DNA of 64,000 bases from assembly GCA_028382965.1 (NCBI GenBank), contig JAOEUK010000004.1:1-64000 (forward strand), read 5' to 3'. The first letter of the stretch is position 1; each line of letters begins with the position of its first letter. The position numbers and the translations under genes are program-made. Under the pieces are notes generated by a model. The model worked only from the letters and a program-made list of their open reading frames with translations, was not told the DNA's origin and ran no database searches. This DNA comes from Candidatus Puniceispirillum sp. Its GTDB lineage: Bacteria > Pseudomonadota > Alphaproteobacteria > Puniceispirillales > Puniceispirillaceae. Below, one piece after another: positions 1-64,000 of this stretch.

Positions 1-159
1 ATCATAGAAAGTGTAAGAACGTCCCAATAAAAATTTATAATCTTCAAATTCTTGGAAGCGTCGTGATAAGTTGTTCTGCCCAGTTGGGGATATGCCTTCC
101 AAATAAATCGGCACTTGCTTGTATGGTATGATGCTACATTCTGAAAACGGGATAAGAAG
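1..159 (-). pseudogene. Unidentified reading-frame fragment running off the left edge
   Basis: On the minus strand 53 codons stay open from an upstream TGA (160-162) to the window edge. The translation looks protein-like, with a stretch reading YLEGISPTGQNN followed by RRFQEFEDYKFLLGR. No ATG lies inside the open stretch; only a GTG near its start could serve. It may be the 5' part of a gene with an odd start or a truncated remnant. I do not recognise the family. Confidence 0.3.
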
Positions 160-461
160 TCATTCTGCAGAGGCAATCTATGTGATGTTGGCTGACCATG
201 TTTTTTTTGGAAGAGGGGTCATGAACTATGCGCTCCTCACTTAACATTAATAGAACGAGGATTTCTATTTAAGTTCGGCGCAGCAATATATCAACAGATA
301 GACACGTTTATGGAGGCTAAAGGAATTAGTTTATTTTGCAAAGGCCCTGCAATCAGTGCATGTGTCAGTTTTGAGAAACAATTTGTAATGACCAGGACCA
401 ACCAATAAGATTATGTTGCAGTCTTAATAATCATAATAAAAAGCTGACGGGGAGATTTCAG
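160..461. other. Intergenic leader with no supported gene
   Basis: About 300 bases without a convincing gene. A short open stretch in the plus direction (roughly 259-408) has no start signal and stops before the next gene. A purine-rich GGGGAG ribosome binding site sits just upstream of 462. No terminator or repeat was seen. Confidence 0.5.
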
Positions 462-2108
462 TTGAAAGCATCGGACCTATTTGTGAGAGCACTGGAAAAT
501 GAAGATGTCGAATACATTTTTGGAATTCCAGGAGAAGAAAATCTTGATTTACTGGAATCGCTTCGCACTTCTAAGAAAATAAAATTGATTTTGACGCGGC
601 ATGAGCAAGGTGCGGCTTTTATGGCAGCAACTTATGGTCGGTTAACTGGAAAGGCAGGTGTCTGTTTGGCTACTTTGGGACCGGGGGCTACTAATTTTAC
701 AACACCAGCTGCTTATGGCTTTTTAGGAGGCTTTCCTCTAGTTATGATTACTGGCCAAAAGCCAATCAAAAAATCAAAACAAGGCCAGTTTCAAATTGTT
801 GATATTGTCCAGTTGTTCAGCCCAATATGTAAAATGGCTAAGCAGATTGTTAATGGCAATACTATCCCATCATTGGTGCGCGAGGCCTTTCGAATTGCTG
901 AGGAAGAAAAACCAGGCCCCGTATTACTTGAACTGCCTGAAGATATAGCTGCAGAAGATGCTGATACGGTGGATCTGATTATCCCACATAAACGTTATTA
1001 TGCTGTAGCTGGTGAGCAGGTGATTGCAGAAGCCGCGGGTTCAGTAAAAGCTGTAAAACACCCACTAGTATTAATTGGCGCGGGGGCTAATCGCAAGGAG
1101 GCGCGTCGCGCAATTTCTGAATTTATTCAGCTAACAGGTATACCATTTTTTAATACTCAGATGGGGAAAGGTGTCGTTGATGAAAGTTCAGATTTGTTTT
1201 TGGGTACAGCGGCGTTGTCAGATAAAGACTATCTACATGACTACATCAAGAATGCTGATCTAATTATCAATATTGGTCACGACGTTATAGAGAAGCCACC
1301 ATTCTTCATGGAGCATGGAGGAACTAAAGTTATCCATGTAAATTATAAGTCAGCACAAGTTGACCAAGTCTATTTTCCACAAATTGAAGTTGTAGGTGAT
1401 ATAGCCTTGTCTGTTGATGCCTTAGGTGCGCTAATTGGCAAAGGACTGTCACTGGATCTGTCTGATTTTGAAACAGTGCGTGATAATGTAAAGGACAAAA
1501 TTTTTCAGCTTGATGAAGATGAAAAATTTCCAATGAAGCCACAAAATATTGTTTCAGAAATTCGTAAACAGATGGGTTATCATGACATTATCGCTCTAGA
1601 TAACGGTGTGTATAAAATTTGGTTTGCACGAAATTATTTGGCCTATCAGCCAAACACAATTCTACTTGATAATGCATTAGCTACGATGGGGGCTGGGTTG
1701 CCTTCAGCTATGACTGCAGCAATGATTTATCCAAACCGGAAAGTGATGGCTATTTGTGGGGACGGTGGGTTCATGATGAACTCTCAAGAGCTTGAGACTG
1801 CTGTTCGGCTTGGGCTTAACATGATTGTTCTAATCTTAAATGATAACTCATATGGAATGATCCGATGGAAACAGGCTGGCATGGGGTTTTCGGATTGGGG
1901 GCTGGAATATAACAATCCAGACTTTGTGCGCTATGCAGAATCTTATGGTGCACGTGGCCATCAAATTATGAGTGTTGAAGCGTTGTCATCAACAATAGAT
2001 ATGGCTTTTCGAGAGGGCGGTGTGCACCTGATTGATTTACCTATTGATTATAGTGAAAATGTAAAAGATTTGATCACTGACCTTGCTGATCATGAACCTA
2101 TTATATGA
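462..2108 (+). CDS. Thiamine-diphosphate enzyme, acetolactate synthase large-subunit type
   Basis: The 548-residue length and three-domain layout match acetolactate synthase and its relatives, which decarboxylate pyruvate on thiamine diphosphate and join the product to a second 2-oxo acid. The N-terminal pyrimidine domain carries the cofactor-activating glutamate in TRHEQGAAFMA (about E48). The C-terminal PP domain has the metal-binding GDGG...NDNSYG motif near residues 428-460. The TTG start is chosen because GGGGAG lies 7 bases upstream. The stop overlaps the start region of the next gene, an aldehyde dehydrogenase, so the two are cotranscribed and probably coupled. No ilvN-type regulatory subunit is adjacent, which points to a catabolic AlsS-like or other 2-oxo acid carboligase rather than the biosynthetic IlvB. 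The exact substrate is unknown. Confidence 0.85.
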   Translation: MKASDLFVRALENEDVEYIFGIPGEENLDLLESLRTSKKIKLILTRHEQGAAFMAATYGRLTGKAGVCLATLGPGATNFTTPAAYGFLGGFPLVMITGQKPIKKSKQGQFQIVDIVQLFSPICKMAKQIVNGNTIPSLVREAFRIAEEEKPGPVLLELPEDIAAEDADTVDLIIPHKRYYAVAGEQVIAEAAGSVKAVKHPLVLIGAGANRKEARRAISEFIQLTGIPFFNTQMGKGVVDESSDLFLGTAALSDKDYLHDYIKNADLIINIGHDVIEKPPFFMEHGGTKVIHVNYKSAQVDQVYFPQIEVVGDIALSVDALGALIGKGLSLDLSDFETVRDNVKDKIFQLDEDEKFPMKPQNIVSEIRKQMGYHDIIALDNGVYKIWFARNYLAYQPNTILLDNALATMGAGLPSAMTAAMIYPNRKVMAICGDGGFMMNSQELETAVRLGLNMIVLILNDNSYGMIRWKQAGMGFSDWGLEYNNPDFVRYAESYGARGHQIMSVEALSSTIDMAFREGGVHLIDLPIDYSENVKDLITDLADHEPII

Positions 2109-2116
2109 GGCTAAAT

Positions 2117-3502
2117 ATGCAAGAGATTGAAATAACTAACCCCTACGATGACACAATTGTAGGAACTGTACCACTTGCTACAGCCAAGCAAGTAGAAGAG
2201 GCTTTCCAAACTGCTGACGCGTTGCATAGCGCTAACAGGCAAGGCCTTCCTGCACATTTGCGTATTGGTATTTTGAAAAAAGCTGCGAACATTATGCGAG
2301 ATAGAGCTGATGATTTAGCATATACCATTTCGGCTGAGGGTGGAAAACCATTAATTGACGCTCGTGTTGAGGTGGATCGTGCAGTTGATAGTGTTGATAC
2401 TTGTGCTGCTGAAATTGGCCACAATACGGGCACTGAAATTCCTATGGGACTAACTCCTGCGGGGGCTGGAAAAGTTGCTTTTACAACTCGTGAACCAATT
2501 GGGCTCGTATTAGCAGTGTCGGCATTTAACCATCCACTTAACTTGATTGTCCATCAAGTGGCACCGGCTGTAGCCGCTGGTTGCCCAGTTATAGTAAAGC
2601 CAGCAGAGGACACGCCACTCAGCTGTCTGGCTTTTATAGAAATTTTGCAAGAGGCTGGGTTGCCTGACGGATGGGCACAGTTTATTTTTTGTGAAACAGC
2701 ATTAGCGCAAAAAATGGTAACTGATCCTAGAGTTGCCTTTTTCAGCTTTATTGGTTCGTCAAACGTGGGCTGGACTTTAAGGTCTTTGCTAGCGCCTGGA
2801 ACGCGTCTCGCGCTTGAACATGGCGGTGCAGCACCTGTAATAATTGGTGCTTCAGCTGATAGTGAACTTTTAATCCCTAAAATAGCAAAAGGTGGCTTTT
2901 ATCACTCTGGCCAAGTTTGCGTTTCGGTCCAACGTGTTTTTGCGCTAGGTGGACAGGCTGCCGACTTAGCGTTTCAGTTGGCGTCAGTTGCAGAAAGACT
3001 AGTTGTTGGAAATGCAATTGATAAGACTACTGAGTGTGGTCCCTTAATCCGAAAAAGAGAGGTTGACCGTGTGGCAACATGGGTTGATGAGGCTGTGGCT
3101 TCAGGCGCAAAACTGATAGCAGGTGGGAAAAAGATATCTGATTCATGCTATTCACCGACTGTATTGTTAAATCCGCCAGCTGATGCCCAAGTATCGAAGA
3201 AAGAGATTTTTGGTCCTGTGGTATGCGTTTATGACAGTTACGATTTAGATAATGCTATTCAAATTTCAAACTCACTACCTTTTGCATTTCAGGCGTCAGT
3301 TTTTTCAAACGATTTTGCGGAAATCATGTCAGCATATCATGGTCTTGATGCTTCGGCAGTCATAATTAATGAGCATAGCGCTTTCCGGGTTGATTGGATG
3401 CCATTTGCTGGTCGTCGACAGTCTGGTTATGGGATTGGTGGTATTCCTCATACCCTTGAAGAGATGACGCAGATTAAGATGGGTGTCTTGTCGACAAGCT
3501 AA
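2117..3502 (+). CDS. NAD(P)-dependent aldehyde dehydrogenase
   Basis: A 461-residue member of the ALDH superfamily, which oxidises an aldehyde to the acid through a cysteine thioester. The catalytic cysteine is in SGQVCVSVQR (about C268), the general-base glutamate in LEHGGAAP (about E234), and the IFGPVV motif lies near the C-terminus. The SFIGSSNVG segment fits the nucleotide-binding turn. An ATG overlapping the previous stop (2105) is possible, but ATG 2117 has GAGG six bases upstream and gives the usual ALDH N-terminus. Coupling to the TPP carboligase suggests it oxidises an aldehyde made or spared by that enzyme. The LEHGG rather than LELGG motif resembles the phosphonoacetaldehyde/lactaldehyde dehydrogenase subgroup; the substrate is not determined. 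Confidence 0.88.
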   Translation: MQEIEITNPYDDTIVGTVPLATAKQVEEAFQTADALHSANRQGLPAHLRIGILKKAANIMRDRADDLAYTISAEGGKPLIDARVEVDRAVDSVDTCAAEIGHNTGTEIPMGLTPAGAGKVAFTTREPIGLVLAVSAFNHPLNLIVHQVAPAVAAGCPVIVKPAEDTPLSCLAFIEILQEAGLPDGWAQFIFCETALAQKMVTDPRVAFFSFIGSSNVGWTLRSLLAPGTRLALEHGGAAPVIIGASADSELLIPKIAKGGFYHSGQVCVSVQRVFALGGQAADLAFQLASVAERLVVGNAIDKTTECGPLIRKREVDRVATWVDEAVASGAKLIAGGKKISDSCYSPTVLLNPPADAQVSKKEIFGPVVCVYDSYDLDNAIQISNSLPFAFQASVFSNDFAEIMSAYHGLDASAVIINEHSAFRVDWMPFAGRRQSGYGIGGIPHTLEEMTQIKMGVLSTS

Positions 3503-3558
3503 TTTTTTTAGTGGTTTTTGTGAGGTGGCTTTGATCTGTGTGCTCAGATAATTAAGGA

Positions 3559-3870
3559 TTAAAAATTAAATATTAAGGCTGCAATTATAGCACCATCCTT
3601 TTTAAGTGCGACGTTGTTTGGATCACGATTATAACGGTATGGCAATCTGACATTAACTTCAAAAGTTAGCTGGTTATTAATTCGTCTGTCGAAGCTCACT
3701 CTCAGGGTTTTTCCATCATTATTCAAATCTTGGGTTAGAAGGCTTAAAAATTCGGTGCTCTCGACATCATTCCATAGCCAGCGGGCTCCAAAAGTGAAGT
3801 CATTTTGAAAACCACTATGCGAGCGCCCCATACGGCTGTCATGGGCATATTCAGCAATCAGAATTATATT
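3559..3870 (-). pseudogene. C-terminal remnant of an outer-membrane beta-barrel protein
   Basis: About 103 codons remain open from just after an in-frame TAA (3871-3873). The product has alternating amphipathic strands and ends in the terminal phenylalanine (LIFNF) that the BAM machinery recognises on barrel proteins. The EYAHDSR...FQNDFTFGARW pattern resembles the last strands of the barrel protein often encoded beside RND-superfamily exporters. There is no signal peptide and roughly three quarters of a normal barrel is missing. An internal ATG (3831) would give 90 residues but could not make a barrel. It abuts an exporter N-terminus in a different frame, so I read it as a deletion product. 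Confidence 0.6.
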
Positions 3871-4009
3871 TTATGGCGGCCATAAATACTCGGCCATCGG
3901 TGTCAAGTTTAAGTTTTGGAATACCCGAAAACACAATTAGTGTTAACAAAAGTGATGTAATAGCCGCCTTGGCTCTGTTTTTGATAATTAAGTTGGCTAG
4001 TCGTTTCAA
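3851..4009 (-). pseudogene. N-terminal remnant of an RND/MMPL-superfamily exporter
   Basis: A TTG-started frame of 52 codons encodes a short cationic segment (KRLANLIIKNRAKA), one membrane helix and LKLDTDGRVF, the hallmark first periplasmic segment of RND-superfamily (COG1033-type) exporters. It then runs out of homology and ends in TGA. Normal members exceed 750 residues. The last codons overlap, in another frame, the start of the outer-membrane-protein remnant, so the two gene ends were probably joined by one deletion near 3862-3880. Assignment rests on pattern recognition of a short segment. Confidence 0.5.
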
Positions 4010-4208
4010 ATGATTTCTCTAGGTATATTTCGGCAAATAAATTTTCTTCAAAAAGCCTGTGATCAGGGTGCTATGGCGCTAATGATAATAGATCTATGCC
4101 GCACAATCTTACTCGTGAAAACTTGGTACTGACAAAAATGATATTTTGTAAGGGATTATAAACTGCTTTTTAGTCTCCGTTTAAAACACGTCTTAACATC
4201 ATTAATGA

Positions 4209-4250
4209 TTATCCTCTTAATCAAATGAAATTCTTTGATTAAGAGGATAA
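4209..4250. repeat. 17-bp perfect inverted repeat (hairpin)
   Basis: Arms 4209-4225 and 4234-4250 are exact reverse complements around an 8-base loop. No T-run follows on either side, so it is not a canonical intrinsic terminator. It could be a rho-assisted or bidirectional terminator, a protein-binding palindrome or a mobile-element remnant. Confidence 0.75.
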
Positions 4251-4440
4251 CGCTTAGCGTGGCTTGTAAGTTACTTTTATGCATGAAAGCTTTGTGCTTA
4301 AAGTGTCCAGATAAATCTTGGAAATTTAATAATTAGTCTAAGAGTTTGAAAGTTGATTTGCACTATAAAGTGTATTCAATCTTTGTTTTGAGTCTGAGCA
4401 TTGATATTCTTTAATTAATTTTAATTACTTATCATCTTTG

Positions 4441-4470
4441 GTTAAGTTAAGTTAAGTTAAGTTAAGTTAA
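4441..4470 (+). repeat. Pentanucleotide tandem repeat, GTTAA x 6
   Basis: Six uninterrupted copies of GTTAA end about 95 bases before the methyltransferase start at 4566. A five-base repeat in a promoter region changes spacing when copies are gained or lost, as in known phase-variable promoters. Whether it overlaps a promoter is not visible. Confidence 0.9.
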
Positions 4471-4565
4471 CTAAAATAAATTAAATTAAAGAACTATATG
4501 CTTAAATCTTTATAGACCTCGGTAAACATTAGTAGACCGAATAAATTTAAAGAAAGAATGAATAG

Positions 4566-5246
4566 ATGGCAAAGGCGGCTAGTTTAGCAAACAAACAAAG
4601 AGTACCAAAATTTTTTAAAAAATATTTGTCTAAGAGTGTTCTAGACATTGGAGCTGGTGCAGACCCAGTAGTTCCTCACGCACAAATATTTGACCTCCCC
4701 CAAGGGGATGCCAATAATATATTGGACTATTTGCAAAGTGAGACATTTGATTGTGTCCATTCTAGCCATTGTCTTGAGCATATGCATGATCCCAAGAAGA
4801 GCTTAAAAGATTGGTGGACGCTGGTCAAACCTGGTGGCTATTTAATAACAATTGTACCTCACGAAGATTTATATGAGCAGTTTAATTGGCCATCTATTTT
4901 TAATAATGACCATAAAGCAACTTTTCGACTGAAAGGTGATGTATCTTGGTCACCTGTTTCGATAAATATTTATGATGAGTGTAGAAAGTTAGACGGCTGT
5001 AGCATATTAGAACATAAACTATGGGATACAAATTTTGATTACGAATTGTTGTTTCCAAAAAATCAAAAACCAAAAAACCATCGCGCATTTTGGAATCGGC
5101 AAATTTCAAGTATTGCTAGAAGAATTAAAAAGCGTAGCCTACGAAAAAAGTTTCTTCAATTTCAGCTGTCTAGGGGTTACCCAATTGATCAAACTTCCAA
5201 AAGTGACGCACTGGCTCAAATTGAATTAGTATGTCAAAAATCCTAA
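4566..5246 (+). CDS. Class I SAM-dependent methyltransferase (type 11)
   Basis: A 226-residue protein with a Rossmann-type methyltransferase core. Motif I is VLDIGAGADP (about residues 25-34), the acidic post-I region is FDLPQGDA, and a second landmark is HCLEHMHDP followed by LVKPGGYLITIVP (motif VI). The central part (WPSIFNNDH) is typical of proteins found with surface-polysaccharide genes, but no glycosyltransferase is adjacent here. The C-terminal 50 residues are strongly basic. The gene stands alone downstream of the GTTAA repeat, which could tune its expression. The acceptor substrate is unknown. Confidence 0.75.
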   Translation: MAKAASLANKQRVPKFFKKYLSKSVLDIGAGADPVVPHAQIFDLPQGDANNILDYLQSETFDCVHSSHCLEHMHDPKKSLKDWWTLVKPGGYLITIVPHEDLYEQFNWPSIFNNDHKATFRLKGDVSWSPVSINIYDECRKLDGCSILEHKLWDTNFDYELLFPKNQKPKNHRAFWNRQISSIARRIKKRSLRKKFLQFQLSRGYPIDQTSKSDALAQIELVCQKS

Positions 5247-5354
5247 ACGTTAAGATTTTTCTCTTGGTTGGGCTAAATAATTTAAGACCTAAAAGGTTGC
5301 TTAGTTAGCACACGGCTGGATCTTTTATTGGTAACTATAAACTTTTATAAATTT

Positions 5355-5621
5355 TTACTCGATGAACCTAAGCAGGTCCATAAGGTATCGTTTTAATGCT
5401 AAAATTTTGTCTTCCAAATGTCCATTTTCCTGTTCTAGTTCTTTAATGCGCTCGGAAACTATTGTATTAGTGTGGCCGCTTGCACCTGTTGCAAGATCAT
5501 TTTTACAAGAGTTATAAATAATAATTTCAGCCGCATTACTCCCAGTCATGACACATTTATGTGCCATAGCATTTTGGCTTAATATGGCAATCAATGCTGC
5601 TGTTAGTATTATGCGGAACAT
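5355..5621 (-). CDS. Small secreted protein with coiled-coil C-terminus
   Basis: I choose ATG 5621 over the longer frame (to 5663) because it follows an AAAGG site and gives a clean signal peptide, MFRIILTAALIAILSQNAMA, with cleavage after AMA. The mature protein of about 68 residues has two cysteines (HKCVMTG and NSCKND) that could form a disulfide. Its C-terminal half is a heptad-like helix from about SERIKELEQENG onward. I recognise no family. Exported orphans of this kind cluster in this AT-rich zone. Confidence 0.55.
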   Translation of the reverse strand: MFRIILTAALIAILSQNAMAHKCVMTGSNAAEIIIYNSCKNDLATGASGHTNTIVSERIKELEQENGHLEDKILALKRYLMDLLRFIE

Positions 5622-5854
5622 GGCTCTGCCTTTAAAGGGATCTAATGCAATTGCTAAGTTCAAACTTTGCCAAAGACGGAGATTAGCGCAATGATTAATT
5701 CACGTCAGATTAAAATTTGTGTTAGTTTAGCCAAGTAATCTTTTGATGTAGCTTTGAGCTTATCATCGACTTAAAAACCTTCAACAATAAAAAAAATATT
5801 CCTTGTTAACGTTGAATGATGGGATTTTTAAGCTTCATTATCAAGATTTTTAAT

Positions 5855-6116
5855 TCAATGACTTTGATAACCCAATTGAGATTGAGACTTTAGGCTTTTT
5901 AGGCATTGTTTTTCCCCTTGAAGGGCTTTGATATGTCTGCGACGCGCGGGCGCATTTTTACCAAGGTTTTGAGTAAAAACTAACTCTGATGTTAAGGCTT
6001 TACAATTAAACAATTCATCACCTTTTTTGGTCAGGATGGATCTGTCTGAAGTCCTGCATGCACCAGAAAAAAATAGAAATAAAAATAAAACACAATATAG
6101 CTGTTAACCGCATCAT
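5855..6116 (-). pseudogene. Frameshifted small lipoprotein-like gene
   Basis: From ATG 6116 or 6113 the frame encodes a hydrophobic leader (MRLTAILCFIFISIF) but soon leaves the coding frame. A one-base shift within the A7 run at 6067-6073 (T7 in the transcript) joins that leader to an open frame that begins FSGACRTSDRS, a lipobox-like cysteine, and continues KKGDELFNCKALTSE to a TGA at 5855. The rejoined product is about 87 residues. The downstream frame has no start codon of its own. It is either a sequencing error, a dead gene or a slippage-controlled one. No known family recognised. Confidence 0.45.
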
Positions 6117-6413
6117 TGCCACTCATGATGCTCTGTTTTGAAATAGCTAAAGAACGCATTGGATCAAGTGATTTAAATAAAAAGGACAATTGTGGTTTAT
6201 TAGACTAAATAAACATTATTTTATCATTATAATGATTTTTATTTAGAGACTTTCAAAGGATAAAAGTAAATTTAGCAATATTTATTCCTATATATTCAAC
6301 TTGATAAAAAAGTTTTCAAAATACTTATGATGACTGTGACCAATATGAGGGCTAGTTAATTTTCATTATTTTTTTTCTGGCTGATTCTATTCGGATATGG
6401 TTTACATATTAAT

Positions 6414-6746
6414 ATGAGTAAAACGTTAAGCCCAAGCCAAATCCATGCCGACGCTATATTTGCCATCCTTAGAAATGGCAAGGATGATCATCTCAACTCG
6501 ATATTTGAAAAGCTAGAGAAAAAATGGGAATTAGGAGACAGTAAAGGTTTTTTCGACTTTGAAGACAATGAGAATTATAAATTTTCGATGGAGTTGAGCT
6601 ATGACTTCAAAAATGTTATCCAAAATTATTTGGAGACATCAAATTTGCGGCACTATTTCCATCAGATGGATGCTGATTGGAAAATATTTTTAACGATTAC
6701 ATTGTTTGACGATTGGATGTTTAGAACCAAAGTTCGACCAAAGTGA
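6414..6746 (+). CDS. Hypothetical cytosolic protein, 110 residues
   Basis: An open frame encoding an acidic, mostly helical protein (for example FDFEDNENYKFSMELSYDF), with no signal peptide, membrane helix or cysteine motif. The ribosome binding site is weak. It lies between a degraded lipoprotein gene and a small secreted protein. I do not recognise it, and coding status rests on length and amino-acid composition only. Confidence 0.45.
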   Translation: MSKTLSPSQIHADAIFAILRNGKDDHLNSIFEKLEKKWELGDSKGFFDFEDNENYKFSMELSYDFKNVIQNYLETSNLRHYFHQMDADWKIFLTITLFDDWMFRTKVRPK

Positions 6747-6830
6747 CATAATAAGCGTTTTGGTATTTGAAACACACAGTCTCTAATTATGTAAGACTCA
6801 TTATTTGTAATAGGCTGAGGAGTTTGGACG

Positions 6831-7232
6831 TTGCTTAATAAATATTTCCTCGCATTATTAATCACTATTTTTTCATGTACTGCTGCGATGGCTGCGCAAA
6901 CGGAGATAGTTTGTAAAATTAAAGGGTCTGGACAAAAAGTTTTCCTATTAGATGGAGGTTTTTGGTCAAGTAAAGTTTTTTACAGAACTAGCTCGGGTAA
7001 ATTTCGAGAATGGTGCCCAGAGACGAAAGAACAAAATCTTAAATTTGGAAAAAAATCAGCTATCTGCAAATTTTCTGGAGCACGGCTCCGGGGGCGGCTT
7101 GCATGGGGCGAAACCACAATAGATTTTGCGAATGCAACTTGGAAAAAGCGCTATCGTCATGCAAAGCTCGGTCAAACGGCAAAAGAATCTCAGCCTGGCG
7201 GACGCGAAAATGCTGTCTGCAAACGCAAATAG
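6831..7232 (+). CDS. Secreted hypothetical protein with four cysteines
   Basis: The TTG start at 6831 follows an AGGAG site by about 9 bases. Residues 1-21 form a signal peptide (MLNKYFLALLITIFSCTAAMA) cleaved after AMA. The mature domain of about 110 residues carries cysteines in EIVCKI, EWCPET, AICKF and AVCKRK, spaced as if for two disulfides, and a basic C-terminus. It looks like a small periplasmic or secreted domain rich in beta strands. No family is recognised. Confidence 0.6.
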   Translation: MLNKYFLALLITIFSCTAAMAAQTEIVCKIKGSGQKVFLLDGGFWSSKVFYRTSSGKFREWCPETKEQNLKFGKKSAICKFSGARLRGRLAWGETTIDFANATWKKRYRHAKLGQTAKESQPGGRENAVCKRK

Positions 7233-7444
7233 CAGAACTGCTGCAAACTCAAAAGTAAGCAACCATTGTCAGTGCTCTTAAAAAGTATGAATTGATGCAT
7301 TGCCGACGCTTATAGCTGTTTGAAATTGAAGATTTTCTTGCCACTTTTCAAGTCCTTAACTATCTGTTAACTCTTGAAGCAGTAGTACGGCGCTGATAAA
7401 ATACTGGCGGTTTATTTGATTATAGGTAACACTACCTGCCTAAA

Positions 7445-7477
7445 CCATCCATAAATTGAGGAGTAGTTTATGGAGGG
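7445..7477 (+). promoter_or_regulatory. Hairpin presenting a ribosome binding site in its loop
   Basis: Arms 7445-7455 and 7467-7477 pair with one mismatch. The loop contains GAGGAG and the distal arm contains the ATG (7470) of a 35-codon frame. Such a fold could mask or present the start codon. No T-run follows, so it is not an ordinary terminator. Confidence 0.35.
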
Positions 7478-7577
7478 CTCTTGTTGCTCACGAAAGCTAC
7501 TAGTGCATCGAATAATAAAAGGGTGTATGAATTTCAAATGGAATTTTGGAAGGTTTAATTCTCGCTGCATTGTTTAG
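7470..7577 (+). CDS. Candidate 35-residue cysteine-rich small protein
   Basis: ATG 7470 lies 6 bases after a GAGGAG Shine-Dalgarno sequence, the best ribosome binding site in this 500-base gap. The frame encodes 35 residues beginning MEGSCCSRKLLVH, with four cysteines and many basic residues, and ends in TAG. It sits 160 bases before marC on the same strand and could be a free small protein or a leader peptide. The start codon lies inside the stem of the hairpin at 7445-7477. The rest of the gap (7233-7740) shows nothing else. No homologue is recognised. Confidence 0.35.
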   Translation: MEGSCCSRKLLVHRIIKGCMNFKWNFGRFNSRCIV

Positions 7578-7740
7578 AATCGCTAAAAGATTAATTCTTC
7601 AGCTTGCAGGCGAATAAAGGAATTGAAAAAACAAGTTTATCAGGTTGAACAAATGCAAGCTTTATCTTGTTTCAGTGAGGCGCCCTTAATGAAGTTTATG
7701 AAAAGTTTTTGCCAGCTACATTTTGCATTGGAGATCTGAT

Positions 7741-8367
7741 TTGGTAGAGCTTTTATCTCTTGCTTTGATTTATTTTGCAGTCATTGACCCAATTGGGACA
7801 ATTCCCATTTTTTTGTCAATTACTGAGAAGTTTGATTATAAGCAAAAGCAAAGAATTGCTCTTCGAGGTTGTTCTGCAGCATTTTTTATATTGATATTTT
7901 TTGGTTTTTTTGGTGACTTAATCCTCTCACATTTGAAGATATCACCAGCAACTTTCAATATCGCTGGTGGAGCAATCTTGTTTTTGATTTCAGTCGAAAT
8001 GGTAAATGGGCGGCGGCAAGCCAGAAAAAGTAAAGCTGTGGTGAGCAACCAAAATACTGCGGAAGAGTTGATAAGAATTTCGTCGAGTCCGCTTGCTGTT
8101 CCCCTTCTCGCTGGACCAGGTGCAATAACTTCAATAATGGTGTTTGGGGATTTCACTACGCTAGAAAGATCAATTTTAAATTTATCTGCAGTTATCTTAG
8201 CTTTGTTCGCTTCCGCTTTACTTCTCTACCTTGCCTCTTGGGGTTCAAGATTTATTAATTTAACCATTTCAACTGTTATGTCGCGCCTTGTTGGTATTTT
8301 ATTAGCGGCAATTGCGATTCAAACAATCCTGAACGGTTTTAATGAATTAGGTATCATAAAAATATAA
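7741..8367 (+). CDS. MarC-family integral membrane protein
   Basis: A 208-residue inner-membrane protein with six predicted hydrophobic segments. The N-terminal FAVIDPIGTIPIFL and central PLAVPLLAGPGAITSIM segments are diagnostic of the MarC (UPF0056) family. The substrate of this family is not established; the old link to multiple antibiotic resistance in Escherichia coli was not upheld. I prefer the TTG at 7741 because GGAG lies 7 bases upstream and the protein then starts MVELLSLAL, like other MarC proteins. The TTG at 7723 would add six polar residues. Confidence 0.9.
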   Translation: MVELLSLALIYFAVIDPIGTIPIFLSITEKFDYKQKQRIALRGCSAAFFILIFFGFFGDLILSHLKISPATFNIAGGAILFLISVEMVNGRRQARKSKAVVSNQNTAEELIRISSSPLAVPLLAGPGAITSIMVFGDFTTLERSILNLSAVILALFASALLLYLASWGSRFINLTISTVMSRLVGILLAAIAIQTILNGFNELGIIKI

Positions 8368-8482
8368 AAATGCTCTGATTTTACTATATCACCGCCAGAA
8401 TGTGATAGTTAAAAAACATGATGGCTTTTAAAAAGGAAATACAATTTTTACAGTTATAAAAAAGTTTGTAAGTAGCATCAAT

Positions 8483-9730
8483 GTGCAGACAGATTTACTG
8501 AACTCAATGAGTATATGGCTTTGTCAAATATGCTTTATATCTCTAACGCTTATCATGCTTTTGTTAACCTACAATCCTGCACTTGCAACTAGTGTCGATC
8601 GCAATCAACTGTGCGATTGGTTGCAAGTTAGCAGTTCAGCAATTCAATCGAAATCTAATAGAGGTGAGATCTATAAAACCATTCTTAACGATGCTCGCGT
8701 GGTGATGATTAACTTCAAACCTAAAAAGGATGACTGGAGGGTAGCGATTATAAATTTGACAAATCAAGAAGGTGAAGATGAATTTCATTTTAGGATGCTT
8801 CCACCTTGTATCATCGTTGAGGGTAGGCAGTTAATTAGGAAAGGAACTGGTGTTGAAGCAATCAGCATTTTAGATTCTAATTTAGAAGAACGAGCAAGAG
8901 AGCCTCAAAACCCTCCTTTTATTATTGAGGATCACATTTCTGTCTTTGCTGAACCGCCGCTTCTAGCGTTGGTTGATACCGGTGTTAATTATCTGTTGCC
9001 AGAATTTCAAGATAGCATTGCAATCGGTAGTGATGGGGATTTGCTTGGGTATGATTTTTGGGATGATGACCCTTTGCCATTCGATAAAGATCCGCGCCGA
9101 AATCCATTTTTTCCGCTTCATCACGGCTCCACTGTTTTTAGCGTAATGGATAGAGAGGCTGACGGCATCAAGACTGCACTTTATAGGTTTCCTGCCATGA
9201 ACTTATGTCGTTTCAAGGCGTTAATCGAACATGCAGCAGGTTTAGGTGTCCGTATAATAAATATGTCCATGGGGTCCAAAGACCTTAAAGAGTGGGAATG
9301 TTTCTATAAAGTGGCCCAATCACATACAAAGTTACTGTTTGTGGTTTCTGCAGGAAATGATGGGATCAGCATTGACAAGGATCCAATTTATCCGGCTTCG
9401 TTTGGCCTTCCTAACATGGTGGTAGTGACTTCGTCTGACGTTTTTGGGCGGCTAGCCTCTGAGTCAAATTATGGTGTTAAAAACGTTGATTTTGCAGTTC
9501 CTGCAGAGCAAGTTGAGGTAATCAATCATCGTGGGGTTCGCAATACAACAGGCGGAACTAGTTATGCTGCGCCAAGGGTTACAGCTCTTGCGGCTCGCTT
9601 TTTACGGCATCGTCCTAATTCAAATGTGGAAACTATAATTAACTTTCTTAAATCTCGTTCTATTCCATCCCCAGAGGCCACCACTAGATACGGTTGGATT
9701 CCTGATCCAACGGATAATTATGGCTTTTGA
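8483..9730 (+). CDS. Secreted subtilisin-like serine protease (S8)
   Basis: A 415-residue protein with an N-terminal membrane or signal segment (about residues 10-35) followed by an S8 catalytic domain. The triad is visible as Asp in ALVDTGVN (about D165), His in HHGST (about H214) and Ser in GGTSYAAP (about S360). The oxyanion asparagine is in SAGNDG. About 125 residues precede the catalytic domain and may act as a prodomain. Start choice is open between GTG 8483 and ATG 8507. The 3' end overlaps by 13 bases the convergent gene for a trypsin-like protease, so two secreted proteases of different clans face each other. Confidence 0.88.
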   Translation: MQTDLLNSMSIWLCQICFISLTLIMLLLTYNPALATSVDRNQLCDWLQVSSSAIQSKSNRGEIYKTILNDARVVMINFKPKKDDWRVAIINLTNQEGEDEFHFRMLPPCIIVEGRQLIRKGTGVEAISILDSNLEERAREPQNPPFIIEDHISVFAEPPLLALVDTGVNYLLPEFQDSIAIGSDGDLLGYDFWDDDPLPFDKDPRRNPFFPLHHGSTVFSVMDREADGIKTALYRFPAMNLCRFKALIEHAAGLGVRIINMSMGSKDLKEWECFYKVAQSHTKLLFVVSAGNDGISIDKDPIYPASFGLPNMVVVTSSDVFGRLASESNYGVKNVDFAVPAEQVEVINHRGVRNTTGGTSYAAPRVTALAARFLRHRPNSNVETIINFLKSRSIPSPEATTRYGWIPDPTDNYGF

Positions 9731-10962
9731 CCATCAAGTGCTTTTTCAATAAAGGATTGTGCCAGCGGTAATGCTGCTGGGTTGTGCTTTTTCATTAAAG
9801 CTATTACTTGATCTGCAAATTCCCCGTCCTTTAATATGCCCGCAACCTGTGCCCCTAGCCTAAGCGCTTGAGTGTTGGTTGGATCAATTTGAAGATACCG
9901 CTTTAGGATTAGACGCTCTTTCTCCCAATCCCGTGATAAATGATATGTCACTGCAAGTGACATTAATGTGTTTGGACTTTTTGGGTCTAGAGCTTCGCTT
10001 TCCTTAAGGAAAAATTTGGATTTATCAAAGAGCCACCAACGTCCAAAAACTTGCCCTGCTTGATCAAACAACTGTTTATTTTTTGCTTTTAAACAATGGT
10101 TCATTATTTTTGAAACAATTGACTCGGGTGGATTCTTAATAACAGAATGTGCTGCAAATAATGTGTCAGCGCAGATGCGGATCGCTTGACCAGTAGCTTT
10201 AAAGCTAGACTGGTGCTCGCCCCCTGCTTGCAGTGCAACATCGTTCACATGAACTGCTGGGATAATCTCAATAATTTTGCCATCACCTGATGCTAAAACA
10301 CCAATCAGCCTGCCATTTTTGTCAACTACGGCCCCACCACTATTACCAGGTAATGCCTTTGTGTCGCTGTGAATACGTGCTTGCGGAAAGTCGGATGTAT
10401 TTGGGTAATGGGCAAAAGTACTTGGAGAGTAAACCCTAGGTCCATTGCGACCCTGATCAAACGCGACGACATAAAGAATAGCTGGTGTCTCGTTTGAGAA
10501 TTGTAAAACTGTTTCTGGATTGCCCTTGATGCCCTGAGGCCGCAGTATGACTAAATCAGCAGGAATGCTGTGGGGTATTGGGGTAGCCTTCTTTATGTTG
10601 CCTTTAGAATCGCGAATCATAAGGAGAGCGTGATCTTCAGCAACATGCCGGTTAGTAAGAACAAAGCCATCAGCCAGCATTATTCCTGAAGCAATCATAT
10701 TTGGTGTTTTAATGCCTACAATTTTTGTTTTCCAAGCACAGACCTCAGGTGGCGAAGTGCACTGACTGGCACTCGCAGTTTGAATGAAAAGCGCTGGAAG
10801 CAAATTAATGATAAAAGTCCATAAAATGCTGACACTCCATTTTTCTGAAGCTATTATTAGCCAGTGTAAAGCTTTAGTGAATAATTTTACTGTTAAAATC
10901 TCAAAACCCTTAAAAAAATTGATTTCAATTTGAATGACTTTTATCGACAGCACCGCAAACAT
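9718..10962 (-). CDS. Exported trypsin-like serine protease with C-terminal TPR region
   Basis: A 414-residue protein. After an unusually long N-terminus (about 45 residues) comes a hydrophobic export segment (ILWTFIINLLPALFI). The trypsin-like (S1C/DegP-like) domain has His in TNRHVAED (H106), Asp in PADLVIL (D136) and Ser in LPGNSGGAVVD (S208). No PDZ domain follows. Instead the C-terminal 150 residues look like TPR helices (for example ALDPKSPNTLMSLAVTYHL and QIDPTNTQALRLGAQ). A cysteine pair just after the export segment may form a disulfide. It converges on and overlaps the subtilase gene. Trypsin-TPR architecture suggests substrate recruitment by the helical repeats; the target is unknown. 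Confidence 0.82.
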   Translation of the reverse strand: MFAVLSIKVIQIEINFFKGFEILTVKLFTKALHWLIIASEKWSVSILWTFIINLLPALFIQTASASQCTSPPEVCAWKTKIVGIKTPNMIASGIMLADGFVLTNRHVAEDHALLMIRDSKGNIKKATPIPHSIPADLVILRPQGIKGNPETVLQFSNETPAILYVVAFDQGRNGPRVYSPSTFAHYPNTSDFPQARIHSDTKALPGNSGGAVVDKNGRLIGVLASGDGKIIEIIPAVHVNDVALQAGGEHQSSFKATGQAIRICADTLFAAHSVIKNPPESIVSKIMNHCLKAKNKQLFDQAGQVFGRWWLFDKSKFFLKESEALDPKSPNTLMSLAVTYHLSRDWEKERLILKRYLQIDPTNTQALRLGAQVAGILKDGEFADQVIALMKKHNPAALPLAQSFIEKALDGQKP

Positions 10963-11336
10963 AATGGTGTAATGTGGTTATCCCTTGAAGTCTACGTTAA
11001 GTTCAGAACTACGTTTTTTGGCTATTACAGTTGTTAACAAAACTCTACAGGAGCTATGAGTCTATCTGGTAATCGGCTAATCTGGCTGATTAAGACAAAG
11101 AGAATTTATTTGGTAGGCTTCATTTCTGATTGAGAGATATATGTTCTTTACCTGTGCTCTTAGTCTGTTCGTTTTGATAGTGGTGGGCTTGATTGTCATC
11201 TTGAAATGGGTGCGACATTTTTTCATCTAAAAATGTGTCAATAGTGCTACTACATTAGCGTCTCCACGTTTTTGTGTTTAGTCTGGCAAAAGTTTTACAT
11301 ATGAACTCAACTTAAAAGTCTGTGAAGGAATTATTT
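10963..11336. other. Divergent promoter region with one possible small gene
   Basis: About 370 bases separate the protease and pseudoazurin genes, transcribed away from each other. The only coding candidate is the 29-codon frame at 11141-11230, listed separately. A 25-codon frame near 11056 has an AGGAG only two bases from its ATG and is not convincing. Confidence 0.5.
11141..11230 (+). CDS. Candidate 29-residue single-pass membrane protein
   Basis: The frame from ATG 11141 to TAA 11230 encodes one strongly hydrophobic segment, LFVLIVVGLIVIL, ended by a basic cluster (KWVRH). GAGAG lies 5 bases upstream. Length, single helix and flanking charge are typical of bacterial small membrane proteins. 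It lies about 110 bases before the pseudoazurin gene. Coding is uncertain, because hydrophobic frames of this size arise by chance in T-rich DNA. Confidence 0.3.
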   Translation: MFFTCALSLFVLIVVGLIVILKWVRHFFI

Positions 11337-11753
11337 ATGAAAAAATTATTGGTAAGCTTAGCAATATTTCTCTCCTCTCCTGTAATTGCCGCTGACATGT
11401 CAATTGAGATGCTCAACAAGGATTCTAACGGTAATAAAATGATTTTCAGTGAGGAAATTGCAAAAATAGAGGTTGGTGACACAATCACGTGGTTGCCATC
11501 TTCAAAGGGACATAATGTTGAGATGGTTGCCTCACCAAACGGTATGAAATTTAGATCGAAGAATAGTAAAAAAGCATCAATATCTTTCGACACACCGGGT
11601 GTTTACTATTATTGGTGTACACCCCACAAAGGTATGGGCATGATTGGTCTAGTAGTTGTTGGCGGTGATACGTCAAACAAGGAAGCAGTAGCGAAAGCTA
11701 AGGCTTTGGGAAAGAGCAAGAAGAAATTGAAAAAGCTTCTTGGATCATTATAA
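11337..11753 (+). CDS. Pseudoazurin-type blue copper protein
   Basis: A 138-residue periplasmic electron carrier. Residues 1-19 form a signal peptide ending VIAA. The mature cupredoxin has type 1 copper ligands: His in SKGHNVEM, then Cys, His and Met in YYWCTPHKGMGM. Pseudoazurins carry electrons to copper nitrite reductase, nitrous oxide reductase and some cytochrome peroxidases. None of these is in the window. I chose ATG 11337 because GAAGGA lies 7-8 bases upstream and it starts the signal peptide; the GTG at 11322 is less likely. A clear terminator follows, and a cytochrome c' gene converges from the other side. Confidence 0.9.
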   Translation: MKKLLVSLAIFLSSPVIAADMSIEMLNKDSNGNKMIFSEEIAKIEVGDTITWLPSSKGHNVEMVASPNGMKFRSKNSKKASISFDTPGVYYYWCTPHKGMGMIGLVVVGGDTSNKEAVAKAKALGKSKKKLKKLLGSL

Positions 11754-11811
11754 AGCCTGGGTGTGAAAGACCGATCTGCGCTTAAATATGTTCTAGTTAA
11801 TTATAAAAGCG

Positions 11812-11854
11812 CCTCACACTTGAAACTTGTTAAACATGAAGTGTGAGGTTTTTT
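11812..11854 (+). terminator. Rho-independent terminator of the pseudoazurin gene
   Basis: The 10-bp arms CCTCACACTT (11812-11821) and AAGTGTGAGG (11839-11848) are exact complements, followed by six T. The stem lies between convergent genes and may also stop the cytochrome c' transcript, though the opposite side lacks a clean T-run. Confidence 0.85.
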
Positions 11855-11874
11855 AGCATCAGGCCAAATGCGGT

Positions 11875-12321
11875 TCAGTTTCTAAAACTTTTGTGGCAGT
11901 CTTTGCAAGCGGTAGCTAGGTCCTGAAATCCATTGACAATAAGATCAATGTTTTCTTTTTTGAGAGCGTCATTTAAGTTTCTAGCGCTTCTGGTATATTC
12001 ATTTACGAACTGCTCAAATTTTTTAAAATTACGCCAAATATCAGCGCTGGCGTCAGATCCATTTGTCGTTGATGCATGACTGCCTAATGGAAATGCTTCC
12101 TTCATTTTTTCTGACCAAATTATGTGAAACGCTAATTCTTCAATAGCCTTCTCGGTGTCTTTTACCAGAATGGCACTACGCAGCTCCTTGATGCTTGCCC
12201 CAGAAAACTTAAACATTTTAATTCTGTTATAGATTACCTCATCAAAAGAAGCGTAAGCAACAGAACTCAGAATAAAGATGAGGTAGATTGAAAGAAGCTT
12301 TTTCATGAAAATTACTGTCAT
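11875..12321 (-). CDS. Cytochrome c' (class II cytochrome c)
   Basis: A 148-residue (or 143 from ATG 12306) periplasmic haem protein. A signal peptide (KKLLSIYLIFILSSVAYA) leads to a four-helix bundle with the haem-binding motif near the C-terminus, ACKDCHKSFR, the defining position for cytochrome c'. The family binds NO and CO at a five-coordinate haem and is linked to nitric oxide tolerance. Its convergence on the pseudoazurin gene suggests shared involvement in nitrogen oxide or copper redox chemistry, but this is contextual only. The two possible ATG starts differ by five residues and neither has a strong ribosome binding site. Confidence 0.85.
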   Translation of the reverse strand: MTVIFMKKLLSIYLIFILSSVAYASFDEVIYNRIKMFKFSGASIKELRSAILVKDTEKAIEELAFHIIWSEKMKEAFPLGSHASTTNGSDASADIWRNFKKFEQFVNEYTRSARNLNDALKKENIDLIVNGFQDLATACKDCHKSFRN

Positions 12322-12361
12322 CTGCTAATTTATATTAAATAAACTGTTGATTCAGACGCTG

Positions 12362-12841
12362 TTAAACAGCATCAGCCTCTAGAATATGATCAAGTGGTAA
12401 GCTGAAACTTTGTTTTATCTCTTGCAAAGAAACACGTGTTGCCATTGTATTAAACTCAATTTTACTTATCAACTCTTGCTGTAATTTATCGTAAGCTTCT
12501 ATACTTGTGCAGTTTATTTTAAGTTGGTAATCCGCGCCTTCACCAGTCAGTCGGTAGACTTCGGTGATTTCATCATAGTAATCAATAAGGGCAATAAATC
12601 TATCAACCCATTCAGATGAATGTCGGCGCACAGTTATAGATAAAAATACAACAATGGGCAGCTTAATGGCGACCCTATTCAGAATGGTTTGCCTACTTAT
12701 TATTGTTGATGATTCTTCGAGCCTTCTTATTCTGTTCCAGCAAGCAGTTTTTGAAATTTTTACCTTTAATGCCAGCTCTGCAAGTGGCGTATCTGCTTTT
12801 TTTTGAAGATGCTTAAGAATTCTAGCGTCAATGATATCCAT
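12362..12841 (-). CDS. Lrp/AsnC-family transcriptional regulator
   Basis: A 159-residue regulator with an N-terminal winged helix-turn-helix (MDIIDARILKHLQKK then the recognition segment ISKTACWNRIRRLEES) and a C-terminal RAM effector domain (IEAYDKLQQELI region). ATG 12841 is chosen over the longer frame (12889) because it gives the canonical family N-terminus and follows TGGAG. The gene diverges from metY across about 160 bases, the usual arrangement for a local regulator, so it probably senses an amino acid and controls metY. The effector is unknown. Confidence 0.88.
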   Translation of the reverse strand: MDIIDARILKHLQKKADTPLAELALKVKISKTACWNRIRRLEESSTIISRQTILNRVAIKLPIVVFLSITVRRHSSEWVDRFIALIDYYDEITEVYRLTGEGADYQLKINCTSIEAYDKLQQELISKIEFNTMATRVSLQEIKQSFSLPLDHILEADAV

Positions 12842-13001
12842 TCTAAAAAACTCCATAAGTAAGAAATATTTTCTATATATATGAAACATTAAAGAATAAA
12901 TGGAATTTTATCCAAATTTTAGTTTGATTAAGGGAAAACATTCACTTATTTAAAATTTTAGGTGCCTATTTGATAAAAACTAAGTGAGAACTGGAAAAAA
13001 C

Positions 13002-14312
13002 ATGACTACAAATTCTCAAAATATAGAAACTTTAGTGCTTCATGGTGGTTCTTATCGCAATGATTCGGCAACAAATGCTGTGGCTGTTCCAATTTATCAA
13101 ACGACAAGCTATCAATTTGAGAGTACTGAACATGCGAGTAAATTATTCTCGCTTCAAGAGCTGGGTAATATTTATACACGTATAATGAACCCAACAACAC
13201 AAGTCTTGGAGGAAAGGCTTGCTGCTATTGAAGGTGGTATGGCGGCACTAGCTGTTGCGTCAGGATCTGCAGCTGTTGCTATGGCAATTCAAAATCTTGC
13301 CTCTGCTGGCGACAACATCGTAGCGTCGCCTCATCTTTATGGTGGCACTTATAATCTCTTCACCAACACACTGTTACAGATGGGCATTGAAGTCAGATTT
13401 GCAGACCCTGAAGACCCCAAGAGCTTTGAGACTTTAAGTGATGACCGCACAAGGGCTTATTTTGGAGAAACATTGCCTAACCCCAAATTAGTGCCTTTTC
13501 CAATAGCTGAAGTAGCTGAGATTGGAAAAAAACTCGGTATACCACTTATCGTAGATAACACGTCTGCACCGATCACATGCCGTCCCTTTGATCATGGTGC
13601 AGCAATTATCGTGCATTCCTTAACTAAATTTATTGGTGGGCATGGCACGTCAATTGGTGGTGCTATCATTGATAGTGGTAATTTCGATTGGACAGCAAAG
13701 CCACTGCAGCAGCCACTATTAAACACTCCTGACAATAGTTACCATGGCGCTGTCTGGGCTAAAATTATTCCAGAGGCTCTTGGAGCACCAATTGCTTACG
13801 CAATTCGGGCACGTGTTGTATTATTAAGGGATCTTGGTGCCGCCTTATCACCTACAAATTCTTTTCAAATTATTCAAGGCCTTGAGACACTTGCTCTGAG
13901 ATTTCGGGAGCATCAGAGAAATGCTTCTAAGCTAGCCGATTATTTTAGTTCTCATGATGCAATAGCATCTGTCACATATCCTGGATATTTTGTTGGACAG
14001 CAAAAGCAATTAGCAGATAAGTATCTAACTAATGGTTACGGTGCGTTAATAGGCGTAGAATTAAAAGGCGGCGCGGAAGCTGGTTGCAAGTTCATTGATA
14101 ACTTAAAGCTTGTTTATCATGTAGCAAACATCGGGGATGCTCGAACGCTAGCAATCCATCCTGCCTCAACCACACATTCACAACTTAATGAGGAGGCTCA
14201 AATTAGGGCAGGTGTGACTTCTGGTTATGTAAGGTTCTCGGTAGGGATTGAACACATAGACGATATCATTGAAGACATTGATCAAGCACTTGTATTAGCG
14301 GCAACTGGTTAG
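13002..14312 (+). CDS. metY: O-acetylhomoserine sulfhydrylase (PLP-dependent)
   Basis: A 436-residue enzyme of the Cys/Met metabolism PLP family that joins O-acetylhomoserine with sulfide to make homocysteine. The PLP lysine is in HSLTKFIGGHG. Landmarks SYRNDSATNAVAVPIYQTT, NIYTRIMNPT and GETLPNP fit the MetY subgroup, as does a length greater than the roughly 390 residues of MetB/MetC. ATG 13002 is preferred to GTG 12984 because it begins the conserved N-terminus. A divergent Lrp-type gene likely regulates it. A separate homocysteine methyltransferase gene at 21.5 kb is a pseudogene. Confidence 0.9.
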   Translation: MTTNSQNIETLVLHGGSYRNDSATNAVAVPIYQTTSYQFESTEHASKLFSLQELGNIYTRIMNPTTQVLEERLAAIEGGMAALAVASGSAAVAMAIQNLASAGDNIVASPHLYGGTYNLFTNTLLQMGIEVRFADPEDPKSFETLSDDRTRAYFGETLPNPKLVPFPIAEVAEIGKKLGIPLIVDNTSAPITCRPFDHGAAIIVHSLTKFIGGHGTSIGGAIIDSGNFDWTAKPLQQPLLNTPDNSYHGAVWAKIIPEALGAPIAYAIRARVVLLRDLGAALSPTNSFQIIQGLETLALRFREHQRNASKLADYFSSHDAIASVTYPGYFVGQQKQLADKYLTNGYGALIGVELKGGAEAGCKFIDNLKLVYHVANIGDARTLAIHPASTTHSQLNEEAQIRAGVTSGYVRFSVGIEHIDDIIEDIDQALVLAATG

Positions 14313-14325
14313 AACACTACTGTCC

Positions 14326-15396
14326 CTACGTATTTTGTATTGTTAGACTTTTTAGCGAATCAATCAGTTCTGACGGGTCTATGTTACGTGTAATAAAGAC
14401 AATTCTTGATCGATGGTCCTCACTTGGCCATTGCTCCAGTGTAGCTTTAGGATGAAGTATGTGCTGAACGGCATGTATGATTATTGGTCCATTTTCGCCA
14501 ACCACATTCACAATGCCCTTAATTCTTAGTAAATCTGCCCCACGGAACATTAGAAGTGTTCTTAGCCAAATATCCAGTGCCCCATTTAAAATTGGCTCGT
14601 CAATGGTTAAACAAAATGGCTTAATCTGAGCGTGGTGACGATTTATATCATCATCATCATGATGGTGATGATGGCCTTGCTTTTTATTATGATCATTAGA
14701 GTAGGACTCAGCCTTCAGCCAGTTCTGCAAATCAATGCTTTTACTATTTGGATCGTAAAAACTGTCATGTAAAAGCGCTGCTGGGTCCACAACACCATTC
14801 TTTGCTAGAACCTGTGGAGCCGCTGGGTTCAAAAGTCTTACGCGGTTTTGCAATCTTTCAAGCGTGATTTTGTCAGCAAGGTCAGTTTTTGTAACGAGCA
14901 CTTGGTCAGCAACAGCCACTTGTTTTACGGCTTCAATTTGTTTATCGAGGGTTCCACCACCGTTTACAGCATCAACTGTTGCTACAACGCCCTGTAGATA
15001 AAAGTGTGATGAAATTTTTGGTTCCGCCATCAAAGTCTGAATGATGGGCGCTGGATCGGCAAGACCAGTAGTTTCGATTATTACACGGTCAAATAAAAAA
15101 TGATCTTCTTTTGAAAAGCGCCGGAGCGCTTTGGTCAATGTATCGGTTATGTCGCTTCTGATTGAGCAACAAATACATCCACTTGACATTTCAATGACAA
15201 CATCATCACTCACACGCGTAACTAAATCACTATCAATGCCAATTTCACCAAACTCATTAATAAGCAAAAGTGCTCGTTTTAGAGATGGCTGTTGGGTTAG
15301 ATAATTTAGAACAGTCGTTTTACCACTGCCTAGAAATCCTGTCAGTACAGAAATTGGAAAACGCCGAGATATTATGTTGTTATCTCGGCGTCCCAT
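14326..15396 (-). CDS. COG0523 (CobW/ZNG1-like) GTPase, putative zinc metallochaperone
   Basis: A 356-residue G3E-family GTPase. Walker A is GFLGSGKT (20-27). The metal-binding CxCC motif is SGCICCSI (C74, C76, C77), and a His/Asp-rich run (HHHHHDDDD) lies near residue 240 between the GTPase and CobW C-terminal domains. Zinc-linked COG0523 proteins deliver zinc to client enzymes under shortage. It lies 56 bases downstream of znuA on the same strand, with an AAGGAGA ribosome binding site, so it should be induced by zinc starvation with znuA. The zinc role is inferred from this linkage; CobW proper acts in cobalamin synthesis. Confidence 0.88.
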   Translation of the reverse strand: MGRRDNNIISRRFPISVLTGFLGSGKTTVLNYLTQQPSLKRALLLINEFGEIGIDSDLVTRVSDDVVIEMSSGCICCSIRSDITDTLTKALRRFSKEDHFLFDRVIIETTGLADPAPIIQTLMAEPKISSHFYLQGVVATVDAVNGGGTLDKQIEAVKQVAVADQVLVTKTDLADKITLERLQNRVRLLNPAAPQVLAKNGVVDPAALLHDSFYDPNSKSIDLQNWLKAESYSNDHNKKQGHHHHHDDDDINRHHAQIKPFCLTIDEPILNGALDIWLRTLLMFRGADLLRIKGIVNVVGENGPIIIHAVQHILHPKATLEQWPSEDHRSRIVFITRNIDPSELIDSLKSLTIQNT

Positions 15397-15452
15397 ATGG
15401 TTCTCCTTATTAATACAGTTTAGTCAGCCATACTGTTTTTGAAGTAGAGAGA

Positions 15453-16478
15453 TCAACTATTTCCTGAAAGGCAGGACTTTAAGGCATCAGCCATGTTTTT
15501 AATCAGCGTGAAGTAATGGTTAGGTCCATTAGGGATGGACGCTCCGAGTGGATCAATAACTCCGACTCTAGTATTTGTATTTTCAATTACAGTAGCAACT
15601 AGCTTTGATTCAAATTGAGGCTCAGAAAATACACAGGTTGCACCTAAGTCGCGAATTTTTTCTTGTAACGCTGCAATACGCTGTGCTCCAGGCAAGACCT
15701 CTGGAGATACTGTTATTGAACCAATAGCAGAAACATTAAAGCGTTGCTCAAAATATTGATATGCATCGTGAAAGACGATGAAGCCTTTGTCACTAACGGG
15801 CTTTAGATCAGCGGTAACTTCGTTGATAAGCTTGTCCATTTTTAACATCAAACGTTCAGCATTTTCTTCATACTTGGCTGCATTTGTTGGATCAACTTTT
15901 GCCAAGGCCTCTTCAATTTCGTGAACCATTGCTTTCGCATTGACGGGGTCTAACCAGACGTGGGGATCAAAACCTTCATGTCCATGGTCGTCGTGATCAT
16001 CCTTGGCATGTTTGTCATGGTCGTCGTGATCATCCTTGGCATGTTTGTCATGGTCGTCGTGATCATCCTTGGCATGTTTGTCATGGTTGTCGTGATCATC
16101 ATGCCCGTGATCATCAAACGCTCCACCTTCGCGAAATTTTAGTTTTTTTAATTCATGAGATTCAAGTAGGTTTACCGAAATTGCATTCTTTGCTATCGCC
16201 TCAATAGGCTTTTCAAGAAAAGCTTCAAGCTCATCTCCCATCCAGAATATAAGATCAGCATTCTGAAGCTGCTTAGCTTGGGAGGGTTTTAATGAATACG
16301 TATGAGGTGATGCCGCACCATCAACAATTAATGATGGAATGCCGATATCTTTCATAACGGCAGAAACAAGTGAATGGACTGGCTTTATTGATGTTACGAC
16401 ATTAATGTCGGCATTAGCACCTGTAACGGCAGTCAAGACGATTGCTGCTGATATTAGTGCTGTGTTTGTAAAGCGCAT
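15453..16478 (-). CDS. znuA: Zinc ABC transporter periplasmic binding protein ZnuA
   Basis: A 341-residue cluster A-I metal-binding protein. Residues 1-23 form a signal peptide (MRFTNTALISAAIVLTAVTG and on). Ligand histidines expected for ZnuA appear in ASPHTYSLKPS, in DPHVWLDP after the loop, and in VFHDAYQYF. Between the first two lies a large His/Asp-rich loop built from a tandem repeat. A cysteine pair (ATCVF and KSCLSG) fits the C-terminal disulfide of ZnuA proteins. ATG 16478 is preferred to 16502 because AAGGAG lies 9 bases upstream and it opens the signal peptide. It is divergent from znuC, with a palindrome fitting a Zur operator between them. Confidence 0.93.
   Translation of the reverse strand: MRFTNTALISAAIVLTAVTGANADINVVTSIKPVHSLVSAVMKDIGIPSLIVDGAASPHTYSLKPSQAKQLQNADLIFWMGDELEAFLEKPIEAIAKNAISVNLLESHELKKLKFREGGAFDDHGHDDHDNHDKHAKDDHDDHDKHAKDDHDDHDKHAKDDHDDHGHEGFDPHVWLDPVNAKAMVHEIEEALAKVDPTNAAKYEENAERLMLKMDKLINEVTADLKPVSDKGFIVFHDAYQYFEQRFNVSAIGSITVSPEVLPGAQRIAALQEKIRDLGATCVFSEPQFESKLVATVIENTNTRVGVIDPLGASIPNGPNHYFTLIKNMADALKSCLSGNS
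15983..16101 (-). repeat. 33-bp in-frame tandem repeat encoding the ZnuA His-rich loop
   Basis: Units start at 15983, 16016 and 16049, with a partial, diverged unit at 16082. The period of 33 bases keeps the frame and encodes an 11-residue module of the type DDHDDHDKHAK. The first three copies are essentially identical, suggesting recent expansion. Confidence 0.92.
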
Positions 16479-16520
16479 AAATGGCTCCTTAAATTTTGAC
16501 AAATTAATAATTTATGAATA

Positions 16521-16537
16521 ATGTAATAATATAACAT
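16521..16537. promoter_or_regulatory. Probable Zur operator between znuA and znuC
   Basis: ATGTAATAATATAACAT is a near-perfect 17-bp palindrome centred between the divergent znuA (start 16478) and znuC (start 16589). Its ATGTWATAATATWACAT form resembles Zur boxes described in alphaproteobacteria. A single site in this 110-base gap could repress both transcripts when zinc is plentiful. Confidence 0.7.
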
Positions 16538-16588
16538 TTACTTGATAAGTCAACTGTACTGTATCTCTTCACATCCGGGATAAAACGC

Positions 16589-17428
16589 ATGGCAAGAAAA
16601 CAAAATGAATTGATAAAACTCGAAAATGCAGGGGTTTGCCGCGGAGGAAATTGGTTGGTTCGTGGTGTGACCATGAATGTTAGTGCAGGAGAAATTGTAA
16701 CTTTGATTGGGCCAAATGGCTCAGGCAAATCAACAACTGCAAAGATAGCTTTAGGTGTATTTGATACTGATGAGGGATCGGCATTTTGTGAGAGTAATTT
16801 ACGTGTCAGTTATGTGCCTCAAAAACTTGTTGTTGATTGGACATTGCCCCTCAGTGTTAAACGCTTTTTAAGCCTAACAAATAAGGTTGATGAAAAAGAA
16901 ATAAGAACCGCATTATGTTCGACTGAAACTTTACATTTAATAAATGCAGAAGTGCGCACGTTGTCAGGCGGAGAGTTTCAGAGGGTTTTACTTGCAAGAG
17001 CGATAGCTTCATCACCCCAATTTCTGGTTTTGGATGAACCTGTACAGGGCGTGGATTTCAATGGAGAAATTGCTCTTTACAAACTTATTGAAAAGATTCG
17101 CAACGAGTTGAACTGTGGCATCCTTCTCATTTCTCATGACTTGCACGTAGTCATGTCTACGACAGACAAGGTTATTTGTCTTAATGGTCATGTGTGTTGT
17201 TCTGGGGCGCCAGCAACAGTTGCCTCTAATCCTGAATTTAAGGCTCTTTTTGGAGAAAGGGCAGCGGCAAGCCTTGCATTTTATGAACATAGTCATGATC
17301 ACGAGCATTTGCCTGATGGCAGCGTTAAGCGAGGCAGTGAGGCAATGACAAGAGATTTTCAAGCTACGAGTAAGAGTTTACCAATGTCACAAAGTCGCGG
17401 TACTAAAAGAGTTGGAAATAAAATCTGA
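16589..17428 (+). CDS. znuC: Zinc ABC transporter ATPase ZnuC
   Basis: A 279-residue ABC ATPase powering zinc import. Walker A is GPNGSGKST (about 45-53), the Q-loop is SYVPQK, the signature is LSGGEFQR and Walker B plus glutamate is FLVLDEP, with the H-loop in ISHDLHV. The C-terminus adds a short His-rich patch (HSHDHEH) followed by a basic tail, as in other ZnuC proteins. Its stop overlaps the znuB start by one base (17428), so the two are translationally coupled. Expression should follow the Zur palindrome upstream. Confidence 0.92.
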   Translation: MARKQNELIKLENAGVCRGGNWLVRGVTMNVSAGEIVTLIGPNGSGKSTTAKIALGVFDTDEGSAFCESNLRVSYVPQKLVVDWTLPLSVKRFLSLTNKVDEKEIRTALCSTETLHLINAEVRTLSGGEFQRVLLARAIASSPQFLVLDEPVQGVDFNGEIALYKLIEKIRNELNCGILLISHDLHVVMSTTDKVICLNGHVCCSGAPATVASNPEFKALFGERAAASLAFYEHSHDHEHLPDGSVKRGSEAMTRDFQATSKSLPMSQSRGTKRVGNKI

Positions 17429-18231
17429 TGCTAGATGATTTTTTTAGTCGCGCAATTATTGGGGGAATAGGTGTTGCTTTAGTGGCTGGCCCACTTGGCT
17501 GTTTTATTGTTTGGAGAAGGCTTGCTTATTTTGGGGATACTTTATCGCACTCTGCTCTCCTTGGTGTTGCCTTGGCGCTTTTATTTGAAGTAAACGTAAC
17601 TCTTGCTGTTTTTTTAGTCTCTGTCTTTGTCGCGTTTGCTTTACTATTGCTTCAACGCCAGGCCACTCTATCTTCTGACACACTGCTAGGGTTGTTGGCG
17701 CATTCTGCGTTGGCTATTGGTTTGGTTGTTTTGGCTTTTATGACGTGGGTAAGAGTTGATTTAATGGGATTTTTGTTTGGTGATATTCTGGCCACTACAA
17801 AAATTGATCTTGGACTGATTTGGTTTGGTGGAATTTCCGTTTTGGGGGTTTTATCAATCATATGGCGAGAACTTTTTGCAGCCACAGTGAGCCTTGAGGT
17901 TGCGACAGCAGAGGGCATGAAGCCCGAGCGTGCAAACGCCATTTTTATGATTCTGATGGCTGTTGTAATTGCTATTTCCATGAAGATTGTAGGCGTCCTA
18001 TTAATCACTGCTTTGCTCATCATTCCAGCAGCGACAGCAAGGTCTTTTTCAAGAAGCCCCGAACAGATGGCTATTATTGCGGTTGTTTTTGGAATTACTG
18101 CCGTTTGTTTTGGGCTTTTAGGTTCGCTTGAGTGGGACACTCCTGCGGGCCCAAGCATTGTTGTCGCTGCCCTTGGATTGTTTATTTCATCTTTTTTGCC
18201 AAAAGTATTGTCCAGAAAGACAAAAATATAG
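17428..18231 (+). CDS. znuB: Zinc ABC transporter permease ZnuB
   Basis: A 267-residue ABC-3 family permease with about eight hydrophobic segments. The start region FSRAIIGGIGVALVAGPLGCF and the motif AYFGDTLSHSALLGVALAL (residues about 31-49) are typical of ZnuB/MntB permeases. The EAA-like cytoplasmic loop is in EVATAEGMKPERANAIFM. Its ATG overlaps the znuC stop. A zur gene follows after about 40 bases, so transporter genes and regulator appear to be cotranscribed. Confidence 0.92.
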   Translation: MLDDFFSRAIIGGIGVALVAGPLGCFIVWRRLAYFGDTLSHSALLGVALALLFEVNVTLAVFLVSVFVAFALLLLQRQATLSSDTLLGLLAHSALAIGLVVLAFMTWVRVDLMGFLFGDILATTKIDLGLIWFGGISVLGVLSIIWRELFAATVSLEVATAEGMKPERANAIFMILMAVVIAISMKIVGVLLITALLIIPAATARSFSRSPEQMAIIAVVFGITAVCFGLLGSLEWDTPAGPSIVVAALGLFISSFLPKVLSRKTKI

Positions 18232-18272
18232 GACAATCAAATTGGTAATCGTTACTCAAGGGTTAAATTGAA

Positions 18273-18683
18273 ATGTTACAAGATCCAAATATCGATAGTA
18301 GTTTGACTAAAAACCAGTCACTGGTCCTTGAGTCATTAAACGATGCAAGGGGTCCTCTTAGTGCTTATTCTATCCTTGATAAACTCCGTAACAAAGGCTT
18401 CAAAGCGCCTCTTCAGGTATACCGAGCACTAGACAAATTGACAGAATTTGGATTTGTTCATCGTCTTGAGAGTCTTAATTCATTTATCGCATGTAAACAT
18501 GCGTCGTGTGATGATTCTGCAGCTACCGCATTTGTAATTTGCGATAGCTGTGAAGTTGTTCAAGAAATGTCCGATATCTCTATCTCAAATTTTATGGCGG
18601 TATTGGCTAATAAGGCATCGGTTAAGCCAATTAAATCAAACATTGAACTACACGGGATTTGTAACGACTGTGAAAAAAAATGA
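18273..18683 (+). CDS. zur: Fur-family zinc uptake regulator Zur
   Basis: A 136-residue Fur-superfamily repressor. An N-terminal winged helix (LSAYSILDKLRNKGFKAPLQ and on, then RALDKLTEFGFVHRLES) precedes a dimerisation domain with two CxxC pairs, CDSCEVV and CNDCEKK, which form the structural zinc site; sensing-site candidates are ACKHASC and the late histidine in ELHGICN. With zinc bound, Zur represses uptake genes. It sits inside the znuCB operon, which implies negative autoregulation through the palindrome at 16521. The 3' end overlaps the next gene by 14 bases. Confidence 0.9.
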   Translation: MLQDPNIDSSLTKNQSLVLESLNDARGPLSAYSILDKLRNKGFKAPLQVYRALDKLTEFGFVHRLESLNSFIACKHASCDDSAATAFVICDSCEVVQEMSDISISNFMAVLANKASVKPIKSNIELHGICNDCEKK

Positions 18684-19317
18684 CATAAAACGGTGTTTTT
18701 TTGCTGCCCTATCGTTGTGCTTAATATCAATTCCAATAGCTCAATCGCATCCGCATATGTGGATAGATCTAAAAAGTAAAATTATTATAGAAAAGAAAAG
18801 TCAGGTTTCTGCCATTTATCAAGAATGGTTGTTTGATGATTTTTTCTCGGCGTCATTAATTGAAGAGGCGTCTCAAGATCCAAAAGGATTAAAAGCGGGC
18901 ATTAGAGCAGTTGTTAAAGAAATATTAGATAATCTTAAACCACATGATTATTTTACACTCGTCAAAGTTGATGGACAACAAATCTCGTCAAATCCGATAG
19001 AGAGCTTTGAGGTTAAAATCCTTGAAAACCGAGTTTGGTTGAGTTTTTCTCTGCCTATTATGGACCAGGTTAATATTACAGTGCAGAAATTTTCTTATTC
19101 GATTTTTGACCCAACTTATTATATCGAAATGCTTTATTTTGAAAATGAGACGGTTACTCTTGTTGGAGATGTGGCTAAAGGTTGCTCGAGTAAAATTGTG
19201 CAGCCTGACCCATCAACTGAGGCTGTTGCATTATCTCAATCTCCAAGACTTGACAAAATCCCTGATCAGTCCGTTGGTCACATTTTTGCGGAAAGCGTGA
19301 TTATAAAGTGTCAATGA
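18670..19317 (+). CDS. zevA: DUF1007 periplasmic protein, ZevA-like
   Basis: A 215-residue exported protein of the DUF1007 family. From GTG 18670 it has a signal peptide (KRCFFAALSLCLISIPIAQS) and the mature protein begins HPHMWIDLKSK, the family hallmark, with a histidine pair that could bind metal. In Haemophilus influenzae the DUF1007 protein ZevA works with the NicO-like permease ZevB in zinc acquisition. Here the next gene is that permease, overlapping by four bases. The longer frame from 18550 lies inside zur and is rejected because the signal peptide starts at 18670. Placement in the zinc operon supports a zinc role rather than nickel. Confidence 0.82.
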   Translation: MKKNDIKRCFFAALSLCLISIPIAQSHPHMWIDLKSKIIIEKKSQVSAIYQEWLFDDFFSASLIEEASQDPKGLKAGIRAVVKEILDNLKPHDYFTLVKVDGQQISSNPIESFEVKILENRVWLSFSLPIMDQVNITVQKFSYSIFDPTYYIEMLYFENETVTLVGDVAKGCSSKIVQPDPSTEAVALSQSPRLDKIPDQSVGHIFAESVIIKCQ

Positions 19318-20270
19318 GCGATGGAAATAAGATTATTATTCCCATAGGTCTATTAGTTTTTGCTGGTCTTTTTTGTATTTGGAAATTTGGAAGCATTAAT
19401 ATTGCGTGGTCTGAGTACCTGGTTGCAATCCAATCTACACAGAGAGGATTGCATTTAACGCTATCAACTGCGCTGCGGACTATCAAGGCAGATGGGTATG
19501 AAGCATCCCTGACATTAATTGGTCTTAGCTTCATTTATGGCGTGTTTCATGCAGCTGGCCCCGGGCATGGAAAAATCATAATTTCCACATACTTGTTCTC
19601 ACATGAAAGCCAATTAAAACGTGGCATTTTACTATCTTTTTCTTCTTCAATAGCCCAAGGCTTTACAGCAATTTTTATAGTTACGATCGCAATTTTAGTG
19701 TTTGACTACACAATGAGACAAACGCAGGGAGTTGCAAATATATTAGAAATAGGAAGTTTTGCACTGATAATGGTTGTTGGATTTTTTATTTTTTTTACTC
19801 GCTCAGCAAGTTTAGTGAAATCATTCAGGGGAACGTCAACAAATGGTGATTTTGTTGGTCTTGATCATAGCCCTGATTGCAGCCATCAGCATGGGCCCAA
19901 GAAAAGTGACCTTGAAAATCCACTTACCTTTAAAACATTTGTCGGCATAGTTGCTTCAATTGGAATTCGTCCATGTTCAGGAGCTCTAATTGTTTTGCTT
20001 CTTTCCTATTCACTTAATATTCCTTTGGCTGGAATTTTTTCAGTGTTGGCAATGTCAATTGGTACGGCACTAACAGTTAGCTTACTTGCTGTATTCTCTG
20101 TTTATCTTCGGCAATTAGCTAACCGCTTTGTAGGCAAAATGCCAAACAGCAATAATCAATTTTTACGATTTACAGATTTGTTGAGTGGTGCAGGCGGGCT
20201 AGTTATTTTTGTTTTTGGCTTGTCTTTGCTAAGCGCATCATTGTTTCAACCATTACATCCGTTTAGGTAA
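19314..20270 (+). CDS. zevB: NicO/HoxN-type metal permease, ZevB-like
   Basis: A 318-residue membrane protein with about six helices. Diagnostic motifs are YGVFHAAGPGHGKI (a histidine-rich helix II signature of NicO/RcnA proteins) and GIRPCSGALIVLL. A cytoplasmic or periplasmic loop contains histidines (DHSPDCSHQHGP). The ATG at 19314 overlaps the zevA stop (ATGA), which I prefer to GTG 19308. The family moves nickel or cobalt, but the ZevA/ZevB pairing and the Znu/Zur neighbours point to zinc. It closes the plus-strand zinc operon; the next gene converges. Confidence 0.82.
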   Translation: MSDGNKIIIPIGLLVFAGLFCIWKFGSINIAWSEYLVAIQSTQRGLHLTLSTALRTIKADGYEASLTLIGLSFIYGVFHAAGPGHGKIIISTYLFSHESQLKRGILLSFSSSIAQGFTAIFIVTIAILVFDYTMRQTQGVANILEIGSFALIMVVGFFIFFTRSASLVKSFRGTSTNGDFVGLDHSPDCSHQHGPKKSDLENPLTFKTFVGIVASIGIRPCSGALIVLLLSYSLNIPLAGIFSVLAMSIGTALTVSLLAVFSVYLRQLANRFVGKMPNSNNQFLRFTDLLSGAGGLVIFVFGLSLLSASLFQPLHPFR

Positions 20271-20283
20271 TAAGCTTAAAGAT

Positions 20284-20979
20284 TCAGCTCTTTTCACCAA
20301 AAATAAATGTTAAAAAAAATATAGATGCTGCAACGGCTGGGCCAATGCCAAACGCGAAAAGTAACGTCCCTATGCCAACGACACCTCCTAGTGACCATCC
20401 CAAGATAACAACACTTACTTCTATAAAGCTACGCACACCAGCAATAGGAAAATTGGTAATCCGTTGTAGGCCGGTCATTAGTCCATCTCTTGGGCCAGGC
20501 CCTAAATTAGCAATTAAATATATAGCTCCACCAAGCCCTGTGACAAGGACACCTACTGCAGCTTCAGCAATTTGCAGGCCCAATGAGTCAAACCTGGGCA
20601 AATAAGGTAATGCAAAATCTAACATTACAGAAATTATGATGATATTAAGGACTGTGCCCATCCCCGGTCTTTGCTTAAGTGGCACCCAGAGTAATAGAAC
20701 AAAGGTACTAATAATGAAGGTTGAAGAACCGATGCTGAACCCGGTGATTTTTGAGGCTCCTTGAGCAAAAACTGTCCAAGGGCTCACTCCTGCACCTGAT
20801 GCAATTAGCAGCGCTTCGCCTAAGCCAAAAAGAGTGAGCCCTATCGTTAACATCATCACTGATATTATTGGTGGCCTGACTGTAAGAGGTTTTGATGAGC
20901 TCCAAAACAAAGGTGGTATAGACTTAACTTTTAAAATGTTAACAATCGTGGGCTTTAGCATATTTTTTCCATTAGTCAT
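20284..20979 (-). CDS. YczE/YitT-like integral membrane protein
   Basis: A 231-residue (or 225 from ATG 20961) protein with about five hydrophobic segments. The motifs LFGLGEALLIASGAGVSPW and YLIANLGPGPRDGLMTGL match the COG2364 (YczE-like) membrane family, whose function is unknown. It converges on zevB with a 13-base gap, so it is outside the zinc operon. Neither possible start has a strong ribosome binding site. Confidence 0.75.
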   Translation of the reverse strand: MTNGKNMLKPTIVNILKVKSIPPLFWSSSKPLTVRPPIISVMMLTIGLTLFGLGEALLIASGAGVSPWTVFAQGASKITGFSIGSSTFIISTFVLLLWVPLKQRPGMGTVLNIIIISVMLDFALPYLPRFDSLGLQIAEAAVGVLVTGLGGAIYLIANLGPGPRDGLMTGLQRITNFPIAGVRSFIEVSVVILGWSLGGVVGIGTLLFAFGIGPAVAASIFFLTFIFGEKS

Positions 20980-21226
20980 CCCACTTTTATTTAGACGTTT
21001 AAAATTTATTCTTGGGCTATGTAAATTTCAAGTTCAATTATTTTTTGTATCATATACTCGTGACAAATCTTAGTGACGTTTTGTATCAATTTGAACCTGT
21101 GTCAAATTTGCTATTATTCTGTATCATTTTTTCCGTCTCGTTGCTTAAATCTAAGCCCACTACTTAATCTTACATATTTAGGCACCTTCATATAAGCGTT
21201 TGAGGTTGCATTTTGGAGAGTAATAC

Positions 21227-21450
21227 GTGGCCAAGTATATCAAATCTTATCGACCATTAATGATGGGACAAAATGGAGCAGTTGCGACTAATTATCCACA
21301 AGCAACTCTTGTTGGTATGAATGTATTGAGGTCAGGAGGGAATGTTGCTGCTGATGCGGTCTCTCTTGCTCTTGGGGTTTTTGAGCCATGTATGTCAGGC
21401 TTTGGCGGTAATGGGTTTTATCACGTTTGGAACGCTAAAAAGAAATATTC
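21227..21450 (+). pseudogene. 5' remnant of gamma-glutamyltranspeptidase
   Basis: From GTG 21227 (GGAGAG upstream) about 75 codons match the N-terminus of gamma-glutamyltranspeptidase: AVATNYPQATLVGMNVLRSGGN, AADAVSLALGVFEP and GFGGNGFYHVWNAKKK. Real enzymes are about 550-600 residues and need a catalytic threonine far downstream. After about 21450 homology ends and the frame merely reads through the opposite-strand methyltransferase remnant to a stop at 21616. The locus is a truncated, presumably non-functional gene. Confidence 0.78.
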
Positions 21451-21454
21451 AACC

Positions 21455-21828
21455 CCATCTATAAATGGAAGCGAATGTTACAATGAACCCGCAATAGCTA
21501 TTGGTTCTCCGCTCCGGCTCCGTGCTTTAAGAGCTACGTCGACGTTTCGTGCATTGATTTATTGTACTTGGGTTCCTAAACCGGCAGGCTCCAGCATCAA
21601 TCTAGAGCTCGCATAATTGTTTATAGTGATAATGTCTCCACCGGCTTCAATATATGCGAGGTGAGTCTCTACAAGGGTTTCAAAAGCGTCAATTGCCACA
21701 CATGCTGACCACTGTCCCTTTCGCATGGGCGCTCCGCGGCGCTCTAATTCTGTTGATACACCACTATCTAGGATAATGGGCACATTATTTTTAAACTTTT
21801 GAAGCAAATTTTTATATTCAGATGACAT
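21455..21828 (-). pseudogene. 5' remnant of homocysteine S-methyltransferase-like gene, two in-frame stops
   Basis: From ATG 21828 (AAGGAG seven bases upstream) the frame encodes the start of a homocysteine methyltransferase: PIILDSGVSTELERRGAP, then GGDIITINNYASSRLMLEP. A TAA at 21559-21561 interrupts it. Homology continues in the same frame (INARNVDVALKARS, then IAIAGSL) until a second TAA at 21478-21480, and is lost at about 21455 where the transpeptidase remnant begins. The zinc-binding cysteine motifs of the C-terminus are absent. It is a decayed gene joined tail-to-tail with another truncated gene. Confidence 0.78.
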
Positions 21829-21840
21829 GCAAAAACTCCT

Positions 21841-22065
21841 TCAGCCATCCTTGTTTTTATATTTTAGTAGCTTTTCTTTTCTATCTTCCTCAAGAATTCG
21901 CCGAATACGTTTTAATTCTATAGAACTTGAGTCTAATCCGGCGCTGCGTCTAATTAGCCCAATTAACCAAACCACTATGACAGTTAGTACTAGATAAAAT
22001 ATAATTTTTAGCCAAAAGATCATCTCTTCTATCTGGGCAAGGAAATCATTTATAGATTCTGTCAT
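21841..22065 (-). CDS. Small single-pass membrane protein, 74 residues
   Basis: A short protein with one hydrophobic segment (MIFWLKIIFYLVLTVIVVWLI, residues about 15-35) and a charged helical tail (RRILEEDRKEKLLKYKNKD). It lies 12 bases upstream of the methyltransferase remnant on the same strand, so both once formed an operon. I recognise no family. Its intact frame beside two broken genes suggests either selection or simply too little time to decay. Confidence 0.55.
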   Translation of the reverse strand: MTESINDFLAQIEEMIFWLKIIFYLVLTVIVVWLIGLIRRSAGLDSSSIELKRIRRILEEDRKEKLLKYKNKDG

Positions 22066-22524
22066 GATTTAATCATCTTTTGGGGTAAGCGGATTTTGCC
22101 TTCTTGTTCATAAGGAAAAACCTTTGCATCCATTTTATAGACCTTAATATAGCATATCCAGCGTTGTAATTGGATACCACAGTATTTTCCTGATCTAAAG
22201 TCACCATTAATTATGTGAGGAGATTAAAACCTGCTAAGAGAGCCATCGTCATGCCTAGTAATATGACAGTCAATTTGGGAGGAAGCACAGCTGAAATCAC
22301 CATGTGGTGCAATTGCAAAAATTCTTACTACATTTAGTTTTTTTACAATCAAATGTCAACTCGAATTTTGCGTTACATTTCAGTCTCCTATGCTCAAAAA
22401 ATTGACAAAAATTTGGAAATCCCTCGGCTATCGTAAAGCATCTTCAAACATTCCATTTTGGCTGCTATCTTGGATGACCTTACAGTTTAAGTTAAAGCAC
22501 TCTTTTTATTCAGTTTTGAACGGT
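22066..22524. other. Intergenic region without supported gene
   Basis: About 460 bases with no gene signal on either strand. A 53-codon plus-strand frame (22390-22551) lacks a ribosome binding site and runs into the next gene. No repeat, tRNA or clear terminator was seen. Confidence 0.5.
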
Positions 22525-23181
22525 TCAAAGTTTTTCAAAAATAAATGCTAAGTTATTCGCAGGCATGCTTTCCACACTTAAATTTATCAAACCAAATTCA
22601 TCAAATATTCGTAAAATATCAGTATCGTTTTTGTATCCTATATCGGCATCAGCATTGATCAAGCTTTGATGAAACTCCTTATCACCAGCGCTGGTAAGCG
22701 CTCCATCACGCATAAAAGGTCCATAAACCAAGGCACGGCCATTTGGTGCCAAAGATTTTGAAATCTCCTTAATGAGGATCCTGGTTTCGTCATCACTGAT
22801 TAAGTGCAACAGATTTACTAAAAGTAAAAAATCAAAGTTAGAGTAATTTTCTGACCAACCTGCTTCAGTTGCATCTAAAAAACAGGGCACTTTAAGATTC
22901 ATTAAATTTTTATGCTGACTCCAAGCTTTAATACTTTTTATACGATTTTTATCAACGTCAGAGGGTTGCCAAATTAGATTTGGTAGCACAGTAGCAAGCT
23001 GTACAATATGTTGACCCGTACCGCTGGCAATTTCCAATGCTTTGCCTGAGTGCGGTGTATTCGAGATTGTTAATTCAACAATTGATCCTGCGTTCTTTTC
23101 TGCAGCTGGAGCGTTCAGCCGTCCATCAATCTCTTGGTGTGCAACACTGGCTGTGGAAGGAAGTGTTTGGCGATAGTTCAT
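22525..23181 (-). CDS. DUF938-family SAM-dependent methyltransferase
   Basis: A 218-residue protein matching the DUF938 family. Motif I is ALEIASGTGQHIVQLA (about residues 48-63), followed by LIWQPSDVD, the acidic cofactor loop. FDFLLLVNLLHLIS and LAPNGRALVYGPF are the later Rossmann motifs. The family is widespread in proteobacteria and its substrate is unknown. It is a single gene, flanked by gaps. No regulatory site was visible. Confidence 0.82.
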   Translation of the reverse strand: MNYRQTLPSTASVAHQEIDGRLNAPAAEKNAGSIVELTISNTPHSGKALEIASGTGQHIVQLATVLPNLIWQPSDVDKNRIKSIKAWSQHKNLMNLKVPCFLDATEAGWSENYSNFDFLLLVNLLHLISDDETRILIKEISKSLAPNGRALVYGPFMRDGALTSAGDKEFHQSLINADADIGYKNDTDILRIFDEFGLINLSVESMPANNLAFIFEKL

Positions 23182-23298
23182 GTTTATGATCCAGATCAGG
23201 GCAAAAAAGTATTTTAGCTATCAGACTAAAGGCTTACTTTTGATTCATGGCATTTTTTTTGAAAAGGTCATTTTTGCTTTACCATTGTGCATGGCTAA

Positions 23299-23787
23299 TT
23301 AAAGCTTGTGTTTGGCAATTGCTTGATCAAATTTTGTTTGAAGGGTTTGTGTTATCGTTTCTAATTTCTTATAAAATTCTTTCTCTTTAAGAAAAATCTC
23401 ACAATCAGCTGAGACTAGTATTTCTTCGCCGGAGAGAACTGATCTTTCAGCAGTGGCGCGATCAATTGAAATGATCCTGTCCTCATCTCCTACAGTTGTT
23501 TTCCAACGAATGGTTTTTGCGTCTGTTTTAAATGGCACTCCATTGCGCGTCGTTAACATTTTAATTGTATCATTTTTTCTTACCCAAGTTGTGGTAGTTA
23601 CTTTTTTTTCATCAAACCAGTGAGCTACAGATGATATGAGAGGGTCCTCAGTGCTCGACCATTCTGATGAAAGCTGCTCTTTATCAATACATACAAGTCC
23701 TTTTTTGGTGAGACTCGCAGTCGCTGTGCTAATCAAAAGAGAAGCAAGAATAGCAAAATTTAATATTTTAAATATCTTAAATCTCAT
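23299..23787 (-). CDS. Secreted hypothetical protein with two cysteines
   Basis: A 162-residue protein with an N-terminal signal peptide (residues about 1-25, ending STATAS). The mature part has one early cysteine (LVCIDKE) and one late (ADCEIFLKE), possibly forming a disulfide, a beta-rich centre and a C-terminal helix (KKLETITQTLQTKFDQ). No family recognised. The next gene upstream is a cNMP-binding protein on the same strand, 67 bases away, so they may share a transcript. Confidence 0.6.
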   Translation of the reverse strand: MRFKIFKILNFAILASLLISTATASLTKKGLVCIDKEQLSSEWSSTEDPLISSVAHWFDEKKVTTTTWVRKNDTIKMLTTRNGVPFKTDAKTIRWKTTVGDEDRIISIDRATAERSVLSGEEILVSADCEIFLKEKEFYKKLETITQTLQTKFDQAIAKHKL

Positions 23788-23854
23788 AAAATAATATCAC
23801 GGTAAAGTTACAACAATTGTAGGAAAAGCATTATCAATTATACGTGCAACCAAC

Positions 23855-24253
23855 TTACCTCTCAAGCGATTTGTATAAGGCAAGTTCTTTCCAATGTTGT
23901 TCGGCGAGGTTGTTTGCATCATTAATGCGCAATGCTAAGCCACGAATAATAGCAGTGCAAACTGGGTCAGCTTGTTGCATTTTTTCTTGAAATATTTTTT
24001 CACCAATTTTTATGACTATGCAATCAGTTTTAGCTCTTACCGTAACTGTGCGCAATTCCGATGTGATAAGTCCAACCTCTCCAAACAATTCACCCGTGCT
24101 AAGTTCGCCAAGCACCATTCCATTTTTAGTTTCAAGTTGTACAGATCCCGTGTGAACTAAATAGACACTATCGCTGGGGCTGTTTACAGAATAAATTATT
24201 GCCCCTTTTTTATAAGGGGTTTTTGGCAGCATGCCTTGATTTTTAGTAACCAT
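23855..24253 (-). CDS. Stand-alone cyclic-nucleotide-binding domain protein
   Basis: A 132-residue protein consisting almost wholly of a cNMP-binding domain (CAP_ED). The phosphate-binding cassette is visible as GELFGEVGLITSELRTVTVRA-like (about residues 55-75), but the usual alanine after the arginine is replaced. There is no helix-turn-helix, kinase or channel domain, so it cannot act as a CRP-type regulator by itself. A partner effector is therefore likely. Whether it binds cAMP or cGMP is not predictable. Confidence 0.78.
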   Translation of the reverse strand: MVTKNQGMLPKTPYKKGAIIYSVNSPSDSVYLVHTGSVQLETKNGMVLGELSTGELFGEVGLITSELRTVTVRAKTDCIVIKIGEKIFQEKMQQADPVCTAIIRGLALRINDANNLAEQHWKELALYKSLER

Positions 24254-24398
24254 TAACCTCTCCGTATATGACTTCAGGAATATAGTGAGCGCAATAGTTT
24301 TTTAATGATAGCACATAATCTGAATGGCATGTTCGGTTTTACGGGACTAGTTCCTCTGCACAGGTGTAAAAATATTAAGGTCCAGAGCGTTTGGAGCA

Positions 24399-25085
24399 TT
24401 ATTTATATTTAACAGTTTTGTATCCATCTTGTTCCCATCCTTGAATCCCGGATGTCAAATGGCACACATTTTGGTAGCCTAGTTGATTAATTAAGGCATT
24501 GCCAAGGCCGGCAGAGCGTTTACCTATAAGGCAATACAATAAAATCTGAGTATTTTTTGACGGGACAACAGCAAGAAAATCAGCTCGAAAATTCTTATGG
24601 ATTTTTCCATTCAGGTCAAATGCAGTGATTGTTTTAGCACCTGCTATAATGCCGGTTTGCTTCCACTCACTTTCTTGGCGAATATCAATAATCACTGCAC
24701 CTTCTTTTTTAGCCTTTAAAAATGACTTTGGACTTTTGTTTCCAAGCCTTATTGGCTCAGTTACATCTACAAGTTCGACCTCAAAAATTAAGGATGCATT
24801 TGGGGGGATGACATCTCCCGCACCTGTTTCTCCATAACCCAGATTTGGCGGAATGGTTAATTTACGGACTTCACCAATTTTCATGCCCTTAACGCCTTGC
24901 TCCCAACCTTCGATAACTTGGCCGGCACCTAATTCAAAGCTGAAGGGGTCGCCGCGAGTTCGAGAGGCGTCAAATACCTCACCAGAGGCTAGCGATCCTT
25001 CATAATGAACCGTTACTCGTTTACCAGTTGAGGCCTTGTTGCCTTTGCCTTTAACCAGTGTTTCAATTTGTATATCAGCAGTCAT
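24399..25085 (-). CDS. FKBP-type peptidyl-prolyl isomerase fused to a rhodanese domain
   Basis: A 228-residue fusion. Residues about 5-110 form an FKBP domain (VTVHYEGSLASGEVFDAS, GQVIEGWEQGVKGM, IPPNLGYGE) that catalyses proline cis-trans isomerisation. Residues about 118-228 form a rhodanese domain (VIIDIRQESEW, then the active loop LLYCLIGKRSAG with catalytic cysteine near 185, and GIQGWEQDGY). There is no signal peptide, so it is cytosolic. ATG 25085 is preferred to the TTG three bases before it. The active-site loop is intact, so sulfur transfer is plausible, perhaps on a client bound by the FKBP domain. Confidence 0.88.
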   Translation of the reverse strand: MTADIQIETLVKGKGNKASTGKRVTVHYEGSLASGEVFDASRTRGDPFSFELGAGQVIEGWEQGVKGMKIGEVRKLTIPPNLGYGETGAGDVIPPNASLIFEVELVDVTEPIRLGNKSPKSFLKAKKEGAVIIDIRQESEWKQTGIIAGAKTITAFDLNGKIHKNFRADFLAVVPSKNTQILLYCLIGKRSAGLGNALINQLGYQNVCHLTSGIQGWEQDGYKTVKYK

Positions 25086-25180
25086 CAAACCCTACCCAAG
25101 CGGCGATAAAAAATTAGTTAACAATATTATTAATGTTTAATGATTACGTGTTTTGATATCAATCAAAACTATTTTTACCA

Positions 25181-25552
25181 TTAATCGACTAGTGTTAGAT
25201 TAACTCCATTATTCATTGGTACATTTTTAAAACTACTATAATCCAATTCATCGATGCACCCAATATTAACACCACAGACTTCTGGTGTGGATCGTCTTTG
25301 ATGATGGGTCATTATTCCACATTTTGAACAAAAATGATGTGTTGCCACTTTTGTATTCCACTTGTACCGAATAAGTTGCTCATCACCGCTTTCAACGCAT
25401 ACATCTTGAATGGGACAAGCCAGCATAATTGCGCCTCGTCTTTTGCAAAGACTGCAATCGCAGCGCCTCACAGCGCCCATATTAAGATCACGTGGTATTG
25501 AAAATTTTATTGTACCACAGTGACACCTTCCATGAAGTCGGTCCTGGTTCAT
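25181..25552 (-). CDS. GFA-family zinc-binding protein (glutathione-dependent formaldehyde-activating type)
   Basis: A 123-residue member of the GFA/CENP-V fold with zinc-binding cysteines in GRCHCGTIKF, RRCDCSLCKRRG and FCSKCGIMTHH. The fold was named from a proposed enzyme that speeds condensation of formaldehyde with glutathione, but most members are uncharacterised. It is a single gene about 95 bases upstream of the FKBP-rhodanese gene on the same strand, so a shared transcript is possible. Confidence 0.85.
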   Translation of the reverse strand: MNQDRLHGRCHCGTIKFSIPRDLNMGAVRRCDCSLCKRRGAIMLACPIQDVCVESGDEQLIRYKWNTKVATHHFCSKCGIMTHHQRRSTPEVCGVNIGCIDELDYSSFKNVPMNNGVNLTLVD

Positions 25553-25888
25553 GTTTTACGATTCCTTGTTCGAGGTGTAAGACGACTTTTTAGGTCCTAA
25601 GTATACCAATTCATCATAATATTTGGATGCATTAGTAAAAACTACTGAATGATTGCGCTGATACATCAGTTTTGCAACAGCAATCGATATGAGGTATGTA
25701 AACCAGAAAAATTATTTGGTTTTTACTTAACTAAATGACAGTTTTTTGTTTGGCTGGTATCTATGAGCTGAACCACGAAGGGTTGGTATGTTCTTGACTC
25801 TGCGTATGTTTAATCCCTAGCTTAATTCACTATAAACATAAAAAAACTAGGCACAAAAAAAACAGTGCCGATTAAGGGAGAAATTACA
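25553..25888. other. Divergent intergenic region before the peptide ABC operon
   Basis: About 335 bases between oppositely transcribed genes. It should carry promoters for both, and a TTGACT hexamer at 25794 is a possible -35 element, but I cannot place a convincing -10 at normal spacing. No repeat or RNA gene was seen. Confidence 0.4.
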
Positions 25889-27475
25889 ATGAAAAAAGCA
25901 TTAGCAATGATCCTTATGGCAGGATCCTATTTGCTGAGTGGTTTTGCCGCCCATGCCGATAAATCGGGAGGAACGCTGTCATTCTTAGTTCAGCCTGAAC
26001 CTCCGACTCTAGCATCGTATATATCAACATCTGGGCCGATTGGCTTGGTTATGCCAAAGGTGTATGAGGGACTTTTTGATTACGACAATGATGGCAAAAT
26101 GATTCCAATTTTAGCTGAGAGCTATAACATGAGTGCTGACGGAAAAACCGTTACATTCAATCTCCGCAAAGGGGTCAAATGGCATGATGGAAAGCCTTTT
26201 ACATCAGCAGATGTAAAATTCACAGTTATGGAAGTTTTGAAAAAAGTTCATCCACGTGGGCCAAATTCATTTCGTGAGGTTACCGGCATCGAGACACCTG
26301 ATGCAAACACAGCAATTTTTAAATTGAAAAAGCCTGCGCCTTACATGATGCGTTCCTTTGCAGCCTATGAGTCTCCAATTGTTCCAAAACACTTGCTTGA
26401 AGGTACAGATATAAAGTCTGCTCCACTTGCTAACAATCCGGTTGGTACTGGCCCATTTAAATTTGTTGAGTGGAAGAAGGGCCAATATATTCGTTTAGAT
26501 AAGAATAAAGATTATTGGCAAAAGGGTTTGCCTTACCTTGATCGCATTGTTGGGCGTTTTATCCCTGATGCGTCAACACGAACAGCTGCTATGGAAAACG
26601 GTGAGGTTCTTTATGCGGCTTACAATGCGATTCCAAACATTGATGCTGTTCGTTTAAAGGATCGCAAGGATATTGATGTAACTACAGATGGTTATTCAAT
26701 GATCAACCCAATGGCACTTATCGAGTTTAATACCAAAGAAGGACCATTTGTTGACCCAGCCATAAGACGTGCAATATCAGTAGCAATTGATCGCCGTTTC
26801 ATGATTGACACAATTTTCTTTGGTTATGGAAAGCCTGCTACCAGTGCTTTAAGCAGCAACTTTAAGGCAACTAACCTTCATGCTGATATGCCAAATTACC
26901 CTGAAAAGGGAGATAAGGCTGCTGCAAATGCTATGCTTGATAAGGCTGGGTATAAGCGGGATGGCGATGGTGTTCGTTTAAAGGGTGTTCTTGATCTTAT
27001 TCCTTACGGTGAGGACTGGCGTCGTGCTGGCGAATATTTAAAACAAGCCTTAGGTGATATTGGCATCCAGCTAGAGCTACGATATGAGGACGTTCCAACT
27101 TGGTTAAAGCGTGTTTATCACCGCTATGATTTCCAGATGAATGTAAATTACTTCTATCAGCTGCCAGATCCTGTGCTGGGTGTTCATCGCCATTATGGTA
27201 CGGATCAAATCCGTAAGGGCACACACTTTGTGAATTCATCACGCTACAGCAACCCAAGGTTAGATGCGTTGCTTGATTCGGGTGCAGGTGAACCAGATGC
27301 TAAAAAACGCACAGCAGCTTACAAAGAGATTCAACAAATTTTGGCAGATGATATGCCTGTTGTTAACCTCTTCGAATTAGAGTTTCTAGTAGTGTATAAT
27401 ACCAAGCTAAAAGGAGCATATGGCTCTGCGATGGGTGCATATGGATCCTTCAGAGAAGCCTACCTTGACGACTAA
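25889..27475 (+). CDS. ABC transporter substrate-binding protein, family 5 (peptide/nickel type)
   Basis: A 528-residue periplasmic binding protein. Residues 1-24 form a signal peptide (MKKALAMILMAGSYLLSGFA and on). The SBP_bac_5 signatures are AESYNMSADGKTVTFNLRKGVKWHDGKPFTSAD-like (about residues 80-112) and GTGPFKFVEWKKGQY. ATG 25889 follows AGGGAG by 8 bases and is preferred to GTG 25865. Two permease genes and a fused ATPase gene follow. A strong hairpin terminator right after this gene should give excess binding protein. Ligand could be an oligopeptide, amide or glutathione-like compound; the linked amidase favours an amide-bearing solute. Confidence 0.9.
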   Translation: MKKALAMILMAGSYLLSGFAAHADKSGGTLSFLVQPEPPTLASYISTSGPIGLVMPKVYEGLFDYDNDGKMIPILAESYNMSADGKTVTFNLRKGVKWHDGKPFTSADVKFTVMEVLKKVHPRGPNSFREVTGIETPDANTAIFKLKKPAPYMMRSFAAYESPIVPKHLLEGTDIKSAPLANNPVGTGPFKFVEWKKGQYIRLDKNKDYWQKGLPYLDRIVGRFIPDASTRTAAMENGEVLYAAYNAIPNIDAVRLKDRKDIDVTTDGYSMINPMALIEFNTKEGPFVDPAIRRAISVAIDRRFMIDTIFFGYGKPATSALSSNFKATNLHADMPNYPEKGDKAAANAMLDKAGYKRDGDGVRLKGVLDLIPYGEDWRRAGEYLKQALGDIGIQLELRYEDVPTWLKRVYHRYDFQMNVNYFYQLPDPVLGVHRHYGTDQIRKGTHFVNSSRYSNPRLDALLDSGAGEPDAKKRTAAYKEIQQILADDMPVVNLFELEFLVVYNTKLKGAYGSAMGAYGSFREAYLDD

Positions 27476-27486
27476 AAAATATTTGA

Positions 27487-27517
27487 TTGGGCCAGAGCTT
27501 TTCTGGCCCAATTTTTT
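27487..27517 (+). terminator. Intra-operon terminator/attenuator after the binding-protein gene
   Basis: Ten-base-pair stem (TTGGGCCAGA at 27487-27496 with TCTGGCCCAA at 27502-27511), a 5-base loop and six T. It separates the binding-protein gene from the permease genes, a common way to keep binding protein in excess by partial termination. Confidence 0.85.
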
Positions 27518-27554
27518 ATCTTTATATCCAAAGTCTTTCGGACAGGCATATTAA

Positions 27555-28541
27555 ATGACAAGATCCACAAAAATTTTTAAGTATGTCGGCAAACGTTTGC
27601 TGCAAGGCGTGCCAATTATTCTCGCGATTGTTATAATTAATTTTTTTCTTTTAAATTTAGCTGAGGGGGATGCGGTTGACGTGCTCGCTGGCGAGGCTGG
27701 TTCCGCAACACCAGAATATATGGCCCAACTGCGTCAAAAATTTGGCTTGGATCAGCCGCTACCAATTCAGTTAATGGTATATCTTAAAAATGTACTTAGC
27801 CTTGATCTTGGTTACTCCTTTAGGCACGACATGCCAGTGAATGAACTGATTTTTGATAGGTTTGCTGCGACTGGGTTGCTGATGACCAGCACCATCATTC
27901 TTGCTGTTGGATTTGGTGTTCTCTTGGGGTTATTGGCAGCAATGAGACTTAACACGTGGAAAGATGCGGTGATTACAGTTTTTGCTTTAATAACGTACGC
28001 AACACCTCTGTTTTGGGTGGGACTAATGATGATTGTTGTGTTTTCTCTCAAACTTGGTTGGTTTCCAACCAGTGGGATGACAAATGTTGCTGCTTTTTAT
28101 GAAGGTTGGGATTACGTTAAGGATGTTTCGCGCCATCTGGTTCTTCCAACAATCACACTTTCTCTGTTCTATTTAGCTCTTTACACACGTATGATGCGGG
28201 CTTCAATGCTTGAACAATATGGACAGGATTACGTGGTAACTGCGCGGGCAAAAGGCCTCACGGAAAGACGCATTACTTATGTTCATGTTTTACGAAATGC
28301 GCTCTTGCCCGTTGTTACGATGGCAGGTGTTCAAGTTGGTGCATTGATAGGTGGATCCGTAATTGTTGAATCTGTTTTTGCTTGGCCAGGTTTAGGAATG
28401 CTTGCGTTTGAGTCACTCTTTGCAAGGGATCTAAACCTGTTGCTTGGCATTTTTTTGTTATCTTCAATGCTTGTAGTGGCTGTTAACCTAATTGTAGATA
28501 TTATCTATTGTTTTCTTGATCCTCGAATTGAGGTAAATTGA
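27555..28541 (+). CDS. ABC transporter permease, DppB/OppB type
   Basis: A 328-residue inner-membrane permease with six helices. The start KYVGKRLLQGVPIILAIVII is typical of DppB-type subunits, as is GEAGSATPEYMAQLRQKFGLDQPL. The EAA loop near the C-terminus (YVVTARAKGLTERRITYVHV) contacts the ATPase. It is followed by the partner permease after one base and works with it to import the solute bound by the protein at 25889. Confidence 0.92.
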   Translation: MTRSTKIFKYVGKRLLQGVPIILAIVIINFFLLNLAEGDAVDVLAGEAGSATPEYMAQLRQKFGLDQPLPIQLMVYLKNVLSLDLGYSFRHDMPVNELIFDRFAATGLLMTSTIILAVGFGVLLGLLAAMRLNTWKDAVITVFALITYATPLFWVGLMMIVVFSLKLGWFPTSGMTNVAAFYEGWDYVKDVSRHLVLPTITLSLFYLALYTRMMRASMLEQYGQDYVVTARAKGLTERRITYVHVLRNALLPVVTMAGVQVGALIGGSVIVESVFAWPGLGMLAFESLFARDLNLLLGIFLLSSMLVVAVNLIVDIIYCFLDPRIEVN

Positions 28542-28542
28542 T

Positions 28543-29376
28543 ATGAGTGATTTTTGGTCCCGTTATAGAAGAAATTATGCTGCTGTTTTTGGTTTGGCTG
28601 TTGTAGTGCTCATCCTAATAATGGCTTTAACAGCCAGCTTTTTGTACCCTAATGATCCCTTTCGTTTGATTGGTAAGCCTCTTTCCGAGCCGTTTACAAA
28701 TGGGTTTCTTCTTGGCAGTGATTCATTAGGTCGAGATGTTGCTTCTGGCATAGTTCATGGCGCAAAAACCTCTTTGCTAATTGGGTTTGTGGCTACAATT
28801 GTCTCAGTTTTTATTGGTATTTTTTTTGGAGCTTTTGCAGGTTATTTTGGTGGGCGGGTAGACGACATTCTAATGCGTGTCACTGAGATCTTTCAGACAA
28901 TACCGTCCTTTATATTCGCAATTTTGCTTGTTGCAATTATGAAGCCTTCAATAGTCAGCATTGTTATAGCAATCGCTGTTGTCTCCTGGCCTGGCGTGGC
29001 TCGGTTAGTGCGCGGAGAGTTCTTAGCGATCAAAAACCGTGAATTTGTTCAAGCGTGTCATACTCTTGGTATGGGTGATTTCAGAATTATGTTACGAGAA
29101 ATTTTGCCAAATTGTTTGAGTCCTATTATTGTGGTTGGCTCCCTCATGATCGCGACCGCTATATTAATTGAGAGTGGATTAGCATTTTTAGGTCTTGGTG
29201 ATCCGAATATTATGAGCTGGGGATTTTTGATTGGTGCAGGTCGTACAATGTTAAGGTCAGCCTGGTGGGTTTGTACGTTTCCTGGTGTTGCAATTCTGAT
29301 CACTGTACTTGCTATTAACCTAATTGGTGAAGGGCTTAATGATGCACTTAACCCTCGCTTGAAAGAGCGACAATGA
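28543..29376 (+). CDS. ABC transporter permease, DppC/OppC type
   Basis: A 277-residue permease with six helices and the DppC signature LLGSDSLGRDVASGIVHGAKTS (about residues 55-76). The EAA loop is FVQACHTLGMGDFRIMLREILPN. The 3' end overlaps the ATPase start by four bases (29373-29376), so translation is coupled. Together with the preceding permease it forms the transmembrane channel. Confidence 0.92.
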   Translation: MSDFWSRYRRNYAAVFGLAVVVLILIMALTASFLYPNDPFRLIGKPLSEPFTNGFLLGSDSLGRDVASGIVHGAKTSLLIGFVATIVSVFIGIFFGAFAGYFGGRVDDILMRVTEIFQTIPSFIFAILLVAIMKPSIVSIVIAIAVVSWPGVARLVRGEFLAIKNREFVQACHTLGMGDFRIMLREILPNCLSPIIVVGSLMIATAILIESGLAFLGLGDPNIMSWGFLIGAGRTMLRSAWWVCTFPGVAILITVLAINLIGEGLNDALNPRLKERQ

Positions 29377-31004
29377 AACAAAAAATACTCTCAATTGATA
29401 ATTTGTCTATTTTACTTCCTGCTGGTGCGGATCGGCAATATGCGGTTCAGCATGTTGATCTTGAATTGCACGCTGGCGAGACGGTTTGTGTAGTTGGTGA
29501 GAGTGGCTCTGGAAAATCTTTAACGGCACGTGCTGTCATGGGGTTGTTGCCAGCACCACATGTCCGTGTTGCTGAGGGTAGTATCATTTTTGGTGCCGAG
29601 GATATTAGTAAAGTTGACTATGAGCGCTTGCGTGAATTGCGTGGCAGCGAAATATCAATGATTTTTCAAGAGCCAATGACTGCACTAAATCCTGTTATGA
29701 CAATTGGCAATCAAATTGATGAAATCTTCCGATATCATGTTTCAATGTCAGCGAAGGAACGGGTTAAAAAAGCACTTAGTCTTCTTTTTGAGGTGAATCT
29801 GCCTGATCCTGAAAAAATTATTGATGCATATCCACACGAATTGTCTGGAGGTCAACGTCAGCGTTCAATGATTGCTATGGCGCTTGCCCTTGGCCCAAAG
29901 ATTTTGATTGCGGATGAGCCAACTACCGCTTTGGACGTCACAACGCAGGCGCAAATTTTGCAATTGATAAGAGATATGCAAAAACGCCTTGATACTGGTG
30001 TTTTGTTTATCACGCATGATTTTGGAGTTGTTGCTGATATCGCTGACCGTGTGGTGGTCATGCAAGAAGGTAAAATAGTTGAGACTGGCACAGCAAAGCA
30101 AGTCCTTACGAAACCTAAACACTCATACACAAAATCATTGATTGCTGCTATTCCGCGTCTCAAGCCGCGTAAAGCTAGATTGCGGGCTTCAGAAGTGGTG
30201 CTCAGGGCTGAAGGTGTTTATAAATCATTTGGCAGTGGTGGAAGTTTTTTTGGTTTTGGCAAACCGAGTAGGGAGGTGAAAGCTGTTCAAAATGTCCAGC
30301 TTGAATTGCGCCGCGGTGAAACTCTTGGCGTGGTTGGTGAGAGTGGTTCAGGCAAATCAACGCTTGCGCGATGTGTTATCCGTTTGATTGATTGTGATCA
30401 AGGTAAAATTGAACTTGGTGATGTTGATATTACCAAATTAAACCGTAATGAATTGCGCCCCTACAGGAAGCGTATTCAGATGATTTTTCAAGATCCATTT
30501 GCATCCTTGAATCCTCGTATTCGGGTTGGTGACATTATTTCGCAGGGTCCTCTCTTACAGGGTGTAGAGAGACACGATGCTGTTAACCGAGCTTATAAAC
30601 TTTTAGATACTGTGGGCCTTGACCGTAGGTCTTTTGATCGATTTCCACATGAATTTTCTGGTGGACAGCGCCAACGCATTGGCATTGCAAGGGCTTTATC
30701 ACTGAAACCTGATATTTTGGTTGCTGATGAACCAGTGTCAGCGTTGGATGTTTCTATTCAGGCTCAAATTTTACAGTTACTAGATGAAATTCGCACTCAA
30801 ATGGATTTGTCTATGCTGTTTATTACACATGATTTGCGTGTGGCGGCCCAGGTCTGTGATTACGTTGCTGTGATGCAGCATGGAAAGATTGTTGAAATGG
30901 GCCCAACAGCAGAGCTGTTTGTTGCCCCCAAAGACGCCTATACAAAATCGCTCCTGGCGGCTGTCCCAGGTAAAGATTGGCATTTTAGTGAGATTAACAA
31001 ATAG
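29373..31004 (+). CDS. Fused double ABC ATPase (DppD-DppF type)
   Basis: A 543-residue protein with two complete ABC ATPase domains in one chain, as in YejF or GsiA. Domain 1 has Walker A GESGSGKS (about residue 41), signature LSGGQRQRS and Walker B ILIADEP. Domain 2, from about residue 280, has GESGSGKST, FSGGQRQRI and ILVADEP. The two halves normally come as separate DppD and DppF subunits. Each half keeps its Q-loop and H-loop, so both sites should hydrolyse ATP. Start overlaps the permease stop. Confidence 0.93.
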   Translation: MKQKILSIDNLSILLPAGADRQYAVQHVDLELHAGETVCVVGESGSGKSLTARAVMGLLPAPHVRVAEGSIIFGAEDISKVDYERLRELRGSEISMIFQEPMTALNPVMTIGNQIDEIFRYHVSMSAKERVKKALSLLFEVNLPDPEKIIDAYPHELSGGQRQRSMIAMALALGPKILIADEPTTALDVTTQAQILQLIRDMQKRLDTGVLFITHDFGVVADIADRVVVMQEGKIVETGTAKQVLTKPKHSYTKSLIAAIPRLKPRKARLRASEVVLRAEGVYKSFGSGGSFFGFGKPSREVKAVQNVQLELRRGETLGVVGESGSGKSTLARCVIRLIDCDQGKIELGDVDITKLNRNELRPYRKRIQMIFQDPFASLNPRIRVGDIISQGPLLQGVERHDAVNRAYKLLDTVGLDRRSFDRFPHEFSGGQRQRIGIARALSLKPDILVADEPVSALDVSIQAQILQLLDEIRTQMDLSMLFITHDLRVAAQVCDYVAVMQHGKIVEMGPTAELFVAPKDAYTKSLLAAVPGKDWHFSEINK

Positions 31005-31028
31005 GTTTTTAAACGTGTGGTATTTTTG

Positions 31029-32429
31029 ATGTCGAAAACAAAAAATATTGATCCTCTTAATACAATTCACGGGCTTCACAGGAGTTATAAAAATGGTAGC
31101 GCTAAACCCAGTACTGTTGTGCAGAGTTATTTAGAAAAAATAATAAGGCTTAACCCTGTTTTGGGCGCTTATGAGGTGGTTTGGACTGATACTGCAATGG
31201 AGATGGCAGAAGCAGCTGATAAATCTTTCTCGACAGGTTATTTTTCAAACCCTTTTTTGGGAGTGCCATTCGCGTTAAAAGATATCTTCCATGTCAAAGG
31301 CAAAGTTACAACATGCGGTTCCGCTGCGATGCTCGACAATGTTGCAAGCGAAACCTCGATTATAGTTCAGCGGTTGTTCTCTGCTGGGGGAGTTGCTCTG
31401 GGGAAAACCAAGACAGTTGAACATGCTTTTGGTGGATGGGGTACAAATCAAAAAATGGGGACACCAAAAAACCCCTGGGATATGAAAAATCATCGAATCT
31501 CCGGGGGATCGTCGTCTGGCTCTGCGGTGGCAGTTTCATCAGGGATGGCTCCTTGCAGTGTTGGCAGTGATACTGGAGGATCAGTCCGTTTGCCGGCTGC
31601 CTTTTGCGGATTAGTCGGCTTAAAAGTTACAGCTGGACGGTTGCCAACTAAAGGTATTATGCCGTTATCACAAACGCTGGATACTCCTGGGCCGATTACC
31701 CAGACTGTGCTTGATAGTCTGATCATGTTTGATGTTTTAGATGGTCGTGAAGGCTGGAAAATTGCAAAGGATTTAAATAGGGTTGAGGGTATATATGGCT
31801 TATTAAGCAGAGGTGTTTCTGGGCTACAACTTGGCATCTTGTCTGACAAAGAGCGTGAGCATTGCTCATGTGATATTTTAGAATCCTATGACATGGCACT
31901 GGATCGACTGCGGTCATTGGGAGCAAAGCTCGTGCGGTTTGAAAACCCAACCTCGTATGATGGACTGGCTAATGACAATGGGATGATAACGGCGGTTGAG
32001 GCTTTTTATAATCACGGTCAGTTATATAAAAATTTTGATTTGCCAATGGATGAAGATGTCCGTGCTCGGATGCTGGCTGGTGAAAAATTCTCTGCCCATG
32101 AATATTTTAGCACCCTCCAACGCCGTCAAATAATGATTAAAGAATTTGTTGAGTTTATGAGAGGGTTTGATGCATTAGTAACGCCAACCACTATCAGTAC
32201 GGCGCCAGAAATGACTGACGTTGATCAAGCCATTTCACCTGGACATTTCACTCGACCTTTTAATTTTCTTGAGATGTGCGGCCTCTCAATGCCAATTAAT
32301 TTAAGTGAGGAGGGGCTTCCAACAAGTATACAAATTGTTGGAAGGGCCAATGCTGAGGCTATGTGTTTTCGAATTGGTGCGGCCTTAGAAAGAGACTTGC
32401 CACCCATTGGTCAACCTATTTTACATTAA
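31029..32429 (+). CDS. Amidase-signature-family amidohydrolase
   Basis: A 466-residue amidase-signature enzyme. The Ser-cisSer-Lys triad is visible as the lysine in PFALKDIFHVKG, the serine cluster GGSSSGSAVAVSSG and the nucleophile in GSDTGGSVRLPAAFCGLVGLK-like (about residues 175-195). Such enzymes hydrolyse amides to acid and ammonia; relatives include GatA, AtzF and AmiE-unrelated aryl amidases. It follows the ABC ATPase by about 25 bases, so the importer probably supplies its substrate. Start is either GTG 31017 or ATG 31029; neither has a strong ribosome binding site. Its end overlaps the convergent gene by four bases. Confidence 0.88.
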   Translation: MSKTKNIDPLNTIHGLHRSYKNGSAKPSTVVQSYLEKIIRLNPVLGAYEVVWTDTAMEMAEAADKSFSTGYFSNPFLGVPFALKDIFHVKGKVTTCGSAAMLDNVASETSIIVQRLFSAGGVALGKTKTVEHAFGGWGTNQKMGTPKNPWDMKNHRISGGSSSGSAVAVSSGMAPCSVGSDTGGSVRLPAAFCGLVGLKVTAGRLPTKGIMPLSQTLDTPGPITQTVLDSLIMFDVLDGREGWKIAKDLNRVEGIYGLLSRGVSGLQLGILSDKEREHCSCDILESYDMALDRLRSLGAKLVRFENPTSYDGLANDNGMITAVEAFYNHGQLYKNFDLPMDEDVRARMLAGEKFSAHEYFSTLQRRQIMIKEFVEFMRGFDALVTPTTISTAPEMTDVDQAISPGHFTRPFNFLEMCGLSMPINLSEEGLPTSIQIVGRANAEAMCFRIGAALERDLPPIGQPILH

Positions 32430-34543
32430 GATTTCAAAAATTTTTGTATTACATTTTCTAATAATTTTGAAATATTATTATTGAAGTTGTTCCAGGGCAG
32501 TGAACCACAAAATGTGATAGAGCCAGTCGCAAAGACTTGTCCCCCAGAAGCCGTTTGAAAATAAACCATATCGGCTCGTTTCACATCTGCTTCTGGTTTG
32601 CCAGAAAGATTTGTCAGATGGGTAAGAACCTCTTCTGGTACTAAAACAAAGTTGTTTTCCACATCAAAAGATTGTGCGAGAGTGGTGATTTCTAAGCCTT
32701 GATCCAGCTTTTGATCTCTCCGATCAAGCTCAAATCCTGCCGCTCCGTGACCACTGAAACCAAAATTTCCTAGCAAATTTCCATTCACCCCATCAAATAC
32801 CCAGTCAAACTCACTTTCAAAGCATGTTCGTTTATAGGGCATCCCAACAAAGTTAGCTTGTGCAGTAAAGCCTATTCCCACAAGTTGTTGCGGAGGTCTC
32901 CCATTGCGTCGCCACAGGCCCCCATAGTTTCCATCAAAGGCATTGTAATACTCACCTGGTTCAGCAGCCCAGGCACGAAGTCCATCTTCAGAGCGCCTAA
33001 TTTCTAAAATTGTGGGATCCTCAGGATGCCGAGCAATGCGCCAATAAAACCCATTACCTCCTAAGTAAATGAGCCCACCACCATTGTCTCGGTAGTTAGT
33101 CAACGCATCTAGGGTCTTGGAGGTGTGATACTCAGGATGACTGCCAGTCATTATGGTTTTGTAACCAGAAATGGCTGCTAAGCCATCACGGTCTAGTTCG
33201 TCGTCAGTGATAATATCATAAGTTATGTTCTTGTTGTGCAGCCAGGCAATTAAGTGACTGTCGGCTTGAAAATGACGCAGGCCAGAGCAAGTCGACTCAC
33301 CAAATGTTGAAAAGCCTGGCCGAAGGTTGAATAAAACTCGTTTGTGTGAAGCGTGACAAATTCCAGACCCATCAATGTGGTTGTTGTATGTTGATAATCC
33401 ATAATGTGGAAATTGAGATGGATTATTAGGGTAAGCGCCCCAATCTTGAATGCGTTCAAGCCAGGATGAGTTGAAATCTGGCCTGGCATGATTTCCATAA
33501 ATTGTATACGTAAAAGTTGAAACAAGAATACATAAGTCTGATTTATGGGTACCCAAAGGTGGGCAAACAAAAAATGGCATTGCATCATAATGCCCCTCAG
33601 CCTCAATCCGCATAACATATATACCCGATGGCATATCTTTAGGAATTACTAGTTCAAAGTCAGCTTCCCATTCAAAGTCATAAATATCATCTTCATGAAA
33701 ATAGATTGCTGCATAGTGTTCTGGTTTATGCCTCCAACAAAATTCTGTTCCGTCCCATTTGTGCCCTGTAACCCCTCGGGTTGGCGTGTTTTTTAGAAAA
33801 AGGTTTGGGCCGATTTTAGCTTTGACACTGAGCGATTTCATATGTGCTGAGAAATCCCATTGAGCTAGCAAAAACTTATCAACAGAAATTTCCGGTGCTT
33901 CAATTTTTCCATTAAAGCATAGAATTTTTTTACCAAATCCAGCAGCAATTCTGATAGGCGCATCAACTAAAAATGGAAACAATCGACTTACAACAGCTAT
34001 TTCTTTAAGCGCTGTTTTTGTCCCAGTAATTGAACTAATTTTGGGAGTCAAATCAAGAGTTGCAATCCCATGTTCTGTGTAATTAATTTCAACCAGATAC
34101 CATTGATGACATTTTATTTTTTCTGATGATGAAATAGATATGTTGTTTGCTAATTTAGCTTTAATGTACCCGCGGTTGTCTAGAATAATGGAAAAGTCAC
34201 CCCACGCTAATAAAGTTTGATCATTAGCTGTAACTATTGAGGGCATAAAACAAAGTTTTATAGAAATTTCACTCTTTGCTTCTGCCTTAAGGTTTAGATC
34301 GCTTTGGGCAAAAGAACCAGGTGAAAATATTTGATGCCGTGAACAGAATGAAGCTGGCTTAAAGTAATTGCTTGCATCTTCCTCTACAATTCCAGGGCCA
34401 TCTGGATTTGGATCTGCAGAGATGGATCTGCTTAAATTGGCTTTAAAAGATGATGACGCTTGACTGGAGACACAAAATTTTATTGTGTCTCCAGGCCTTG
34501 CAGAGAGCTTATCTGAATATCCTGCTAAAAATGCATCTTTCAT
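32426..34543 (-). CDS. dmfA2: N,N-dimethylformamidase large-subunit-like protein
   Basis: A 705-residue cytosolic protein resembling the large (alpha-2) subunit of dimethylformamidase, which splits dimethylformamide to formate and dimethylamine with a mononuclear iron held by two tyrosines and a glutamate. The conserved core is visible in ARPDFNSSWLERIQDWGAYP, QFPHYGLSTYNNH, GSHPEYHTSKTLDAL and GEYYNAFDGNYGGLWRRNGR. A beta-rich (laminin-G-like) N-terminal half precedes it. The small subunit DmfA1, normally next to it, is absent. The gene converges on the amidase with a four-base overlap. Substrate may differ from dimethylformamide; family membership is firm but function is inferred. Confidence 0.8.
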   Translation of the reverse strand: MKDAFLAGYSDKLSARPGDTIKFCVSSQASSSFKANLSRSISADPNPDGPGIVEEDASNYFKPASFCSRHQIFSPGSFAQSDLNLKAEAKSEISIKLCFMPSIVTANDQTLLAWGDFSIILDNRGYIKAKLANNISISSSEKIKCHQWYLVEINYTEHGIATLDLTPKISSITGTKTALKEIAVVSRLFPFLVDAPIRIAAGFGKKILCFNGKIEAPEISVDKFLLAQWDFSAHMKSLSVKAKIGPNLFLKNTPTRGVTGHKWDGTEFCWRHKPEHYAAIYFHEDDIYDFEWEADFELVIPKDMPSGIYVMRIEAEGHYDAMPFFVCPPLGTHKSDLCILVSTFTYTIYGNHARPDFNSSWLERIQDWGAYPNNPSQFPHYGLSTYNNHIDGSGICHASHKRVLFNLRPGFSTFGESTCSGLRHFQADSHLIAWLHNKNITYDIITDDELDRDGLAAISGYKTIMTGSHPEYHTSKTLDALTNYRDNGGGLIYLGGNGFYWRIARHPEDPTILEIRRSEDGLRAWAAEPGEYYNAFDGNYGGLWRRNGRPPQQLVGIGFTAQANFVGMPYKRTCFESEFDWVFDGVNGNLLGNFGFSGHGAAGFELDRRDQKLDQGLEITTLAQSFDVENNFVLVPEEVLTHLTNLSGKPEADVKRADMVYFQTASGGQVFATGSITFCGSLPWNNFNNNISKLLENVIQKFLKS

Positions 34544-34627
34544 GAAGTGGCCATTTTTCTAGTGGGTATAAAAATCTCCATTCGCATATTATTCGATAGA
34601 AAAGTTTTGATCAACCATTGTGATGTT

Positions 34628-34828
34628 TAGGCTAATAACGATGGCTTTATTAATGAAAATATAGACATTGAGAGCGCTGAAATGTGGGACGCTCTTTCCA
34701 AGATCCTTAATGATCAAAAAATTAGGGTCAATCTTAATTTTGAGCCTGGTCAAATTCAGTGGATTAATAATGATTCGATTGGACACCGCCGAACTAGTTA
34801 TTTAGATGACCCAAATGGATCCCCATAA
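34628..34828 (+). pseudogene. Remnant of a TauD/TfdA-family dioxygenase
   Basis: About 66 codons between a TAG (34628-34630) and a TAA (34826-34828) carry the C-terminal signature of this iron/2-oxoglutarate oxygenase family: NLNFEPGQIQWINNDSIGHR then RTSYLDD, including the last iron-ligand histidine. There is no start and the rest is gone. Normal members are 270-400 residues. The minus-strand frame overlapping it is a shadow. The fragment is the only content of the gap between the dimethylformamidase and nitroreductase genes. Confidence 0.62.
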
Positions 34829-34885
34829 TAAGTGCATCTTGCTACGTCTGTAGCTCAGGGAAAAAGGATCCCTAAGTTCTTTAGG

Positions 34886-35713
34886 CTAGATGTCAAACCC
34901 TTGTTTTCGAATATGATGATCAAACGATAGCCTTTCTTTTTTTGACGTTTGTCGAGCCTTATCATTTGACCATCCGTATGTATCTGAAGAGCCATATTTT
35001 TCTATTTGTCGTTGTGTTTTGTAGGGATTTATTTCTTGCCGGCGCATGTTGTAGTTTGAAATCTTAGCCTCTAGGTTTTTTGTGTCATAAGTATTTTTGT
35101 GCAGGGTAGCAGACATAGGTAAACGTATGCTGATATCAGGCTCTTCATCTGGGTATCCGATGCATAGGCCAGCTAATGGGTAGACACCCTTTGGCATTTG
35201 ACAAAATTCAACCAATTGTTCAGTGATTTCTCTAACTGCACTGATTGGACAGCATCCTAGGCCCACAGCTTCAGCAGCTATAATAAAGTTTTGCAAAACC
35301 ATTGCTGTATCAGTTGCAGTGTTTAAAAATGCGTCGATGGGGCTATGTGCAAAATTAGTTTTGTGCATCTTGCAAACTGATTGAATGCGGTGGCTATCGC
35401 CACAGAAAAGCAAAAGAACGGGAGCTGTTTCGATCCAGGGTATAGACGGAAGTGCACCCTGAATAAAATCACGTGATTGATTTGACTCTAAGTGTATGAT
35501 GCTCACTTGCTGCAAATCAGACTTGCTTGGAGCGGATAAGCTGCAAGCAATAAGAAGCCTCAGAGTCTCTTCAGACACTGTTTTCGTCAGGAATTGACGG
35601 TATGAACGGTGTTGTAATTGTAACCTGTGAGTCTCATTAGCCAATTGTTCTTGATCAACATTTATATGTTCTGCAAATCTTCTTGAAACTAAATCGCTTA
35701 TAGTATGAGACAT
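34886..35713 (-). CDS. Nitroreductase-family FMN oxidoreductase
   Basis: A 275-residue flavoprotein of the nitroreductase fold. LQLQHRSYRQFLTKTV (about residues 25-40) holds the FMN phosphate-binding arginine. The central helix AMVLQNFIIAAEAVGLGCCPIS and the C-terminal GLCIGYPDEEPDISIRLP are family motifs. ATG 35713 is preferred to TTG 35734. Oxygen-insensitive relatives reduce nitroaromatics, quinones or enones with NAD(P)H; this longer form resembles NfsA-type enzymes. The C-terminal 50 residues are polar and unusual. No operon partner. Confidence 0.87.
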   Translation of the reverse strand: MSHTISDLVSRRFAEHINVDQEQLANETHRLQLQHRSYRQFLTKTVSEETLRLLIACSLSAPSKSDLQQVSIIHLESNQSRDFIQGALPSIPWIETAPVLLLFCGDSHRIQSVCKMHKTNFAHSPIDAFLNTATDTAMVLQNFIIAAEAVGLGCCPISAVREITEQLVEFCQMPKGVYPLAGLCIGYPDEEPDISIRLPMSATLHKNTYDTKNLEAKISNYNMRRQEINPYKTQRQIEKYGSSDTYGWSNDKARQTSKKERLSFDHHIRKQGFDI

Positions 35714-35885
35714 GAAAAAATCTTTCTTTTCCAAAATGGCTTCATATGCTCTAAAATTTTTAGCATAGTGATTGAGTAAAACTTAAATTGTAAAGTAGTA
35801 TAGTTTTCATTTGTTTTATTTTAAAATCGTTATTGCGCGCGAACAAATTCTTGCCCTTGCGTTTTTAAGTCATTAAAGTTTATCA

Positions 35886-36101
35886 TCAATTATTAATCCG
35901 AACAACAAACTGTGCCTCAGCATCGCACTTGGTTAATACTGCACTGGCGTTTGACAACAGTGGAGTCGCGTTCTTGTTAAAGTTCGTTGAGCCACAGCAC
36001 ATTGATGAATTTAAGCTTAAGGGGATCACAGTTTTACGTGGTGTATTTTCTGGTTGATACAATTCTTTAACACTGTTTTGAGGCTGAGTTTTTTTTGCCA
36101 A
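35886..36101 (-). CDS. Doubtful 71-residue frame
   Basis: A TTG-started frame, without a good ribosome binding site, encodes a polar protein containing NSSMCCGSTNFNKNATPLL. It overlaps the 5' end of the plus-strand secreted-protein gene by 48 bases, so at most one of the two starts there can be right. Its composition is somewhat protein-like, but I cannot assign it and consider it weakly supported. Confidence 0.25.
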   Translation of the reverse strand: MAKKTQPQNSVKELYQPENTPRKTVIPLSLNSSMCCGSTNFNKNATPLLSNASAVLTKCDAEAQFVVRINN

Positions 36102-36488
36102 GCTATTTTGTTTGTTTGCATGAACGAAGCAATCGCACTTGATTTTGCTTGTGGGAATGTTCGTTACATCATTAAAAAGTCATTGTTCAGCAGTAAAGCG
36201 GTTGTATTGAAAAGGAATATTGAACGGCCATACTGTGTATCAGACGCCCCTGCAGAGAAGACTGCTGATTTAGTGATCAAAGATAATGAGATCTGGTGTA
36301 TTGAGAAATTTTATATTTCGATGGACAGACAGCCCTATGCAAAATCATCTAAATTGTTGAATTTCAGTTTGAATCAATTGGTGGAGTATGAATATGTATG
36401 GCAAGGTGGTGGTTGGAGAAAAACAGATACTCGCATCACAAAATGTCCCCTTAAGAAACATACTAAAAGACTGAAGATTCCAGACTAA
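36054..36488 (+). CDS. Secreted hypothetical protein
   Basis: An open frame of 144 residues with an N-terminal signal-like segment (LRLSFFCQAILFVCMNEAIA) followed by a mature part with cysteines in DFACGNV, RPYCVSD, IWCIEKF and TKCPLKK, suitable for two disulfides. Start is uncertain: TTG 36054 or TTG 36078, the latter giving a shorter and cleaner signal peptide. No known family. A four-cysteine exported orphan much like the one at 6831 in general design, but not obviously homologous. Confidence 0.5.
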   Translation: MIQFFNTVLRLSFFCQAILFVCMNEAIALDFACGNVRYIIKKSLFSSKAVVLKRNIERPYCVSDAPAEKTADLVIKDNEIWCIEKFYISMDRQPYAKSSKLLNFSLNQLVEYEYVWQGGGWRKTDTRITKCPLKKHTKRLKIPD

Positions 36489-36539
36489 AGTAAAAATCCA
36501 GTTTAGGGTGAGGACTTATTAAGCTTAGTAGGTAATGAG

Positions 36540-36998
36540 ATGAAAGAATTATTGGTCCGCAAAATGCGACTAAATGACTTGCCCAATATTTTGTTGTTGC
36601 TTGCTGATGATGAGCTTGGCAAGCACCGTGAAGAAATTAGCGCACAAATTCATGAAAATTATGTTCAAGCTTTTGATGCCATCAACACTGACCCAAATCA
36701 ATTTTTAGCAGTCTTTGAAAAAAATAATCAAATTGTAGGGTGTCTTCAACTGACTTTTATTCCAAGTTTAACAAGGCATGGAGGTCTCCGCGGTCAAATT
36801 GAAGGCGTACGTGTGTGCTCTAAGCTAAGAGGGAAAGGTTATGGCCGTCAGATGATTTCATGGGCACTTAAAAAGTGTCGTCAACAGGGCTGTGCATTAA
36901 TTCAATTAACTAGTGATAAATCCCGCAAAGAAGCATTTCACTTCTACCAAAATCTTGGATTTAGCCCGTCACATGAAGGTTTTAAGATGCAAATATAA
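36540..36998 (+). CDS. GNAT-family N-acetyltransferase
   Basis: A 152-residue acetyltransferase with the GNAT fold. Motif A, the acetyl-CoA pyrophosphate-binding loop, reads GVRVCSKLRGKGYGRQMISW (about residues 96-115), preceded by the strand QIVGCLQLTFIP. The C-terminal FYQNLGF is motif B. The acceptor amine is unknown. It is a single gene, 50 bases after a secreted protein and 45 bases before a membrane protein, so a short operon is possible. Confidence 0.88.
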   Translation: MKELLVRKMRLNDLPNILLLLADDELGKHREEISAQIHENYVQAFDAINTDPNQFLAVFEKNNQIVGCLQLTFIPSLTRHGGLRGQIEGVRVCSKLRGKGYGRQMISWALKKCRQQGCALIQLTSDKSRKEAFHFYQNLGFSPSHEGFKMQI

Positions 36999-37042
36999 AC
37001 TTAATTAATCATGCAATAATAATTTTTAAAAGGGGAACAGAA

Positions 37043-37474
37043 TTGGTTAGTATAGTTGTATTGAAATTTTTTCATTATATCTCTTTGTTTTTAGCAGGTG
37101 GTTTGGGTGTAGGGAACGCCTTGTTATTCAAAAACCATCAGAAAGCAAAGTTGCCGCCAGCAGCGCCAGTTCAAAAAACTATGATGACAATGGCAAGGTT
37201 GGGGCTGTGTGCAATAATCATCTTGTGGATTACTGGCATTCCCCTGACGTATCACGTATACGGAACTTTCGCTCTTGGTTGGGCATTTCATCTTAAACTG
37301 CTTGGTGCAACCTCTCTTCTCGTGGCGATTTCATTTTTGAACATTCATCTTTCTATGTGTGCTAAGGTGGGAAAGCCTGCCAATCCAAAATTTATGACTT
37401 TGTTGCCTTTTGTGTTGCGCGCATCTCTGGCTTTTGTTCTTTTGGGTATTGCGTTTTTAACATCTGTGTCTTGA
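37043..37474 (+). CDS. Four-helix integral membrane protein of unknown function
   Basis: A 143-residue protein with four hydrophobic segments (about residues 5-27, 48-68, 75-98 and 120-141). TTG 37043 is well supported by an AGGGG site 8 bases upstream. Histidines at the start of helix 1 (FFHYISL), in helix 2-3 (PLTYHVY) and helix 3 (WAFHLKL) recall small haem or copper membrane proteins such as the CopD/DUF2269 type, but I cannot confirm a family. Confidence 0.65.
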   Translation: MVSIVVLKFFHYISLFLAGGLGVGNALLFKNHQKAKLPPAAPVQKTMMTMARLGLCAIIILWITGIPLTYHVYGTFALGWAFHLKLLGATSLLVAISFLNIHLSMCAKVGKPANPKFMTLLPFVLRASLAFVLLGIAFLTSVS

Positions 37475-37674
37475 TTGGCGAATACCATAAGATTTTTTTA
37501 TAAAGTAGATAATTTTTAACTTTGCTATATGGAGACTTAAAAAAAGATTCCAAAAATATTTAGTCACTAGATCCAAGAAATTTCAATGCGATTTTGATGA
37601 CTTGCCCCTAAGAGGTGTTGGCATCAAAGTTTTGCCGAAAAAGGCTTGTGTAGAGAGAATTTTTTATCTGTCTT

Positions 37675-38676
37675 TTAAAACTGCCAATTTAGAATGTCAA
37701 AAATGAGCTGCCCGGGAGCCAACCAAGTTAAAACTACTTTAGTCTCAAAGCCTAATGCCATTGCTCCAAAAACTGACAATATAATTCCAATTACAATGCC
37801 CGTGTCAAAACGTTCATATGCTCGATTGAGGTAGGCGTTAAAAAGTAATCGGAAAACAACTGAAATGCGTTGTATAGGAACAACAACTGATACTGGTGCC
37901 AAGGCAAATGCAATATAACGAAATACTTGAGATACTGCGATTAGGAAGCCGGATAGCAAGAACCACTTTAGTCCTTGTTTTGACATTGTAGGCAATGACT
38001 CAAATCCCCGAAAGCTAAATCCTAAAATCACAACAAAGAATGATGCAAAAATATATGAGAAAAGTAAAATTGCGGATGAGTTTGCAAATGGGCTGGTGAT
38101 AAGTTGTCCGGGCATTGAATCAACGCTGTTAAGAGCAAGTACAATCACGATAGGGCTTCCCCCATAGCCAAAAACACAAATTAAACCATGAAGAGCGCCA
38201 CGCTTAAAATCAGGTGAAAATTTTTCTGGGTCATCAGTTTTTGTGTAGGAATTATGTCGAGTAATTAATAATGCAGGACCAATGCTGACTAGCAGGATGC
38301 CAAGAATATTAAGCCCAGTTAATGTCTCACCTAAAAACACAACTGCACAGATTAACGATGCAATTGTGCTGAGCTGCTGTATTGGAGTTGAAAGGGTGCT
38401 GCCAAGGGCTTGCATTGAGACATAATTGCTAAAGCGACCAACTACAAAATGCATTACACCAGCTGCGCCTGCAAATAGATAGGTTATGAGAGGCCAGCTT
38501 TTAATTGCGTCAAATCCCCCTAACACATAACAAATAAAGGCCAGTAGAGGGACAACCGTAGGGACTGTTAAAATCATTCCTTGCAGAGGTGTTGCTGAAA
38601 TAACAGCGCGGCGTGCGGCAGCATTTTGAAATCCAAAAATTGCGGCAGAAATAATTGCAAAGTAAATCCCAGACAT
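37675..38676 (-). CDS. EamA/DMT-superfamily transporter
   Basis: A 333-residue membrane protein with about ten helices in two repeated EamA halves. Landmarks are FAIISAAIFGFQNAAARRA at the N-terminus and GSTLSTPIQQLSTIASLICAVVFLGE-like near residue 100 (repeat one), echoed by ALAPVSVVVPIQRISVVFRLL (repeat two). The family exports or imports small metabolites; the substrate here is unknown. It is followed by a BT1-like transporter on the same strand after about 100 bases. Confidence 0.8.
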   Translation of the reverse strand: MSGIYFAIISAAIFGFQNAAARRAVISATPLQGMILTVPTVVPLLAFICYVLGGFDAIKSWPLITYLFAGAAGVMHFVVGRFSNYVSMQALGSTLSTPIQQLSTIASLICAVVFLGETLTGLNILGILLVSIGPALLITRHNSYTKTDDPEKFSPDFKRGALHGLICVFGYGGSPIVIVLALNSVDSMPGQLITSPFANSSAILLFSYIFASFFVVILGFSFRGFESLPTMSKQGLKWFLLSGFLIAVSQVFRYIAFALAPVSVVVPIQRISVVFRLLFNAYLNRAYERFDTGIVIGIILSVFGAMALGFETKVVLTWLAPGQLIFDILNWQF

Positions 38677-38776
38677 CTGGTTCTTTCTTAGAGGTCAATA
38701 TGTTAGCTAATTTCAAACTATGAGTTTGATACACAAAAAAACAGTGCAAAATAGATTGTTCGTAAGATGATCGTTT

Positions 38777-40381
38777 TTAATCACTGGTTTTAAAACGACT
38801 ATTTTGAATTATTACCACAGTTCCGATTGGTACAATAAAAGTTATAAGTAGCACGGTAATTAATAACAACCCTAGTTCAGAATAGTCGGCTGTGGCGACA
38901 ATGTTTCCAGTTAGCTTGTCTTTTACCTCTCTTGTTACCACAAAGGCCTGGTTTAGATATTTAGTGCCAAGTGCACTCGCTGAAAGTGCAAGATTGGTAA
39001 ATGATGCAAATACAGCAAAAAATGTTGCCTTTAGCTGTATAGGGGCATTTCTTGCAATCCACGCAAGAAGGGGAATCATCGACACTTGGCCCAGAGGCGA
39101 CTCCACTGCTGTGTTTATGATTGCTATGAACTTAGCATCAACAAGGCCTCCACTTTGTTCTGCAGTCCATTCATGTAAGCCATAATACATACCAACACTT
39201 GGCAGAAATAAAATGGCCCCTACAATAGACAAAATGAAAATAATACGCGCAATTGAATTATTTGCCATGAATGGGCGCAACAGGACAATGCCAACAAGAG
39301 TTAGAAGCGAGGCGATAAGAGATAAAACTGATAAAAACTGTTCATTAAATAAGAGCTGGTCAATTTCAAACCATGTCAAGCTGGGCCCCGGGCTTGGCAT
39401 CGCGCGAAACATGAAAATAATAATTGCTGTTCCAATAATTGTCAGCTGTTGTTCTGGCATTAATACACGAACGAGTTGGCTCATCAAAAATAGGATAATG
39501 GACACGGAACCAGCAAAGACAAGTTCCTGCGCATAGGCCATACCGGAGGTGCCAACACTAACTGAAAAAATAACAAATGCTATACTGCCAAGTAAAATGG
39601 ACCAGTTTATTTTTGGCTTTTGATCAAACGTTGATAGATCATGCTTTGACGAATCTTTAAGATGGTTGTGGTATCTTTGTTGCAGATGAGCCAGTAAGAC
39701 CCCTGCAACCGACAGCGCTGGTATAGCCAATGCACAAAGATAGATATCGGCATAGAGATCAATGCGGGCTGACTCACTCAGATTTTCAGCATCAGTGAAA
39801 ATAATAACATTTGCAGATGACACTAGAACGGTACCACCAATAATAGCAAATCGACCTAAGGTTTGCATGGTAGTATGCATGTTTTTGAGTTGACTTGGTG
39901 CAATGGTGCTTCCATTTGCATTCCGTTCGGGGACGGCCTCGACTGTCATTGCATCAGCCACAACATCTTGAGTTACATACCCAACAGGGCCAAGAATAAC
40001 ACTGATTACAAACCATGTTTCTAAGGGCATGATTTCAGCCATAAAAGCTGTGTGTCCTATTAGCCCGTGCATAATTAAAAGGCTTGCTGCAATTATAATC
40101 GCTCCAAGCCCAACCAAATAGCCTTTGTGCTTCCATACAAGATCAACTAGATGTCCGAGTGGCATTTTAAGCGCCCAAGGCAAGCCTGCCCAAAAACCAA
40201 GACTGGCTAGAAATGCCGCTGAAAGGTCTAGATAATCTTTAATAAAAAATGTTCCAACGATTGCTGTTAGGCCTGAAACCCCCGCGGCAAGATAAACCAT
40301 TAGCGGTGGCAGATAGCTCCAGCGCAACTGCTTTGGAAGTTCAATGACGCCCCTTATCATGCTATAAAGTAAATTGACCAT
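38777..40381 (-). CDS. MFS/BT1-like (folate-biopterin type) transporter
   Basis: A 534-residue membrane protein with about twelve hydrophobic segments. The N-terminal half has the folate-biopterin transporter look: KDYLDLSAAFLASLGFWAGLPWALKMPLGHLVD and GYVTQDVVADAMTVEAVPER, where the paired aspartates are the BT1 hallmark. An insertion of long loops lies between the halves. The family includes folate, biopterin and S-adenosylmethionine transporters; the exact solute is not predictable. It lies upstream of the EamA gene on the same strand. Confidence 0.65.
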   Translation of the reverse strand: MVNLLYSMIRGVIELPKQLRWSYLPPLMVYLAAGVSGLTAIVGTFFIKDYLDLSAAFLASLGFWAGLPWALKMPLGHLVDLVWKHKGYLVGLGAIIIAASLLIMHGLIGHTAFMAEIMPLETWFVISVILGPVGYVTQDVVADAMTVEAVPERNANGSTIAPSQLKNMHTTMQTLGRFAIIGGTVLVSSANVIIFTDAENLSESARIDLYADIYLCALAIPALSVAGVLLAHLQQRYHNHLKDSSKHDLSTFDQKPKINWSILLGSIAFVIFSVSVGTSGMAYAQELVFAGSVSIILFLMSQLVRVLMPEQQLTIIGTAIIIFMFRAMPSPGPSLTWFEIDQLLFNEQFLSVLSLIASLLTLVGIVLLRPFMANNSIARIIFILSIVGAILFLPSVGMYYGLHEWTAEQSGGLVDAKFIAIINTAVESPLGQVSMIPLLAWIARNAPIQLKATFFAVFASFTNLALSASALGTKYLNQAFVVTREVKDKLTGNIVATADYSELGLLLITVLLITFIVPIGTVVIIQNSRFKTSD

Positions 40382-40673
40382 TGGATTAGTATTGCTTTTT
40401 GTTCAAACTTTACAACCTGTAACCTTATGCTCAGGTCAATGTTCTTTTTGAATGGGATTAATTGAGAATTTATGTAGCGCACAGCTAATGGTATTCATCA
40501 GAAAAGTTGGGATCAAAGAATAGGATCATAGGCTATCTTATGCTAAAACAACTCTACTCTAATTAAAATTGACGTTATTTTCTGCTGGCATACAAAGTTG
40601 ATTAACAGACCCTCCTTGGTCATAAATGCTGATGCAGTGAAAAAATGTTCATTAAACGTGCAGACGGGGCTGG
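40382..40673. other. Divergent intergenic region
   Basis: About 290 bases between a minus-strand transporter and a plus-strand ABC exporter. It must carry promoters for both, but no operator palindrome, RNA or repeat stood out. Confidence 0.45.
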
Positions 40674-42533
40674 ATGCAAAACTCAAAGAATACAAATGAT
40701 TTAATAGAAGAGCCATCGGTGATCACGACCGTTTTGAAGCTTTGGCCCTTTATTTGGCCCCGTGATCATCCAGATTTAAAACGCCGTGTCTTTTTCGCGT
40801 TGCTGTTTTTAGTTGCGGCTAAATTGGCAACTGCTTTGGTTCCGTTCCTTTTTAAATTTGTTACAGATGTGTTGGCTGAAAACGATTTGGGTTTACCAAT
40901 GGTGCCACTGTTTATGTTGACACCATTAATGCTGATTGTTGGTTTTATAGCTATGCGAATTTTGACCAATGGCTTTAATCAACTTCGTGATGCATTGTTT
41001 GCGCGTGTTGGGCAGCACGCAGTACGTCAGCTTGCCTTTATAACATTTACTCATATTCATAAACTTTCGCTCCGCTTTCATCTTGAGCGGCGAACTGGCG
41101 GTCTGTCTCGTGTTATTGAACGCGGAACCAAAGGCATTGAGAGTATTGTGCGCTACACAATTCTAAATAGCTTGCCAGTAGTACTGGAGTTTGCCCTATA
41201 TGCTGGGATATTTTACTATTACTTTGGATTTTTCTTTGTTGTTGTTATTGCAATAACGGTGGTCCTTTACAGTGTCTACACCGTGAAAACAAGTAATTGG
41301 CGGGCAATCATCCGCCGTGATATGAACCTTGCTGACACAGCTGCCCATTCCAAAGCTGTTGATTCGTTGTTGAATTATGAAACAGTTAAATACTTTGGCA
41401 ATGAAGCTGGTGAGGCACAACGTTTTGACCGATCAATGCAACAATATGAGGGAGCGGCAATCAAATCAACAACGTCTCTTGGTTGGCTTAATTTTGGTCA
41501 AACAACGATTTTTGCAGTTGGTATGCTGATCTCTATGCTGCTGTCGGCACAAGCAGTTCAAAGTGGTGACCAAACAATTGGTGATTTTGTCCTTATACAT
41601 TTGTTTTTGATGCAACTCGCTCAGCCACTAAATTATATTGGCGGGGTCTATCGTGAAATTCGACAATCACTGACTGATCTTGAGGTGATGTTTGCTTTGC
41701 TTGATGCCCCAATTGAGGTGGCTGATGCGCCTGGCGCTGTTGCCTTAAAGCTTGATGCAGGCGATATCCGTTTTAATGATGTATATTTTCACTATGGTCC
41801 TGACAGGCCAATTCTTAAGGGTATTTCATTTGAGGTGCCAGCAGGACAAACTATAGCAATCGTTGGGCCATCAGGAGCGGGAAAATCAACTATATCTCGC
41901 CTTTTATATCGGTTTTATAATCTCAAAGGTGGGAGCATTACAATTGATGGACAGAACATTGAGGAGGTTCAACAAGATAGCTTGCGGGCTGCTATTGGAA
42001 TGGTGCCTCAGGATACGGTCTTGTTTAATGATACGATTGGTTACAACATTGGCTATGGCCGGCTTAATGCGACTAATGCTGAAATTGCAACTGCTGCGAA
42101 GCTTGCATCTATCTACAAATTCATTGTCAGTTTGCCAAGGGGCTTTGAAACAGAGGTAGGCGAGCGCGGATTAAAGCTGTCTGGTGGCGAAAAACAGAGG
42201 GTAGCAATCGCCCGCACAATTTTAAAATCACCTCCAATACTTATTTTAGATGAGGCAACCTCTGCTCTTGACACTCGGACTGAGCAAGAAATCAAATCAG
42301 CACTTGATTTAGTTTCTCAAAACCGTACAACGCTTGTCATCGCGCACCGACTCTCAACTGTGATTGATGCGGATGAGATTATTGTTCTTGATGCAGGGCG
42401 TATTTCTGAGCGTGGAACGCATCAAGTGCTATTGTCACAAAATGGACTGTATAAAAGTATGTGGAACCGCCAGCAAGCGATGTCAGATGCTGAGAAAAAA
42501 TTGCGCGATTTGGTTGAGGTGGATCGGATCTGA
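40674..42533 (+). CDS. Atm1-type ABC exporter (fused permease and ATPase)
   Basis: A 619-residue half-transporter that should act as a homodimer. The N-terminal six-helix domain has the Atm1 intracellular pattern SLRFHLERRTGGLSRVIERGTKGI (about residues 130-153) and NYETVKYFGNE. The ATPase has Walker A GPSGAGKST, signature LSGGEKQRV, Walker B LILDEATSALD and the H-loop AHRLST. Bacterial Atm1 proteins export glutathione-bound metals or polysulfides, and mitochondrial Atm1 serves iron-sulfur maturation. No Fe-S or glutathione gene is adjacent. A single gene. Confidence 0.9.
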   Translation: MQNSKNTNDLIEEPSVITTVLKLWPFIWPRDHPDLKRRVFFALLFLVAAKLATALVPFLFKFVTDVLAENDLGLPMVPLFMLTPLMLIVGFIAMRILTNGFNQLRDALFARVGQHAVRQLAFITFTHIHKLSLRFHLERRTGGLSRVIERGTKGIESIVRYTILNSLPVVLEFALYAGIFYYYFGFFFVVVIAITVVLYSVYTVKTSNWRAIIRRDMNLADTAAHSKAVDSLLNYETVKYFGNEAGEAQRFDRSMQQYEGAAIKSTTSLGWLNFGQTTIFAVGMLISMLLSAQAVQSGDQTIGDFVLIHLFLMQLAQPLNYIGGVYREIRQSLTDLEVMFALLDAPIEVADAPGAVALKLDAGDIRFNDVYFHYGPDRPILKGISFEVPAGQTIAIVGPSGAGKSTISRLLYRFYNLKGGSITIDGQNIEEVQQDSLRAAIGMVPQDTVLFNDTIGYNIGYGRLNATNAEIATAAKLASIYKFIVSLPRGFETEVGERGLKLSGGEKQRVAIARTILKSPPILILDEATSALDTRTEQEIKSALDLVSQNRTTLVIAHRLSTVIDADEIIVLDAGRISERGTHQVLLSQNGLYKSMWNRQQAMSDAEKKLRDLVEVDRI

Positions 42534-43010
42534 TGGCAGCAGTTGCACTTAATTCATGGCTTTGAAGTCTAAGGCACTGCCCAGCGGTTTTTAAATGATT
42601 ACATGATCTTAGTCTTATTCCTTGTAATAAAGTTACACTATGTTAGCATTTTGTATTAACAAAGTTTTTTTGCTAATAAAACTGCTAGCGCAATTATCGT
42701 TTTTTGATCATTTAACCGCAAATGATTGCTTACACAAAAGTCTGATGGTAAAAAATACCAGAGTGTAAAATTTTTTTCTAGAAAATAGCCTTGAAAAATC
42801 AATCATTCAAATTCTGAGTTCTCAAAATGCTGACTGTTTTTCGCTAGTTCCTATCTTTCTGATGCTCCTTCAGAAACTAAATCTAGTTCTATTTTTAATA
42901 GAGACTACTAAATAAACGCATTTAGTTGTCGTTTAGCTGTAACGCTTGCTTAGAGCTAGACTTTTGTAAAAAAATGTGGCAAAGGATATGACAACTCTAA
43001 ATTTTAGGGT
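42534..43010. other. AT-rich intergenic region upstream of cold-shock genes
   Basis: About 480 bases with no gene. The last part probably carries the promoter of the first cold-shock gene. Nothing resembling a tRNA or repeat was found. Confidence 0.45.
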
Positions 43011-43083
43011 AAGTGGAAAGCGGTAATGATTCTTCAATGAACACAATTTGCTATCCTTCGACAATGGTTCATAGGAGAAAGTT

Positions 43084-43290
43084 ATGAGCACTGGAACAGT
43101 AAAGTGGTTTAACCCACAAAAAGGTTATGGGTTTATTGAGCCTGAAGACAAGTCAACAGATGTATTTGTTCACATCACAGCAGTCCAAAACTCAGGCATG
43201 GATGGATTAGCTGAAAATCAGGCTGTTTCTTATGACCTTGAGGATGGACAGAATGGAAAGACGTCTGCTGTGAATCTAAAATTATTGTAA
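43084..43290 (+). CDS. Cold-shock protein (CspA family), copy 1
   Basis: A 68-residue single-domain cold-shock protein that binds single-stranded RNA and DNA and melts secondary structure. RNP1 is KGYGFIEP and RNP2 is VFVHITAV. The start is fixed by AGGAGAAA seven bases upstream. It shares a conserved 73-base leader with a second copy 321 bases downstream. The two proteins differ at only a few residues (for example KGYGF against KGFGF). Confidence 0.93.
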   Translation: MSTGTVKWFNPQKGYGFIEPEDKSTDVFVHITAVQNSGMDGLAENQAVSYDLEDGQNGKTSAVNLKLL

Positions 43291-43404
43291 AAAGTATAAG
43301 AAAGAATACACGGAACACTCTCGTTTCGTGCAAGTGGACAGCGGAATGGTTTCTTCAATGAACACAAGTTGCTATCCTTCAACAATCGTTCATAGGAGAA
43401 AATT

Positions 43405-43611
43405 ATGAGCAACGGTACAGTAAAGTGGTTTAATCCACAAAAAGGCTTTGGGTTTATTGAGCCTGAAGACAAGTCAACAGATGTGTTTGTTCACATCACA
43501 GCAGTGCAAAACTCAGGCATGGATGGATTAGCTGAAAATCAAGCTGTTTCTTATGACCTTGAGGCCGGCCAGAATGGAAAGACTTCTGCTGTAAACTTAA
43601 AAGCACTATAA
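43405..43611 (+). CDS. Cold-shock protein (CspA family), copy 2
   Basis: A 68-residue paralogue of the preceding gene, with RNP1 KGFGFIEP and RNP2 VFVHITAV. It has its own copy of the leader and AGGAGAAA ribosome binding site, so it can be translated independently. A strong terminator follows at 43619-43657; there is no terminator between the copies, so the two may share one long transcript as well. Confidence 0.93.
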   Translation: MSNGTVKWFNPQKGFGFIEPEDKSTDVFVHITAVQNSGMDGLAENQAVSYDLEAGQNGKTSAVNLKAL

Positions 43612-43618
43612 AAATTTT

Positions 43619-43657
43619 AAAAAAGGCACTTAAAAATTAAATTTTGTGCCTTTTTTT
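43619..43657 (+). terminator. Rho-independent terminator of the cold-shock gene pair
   Basis: AAAAAAGGCAC (43619-43629) pairs with GTGCCTTTTTT (from 43646), leaving an AT-rich loop and a run of seven T. It closes the duplicated csp unit. Confidence 0.85.
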
Positions 43658-43758
43658 ACGTTCTCATCACACCTTTTATGCTTCTACCACTTATATTTTT
43701 GGGCTGAAGGAAACAGTAATGGAACAGCTTAGGTAGAGTTTTTTGGTGTTTAACAATG

Positions 43759-44418
43759 CTAAATTTTACAGATTACTTTAACATGACCATCAGTTCTTAA
43801 AAAGTGAAAAGAAAGACTTCTTGTCCCTGTGATTACTTTCAACGGGCCGTCAAAGTTTAGGTTTTCAAGTAATGATGAGATTCGTTTAGGCTCTGGATGT
43901 GAGACCACTAGGCTTTCCAAGCTAACCCCACTATCCGTCATGAGATGTGCTGGGTTCCGGCCTTGCGGCCATTCTATCAAGCTGGGTAAAATCCCCTCCT
44001 CTGATAGGCCGCCGTCAGTGGGAACAGTAAGACGCCATTTTAAATGGTCTCTTGAAACTTCAATAATTTCACCGGGATCATAGTCGCATTTTGATTTTGC
44101 AGCTTCAATATCTGGCACTGCTACTACCCAAGTAAGGGGTTGTGCAGCGCGCGCAAGTCTCTCTTGGGTGAATTTGCTGTCAAGAGAAAACCAACGGTGT
44201 CTTCTTCTAACGTTGGTTTTTGGGTGGGCTTCAGGGTCGATTGCAATCACTTCCAAATAGATGCTGTCTTGAAGTTTCAATAGTCTGTTATGCGTTGCCA
44301 TTAGGTCATGCTTTCCACCACCTAAAAATTTAGCATTGAGTGTATTTTCAAGCCTTGCTGTCTCAATGTGAAGATGATTTGCTCCAATCACGATGTGATC
44401 AATTGTCGATGCTAACAT
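43759..44418 (-). CDS. Glyoxalase-like (VOC superfamily) protein
   Basis: A 219-residue protein matching the Glyoxalase_3 type of the VOC superfamily. The start IDHIVIGANHLHIETARLE, then the GGGKHDLMATHNRLLKL stretch and the motif YLEVIAIDPEAH supply the usual His and Glu metal-ligand positions. The C-terminal half repeats the beta-alpha-beta-beta-beta unit (TDSGVSLESLVVSHP). Enzymes or binding proteins of many kinds share this fold, so the reaction is unknown. A single gene. Confidence 0.78.
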   Translation of the reverse strand: MLASTIDHIVIGANHLHIETARLENTLNAKFLGGGKHDLMATHNRLLKLQDSIYLEVIAIDPEAHPKTNVRRRHRWFSLDSKFTQERLARAAQPLTWVVAVPDIEAAKSKCDYDPGEIIEVSRDHLKWRLTVPTDGGLSEEGILPSLIEWPQGRNPAHLMTDSGVSLESLVVSHPEPKRISSLLENLNFDGPLKVITGTRSLSFHFLRTDGHVKVICKI

Positions 44419-44662
44419 TTCAAATGAGTCCTAATGCTCGTTAGATATTGTGTTCTATCTTTATCAGTCAAAATTATAAAAGTTGAAACCATATATCTTT
44501 AGCTCATGGCCCACCAACACTTAAAGTTCAGTTTGACTGGACTAATGGTTTGCGCATACTTTAAATATTATTCAAATATTACAATTATATAAAAATTACA
44601 CTTAGCAACTGTCTTTATTAGTGAAATAAAAAATTTTCAAGTAAAAAAAATGAGGTGATTTG

Positions 44663-46066
44663 ATGGCTGCAATTGATGAATTAATGGCGTTGCGCAGCTT
44701 ACCTGTGCCAGATAAAACGGAACTAATTTTTTCTGAATCCGATCCTGTTTTAGAGACAAATTTTAAGTTGGCGCAAACTGCTTCAGCTGCTCTGGCCAGC
44801 GTTGGGGTTGCAATTAATGATTTGTGGGAACTTAAAACTGGTCGTAGGCAACGTATTAAAATTGACGCGAGAGCGGCGACAGCTGCATTGCGAAGTAAAA
44901 ACTATTTGCAATCTCGAAATGGAGAGGGTGTGTTTGAAGATCTAACTGATCCAGATCATGAAGCCAACCGGGGTTTGACCGGAATTTATCAAACTAAGGA
45001 TGGGCGGTGGGTGCTTCCTCACTTTGGTCTTGACCATCTGCGTGGCCGCATGCTGAATCTTTTGCAGGCTGAAGCAAATAAAGGGTCGGTGGAGAAAGCT
45101 GTGGCCAAATGGGATGCTTTAGAACTAGAAGGCGCGATGGATGAAGCCTCCGTCTGTGGTGGCATGATACGGACGAATGATGAATGGTTGAGTGAAGCAC
45201 ACGGTAAGGTTTTAAAAGCTAAACCAGTTGTTGAAATTATCAAGGTTGGTGATTCTGACCCAGAGCCAATGCCGGGCGGTGACAGGCCATTATCTGGTAT
45301 AAGGGCACTTGATTTGACTCGGATACTTGCGGGCCCAATTGCAGGAAGAACCCTCGCTGAACATGGAGCTGATGTCCTAATGGTTACAGCACCTAATTTA
45401 CCGCAGGTTTGGCCCTATGTTGTTGATACAAGTCATGGAAAGCGCAGCTGCTTTCTGGACCTACATAAGGACAGTGAAAAGCGATTAATGCTTGATCTGG
45501 TGAAGCGTGCAGATGTTTTCACCCAAGGTTATCGGCCAGATAAAATTAATCAATTGGGTTTTGGGCCAGAGAAGTTGACGAAGGTTCGTCCTGGCCTTGT
45601 CTATGTGTCGATTAGTTGTTACGGATCGGATGGTCCTTTTAGCCATCGCGCTGGTTGGGAGCAGATTGCGCAAATCATGACTGGTCTAGCCGCAGAAGGG
45701 ATCCAAACCTCTTCAGAATACAAACCTAAAACGCTGCCAGCGGCGGCAAATGATTATATTACGGGTTACCTTGGAGCTTATGGAACGCTTTTAGCGCTTG
45801 CACGACGGGCACGCGAAGGCGGTAGCTATCATGTCCGGGTATCATTGTGTCAAACGGCAATGATGATTTATCGGGAAGGTAAAATTATGAACTTACCTGA
45901 AGATTTGAGGCTTAATCTGGCAGAGATTAATGCGCTTCGTGTAGAAACTAAAAGCCACCTGGGAGATATTAGGCATTTGGCACCAGTATTAGACCTTTCA
46001 ATTACACAGCCATACTGGGCTTTGCCTACACCAGAACTTGGATCGAGCAAGCCAATATGGGTCTAA
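44663..46066 (+). CDS. CaiB/BaiF-type (family III) CoA-transferase with permuted domain order
   Basis: A 467-residue protein. The second half (from about residue 207) begins with the segment that normally opens family III CoA-transferases, GIRALDLTRILAGPIAGRTLAEHGADVLMV-like. It continues through GQ-like SISCYGSDGPF to AAANDYITGYLGAYG, where Asp 364 is the likely catalytic aspartate that forms the CoA thioester. The first 200 residues match the usual C-terminal region (LTGIYQTKDGRWVLPH). The order is therefore swapped relative to Frc or CaiB. ATG 44663 (after GAGGTGA) is preferred to the TTG just before. Substrate unknown. Confidence 0.8.
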   Translation: MAAIDELMALRSLPVPDKTELIFSESDPVLETNFKLAQTASAALASVGVAINDLWELKTGRRQRIKIDARAATAALRSKNYLQSRNGEGVFEDLTDPDHEANRGLTGIYQTKDGRWVLPHFGLDHLRGRMLNLLQAEANKGSVEKAVAKWDALELEGAMDEASVCGGMIRTNDEWLSEAHGKVLKAKPVVEIIKVGDSDPEPMPGGDRPLSGIRALDLTRILAGPIAGRTLAEHGADVLMVTAPNLPQVWPYVVDTSHGKRSCFLDLHKDSEKRLMLDLVKRADVFTQGYRPDKINQLGFGPEKLTKVRPGLVYVSISCYGSDGPFSHRAGWEQIAQIMTGLAAEGIQTSSEYKPKTLPAAANDYITGYLGAYGTLLALARRAREGGSYHVRVSLCQTAMMIYREGKIMNLPEDLRLNLAEINALRVETKSHLGDIRHLAPVLDLSITQPYWALPTPELGSSKPIWV

Positions 46067-46531
46067 AACAACGACTGTTGTTTTTGCTGACTGAGTTTTA
46101 GATCGCAAATAGTTTCATTTTTTATTTTGGTATATTTAGAGTTCTTACTTCGAAAATGTACCCAGTTTATTTCAGTTCAGGTTAGCTCCATTCCACGCTA
46201 TCTGTGGTGTCTAGTGCTGTTAAAAGAGAATAGGCTAATACAACGGTCTGTTCGCATAAATCCCAGCGTCCACTTAGTTTTTACCGTGTTATAGTTTTTT
46301 TGGGTGTGCGTGGAATCTTTGTTTCGCTATCACATTGGTAGATCTTCTTTTCTTGTCAACAAGAGCGTCAAGATGTTCTTGTTCTGATTGTCTAAAAGCC
46401 GCTAAAGTCCGATGGCCTGTGGGTCATAATTATTCTGAAAAGAAGGCTATGCATTTTCAAAGAGTTTACAGAATTCTCCAAAATTTTTTACAGTGGTGGC
46501 CAATCTTTATGTTTTAGAAGAAGCATGCATC
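46067..46531. other. Intergenic region between convergent genes
   Basis: About 465 bases. The minus strand has an open stretch near 46288-46423 whose translation (HRTLAAFRQSEQEHLDAL) looks faintly protein-like, but it has no start and no clear family. I see no terminator. Confidence 0.4.
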
Positions 46532-48145
46532 TTACAGCTCACGAAGTGCATTGAATTGATCAACATAACCACTGGGGTCAATTTTCACACCAATGACTGT
46601 AGTTTCATTACTCTTTAGTGCATGCTCAAGGGCTGAAGAAAGTGTGGCTTCGTTATCGACAGTGGTTCCATTTGCTCCCAACCCCCGGGCAAGGTACTCC
46701 CAGTTAATGCCACCAAGATGCACTCCATAAGGATCAATGCCCTTGATGGTTTGCTTAGTTCGAATCAAGCCAATTTCGCCATCATCAAAGACAAGGATAA
46801 TAATTGGTAGCTTTTCAATTACTGCAGTCTGAATATCGGCGACAGCCATCAACAACCCACCATCACCAGTAAAAGCAATTACTGGCCGATTTGGATGGGC
46901 CAATCGTGCGGCGAGAGCGCCAGGAATAGCGAACCCCATTGAACCAAGTCCATTTGAGGTCAAAAACTCTCTAGGACCATAACTTTCCCATTTTTGCACG
47001 ACCAACAGACGGCTCGCACCAGCATCACAAGTTGCAATAGTATCACGCGGTAACACCTGTCTAGCACATTCAACAGCACGTTGAGGTGACAGGCCTAAAG
47101 ATGGGGTTTCTAACGCTTTATGAACTCGCTCCCGAAACTTCTTGGCCGCATTAATTCCCCACCCAGAACCCTCTGGAATGAGCGTACAGATGACCGTAGT
47201 TATATGATTAAGATTACCAACAACTTCTTCAACAGAGGGAACCAGGCCATCAAGTGATGGTATATTTGCAAGCGATAAAACTTTAGTAGAGTATGGCCAT
47301 CCCTTGGGTTGCAACTCGACCGCATCAAGCCCAATGGTAATAATCAAATCAGCTTTGGAAACCAGATCACGCTCGATCAATCCGCCAATGATGCAACCTG
47401 CGCGCAGTGGATGGTCTTCTGGAATTGCACCCTTGCACTTGGACGTGGTTAGCACAGGAGCGCCAAGATGTTCCGCTAATGCAATTGTTGAGAAACTAGC
47501 TTTATCCCAGAGTACTCCAAGCCCAATCAATAGAACGGGTTTTTCTGCAGCTTTTAATACAGCCACTGCACTTTCAAGTCCACGTGGATCAGGAATTGGA
47601 TAATGGTAATTTGGCAACAAGTTTGGCAAATTTTTGGCTAACCCAGAAATTTTTTTTGTTTCACTTTGTGGTAAGTCAAAATGCACTGGGCCCGGTGCAT
47701 AAGCAGTACAAATGCGAATAGCACGTCGCAATTGCTGTCTAACAACGCTGGCCTCAATTGCAGTTGACCACTTAACAAGAGGTTGCATTATTGCTTGTTG
47801 ATCTAGACGCTGACGCAACCCTATCTCCTGTTCAGGCGCTGAGTAACGATCAGTGATAGCAATCAATGGAGCGCGGTCTAAAAACGCGTGTGCAATGCCG
47901 TTAACCATGTTAGTGGCGCCAGGCCCCCGAGTTGACAGGCAAACCCCTGGATTGCCTGTAATTTCACCCCAAGTTGACGCCAGCATGGCTCCAGCAACTT
48001 CCTGTTTCATTAAAATAAACCGCATCCCCTGCGCTCTCATTGCCTCCATTAATTCAACCGATTCACCGCCAGGATGTCCCACAACAAAAGGGGTTCCCAT
48101 TTCCTTAAAAGCTGCGGCCATTTCTTCAACAGTTGTGGTTTCCAT
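46532..48145 (-). CDS. Thiamine-diphosphate enzyme, acetolactate-synthase/2-oxo acid decarboxylase type
   Basis: A 537-residue member of the same broad family as the first gene in this window but only distantly related. The cofactor-activating glutamate is in LMKQEVAGAML (E49). The C-terminal PP motif is FTGDGGLLMAVADIQTA with FDDGEIGLI in place of the usual NDN. The middle NAD/FAD-like domain is present. It lies downstream of the TctCBA operon, separated by about 290 bases, so its substrate may be a 2-oxo acid or a product of the imported solute. The reaction could be carboligation or decarboxylation; I cannot decide. Confidence 0.82.
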   Translation of the reverse strand: METTTVEEMAAAFKEMGTPFVVGHPGGESVELMEAMRAQGMRFILMKQEVAGAMLASTWGEITGNPGVCLSTRGPGATNMVNGIAHAFLDRAPLIAITDRYSAPEQEIGLRQRLDQQAIMQPLVKWSTAIEASVVRQQLRRAIRICTAYAPGPVHFDLPQSETKKISGLAKNLPNLLPNYHYPIPDPRGLESAVAVLKAAEKPVLLIGLGVLWDKASFSTIALAEHLGAPVLTTSKCKGAIPEDHPLRAGCIIGGLIERDLVSKADLIITIGLDAVELQPKGWPYSTKVLSLANIPSLDGLVPSVEEVVGNLNHITTVICTLIPEGSGWGINAAKKFRERVHKALETPSLGLSPQRAVECARQVLPRDTIATCDAGASRLLVVQKWESYGPREFLTSNGLGSMGFAIPGALAARLAHPNRPVIAFTGDGGLLMAVADIQTAVIEKLPIIILVFDDGEIGLIRTKQTIKGIDPYGVHLGGINWEYLARGLGANGTTVDNEATLSSALEHALKSNETTVIGVKIDPSGYVDQFNALREL

Positions 48146-48431
48146 GGTGATGTTTTCGCCTCATATGAAAGCTTTATTAACGTTTTTACTAAAGCAATAA
48201 ATAATTCTTTTGTCACTCTGGAATAAAGACTTATGACTTATGGAAGGTCTAATGGTGAAGTTTATTTTCTGTGAAAGTCACATAAAGCTAAGTTCAAATT
48301 GGTTTGAAATGAACACAGTATAAGTTTCGCGTATTTAACGCAGGCCGTATTTTCAGCTAGGGCTGGAACTAAAACTGTTTACAGGGCAGTTTCTGGATTC
48401 AATATCATATATAAAAGTATGCAATGAATTA

Positions 48432-50012
48432 TCAACTAGTAATCTTTTTAGCTTTCGACATTGAACCAAATATACGAAACCCTACCACAAGCACTCCAAT
48501 TATCAGGAATATTGGTGCATAAGAAAACTTGTTTTGATACTCAAAACTGAAGAACATCCAAATGCCATTATCTGAAATAATCATAGATTGCCGGAAAGCT
48601 TCTTCCATACTTGAAGTTAAAACAAAGGCAATGATGAAAGCTGCAGCAGAGAAATTCGTCCGACGCATTCCATACCCTATTACCCCAAAAAGAAGTGCGA
48701 ATCCGACATCCCATATTGAAGCGCGAGATGAATAACTCGCTGCCAAGGAAATCATAAAAATTACTGGATATAAATACTGAGTCGGTAAGTAGGATATTAA
48801 ACGTCCAATTATTGGAGCCATAAAATAACCGATGATACCGTAACATGCAATCCCGAGAAGGCCAGCTGCAAAAATACCAAAAATGAACTCACGAGGACTA
48901 ATCAGTTGTCCCCCCATAAACAGAGGTGGCTCGGTTGCAAAAATCTGTGGGCCTACCTGCAATCCGTTGACTAGAAACATTCCAATCAAAACAGCAGCTA
49001 TGGTTGAACCAGGAATACCAAGGGTCAATAGCGGAATCATTGATGGTCCCGAGACTGCATTATTAGCTGATTCAGGGGCGGCGATACCTTCGACCACACC
49101 TGTTCCCCACTTGTCCTTATTTTTTGCGCGGCGCTTTTCTTCACCATACGCCACAAAACACGCAACTGAGGACCCGAGTCCGGGCATCATGCCTATCAAA
49201 GACCCATAAATTGAGGATCTAAACATTAGAGGAAGACAACGTTTGAACTCTGGCCAAGTAAAATAATGTGCAGTCGGGTCATCAATTTTATTTGCGTCCA
49301 AATCAATCATTTTGACCTTGGCAGCTTTCTCTGCCTGAATGATCACCTCAGAAATAACAAAAACACCAATTAAAAGAGGTACTAATGCCATTCCAGATTC
49401 AAGCTCATCAATGCCCATCGTCATCTTAAATTGACCAGTGATAGTGTCTTCGCCAATCAGTGCAACAGCTGCGCCAAATAATGTCGATATAATACCTTTG
49501 ATCACACTATCACTCACAACTGAACCAATGACTACGAAGGCCATAAGGTAGATTGCAAAGTTTTCGGGAGGGCCAAATTTCCGTGTAAATGCTGCAATGG
49601 AAACAGCACCAAAAATTAGAATTATTTCACCAAAGTAATCACCAAATACTGAGGATACGGTTGCAGTTTTAAGAGCTTTTCCCGCACGTCCAGATTGTGT
49701 CATCGGATAGCCGTCTTGCATGGTAGCTGCCGAGGCAGCAGTTCCCGGAGTGTTAAATAATATAGCGGCAATTGAACCACCATATCTCCCAGATTTACCC
49801 ACAACATAGAGAAATGCCAAACCTGCCAGGCCACCAATCTGGTCATTATAGGCTATAAGGATTGGTAACATCATAGCAATGGCGGCTGCGGCGGTTAGAC
49901 CAGGCAAAGCGCCAAATACAATCCCTACAAATGCTGCCAGAACAACAAAATAAATTGCATATTGATCACTAAAAAGGGTGTCAAATCCACCAATGATATC
50001 TGTAAAAATCAT
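48432..50012 (-). CDS. tctA: Tripartite tricarboxylate transporter large permease TctA
   Basis: A 526-residue membrane protein with about twelve helices. The TctA hallmark GLTAAAAIAMMLPI and FLYVVGKSGRYGGSIAAILFNTPGTAASAATMQDGYPM-like region (about residues 35-105) is plain, as is GLGSSVACFVAYGEEKRRAK. With TctB and the periplasmic TctC it forms a Na+- or proton-coupled high-affinity carrier for carboxylates such as citrate. Its start follows tctB by about 6 bases. Confidence 0.92.
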   Translation of the reverse strand: MIFTDIIGGFDTLFSDQYAIYFVVLAAFVGIVFGALPGLTAAAAIAMMLPILIAYNDQIGGLAGLAFLYVVGKSGRYGGSIAAILFNTPGTAASAATMQDGYPMTQSGRAGKALKTATVSSVFGDYFGEIILIFGAVSIAAFTRKFGPPENFAIYLMAFVVIGSVVSDSVIKGIISTLFGAAVALIGEDTITGQFKMTMGIDELESGMALVPLLIGVFVISEVIIQAEKAAKVKMIDLDANKIDDPTAHYFTWPEFKRCLPLMFRSSIYGSLIGMMPGLGSSVACFVAYGEEKRRAKNKDKWGTGVVEGIAAPESANNAVSGPSMIPLLTLGIPGSTIAAVLIGMFLVNGLQVGPQIFATEPPLFMGGQLISPREFIFGIFAAGLLGIACYGIIGYFMAPIIGRLISYLPTQYLYPVIFMISLAASYSSRASIWDVGFALLFGVIGYGMRRTNFSAAAFIIAFVLTSSMEEAFRQSMIISDNGIWMFFSFEYQNKFSYAPIFLIIGVLVVGFRIFGSMSKAKKITS

Positions 50013-50018
50013 CTAATT

Positions 50019-50525
50019 TTATTCCCCACTAATAAAATTTGTGTAGGGGCGCAAATCCATCAGCACTCCTTTTGGATCATTTAATCTCATGACACCCATG
50101 AAAAGCCACTGCATTATAATCGCCATTATAATGGCTCCCAAAATTGTCTTAAGTTTGTCACGCACGCCAAAGATATAAAGCATTGAAATATATGTAACTA
50201 TCAAAGCAACAAAGTAGCCTAGTAGCCAGAACGTTAAAACAAAAAATGCCCCAGCTGCAACAACAAGCATTATTCTTTTTAAATTGCTTTCTAAAAACCC
50301 ATAACCCTCTTTTAGCCCACCTACTTTTCCGCGGAAAGCTCGAATGGTAAGCCAAAGGCCTCCAAAAACGATTGAAACGGCGAGAGCCATTGGCATGGTC
50401 CGCGGCCCAACAGCTTCTTTTGAGATTCCAATTGTTGAGGCTTGGTAAACAAAAAACAATCCAATCAAGGTTATGATTGCGCTTACACCATATTCTAATT
50501 TCACCTTATAATTTTCGTGTGCCAT
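50019..50525 (-). CDS. tctB: Tripartite tricarboxylate transporter small permease TctB
   Basis: A 168-residue protein with four helices (for example YGVSAIITLIGLFFVYQAST, FFVLTFWLLGYFVALIVTYI). TctB proteins are poorly conserved but this size, topology and position between tctC and tctA are typical. The start at 50525 follows a TTGGGGT purine-rich site; the longer frame to 50558 is less likely. It works with TctA in solute translocation. Confidence 0.82.
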   Translation of the reverse strand: MAHENYKVKLEYGVSAIITLIGLFFVYQASTIGISKEAVGPRTMPMALAVSIVFGGLWLTIRAFRGKVGGLKEGYGFLESNLKRIMLVVAAGAFFVLTFWLLGYFVALIVTYISMLYIFGVRDKLKTILGAIIMAIIMQWLFMGVMRLNDPKGVLMDLRPYTNFISGE

Positions 50526-50584
50526 TTTACCCCAATTATTTATTAGCTTCTGAGACAAGTAAAAATTTTTGATAAATAATAACC

Positions 50585-50615
50585 AAGGGGCAAGTTTTTT
50601 AGTTACTTGCCCCTT
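50585..50615 (-). promoter_or_regulatory. Hairpin between tctC and tctB
   Basis: Perfect 11-bp arms AAGGGGCAAGT (50585-50595) and ACTTGCCCCTT (50605-50615) around a 9-base loop. Read in the direction of transcription (minus strand) the T-run after the stem is weak. Placed after the binding-protein gene, it could act as a partial terminator or 3' stabiliser that raises TctC over the permeases, like the hairpin at 27487. Confidence 0.75.
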
Positions 50616-50634
50616 AGTTTAATTTGGATAGTTT

Positions 50635-51621
50635 TTATTGATCTTTCAGAATTTGTTCAACAACAGGACCCATGGTTTTGTACATTACTTCCTGTGCGGC
50701 CACAGCTGCAGTCGCATCAGTATAGAAGGCACCAAGGTTGTTCTTCTTCATGAACTTCTGGAAACCCTTTATGCCAGCGATATGTTTGATCGCAGAGCCA
50801 ACCTTTGTTTTCACTTCCTCAGACACACCTTTTGGTGCGAACAAGCAGAATAGGCCAGTAAAGTCAGCACCATTCATGCCTTGCTCTTTGAATGTTGCAA
50901 GATTCTTCATGGTAGGGTCACGTTCTGCACCAGCGGTAGCCAATGGCCGGATTGTGTCTTCAAATCCGGCAATAGTGTTGTTGCCGCCAAAAACTGATTG
51001 TACTGACTGAGAAACAAGAGCCGCACGTGCTTTTGAACCGCCTTTAAAAGGAACTTTCTTGTGTGGAATACCATAAGTATCAAAGAATAAGTGGCCAATA
51101 CCTGAGTGCATTGTTGTCGCCCCAGAAGTGCCCCAAGTATGCGTCTTACCAGATGCTTTGGCAGCCGCAACAAACTCAGCTATATTTGTTGCTGGGTTTG
51201 AAGAATGGACCTGAATTGATGTAACTAGCTGCGACATACAACCCAAGTTAACCCAATCGTTTCTAACACTGTAAGGCTTGTCTTTTCCCTTGGCCAACTC
51301 ACCGACGATGAACGTCCCAATATTAATCATGTAGAGTGTGTGCCCGTCAGCTTTTTCACCCAGCACCATTTTGGCTGCTTTTTGGCCAGATGCACCAGGT
51401 AAATTTACAATGTAAGCAGGCTGACCAGTCATGCTCTCTGCTTCATGCATATATGAAGCAAATCCACGAGATGTTGTATCGGTTCCACCACCAGCAGAAA
51501 ATCCGACCAAGATTTTCACGGGCTTCTCTGGATACGCTCCATGTGCGCCAGCAAAAGCAGCGCTTGAAACAAGGCTCAAAGCTGCGGCAGTGCTAAATAC
51601 TGTTTTCATATTAACTTTCAT
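50635..51621 (-). CDS. tctC: Tripartite tricarboxylate transporter binding protein TctC (Bug family)
   Basis: A 328-residue periplasmic receptor. A signal peptide ends in SSAAFA; the mature protein begins GAHGAYPEKPVKILVGFSAGGGTDTTSRG, the Bug-family start with its ligand-contact glycine loop. GTSGATTMHSGIGHLFF is the second ligand loop, and VPFKGGSKARAALVS the third. GGAG lies seven bases upstream of ATG 51621. The gene leads the tctCBA operon. Ligand is unknown; Bug proteins bind carboxylates, amino acids, nicotinate or aromatic acids. Confidence 0.93.
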   Translation of the reverse strand: MKVNMKTVFSTAAALSLVSSAAFAGAHGAYPEKPVKILVGFSAGGGTDTTSRGFASYMHEAESMTGQPAYIVNLPGASGQKAAKMVLGEKADGHTLYMINIGTFIVGELAKGKDKPYSVRNDWVNLGCMSQLVTSIQVHSSNPATNIAEFVAAAKASGKTHTWGTSGATTMHSGIGHLFFDTYGIPHKKVPFKGGSKARAALVSQSVQSVFGGNNTIAGFEDTIRPLATAGAERDPTMKNLATFKEQGMNGADFTGLFCLFAPKGVSEEVKTKVGSAIKHIAGIKGFQKFMKKNNLGAFYTDATAAVAAQEVMYKTMGPVVEQILKDQ

Positions 51622-51851
51622 ATTATTCTCCGGTAGTTAATTTTTAGACGTAAGAATGTTTAGAGAAGAATTAGTGGTCAGTTCAGCCTTTCCTGTCAAT
51701 GTGATTCTTGTATTTTCCAATAATTTTTCATTTGGGAAAGGCATTGGCCTGTAGTATTTTCTGTCCTGTCATACGGAAAAATTGTTAGTTTTTCTCAAAC
51801 TGAGCTTTACACTTTGATATTCTAGTAGAATTATAGTTAAGGACACTCGTT

Positions 51852-52850
51852 ATGCACAAACTTCCCAGTGAAATGTTTACTGTTGGTGTTCAGTCCCCTG
51901 GTGGGCCGGAAGCGCTATCGGTGTTTAAAACACCAATCCCATTGCCAGGCAAAAAAGATGTATTAATTAAAGTGTATGCGGCTGGTGTAAATGGAGCCGA
52001 CTTGAGAGAAAGAGAAGGGAAATACCCTGTACCTCCTGGAGCACCTGAAATTATGGGGTTAGAGGTTTCAGGAAGAATTGTAGCAGTTGGCAAATCCTGC
52101 AAACGTTTTAAAATTGGGGATTTTGTTTGTGCCCTATTAATCGGAGGAGGATATGCAGAATATACGATTGCGCCAGAAGGGCAATGCATGACAATTCCCG
52201 ACGGTGTGTCGTTGGTGGATGCTGCAGGATTGCCGGAAGTTTTTTGCACTGTTTGGACAAATATGATGGATAGGTGCCGGCTTAAAGCCGGTGAAACAGT
52301 TCTTATACAAGGGGGAACGAGTGGTATTGGTTATGCCGCCATCAAAATAGCAAAGGCATTTGGAGCTGAGGTTTTTGCGACAGCACGAAATAAAAAAAAA
52401 TGCGAAGCGATTCTCAAATTTGGTGCTGATCATGCCATAAATTATAAAACAGAAAGCTTTTTAGAGGTTGTCCAAAAAGTGACCAATGGTCGCGGCGTTG
52501 ATGTGATTATTGATATCATTGGCGGTGACTATCTGCCCAAAGAAATAGAACTTCTTGCCCATGAGGGGCGACTTATGATTATAAATTTGCGTGGTGGAAA
52601 AATGGCAGAAATTGATTTTAGTTTAATTCACAGTAAGCATCTTACCGTCACAGGTGCGCGTCTCCGACCGCGCTCTACGGCTGAAAAATCTGAAATATGT
52701 GGGGCACTTGAAAAGCATGTATGGCCCAAATTTAAAGACAGGATTATTACTCCAGAAACTTATGCTGTATTTCCTTTTGCTGATGCTGCCGACGCGCACC
52801 GGCTGATGGAATCGAGCAATCACATTGGCAAAATTCTCTTAACACCGTAA
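51852..52850 (+). CDS. Zinc-independent quinone oxidoreductase (MDR family, PIG3-like)
   Basis: A 332-residue medium-chain dehydrogenase/reductase. The N-terminal GroES-like domain has NGADLREREGKYPVPPGAP, a signature of the NADPH:quinone oxidoreductase branch, without the structural zinc cysteines. The Rossmann motif is VLIQGGTSGIGYAAIKIAKAFGAEVFAT (about residues 147-174). It reduces quinones or enones with NADPH. It converges on the tungstate-transporter gene with a six-base gap. Confidence 0.9.
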   Translation: MHKLPSEMFTVGVQSPGGPEALSVFKTPIPLPGKKDVLIKVYAAGVNGADLREREGKYPVPPGAPEIMGLEVSGRIVAVGKSCKRFKIGDFVCALLIGGGYAEYTIAPEGQCMTIPDGVSLVDAAGLPEVFCTVWTNMMDRCRLKAGETVLIQGGTSGIGYAAIKIAKAFGAEVFATARNKKKCEAILKFGADHAINYKTESFLEVVQKVTNGRGVDVIIDIIGGDYLPKEIELLAHEGRLMIINLRGGKMAEIDFSLIHSKHLTVTGARLRPRSTAEKSEICGALEKHVWPKFKDRIITPETYAVFPFADAADAHRLMESSNHIGKILLTP

Positions 52851-52856
52851 TAGTCT

Positions 52857-53672
52857 TCATTTTGTATTTGGAAAAAATAACTGCTTGCCTGCAAACCTAT
52901 GGGCAGCAATGGTTGTTTGACCTTTTTCTGAGATCAACCAATCGATAAAGGCTTTCCCTGCAATGCTGTTCACATTGGGGCAGCGAGTCTTATCAATAAG
53001 CATAACACCATAGGGATTAAACAAACGTTTGTCGCCTTCAACCATTATTTTAAAATCGGCTTTATTGGCGTGCGTTCTCCATGAAGCCCTGTCGCTTAAT
53101 GTGTAGGCCCCCATGCCGACGGCAGTATTCAATGTTGTTCCCATTCCGGATCCGGTTTCCCTATACCAATGGCCAGAATGAGCAATTTGGTTCACACCTG
53201 TGCTCTCCCATAAGGATTTTTCTTTACTGTCAGTGCCCGAGCTATCACCGCGCGATGCAAATTTTGAATTTGTGTTTGCAATCTTTTTTAGAGCAGCTAC
53301 TGCATCGTTCATTCCAACAATGTTTGCAGGATCTTTAACCGGGCCAACAATCACATAATCATTATACATTAAATCATAACGTCGTTTGGCATAGCCCTTT
53401 GCGACGAAATTATTTTCGCGTTTTCGACTATGCACAAGCAATACATCACCATCACAATTCATCGCATTCTTGATGGCAGCGCCAGTGCCAACAGCAACCA
53501 CATTGACCGTTATGCCAGTATCATGTTTAAAAATTGGTAGAATATGATTATATAAGCCAGAATTTTTTGTTGACGTTGTTGACTGTACCAAAATTGCAGT
53601 TTCCGCAATTCCAGCGTTTGCAAAGGCTGTCAGGCCAAAAATAGTGATAATCGTTAATTTTAGAATTGCCAT
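52857..53672 (-). CDS. tupA: Tungstate ABC transporter binding protein TupA
   Basis: A 271-residue periplasmic oxyanion-binding protein. After a signal peptide (about residues 1-23) come LVQSTTSTKNSGLYNHILPIF and FASRGDSSGTDSKEKSLW, the TTS and SRGD(D)SGT motifs that bind tungstate in TupA-type receptors. Last of the three-gene tup operon in transcription order. Tungstate serves tungsten-dependent formate dehydrogenases and aldehyde oxidoreductases, or is imported to gain the metal more tightly than molybdate; no such enzyme is in the window. Confidence 0.9.
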   Translation of the reverse strand: MAILKLTIITIFGLTAFANAGIAETAILVQSTTSTKNSGLYNHILPIFKHDTGITVNVVAVGTGAAIKNAMNCDGDVLLVHSRKRENNFVAKGYAKRRYDLMYNDYVIVGPVKDPANIVGMNDAVAALKKIANTNSKFASRGDSSGTDSKEKSLWESTGVNQIAHSGHWYRETGSGMGTTLNTAVGMGAYTLSDRASWRTHANKADFKIMVEGDKRLFNPYGVMLIDKTRCPNVNSIAGKAFIDWLISEKGQTTIAAHRFAGKQLFFPNTK

Positions 53673-53699
53673 TTTTTCTCGTTAGGGTTGATTTAATTA

Positions 53700-54434
53700 T
53701 CAGAGAACCAGTTGGCCAGCGAGGTAGGATTTGGCAGCCGCTGATGCTGGGCTTTTGAAAAATGAGCGCGCTGGGCCGTGCTCAGTTAAAATGCCGCGGT
53801 TCAAGAAAAGAACATCATCAGCAAGACGCTTAGCTTGCCCAATATCGTGAGTGACCAGAATAATTTTAGTGCCTTGTTGATCAACCAACTGCAAATTTTT
53901 TTCAATCGTTTCAGTTGAGGTAGGGTCAAGGTTTGAGGTGGCTTCATCCAGAAACAAAATAGTTGGCCTTGTGATTAATGCTCGGGCAAGCGCAAGCCGC
54001 TGCTTTTCGCCGCCCGATAAAAGTCGAGCGGGATGTTGGGCAAGATGCTCAAGTTGGACTTGTGCCAAATATTCTATTGAAGTTTTTGGGTTTAATTGAC
54101 CACGCTGGCGAGCAACAAATAGCATGTTTGCTAAAACTGTTCGGCGCAGGATGGTTGGGGATTGAAATACCATTGATTGTTGTTTCTGGATATCTGGGGA
54201 TAAAGGTTTTTCTGCATAAAAGATCTGTCCAGAATTGGGAGTGGCTAAACCGTGAAGACAGCGCATGAAAAGGCTTTTTCCGGCACCATTTGGTCCCATG
54301 ATAACGCTTATGCCTTTCGCGTTAATTTGACATGATATGCCATTAATTAAAAGACGGTTATTCAGCTCTAAGGATATGTTGTCAACCAGAATTGGCGCTA
54401 GATGATTTTTAGAAGTTGAGTGACTATTAAACAT
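53700..54434 (-). CDS. tupC: Tungstate ABC transporter ATPase TupC
   Basis: A 244-residue ABC ATPase. Walker A is GPNGAGKSLF (about residues 50-59), Q-loop VFQSPTIL, signature LSGGEKQRL, Walker B ILFLDEATSNLD and H-loop VTHDIG. It lacks a molybdate-type C-terminal TOBE domain. The start overlaps the permease gene by eight bases, and tupA follows after 27 bases, so the three subunits are cotranscribed. Confidence 0.9.
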   Translation of the reverse strand: MFNSHSTSKNHLAPILVDNISLELNNRLLINGISCQINAKGISVIMGPNGAGKSLFMRCLHGLATPNSGQIFYAEKPLSPDIQKQQSMVFQSPTILRRTVLANMLFVARQRGQLNPKTSIEYLAQVQLEHLAQHPARLLSGGEKQRLALARALITRPTILFLDEATSNLDPTSTETIEKNLQLVDQQGTKIILVTHDIGQAKRLADDVLFLNRGILTEHGPARSFFKSPASAAAKSYLAGQLVL

Positions 54435-55134
54435 AGGCGCGCCTTTTGGCAGTTGCCTTCAGCCATTGTGCAAAAAAATTAACTGCAAGTGAAATCCCTA
54501 AAAGGATAAAGCCAAGAGCCAAGGCTAACTCAAGCTCACCCTTTGATGTTTCAAGAGCAATCGCTGTTGTCATAACTCTTGTGAGGTGATCGATATTGCC
54601 GCCAACGATAATAACCGCACCCACCTCTGAAATGGCTCGTCCGAAGCCAGCAAGTACAACCGTCAATAGCGAGTAACGGGCGTCGACAATATAGGCGACC
54701 AAAGCGGTCCTTTTTGGTACAACTAAGCTACTGAAAAAATCTTTATAGTCTTCATTTAGGTCCTCTAAAACCTGGCAGGATAGCGCAATGATAATGGGGG
54801 TAATCAATATCATTTGTGCGATAATCATCGCTTCAGGTGTGTACAGAAGTCCAAGCCACCCAAATGGCCCAGATCTTGATAGATGCAAATATACTAACAA
54901 CCCAACAACCACAGGCGGCAAGCCCATCATTGCGTTAAATATGCCTACTAAAAGATTTCTCATTGGGAATTGGCGTATGGCTAAAATAGCGCCAATTGGA
55001 AGGCCTAAAAAGCAAGATAGCGCTAAAGACAAAAGACTTACATTGATGGATAGGTAGAGTATCTCCACCAAATCCTTGTCAGCGGTTGCCAGGAGATTAA
55101 AAGCAGCAAAAAATGATTCTGAATAGATTGTCAT
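54427..55134 (-). CDS. tupB: Tungstate ABC transporter permease TupB
   Basis: A 235-residue permease with about five helices. The TupB/WtpB-like motif GLPIGAILAIRQFPMRNLLVGIFNAMMGLPPVVVGLLVYL and the EAA loop FGRAISEVGAVIIVGGNI are evident. It is the first gene of the tup operon, with about 60 bases to the upstream dehydrogenase gene on the same strand. Its 3' end overlaps the ATPase start. Confidence 0.9.
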   Translation of the reverse strand: MTIYSESFFAAFNLLATADKDLVEILYLSINVSLLSLALSCFLGLPIGAILAIRQFPMRNLLVGIFNAMMGLPPVVVGLLVYLHLSRSGPFGWLGLLYTPEAMIIAQMILITPIIIALSCQVLEDLNEDYKDFFSSLVVPKRTALVAYIVDARYSLLTVVLAGFGRAISEVGAVIIVGGNIDHLTRVMTTAIALETSKGELELALALGFILLGISLAVNFFAQWLKATAKRRAYV

Positions 55135-55196
55135 TCGTTTATTTATTCCGTGTTTTTAAATCTTGGTGACCAATATATAACGCAGTTATGGCCGAG

Positions 55197-56093
55197 TTAT
55201 TCTGCCCTAAATTTTTTACCAAGAACTTTTTCATAAATTTTAATGATAGCGCTTTTGGGTTCGCGGCCTAAGCCTGCAGCAATTGCGTTTTGATAACTAC
55301 TGGTCATCGCATTTACCAGAGGTGTCATGGCCTTGTGCTCAACAGCAACTTTTTGGACGTTTAGAATATCTTTGTATGCGTCTTCCATTGCAAAATCATT
55401 ATCAAACTGGCGGGCCAGCATCTTAGGCAAAAAATGGTCACCAGCAAAACTACGAGAACTTGCCGTAGAGACGACCTTTGTTAGCGCATCAGACGAAAGT
55501 CCCCCCGCCACTGCCAGTGGCAAGACTTCACACAAAGCAACAATATTGATGTCGTAAATGATGTTGTTCACCGCTTTCATCATTTGGCCAGTTCCACTTT
55601 CACCACAATAGATGATAAACTCACCCATTGATTCGAGCATTGGCTTCGTTTGGTCAAATAATGTTTGGCTTCCTCCAAACATCATAGTCAATGTTCCGTC
55701 TAAAGCCCGGGAGGGTAGCCCAGAAATGGGGCAGTCAGCATAAGCAATGCCTCGTTCAGCTAATTTCTTGTGAATGGCTATGGCTTCAGTTCGTTCAATG
55801 GTTGATGTGTCTATGATTGAGAGGCTGGGAAGAGATGAATCAGCAATACCATTAGGGCCGAAAATAACGTCATTAACCTCTGTCGCCGACGGCAAACACA
55901 AAAAGATCAAATGGCAATTTTCTGCCATGCCAGCAATTGTGTTAGTGACAATAGTATTCTCGTTTTTCAGTTCATCAGATGCATTTGATGATGAGTCATA
56001 GGCATAAAACGGTTTGGCCAAGCGCCCGAGATTATTAGCCATGCCAAGTCCCATCTGCCCCAAGCCGATAAACCCAACACCACTATTGCTCAT
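55197..56093 (-). CDS. 3-hydroxyisobutyrate-dehydrogenase-family enzyme
   Basis: A 298-residue NAD(P)-dependent beta-hydroxyacid dehydrogenase. The dinucleotide motif GVGFIGLGQMGLGMANNL is at the N-terminus, the substrate-recognition motif YADCPISGLPSRALDGTLTMMFGG at about residues 118-141, and the catalytic lysine in GQMMKAVNNII. Relatives oxidise 3-hydroxyisobutyrate, tartronate semialdehyde, 6-phosphogluconate-like acids or reduce succinic and glyoxylic semialdehydes. An AGAGAGG site precedes the start. It may belong to the same catabolic set as the neighbouring tautomerase. Confidence 0.87.
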   Translation of the reverse strand: MSNSGVGFIGLGQMGLGMANNLGRLAKPFYAYDSSSNASDELKNENTIVTNTIAGMAENCHLIFLCLPSATEVNDVIFGPNGIADSSLPSLSIIDTSTIERTEAIAIHKKLAERGIAYADCPISGLPSRALDGTLTMMFGGSQTLFDQTKPMLESMGEFIIYCGESGTGQMMKAVNNIIYDINIVALCEVLPLAVAGGLSSDALTKVVSTASSRSFAGDHFLPKMLARQFDNDFAMEDAYKDILNVQKVAVEHKAMTPLVNAMTSSYQNAIAAGLGREPKSAIIKIYEKVLGKKFRAE

Positions 56094-56316
56094 TGCGTGC
56101 CTCTCTGCATTTTATGCAATTTAAATTTGTTACTATCATTAGCCGTCTAAATTCCCGAGTTTAGTTTATACACAAATCCGCAGTTGTATATACGAGGCTA
56201 GTTGTCAGTCAGGTTATTTTGCATTTACTATTGCGCAGAACAGCCGAGACATAAGGTTTCTGATGTTGGCGGTGCTCTGGAATAGTTTTTATCAATGCAA
56301 TGAAAGGTCTACAGCA

Positions 56317-57390
56317 ATGACACAACGTGCGATTCCATTTTTGTTTATGCGAGGAGGTACCTCGCGAGGACCCTATTTTAACGCAGCCGATTTGCCAGAT
56401 AATCAAGATGATATTGCCAAAACATTACTTCAGGTGATTGGTGCTGGTCATCCATTAAATGTTGATGGTATTGGCGGTGGTAATGCGGTTACAAATAAGG
56501 TTGCGATTTTATCGCGGTCTGACACTGATGGAGTTGATATTGATTATTTTTTCGCCCAAGTCTCGGTAACAGAGCAGCTGGTAGACTTTAAGCCTACGTG
56601 TGGCAATATTCTCTCTGGCGTTGGCCCTGCTGCTATTGAAATGGAGTTAATGGCAGCAACCGATCCAGTAACTGAGGTTCGTATTAAATTGGTGAATACT
56701 GGCGCGCTGGTTGTGGCAAGGCTTCAAACACCAGGAGGCTTCATTTGCTATGATGGAGACACTGCAATTGACGGCGTCCCAGGAACTGCGGCGCGGATTG
56801 ATTTGCAATTTATGGACGTTGTTGGGTCCGCAACAGGAAAATTATTACCGACAGGAAATTTACGAGATCGATTTGACGATGTTGAGGTCACATGTATGGA
56901 TGTGGCCATGCCCATTGTTATTGCGCGCGCTGATGCTTTTGGGTTGTCTGGATATGAGACTGTGCGACAGCTTGAAAACAACGTAGATTTTATGACAAGA
57001 ATAGAAGGGATACGATTGTCAGCTGGTGCTGCTATGGGCATGGGCGATGTTGCCAAGTCAGTAACGCCAAAGTTTGCCATCCTTGCCTCAGCAAAATCAG
57101 GAGGCACTATTGCCGCGCGTTATTTTATGCCGTGGCAGGCCCATCCAACAATGGCTGTAACTGGCGCGCAATGCCTTGCATCTTGTGCCGTATTACCTGG
57201 AAGTGTTTCTGATGGACTGCTTCTGCGGCCAACAAATAGTCCAGCAACAATAAACATTGAACATCCCTCAGGCGTAATTGATGTGATTGTTGATTACAGA
57301 GTTAATGGTAATGATTTTGATGTGCACTCAGCTGGACTTGTTCGTACCGCCCGTAAATTGGCTGCAGGCCATCTGTTTGTCCCTGCTTAG
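56317..57390 (+). CDS. PrpF/4-oxalomesaconate-tautomerase-family isomerase
   Basis: A 357-residue member of the PrpF family, whose fold is related to diaminopimelate epimerase. FLFMRGGTSRGPYF and GIGGGNAVTNKVAIL are the N-terminal landmarks, PTCGNILSGVGPAAIEM the catalytic half-site. Members include 4-oxalomesaconate tautomerase (GalD), aconitate isomerase and methylaconitate isomerase. The reaction is proton transfer on an unsaturated tricarboxylate. ATG 56317 (after AAAGG) is preferred to the longer frame at 56263. A nearby TctCBA uptake system could supply a tricarboxylate. Confidence 0.85.
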   Translation: MTQRAIPFLFMRGGTSRGPYFNAADLPDNQDDIAKTLLQVIGAGHPLNVDGIGGGNAVTNKVAILSRSDTDGVDIDYFFAQVSVTEQLVDFKPTCGNILSGVGPAAIEMELMAATDPVTEVRIKLVNTGALVVARLQTPGGFICYDGDTAIDGVPGTAARIDLQFMDVVGSATGKLLPTGNLRDRFDDVEVTCMDVAMPIVIARADAFGLSGYETVRQLENNVDFMTRIEGIRLSAGAAMGMGDVAKSVTPKFAILASAKSGGTIAARYFMPWQAHPTMAVTGAQCLASCAVLPGSVSDGLLLRPTNSPATINIEHPSGVIDVIVDYRVNGNDFDVHSAGLVRTARKLAAGHLFVPA

Positions 57391-57579
57391 CTAAGCGCTG
57401 AAAACTTAGCTGTTTTCCAACCGTCTTTTTTGTACCATTTTGAAAGCCTAAGATTGATAACGTTTAATATTAATAGTTAGTGATAACGGTTGCATAATAT
57501 CACTGCGCTGAGTCAATATATTTCTATTTTCAAGGTCCATTTAAGGAGAAGGGCTTTAAAGTTTAGTCCGAGTTAAAAC

Positions 57580-58383
57580 ATGCTATCAGTTGGAATTATT
57601 GGATTAGGAGCGATTGGGTCCGTTGTTTCTCAAGCCCTTGACCATGGCATTGTTGGAATGACCTTGACTGCGATTGCATCGGGGCGGCTTGATAAAGCCA
57701 AGGCACATATTGCTACATTATCAGTGCCAGTTAACCTGATGACAATTGATGAGGTAACTGAATGCTGTGACATCATTGTGGATTGTGCGCCAAAATCCGT
57801 TTTTCGAGATATTGCTGTTGCCGCGCTTGGTCGTGGTCGAACTTTGGTTACAGTTAGTGGTGCAGGTATTTTAGCTAATGAAGATGTTGAACAAATGGCT
57901 AAGGAAAATGGCGGACAGCTTATCCTAGCAACTGGTGCGTTGCTTGGCCTTGACGCTGTTCGGGCTGCGGCTGAAGGAACGATTAACTCTGTCCGTATGA
58001 TAACCCGCAAACCACCAAATGCATTGGCAGGTGCTCCACATATTATAAACAATGGGATTAGTCTTGATGGATTAAGTGAAGCAATACAGGTCTTTAAAGG
58101 TAGCGCTCGGGAAGGTGCCAAGGCATTTCCAGCAAATGTTAATGTGGCAGCAGCATTGGGCTTGGCCGGCATTGGGGCTGATAAAACTGAACTTGAGGTT
58201 TGGGCTGATCCTCACCTTAATAGAAACACGCATTCTATTGAGGTTGATTCTGATAGTGCCAAATTTAGTTTGCAAATTGAAAATGTGCAAACTGAGAGTA
58301 ACCCAGGGACAGGAAAGATTACCGCTTTAAGTGTTATCGCATGTTTGCGGGGTATAACGATGCCAATGAAAATTGGAAGCTAG
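57580..58383 (+). CDS. nadX: L-aspartate dehydrogenase-like enzyme
   Basis: A 267-residue protein of the DUF108/aspartate dehydrogenase family. The Rossmann motif is VGIIGLGAIGSVVSQAL (residues 4-20), then DIIVDCAPKSVFR and GRGRTLVTVSGAGILAN. HSIEVDSDSAKFSLQIEN lies near the catalytic C-terminal part, with the family His in PHLNRNTHSI. It oxidises L-aspartate to iminoaspartate (NAD+), which can feed NAD synthesis or spill as oxaloacetate and ammonia. No nadA or nadC is adjacent; an oxaloacetate decarboxylase lies 2.3 kb away, so a catabolic role is plausible. Confidence 0.82.
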   Translation: MLSVGIIGLGAIGSVVSQALDHGIVGMTLTAIASGRLDKAKAHIATLSVPVNLMTIDEVTECCDIIVDCAPKSVFRDIAVAALGRGRTLVTVSGAGILANEDVEQMAKENGGQLILATGALLGLDAVRAAAEGTINSVRMITRKPPNALAGAPHIINNGISLDGLSEAIQVFKGSAREGAKAFPANVNVAAALGLAGIGADKTELEVWADPHLNRNTHSIEVDSDSAKFSLQIENVQTESNPGTGKITALSVIACLRGITMPMKIGS

Positions 58384-58524
58384 AGTTGCTTTTCAAGCTA
58401 TGGATTAATAATGGAACCATTTAGTTTTTACCAAGGCTCTGTCGCTGAAGGATAGAGCCAAGCAAAACCCGCCAAACCCTAATATATTTTTTTTCAATCT
58501 CAGAACTAATTTAGAATAATCAAG

Positions 58525-58929
58525 TTAGCCTGGTGGGTCCACAAGCTCAGTCACAAAATCTGCAGGCGAAACAATTTCTAAAACTTCAAAGTCATTAGAA
58601 CACGCAATTTCACGATGCCTAATCATTGGGACTTGTAGGACTGTATCACCTTTCCGGATTGTGCGCTATCCTTGTCCCTCATGTTCAAATGTTGCCCATC
58701 CGTTTAACACATAAACGAGTTGAAACTGACAATCGTGAACATGCCAAGACTGGATTCCACCGGAGCCCTTCGTATGGTTGCGGCGGATCACATGAGCTAT
58801 AAAATCACCATTAGTTCCATTTTTAATGCCAAGGTCGCGGTAGTCAAAATTTTTTCTAAGGCCAGGTGTCCACTCAGCCTCATCTGCGACATTATGAACA
58901 AATTTCCAATCTCCATAATTGGTCATCAT
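58525..58929 (-). pseudogene. Small cupin protein interrupted by one in-frame stop
   Basis: From ATG 58929 (GAGGGA upstream) to TAA 58525 a single frame of 134 codons encodes a cupin barrel: SWHVHDCQFQLVYVLNGWATFEHEG, then TVLQVPMIRHREIACSNDFEVLEIVSP. It is broken only by a TAG at 58666-58668 right after the first cupin motif. All else is intact, so this is a recent nonsense mutation, a readthrough site or a sequencing error. The family of such single cupins often includes oxidase-like or binding proteins; no enzyme function is assigned. Confidence 0.7.
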
Positions 58930-58953
58930 GCTATAGTCCCTCGTTATTAGCAG

Positions 58954-59577
58954 TCACTCTAAACTATCATGACGTGGTGCTTGATCACGGTCAAACATGC
59001 TATAGTCGCGGTTAATTAAAAAGAGCTCCGCCTTATCAATGACGCTTTTATCTAAAGTTTTGGTAAGAAATACTGCCTTTGCCATATCATCGATTGTACT
59101 TAGGGTAATAATGTTATGTGGGTCTATTACGGTTGAAAAAACAGAAGGTATAAGTCCACAATCATCAAAAGTAGCTTTTGGAAGTGCGACGTTGCTGTGG
59201 ATGCTTAGCATCAATTTTCCATTTAAACTTTCTGCTTGTTTTCCTGAAGCTAATTCATCTATTGAACCAAGCCTTAATCTTTCACCAATTCTAATACGGT
59301 AATCTTGAAAATGCGTTTTGATACCAGCTGTCTGTGCTGAACGATGCGCTTTGTTTTGTCGCCATGCAACGATGGAGTCTTGGTGATCCCACAATTGGTG
59401 AGATAATAGGCTATTGTTATCCAATAACGCGTGATAACGCTGAAGCCATAGAAGTCCTTTTTGTTTGGATAGCTCAGACTTCAGCTTTTCAACATGTGTA
59501 AAATAGTTGTCCAGATGGCCAGGTTTTGCTGTCACTTCGAAAAACAGCCCAATAACTGAGCCATCTGTTTTATGCAT
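58954..59577 (-). CDS. ABM-domain protein (antibiotic-biosynthesis-monooxygenase fold)
   Basis: A 207-residue protein. The N-terminal 95 residues form a dimeric alpha-beta barrel of the ABM type (GLFFEVTAKPGHLDNYFTHV, then SHQLWDHQDSIVAWRQNKAHR). The C-terminal half is unlike the domain and may be a second, degenerate copy. ATG 59577 is chosen for its GGGGG ribosome binding site. Such proteins are small oxygenases or haem-degrading enzymes. It lies about 25 bases from the broken cupin gene and about 50 from allE. Confidence 0.72.
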   Translation of the reverse strand: MHKTDGSVIGLFFEVTAKPGHLDNYFTHVEKLKSELSKQKGLLWLQRYHALLDNNSLLSHQLWDHQDSIVAWRQNKAHRSAQTAGIKTHFQDYRIRIGERLRLGSIDELASGKQAESLNGKLMLSIHSNVALPKATFDDCGLIPSVFSTVIDPHNIITLSTIDDMAKAVFLTKTLDKSVIDKAELFLINRDYSMFDRDQAPRHDSLE

Positions 59578-59624
59578 TGTCGCCCCCAACTTTTTTATCA
59601 ATGATGGTTGCGCTCGCCTTAACG

Positions 59625-60446
59625 TTACAGATTAAGCGGCATGTGACGGTTCACATCTTTGTAAAGCAGGTAACGAAATGGCTCAGGCCCCCCAGCATAA
59701 CAGGCCTGGGGACAAAATGCACGGAGCCACATGTAGTCACCCGCCTCAACCTCAACCCAGTCCTGATTTAAATGATATACCGCCTTACCGTTTAGAACAA
59801 AAAGTCCATGCTCCATAACATGGGTTTCAGCGAATGGAATAGTGCCACCCGGTTGAAATGTAACAATATTGACGTGCATGTCATGACTTAAGTCTGTTGG
59901 ATCAACAAAGCGTGAGGTAACCCAGCGTTCTTCAGTATTTGGCATAGCAACAGGTTTGACATCTGCATCGCTTGTGACAAAAGCTTTTGGAAGGTCAATC
60001 CCATCAACAGCGCAGTACCGTTTCCTAATCCAATGAAAACTTGTGACTCCTTTACTGTGATTGATCAATTGCCAGTTGCTGCCTGCTGGAATATAGGCGT
60101 AGCTACCTATTGCTAAGGAATGTTTTCTCCCATTTAGAGTTAACAGCAATGCGCCGCTTGTCACAAAAATTACTGATTGTGCGCTTTTATCGTCATCCGG
60201 TTGGCTGCTTCCTCCTCCACCTTCAACTTCCATGAGATAATGCGAGAAGCTTTCCGAAAAGCCGGTCATTGGCCTAGCTAAAACCCAAAGCCGCGTTTTG
60301 TTCCAGAAAGGCAAGTAGCTTGTCACAATATCAGATAGAACGCCTTTTGGAATGACCGCATAACCGGTGGTGAAAACTGCACGATCTGACAATAATTGTG
60401 ATTGCGGTGGAAGTCCGCCCGATGGAGTCCAGTAAGGGGAATGCAT
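59625..60446 (-). CDS. allE: (S)-ureidoglycine aminohydrolase (bicupin)
   Basis: A 273-residue bicupin that converts (S)-ureidoglycine to (S)-ureidoglycolate and ammonia in the purine/allantoin degradation pathway. The N-terminal part is typical (PYWTPSGGLPPQSQLLSDRAVFTTGYAVIPKGVLSD). The C-terminal cupin carries the manganese ligands in the pattern PFAETHVMEHGLFVLNG, with a glutamine in FCPQACYAGGPE. No allantoinase, allantoate amidohydrolase or ureidoglycolate gene is adjacent, so the substrate may be another ureido or amino acid. Confidence 0.85.
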   Translation of the reverse strand: MHSPYWTPSGGLPPQSQLLSDRAVFTTGYAVIPKGVLSDIVTSYLPFWNKTRLWVLARPMTGFSESFSHYLMEVEGGGGSSQPDDDKSAQSVIFVTSGALLLTLNGRKHSLAIGSYAYIPAGSNWQLINHSKGVTSFHWIRKRYCAVDGIDLPKAFVTSDADVKPVAMPNTEERWVTSRFVDPTDLSHDMHVNIVTFQPGGTIPFAETHVMEHGLFVLNGKAVYHLNQDWVEVEAGDYMWLRAFCPQACYAGGPEPFRYLLYKDVNRHMPLNL

Positions 60447-60611
60447 ATTATCAACTCCTCACAATTGCCAGGATAGTTTGGTTTTCAATTTTATTGAACA
60501 GTCATTTTATACGCTTTAATTAGTGCAATCTTTTCAGGTATGTCAAATTTTCGTCAGTTACGGAGATTTTTAATTTCCTTAAAGAATAATGGAATGTTAG
60601 AGGCCTTAGTA

Positions 60612-61466
60612 TTAAAGGAAGCGTTTTGCGTCGTCGTCATAAACACTATTGCGAGTTAATTGCTGCAAAAGAGTGTTTTCAATCAAGGGTGGTGTGTCAG
60701 TATTTTTTGTGTTGCTTAGCACCTGCTGGATAGCGCTATATGTTGCGGCGAGCGCGGCTAAATACGGTTGATGCCCACGAAGACAAATACGAACGCCCAT
60801 TTTTGCTAGATTGTCTAAATCTGGTTCCATTGAACCAATACCGCCTAACATTATAGGTAATCTAGTTGTGTCACATAGCACATTAAGATCTTTACGTGAT
60901 TTCATACCAATTAGTGCAATGCCATCAACCCCAGTTTTTTCATATTCCTTGATTCGGGCAATGCAATCATCAATACCGTTTACAGTTGCGGCGCTGGTCC
61001 GAGCTAAAATCACCATATTGGGGTCGGAGCGTCCAGAAAGAGCAGCTTTTATTTTTCCGATACCTTCCTCAAGGCTTAACAGCTTGGTTTCTTTTGAACC
61101 AAAGGGTTGGGGTAGCTCTGTATCTTCTATAGTGACAGCGGCGAGGCCCGCATGATCTAGTTCACTCACGGTACGCTGAACATTCATAGCGTTACCATAG
61201 CCGTGATCAGCATCAGCAATAACTGCCAAATTTCCTGCTCTACAAATACGAAAAGCCATGTCAGAAAATTCAGTTGCAGTAATCAGCATCTTGTCTGGTG
61301 CACCTAGTATCGCCATAGCCGCCACAGACCCTGCTAGCATTCCAACTTTTCCGCCAAGATCTTCAACCATGCGGGCTGATAGTGGGTCAAACACTGAGGC
61401 AGGAGTAATGCAGATATTGCCTTCGATGATTTGTCGAAAACTTTCCCTGCGTTGTGTCCAGTTCAT
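60612..61466 (-). CDS. Oxaloacetate decarboxylase (isocitrate lyase/PEP mutase superfamily)
   Basis: A 284-residue (beta-alpha)8-barrel enzyme. It matches the PA4872-type oxaloacetate decarboxylase very well: TPASVFDPLSARMVEDLGGKVGMLAGSVAAM, IADADHGYGNAMNVQRTVSELDHAGLAAVTIEDTELP and VILARTSA, with metal ligands in DADHG and IEDTELP. It decarboxylates oxaloacetate to pyruvate without biotin. A separate start site is not fixed but ATG 61466 gives the usual N-terminus. Position near an aspartate dehydrogenase and allE suggests disposal of C4 carbon. Confidence 0.88.
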   Translation of the reverse strand: MNWTQRRESFRQIIEGNICITPASVFDPLSARMVEDLGGKVGMLAGSVAAMAILGAPDKMLITATEFSDMAFRICRAGNLAVIADADHGYGNAMNVQRTVSELDHAGLAAVTIEDTELPQPFGSKETKLLSLEEGIGKIKAALSGRSDPNMVILARTSAATVNGIDDCIARIKEYEKTGVDGIALIGMKSRKDLNVLCDTTRLPIMLGGIGSMEPDLDNLAKMGVRICLRGHQPYLAALAATYSAIQQVLSNTKNTDTPPLIENTLLQQLTRNSVYDDDAKRFL

Positions 61467-61502
61467 AATATTTTTCCTCTGACAATCGTTACTCGATGGT
61501 AG

Positions 61503-62369
61503 TTAGCTGAGTTTGTCTTGAGTTTTTTTATCAAAGTCATCGGCATCATGGCGTTCATGAAGTTGCATCTCAGGTGCGCCACTTAACCGATTAACTATTC
61601 TTCCTCGTTTAACGGCTGGACGGGCATCAATCCTTTCTGCCCATTCCATTACATTACTATAACATTGGACATCCAGAAACTCGGCAGCATTGTATAAACG
61701 GCCAAGCACTAATTGTCCGTACCACGCCCAAATTGCAATATCGGCTATGTTGTAATCAGCGCCACTTATATAATCTTGTTCAGAAAGTTGACGATTAAGC
61801 ACGTCGAGCTGACGTTTTGTTTCCATCGTAAAGCGGTCAATTGGGTAACAAATTTTTTCAGGTGCGTAAGTGTAAAAGTGTCCAAAGCCGCCACCTAGAT
61901 AGGGAGAACTTCCCATTTGCCAAAACAGCCATGATAGACATTCAGCTCGTTCTGCGGGTTTTTTTGGGAGAAGCTTCCCAAATTTTTCAGCCAGGTATAG
62001 TAAAATGTTGCCAGACTCAAAAACTCGAATTGGCGGTGATACAGAATGATCCATCAATGCTGGGATTTTTGAATTAGGGTTTGCGGTGACAAAACCGCTG
62101 CTAAATTGTTCGCCATCTCGAATTTTTACGAGCCATGCATCATATTCCGCTGCGGCGATGTTCATTTCAAGAAGTTCTTCAAACATTATCGTTACTTTGA
62201 CACCGTTAGGTGTTGCAAGGGAATAAAGTTGAAATGGATGCTTACCAATAGGCAGGGGCTTCTCATAGGTGGCGCCGGCAATCGGCCGATTAATATTGGC
62301 AAAGGCACCGCCATTTTTAGCTTCCCATATCCAAGTGGTTGGAGGAACGTAAATACTGTTATCTGTCAT
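61503..62369 (-). CDS. yghU: YghU-type glutathione transferase (disulfide reductase)
   Basis: A 288-residue Nu-class GST. The N-terminal arm YVPPTTWIWEAKNGGAFANINRPIAG and the glutathione-site segment PFQLYSLATPNGVKVTIMFEELLEM are diagnostic. ANPNSKIPAL and FESGNILLYLAEKFG are the thioredoxin-fold contacts. YghU-type enzymes reduce disulfides and peroxides with glutathione rather than conjugate. ATG 62369 is preferred to 62387; either lies inside the 3' end of the MFS gene (11 or 29 bases), so the two are coupled. Confidence 0.9.
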   Translation of the reverse strand: MTDNSIYVPPTTWIWEAKNGGAFANINRPIAGATYEKPLPIGKHPFQLYSLATPNGVKVTIMFEELLEMNIAAAEYDAWLVKIRDGEQFSSGFVTANPNSKIPALMDHSVSPPIRVFESGNILLYLAEKFGKLLPKKPAERAECLSWLFWQMGSSPYLGGGFGHFYTYAPEKICYPIDRFTMETKRQLDVLNRQLSEQDYISGADYNIADIAIWAWYGQLVLGRLYNAAEFLDVQCYSNVMEWAERIDARPAVKRGRIVNRLSGAPEMQLHERHDADDFDKKTQDKLS

Positions 62370-63591
62370 TAGTTGTTTCCGTTTCATTCAGTTCATCTGG
62401 CGGGCATAGATCAGCTAACCGGTCAAGTTGGCGTAATTTTGGAAATATATACCATCCTACAACTGCAACACTAAGCGCTGCTAGTCCTCCAATGAATACT
62501 GTCGTAACAGGGCCAAGCATAGCAGCAGCACTGCCAGCTCGAATGTCACCCATTTCGTTGGATGATGAAATAAAAATCGAGTTAACTGCGCTAACTCTTC
62601 CGCGAAGATGGTTGGGAGTAGCTAACTGGATGAGCGTCATGCGAATGTTCACACTTATCATATCTGCTGCACCATAAACAAACAAAGCCGCAAGGCTAAT
62701 CCAATAAACTGTTGAAAGTGAAAAGACCAGAATTGATGCTGCAAAAACAATAAGCGCCGAAAACAGGCAAAGCCCAGAACGCCGCATGGGCGGTAGAGCT
62801 GCAAGGCCAAGGCCAATGACAACGCCGCCAAGGGCAGGCATAGCCCTCAATATTCCTAAAGATTCTGGTCCAACATTAAGTATATCAGCAGCATAAACTG
62901 GAAGTAAGGTAACAACTGAACCCAAAAGAACAATAAAAAGATCAAGCCCAATGGCGCCAAGTACTATTGAGTTTGAACGCACATAGGCAACCCCACCAAG
63001 TAGCATTTTCAGGCTGCGTCCCGCTGGTTTTAGCTGCGTTAATTGGGGTAGAAACAAATAGGCTATAGTACTAATGCCCATGAGGCCTACTGCAACTAGA
63101 TAAGTGTAAACATCAATTACTGAAATTAAAACACCGGCCAAAACCGGACCCATCGTTCCAAAGATTTTGCCAACCGTGGCATTTAACGCAATGGCACGTG
63201 AAAGCATAGTGCTTGGCACAATGTTAGTGATAATTGCTTGTTGGGCGGGCGTGTAAAAGGCCTTAATTGTACCATGCAAAAACAAAAGTATAAAAATATA
63301 AGTTAAGTTGAGGTCATTTGCGAACATGGCCAATGTAATGCCACCAAGAACTACCATTTCACTGATTGTACATAGAATTAATAAAGTTTTTCGAGGTAGG
63401 CTGTCGGTTGCCCATCCAGTTAAAAAGAAAAACAGAAAAATCGGAATAACCTGCATTAGGCCAACAAGTGCTAGATCAAAAGGATCACCACTATTTTGAT
63501 ATAGGTGCCAGCCAATTGCAATTGACAGCATCGCAGTGACAAGACTCACCGCGGCCCTTGCAACAAGAAAAAATAGAAAGTCTCGTGACAT
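62359..63591 (-). CDS. MFS transporter, EntS-like exporter
   Basis: A 410-residue twelve-helix transporter. The GWATDSLPRKTLLILCTISEMV loop (residues about 58-79) is the MFS signature between helices 2 and 3, and LVARAAVSLVTAMLSIAIGWHLYQ is like the start of EntS-type exporters. VPSTMLSRAIALNATVGKIFGTMGPVLAG is motif C, typical of drug/proton antiporters and thus of export. The substrate is unknown. The downstream glutathione transferase overlaps its end, so the exporter may remove a glutathione-processed compound. Confidence 0.85.
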   Translation of the reverse strand: MSRDFLFFLVARAAVSLVTAMLSIAIGWHLYQNSGDPFDLALVGLMQVIPIFLFFFLTGWATDSLPRKTLLILCTISEMVVLGGITLAMFANDLNLTYIFILLFLHGTIKAFYTPAQQAIITNIVPSTMLSRAIALNATVGKIFGTMGPVLAGVLISVIDVYTYLVAVGLMGISTIAYLFLPQLTQLKPAGRSLKMLLGGVAYVRSNSIVLGAIGLDLFIVLLGSVVTLLPVYAADILNVGPESLGILRAMPALGGVVIGLGLAALPPMRRSGLCLFSALIVFAASILVFSLSTVYWISLAALFVYGAADMISVNIRMTLIQLATPNHLRGRVSAVNSIFISSSNEMGDIRAGSAAAMLGPVTTVFIGGLAALSVAVVGWYIFPKLRQLDRLADLCPPDELNETETTNDR

Positions 63592-63676
63592 TAAAAAAAC
63601 TTTTTATTTATTGCACAAGACAATAAAAAACTGATCTTTTTTTGCTGTGATAGTAGCGTTAAACGCCAAAAGGAGT

Positions 63677-64000
63677 TCATTCTTTTGCAGCATATTCTGG
63701 GTTAACTCCTGGTGGTGGTGTTGCTCCAAATCCACCTTTTGCAATAATAGCGTCAGTACCACCGTTTGCCGCAATTATTTTGCGTTGATCTTCTTTTGCC
63801 ATTTGATCAATGGCTTCAGGGTCACAGATGCTCCTTAAGTGCATTTCCATTTCTTTCTGGATTTTAATAAAATTGGGTAATCTACCTAAGTCGTTTAACT
63901 CGTCAGGGTCTTCAACTAGATTAAAAAGCTGTGGTTGTATACCAACGTAATAAACAAATTTCCAGCGACCCTTGCGAACCATAAATGCTCCAGATGTGGA
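63677..64000 (-). CDS. Sulfatase C-terminus (partial, runs off the right edge)
   Basis: The open frame reaches the window edge. The part seen begins STSGAFMVRKGRWKFVYYVG and continues PQLFNLVEDPDELNDLGRLP, a signature of alkaline-phosphatase-superfamily sulfatases near their C-terminus (choline-sulfatase or arylsulfatase type). The active site and the Cys/Ser-type formylglycine motif lie outside the window, so the substrate class is unresolved. The 3' end, at 63677, is followed by a gap of about 85 bases to the MFS gene. Confidence 0.78.
   Translation of the reverse strand, partial: STSGAFMVRKGRWKFVYYVGIQPQLFNLVEDPDELNDLGRLPNFIKIQKEMEMHLRSICDPEAIDQMAKEDQRKIIAANGGTDAIIAKGGFGATPPPGVNPEYAAKE

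Follow-up and report, generated by a model that had tools for sequence, protein, structure and literature searches.

A gene on the reverse strand of the window (the whole 64,000-nucleotide stretch of DNA that was analysed), from the genome of a marine SAR116-type bacterium (genome completeness 99.6%), encodes a protein of 705 amino acids related to the large subunit of N,N-dimethylformamidase (DMFase). Its sequence score, fold match and tree position all place it with N-acetyl-(R)-beta-phenylalanine acylase. We propose that it is a single-chain and probably iron-dependent acylase, which would hydrolyse imported N-acyl amino acids (probably carboxylate-bearing) or similar amides. The kind of enzyme is already known. 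A search of the accessible literature found no paper characterising its marine, importer-linked branch and none on N-acetyl-(R)-beta-phenylalanine acylase. The gene and its neighbours are as follows.

25865–27475, forward strand: ABC substrate-binding protein, family 5 (Opp/Dpp/opine type), from a domain search
27555–28541, forward strand: ABC permease, OppB/DppB type, from domain and NCBIfam searches
28543–29376, forward strand: ABC permease, OppC/DppC type, from domain and NCBIfam searches
29373–31004, forward strand: ABC ATPase, a single chain carrying two nucleotide-binding domains (two ABC_tran stretches)
31017–32429, forward strand: amidase-signature amidase (PF01425), from a domain search
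32426–32429, no strand: TTAA, the overlapping convergent stops of the amidase (forward) and DMFA2-like (reverse) genes, read from the sequence
32426–34543, reverse strand: stand-alone DMFA2-like (PF20254) hydrolase gene, 705 amino acids, ATG start, intact ORF

The importer genes (25865–31004) and the amidase gene meet the DMFA2-like gene tail to tail, as the initial annotation had described, and the 4-nucleotide overlap is also found in three related loci (L002, L003, and L004). With its binding protein and two permeases encoded in a row with the double ATPase, the importer resembles those of the Opp/Dpp type, although the binding protein falls under the cut-off of every NCBIfam model that it matched (0/11). 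Its nearest solved relative by sequence is AgaA (179 bits). A nitroreductase-family gene at 34886–35734 was rejected as a member of the unit; matches turn up in 3 of 57 loci and never adjoin the enzyme gene.

The 705-residue protein scores 302 bits against PF20254 (DMFA2_C; gathering cut-off 27) and is the sole PF20254 match in its own genome, while a search of NCBIfam returned no family at E 0.001. Gene decay was rejected in view of the intact ORF and of active-site residues kept across genera. Among PDB sequences the best match is the acylase (8huy; 532 bits), and the DMFase large subunit scores 347. The predicted structure (mean pLDDT 78.5, pTM 0.84; weak, with pLDDT of about 50 or less, around R354, Y386, 415–421, 518–531 and 631–648) matches both enzymes over the whole chain. 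Fold comparison with acylase 8i5a_B gave a VIA Z of 42.9 (rmsd 2.5, 676 aligned residues) and Foldseek TM values of 0.89/0.86, with DMFase close behind (VIA Z 40.2–40.8). By fold match the domains are Ig-like, pentraxin-like and ThuA-like, names taken from PMC7686228.

The tree was built from 60 long rows representing 55 loci, plus the query and the acylase; it omits DMFA2 genes shorter than 600 amino acids (L062, L086, and L087) and five identical copies. One side of a branch with 100/100 support holds 46 rows without detected DmfA1, the DMFase small subunit, including both the query and the acylase, although the acylase is represented by a catalytic part of 490 residues, which the tool flags as long-branched and deviant in composition. 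In its catalytic half the acylase has 44% identity to the query and 43% to the two-subunit sequence L060, and by identity alone it is no closer to the query. The grouping is thus based on the tree and on branch-typical residues rather than on identity. The initial annotation had named the protein an orphan dimethylformamidase large subunit and a subunit acting alone an unusual form. Neither description is supported, as PF20254 occurs in 28 of 101 genomes (its own and those of relatives at ranks from genus up to order; 0/14 control genomes), and the protein belongs to a clade that lacks DmfA1 in the sampled loci and includes the structurally solved acylase, which is a precedent for a large chain without DmfA1.

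DmfA1 itself had no match at E 0.001 in the genome with either a 3-row or a 9-row profile, and none was found among window ORFs of at least 30 amino acids in six frames (best E 5.3), in agreement with the initial annotation, which had reported no adjacent small subunit and had proposed a search for one elsewhere in the genome. The 3-row profile detects the subunit in 3 of 101 genomes, none of them among its rows, and the 9-row profile detects two divergent fused copies excluded from its rows. No DmfA1 was present among ORFs of the fetched flanks of the 44 clade loci, although for a few, such as L017, the upstream DNA is short or missing. Outside the clade it lies directly upstream in 10 of 11 sequences, the exception being L093 from Rhodococcus, a long-branch sequence which has no detectable DmfA1 and yet falls outside. 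In the PDB, six DMFase entries contain a DmfA1 chain, against 0/3 acylase entries (8huy, 8i59, and 8i5a).

The conserved core noted earlier is borne out by alignment. The DMFase two-Tyr/one-Glu iron-site residues, whose loss would have spoken against the initial annotation, are all kept, at the following codons (positions computed from the ORF).

33497–33499, reverse strand: Y349, aligned to DMFase iron ligand Y399
33386–33388, reverse strand: Y386, aligned to DMFase iron ligand Y440
33131–33133, reverse strand: E471, aligned to DMFase iron ligand E521
33137–33139, reverse strand: H469, aligned to essential DMFase residue H519 (role from PMC7686228)
33053–33055, reverse strand: N497, aligned to DMFase active-site residue N547

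The iron-site residues are kept in 46/46 rows of the stand-alone clade, save one X in the Y399 column. The acylase carries 19 of 20 branch-typical residues, which were picked from 46 rows that include the acylase itself. R354, N387, R423, H424, D537, and H642 are invariant in the stand-alone branch, whereas the two-subunit rows carry other residues at these positions (residue counts omit L093), and R354, R423, and H642 are among those common to query and acylase. The likeness to the acylase thus covers whole-chain fold, clade and iron-site residues, at only about 44% catalytic-half identity. The Paracoccus enzyme DmfA1A2 (6lvb and others; pAMI2) likewise shares its large-subunit fold and iron-site residues, including the essential His, with the query, which differs in its position across the 100/100 branch, in having no detected DmfA1, and in residue T641 in place of F693. 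In DMFase this Phe is a gate that comes from the partner subunit and makes the pocket narrow (PMC7686228). The position is T or S in 46/46 clade rows; as F is present in only 3/10 two-subunit rows, it is a weak criterion for a two-subunit DMFase. Together with T641, the six invariant residues would fit a substrate larger and more acidic than dimethylformamide (DMF).

The importer arrangement recurs in relatives. Orthologous importer genes are near the enzyme gene in 19 of the 44 clade loci, with convergent order in 16, co-directional order in L008 and L057, and divergent order in L022; L062 also has the importer, but is not counted because its enzyme is shorter than 600 amino acids and was left out of the tree. 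TRAP-cluster genes are near the enzyme in 9 further loci, and 16 of the 44, some on short contigs, have neither importer cluster. PF20254 is present in 16 of 17 related genomes with a binding-protein orthologue (matches of 40–41% in G026 and G032 were not counted) and in 18/18 of those with an amidase orthologue (at least 52% identity; 18 of 101 genomes), these being raw counts over genomes which share ancestry and physically linked genes. In three genomes (G003, G014, and G015) the amidase orthologue accompanies PF20254 with no binding-protein match at the orthologue threshold, and in L057 and L063 no orthologous amidase goes with the importer. Because the arrangement recurs, it is more than chance, and the importer-enzyme link is real. 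In two-subunit relatives a DmfA1 domain is fused to an ABC permease, an independent tie of the superfamily to import. The neighbours vary by subclade (Opp ABC, TRAP, TauD-type dioxygenase, TPP enzyme), and therefore substrates may differ. In Palleronia and Roseomonas, aminotransferase genes adjoin the acylase-type genes, which is compatible with an amino-acid product; however, aminotransferases, amidases and importers adjoin two-subunit genes too, so that such neighbours are not diagnostic of the stand-alone branch.

In the proposed pathway, the importer would bring in a small compound with an N-acyl group or another amide bond, and probably with a carboxylate. In the cytoplasm, presumably, a single-chain DMFase-superfamily member of the acylase branch, working without DmfA1, would then bind a single metal ion, iron judging from homology, through Y349, Y386, and E471; this mononuclear centre, together with H469 and N497, would activate water for amide hydrolysis. 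Along with the amidase-signature enzyme, the DMFA2-like enzyme would release an amine or amino acid and an acid for use as nitrogen and carbon. The recurrent link with an importer and an amidase is consistent with the amide-scavenging module suggested by the initial annotation.

It is unlikely that the protein is instead a true formamidase without its small subunit, acting on DMF, N-methylformamide or N-formyl compounds as the Paracoccus DMFase does. The iron-site residues are identical to those of DMFase, and a Sulfitobacter relative has acetamidase/formamidase and formate/nitrite transporter genes within 10 kb; however, the acylase is the higher-scoring match and the tree partner, the residue at the F693 position differs throughout the clade, with the reservation given above, and a binding-protein-dependent importer of peptide/opine type seems an improbable route for DMF. 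Moreover, the DMFase large subunit produced alone is inactive (PMC7686228). DMF and other formamides are thus not favoured as substrates, given a clade shared with the acylase and without DmfA1 in the sampled loci. Slightly less probable still is that N-acyl sulfonates, or other sulfonate or D-amino-acid derivatives, take the place of plain N-acyl amino acids as substrates. A PLP-enzyme cluster lies at most six genes away in 8 loci, TauE-type genes occur in clusters 17 (5 loci) and 26 (3 loci), and TauD-family genes adjoin the enzyme in gammaproteobacterial loci L012, L018, and L020. The best NCBIfam model for the PLP-cluster representative L062 is CuyA D-cysteate sulfo-lyase, but the match (301 bits) is below the cut-off of 450, and the best match to that gene in the query's own genome (56%) is on another contig (C35), outside the window. 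TauE and TauD are broad families, and clusters 17 and 26 count one contig twice (L016, L085).

The inactivity of the isolated DMFase large subunit could also mean that a second protein is needed which, being unrelated to DmfA1 in sequence, would escape its profile. This is improbable, as transporter and enzyme genes aside no directly upstream ORF of at least 60 amino acids recurs past close relatives, and the acylase entries have no DmfA1 chain. Least probable of all, by a little, is that the importer-amidase genes and the DMFA2-like gene are chance neighbours with separate functions. The genes are convergent in this window, not one operon, and the enzyme is found elsewhere without this importer; against this, the importer loci counted above span three orders, L008 has all six genes on one strand, and PF20254 accompanies nearly all binding-protein orthologues. 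A single-chain acylase linked to import remains our preferred reading.

PMC10308929 lists an N,N-dimethylformamidase with the metabolic genes found in flotillin-associated rhodopsin clusters. The SAR116 study PMC12262181 describes a nickel/peptide transporter for almost every subclade and makes no mention of amidase, formamid-, acylase, oligopeptide or organic nitrogen; the main text of PMC11801797 contains no relevant mention. Many such proteins bear the database label 'N,N-dimethylformamidase beta subunit family domain-containing protein'. The label points to the breakdown of a solvent by one half of an enzyme, but the evidence is of an entire branch that lacks the small subunit in the sampled loci and, in marine bacteria, is linked to importers of nutrients. 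If that is right, the annotation would be corrected, and there would be a testable route by which amide-bound nitrogen is scavenged at sea with a rare iron site. The stand-alone branch is a natural comparison for the role of DmfA1 in true DMFase. Tentatively, we speculate that widespread ocean bacteria (SAR116 and, via TRAP-linked relatives, SAR11 and roseobacters) may share an uncharacterised import-and-deacylate system, in which a dedicated importer would feed a single-chain two-Tyr/one-Glu iron acylase able to cleave those N-acyl (R)-, D- or beta-amino acids that form part of dissolved organic nitrogen.

The open reading frame (ORF) first listed below is a real gene, and its product is best read as a stand-alone enzyme of the N-acetyl-(R)-beta-phenylalanine acylase branch, located in a recurrent import module, and not as half an enzyme. 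This kind of enzyme is already known, and the product of the present locus is a further member.

32426-34543 (-): DMFA2-like ORF, 705 aa, PF20254 at 302 bits
25865-32429 (+): family-5 binding protein, two permeases, double ATPase and amidase

It is the sole PF20254 gene of its genome (2.38 Mb, 39 contigs, completeness 99.63%). This family is present in 28 of 101 genomes (this one and its relatives) and in 0 of 14 control genomes. The nearest loci in the collection scan (L002-L004, 72-73% identity) are all from alphaproteobacterial MAGs, one of them a Candidatus Puniceispirillum, which makes SAR116 the probable affiliation of the host. Two homologous copies are broken into two ORFs each, by sequencing error or a real break, at L023:10001-12122 (86 and 612 aa) and, at a contig end, L086:17834-19999 (246 and 378 aa).

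By score, the closest solved relative is the acylase (532 bits), as against 347 bits for the large subunit of N,N-dimethylformamidase (DMFase). A structure predicted from a 22-row alignment (mean pLDDT 78.5, pTM 0.84) superposes on the acylase with Z 42.9 (rmsd 2.5, 676 residues) and on DMFase with Z 40.2-40.8. Plain identity to the acylase is about equal for the present protein (44%) and the two-subunit homologue L060 (43%). In a tree of 57 rows built on about the last 480 residues, the protein, the acylase (a row with a warning for its branch length and composition) and others, 46 rows lacking a detected DmfA1 small subunit, are grouped together by a branch with 100/100 support. On the opposite side are 11 rows, with DmfA1 directly upstream in 10; for the remaining one, L093, which has a long branch, none was detected. 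In this unrooted tree, loss of DmfA1 in the stand-alone branch would look the same as gain elsewhere. Two order-level relatives, G071 (L077/L086) and G074 (L068/L087), each carry a stand-alone-type gene, a fragment in G074, plus a DmfA1-paired one.

The initial annotation described an orphan large subunit without DmfA1. Using 3-row and 9-row profiles (reference sequences from pAMI2, pAMI5 and a Burkholderia plasmid), no DmfA1 was detected anywhere in the genome at E 0.001. With either profile, DmfA1 was found in 3 of the 101 genomes, each time directly upstream of a divergent DMFA2 gene; none of these matches was a row of the 3-row profile, and two were rows of the 9-row profile. The latter recovered two divergent fused copies excluded from it (E 6e-27 and 3e-20), and its sensitivity is therefore fair. 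For the 44 stand-alone loci, the search covered the fetched flanks. Production of the DMFase large subunit without the small one is described as yielding inactive protein (PMC7686228). The DmfA1 chain is present in six DMFase PDB entries and in none of the three acylase entries (8huy, 8i59, 8i5a), so that a large chain without DmfA1 has a solved precedent. The lack of a detected DmfA1 thus stands, and the reading as half an enzyme gives way to the grouping with the solved acylase branch.

In the Paracoccus DMFase, iron is bound by Y399, Y440 and E521, and H519 is essential (PMC7686228). The aligned ligands here are Y349, Y386 and E471, while H519 and N547 correspond to H469 and N497; the loss of tyrosines and glutamate that had been considered is thus not seen. 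These iron-site and active-site residues are conserved throughout the 46 stand-alone rows, save one X in the Y399 column. Residues invariant in all 46 and absent from two-subunit rows include R354, N387, G421, R423, H424, A526, D537, H642 and T677, as compared against 10 two-subunit rows, three of them gapped at R423. DMFase F693, contributed by the partner subunit, narrows the pocket (PMC7686228); its counterpart is T641, and Phe occurs in only 3 of the 10 two-subunit rows. We offer as a hypothesis that the pocket may be roomier and able to bind an acidic substrate, since pLDDT is ~50 or lower around R354, Y386, 415-421, 518-531 and 631-648.

The arrangement in which the enzyme gene faces an importer and amidase, pointed out initially, recurs. 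At least one importer gene of at least 50% identity lies within the fetched flank of 19 of the 44 stand-alone loci, convergent with the enzyme gene in 16 (overlapping by 14 nt in L063), co-directional in L008 and L057, and divergent in L022. In 18 of the 19 the importer adjoins the enzyme gene, or nothing but the amidase or a short ORF stands between them; L057 has an intervening molybdopterin oxidoreductase gene. One strand of L008 (Anderseniella) holds the binding protein, permease, ATPase, amidase and enzyme genes. Nine more loci (L006, L007, L009, L010, L023, L056, L066, L078, L080), including all four labelled Pelagibacteraceae, have TRAP-cluster genes at most three genes away, and 16, some on short contigs, have neither. 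The TRAP large-permease ORF overlaps the enzyme gene start in the SAR11 loci L006, L007, L010 and L023; L066, L078 and L080 are from SAR116 relatives.

Across the 101 genomes, a binding-protein orthologue (at least 83% identity) occurs in 17, 16 with PF20254, the exception being a partial match in G082; all 18 genomes with an amidase orthologue (at least 52%) have PF20254. The Fisher p values, which ignore ancestry and linkage, are 2.8e-10 and 3.5e-13, respectively. The pairing of the enzyme with the importer is the more secure one, because L063 and L057 have the importer and lack the orthologous amidase.

In two loci of the two-subunit branch, a branched-chain-type ABC permease carries DmfA1 as its C-terminal domain, with DMFA2 directly downstream.

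L095, 3290-4948: Rhizobium sp. AB2/73 plasmid, 552 aa, permease 133-395, DmfA1 466-551
L068, 3447-4994: order-level relative G074, 515 aa, permease 94-355, DmfA1 407-513

The fused protein is matched over at least 80% by 26 plasmid records, and over its whole length in 15 of 15 among the matches listed. This fusion links the superfamily with import on the two-subunit side, and may tether the enzyme to its importer.

DMF use by P. aminophilus depends on dmfA1-dmfA2 of pAMI2, and the related pAMI5 pair is not tied to DMF use in that account (PMC4543880). On pAMI2 (L054:6096-6359), a PLSDB-predicted 'AAK-1 beta-lactamase' within an annotated IS3 transposase gene is probably a false call. An N,N-dimethylformamidase is named among the genes of marine rhodopsin clusters (PMC10308929). 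A limited literature search found no dedicated paper on the acylase and no characterisation of the marine branch. Elsewhere in the window, three neighbouring genes are perhaps a carboxylate (oxalate?) unit.

44660-46066 (+): CoA-transferase III
46532-48145 (-): TPP enzyme
48432-50012 (-): TctA-type transporter

An M20 enzyme (hydantoinase/carbamoylase family) lies near the module in L063, L072 and L079; the L079 copy, the one scanned, has a best model named allantoate amidohydrolase. Aminotransferase genes adjoin homologues in Palleronia (class III) and Roseomonas ('aspartate aminotransferase family'). In the genome under study, an M20 homologue (60%) and a PLP-enzyme homologue (56%) lie on contigs other than that of the window, the latter on C35. 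A PLP enzyme is also near the module at L062:8098-9126 and seven other loci; the best NCBIfam model for the L062 copy is CuyA D-cysteate sulfo-lyase (301 bits; cut-off 450). By association, the acylase branch, importer, amidase-signature enzyme, nearby M20 and adjoining aminotransferases suggest amino acids with an N-acyl or N-carbamoyl group, or related amides, as candidate substrates. Some of these neighbours are also present in two-subunit relatives, and the neighbours change in other stand-alone subclades (TauD, TPP enzyme, GMC oxidoreductase), so that substrates probably differ between relatives.
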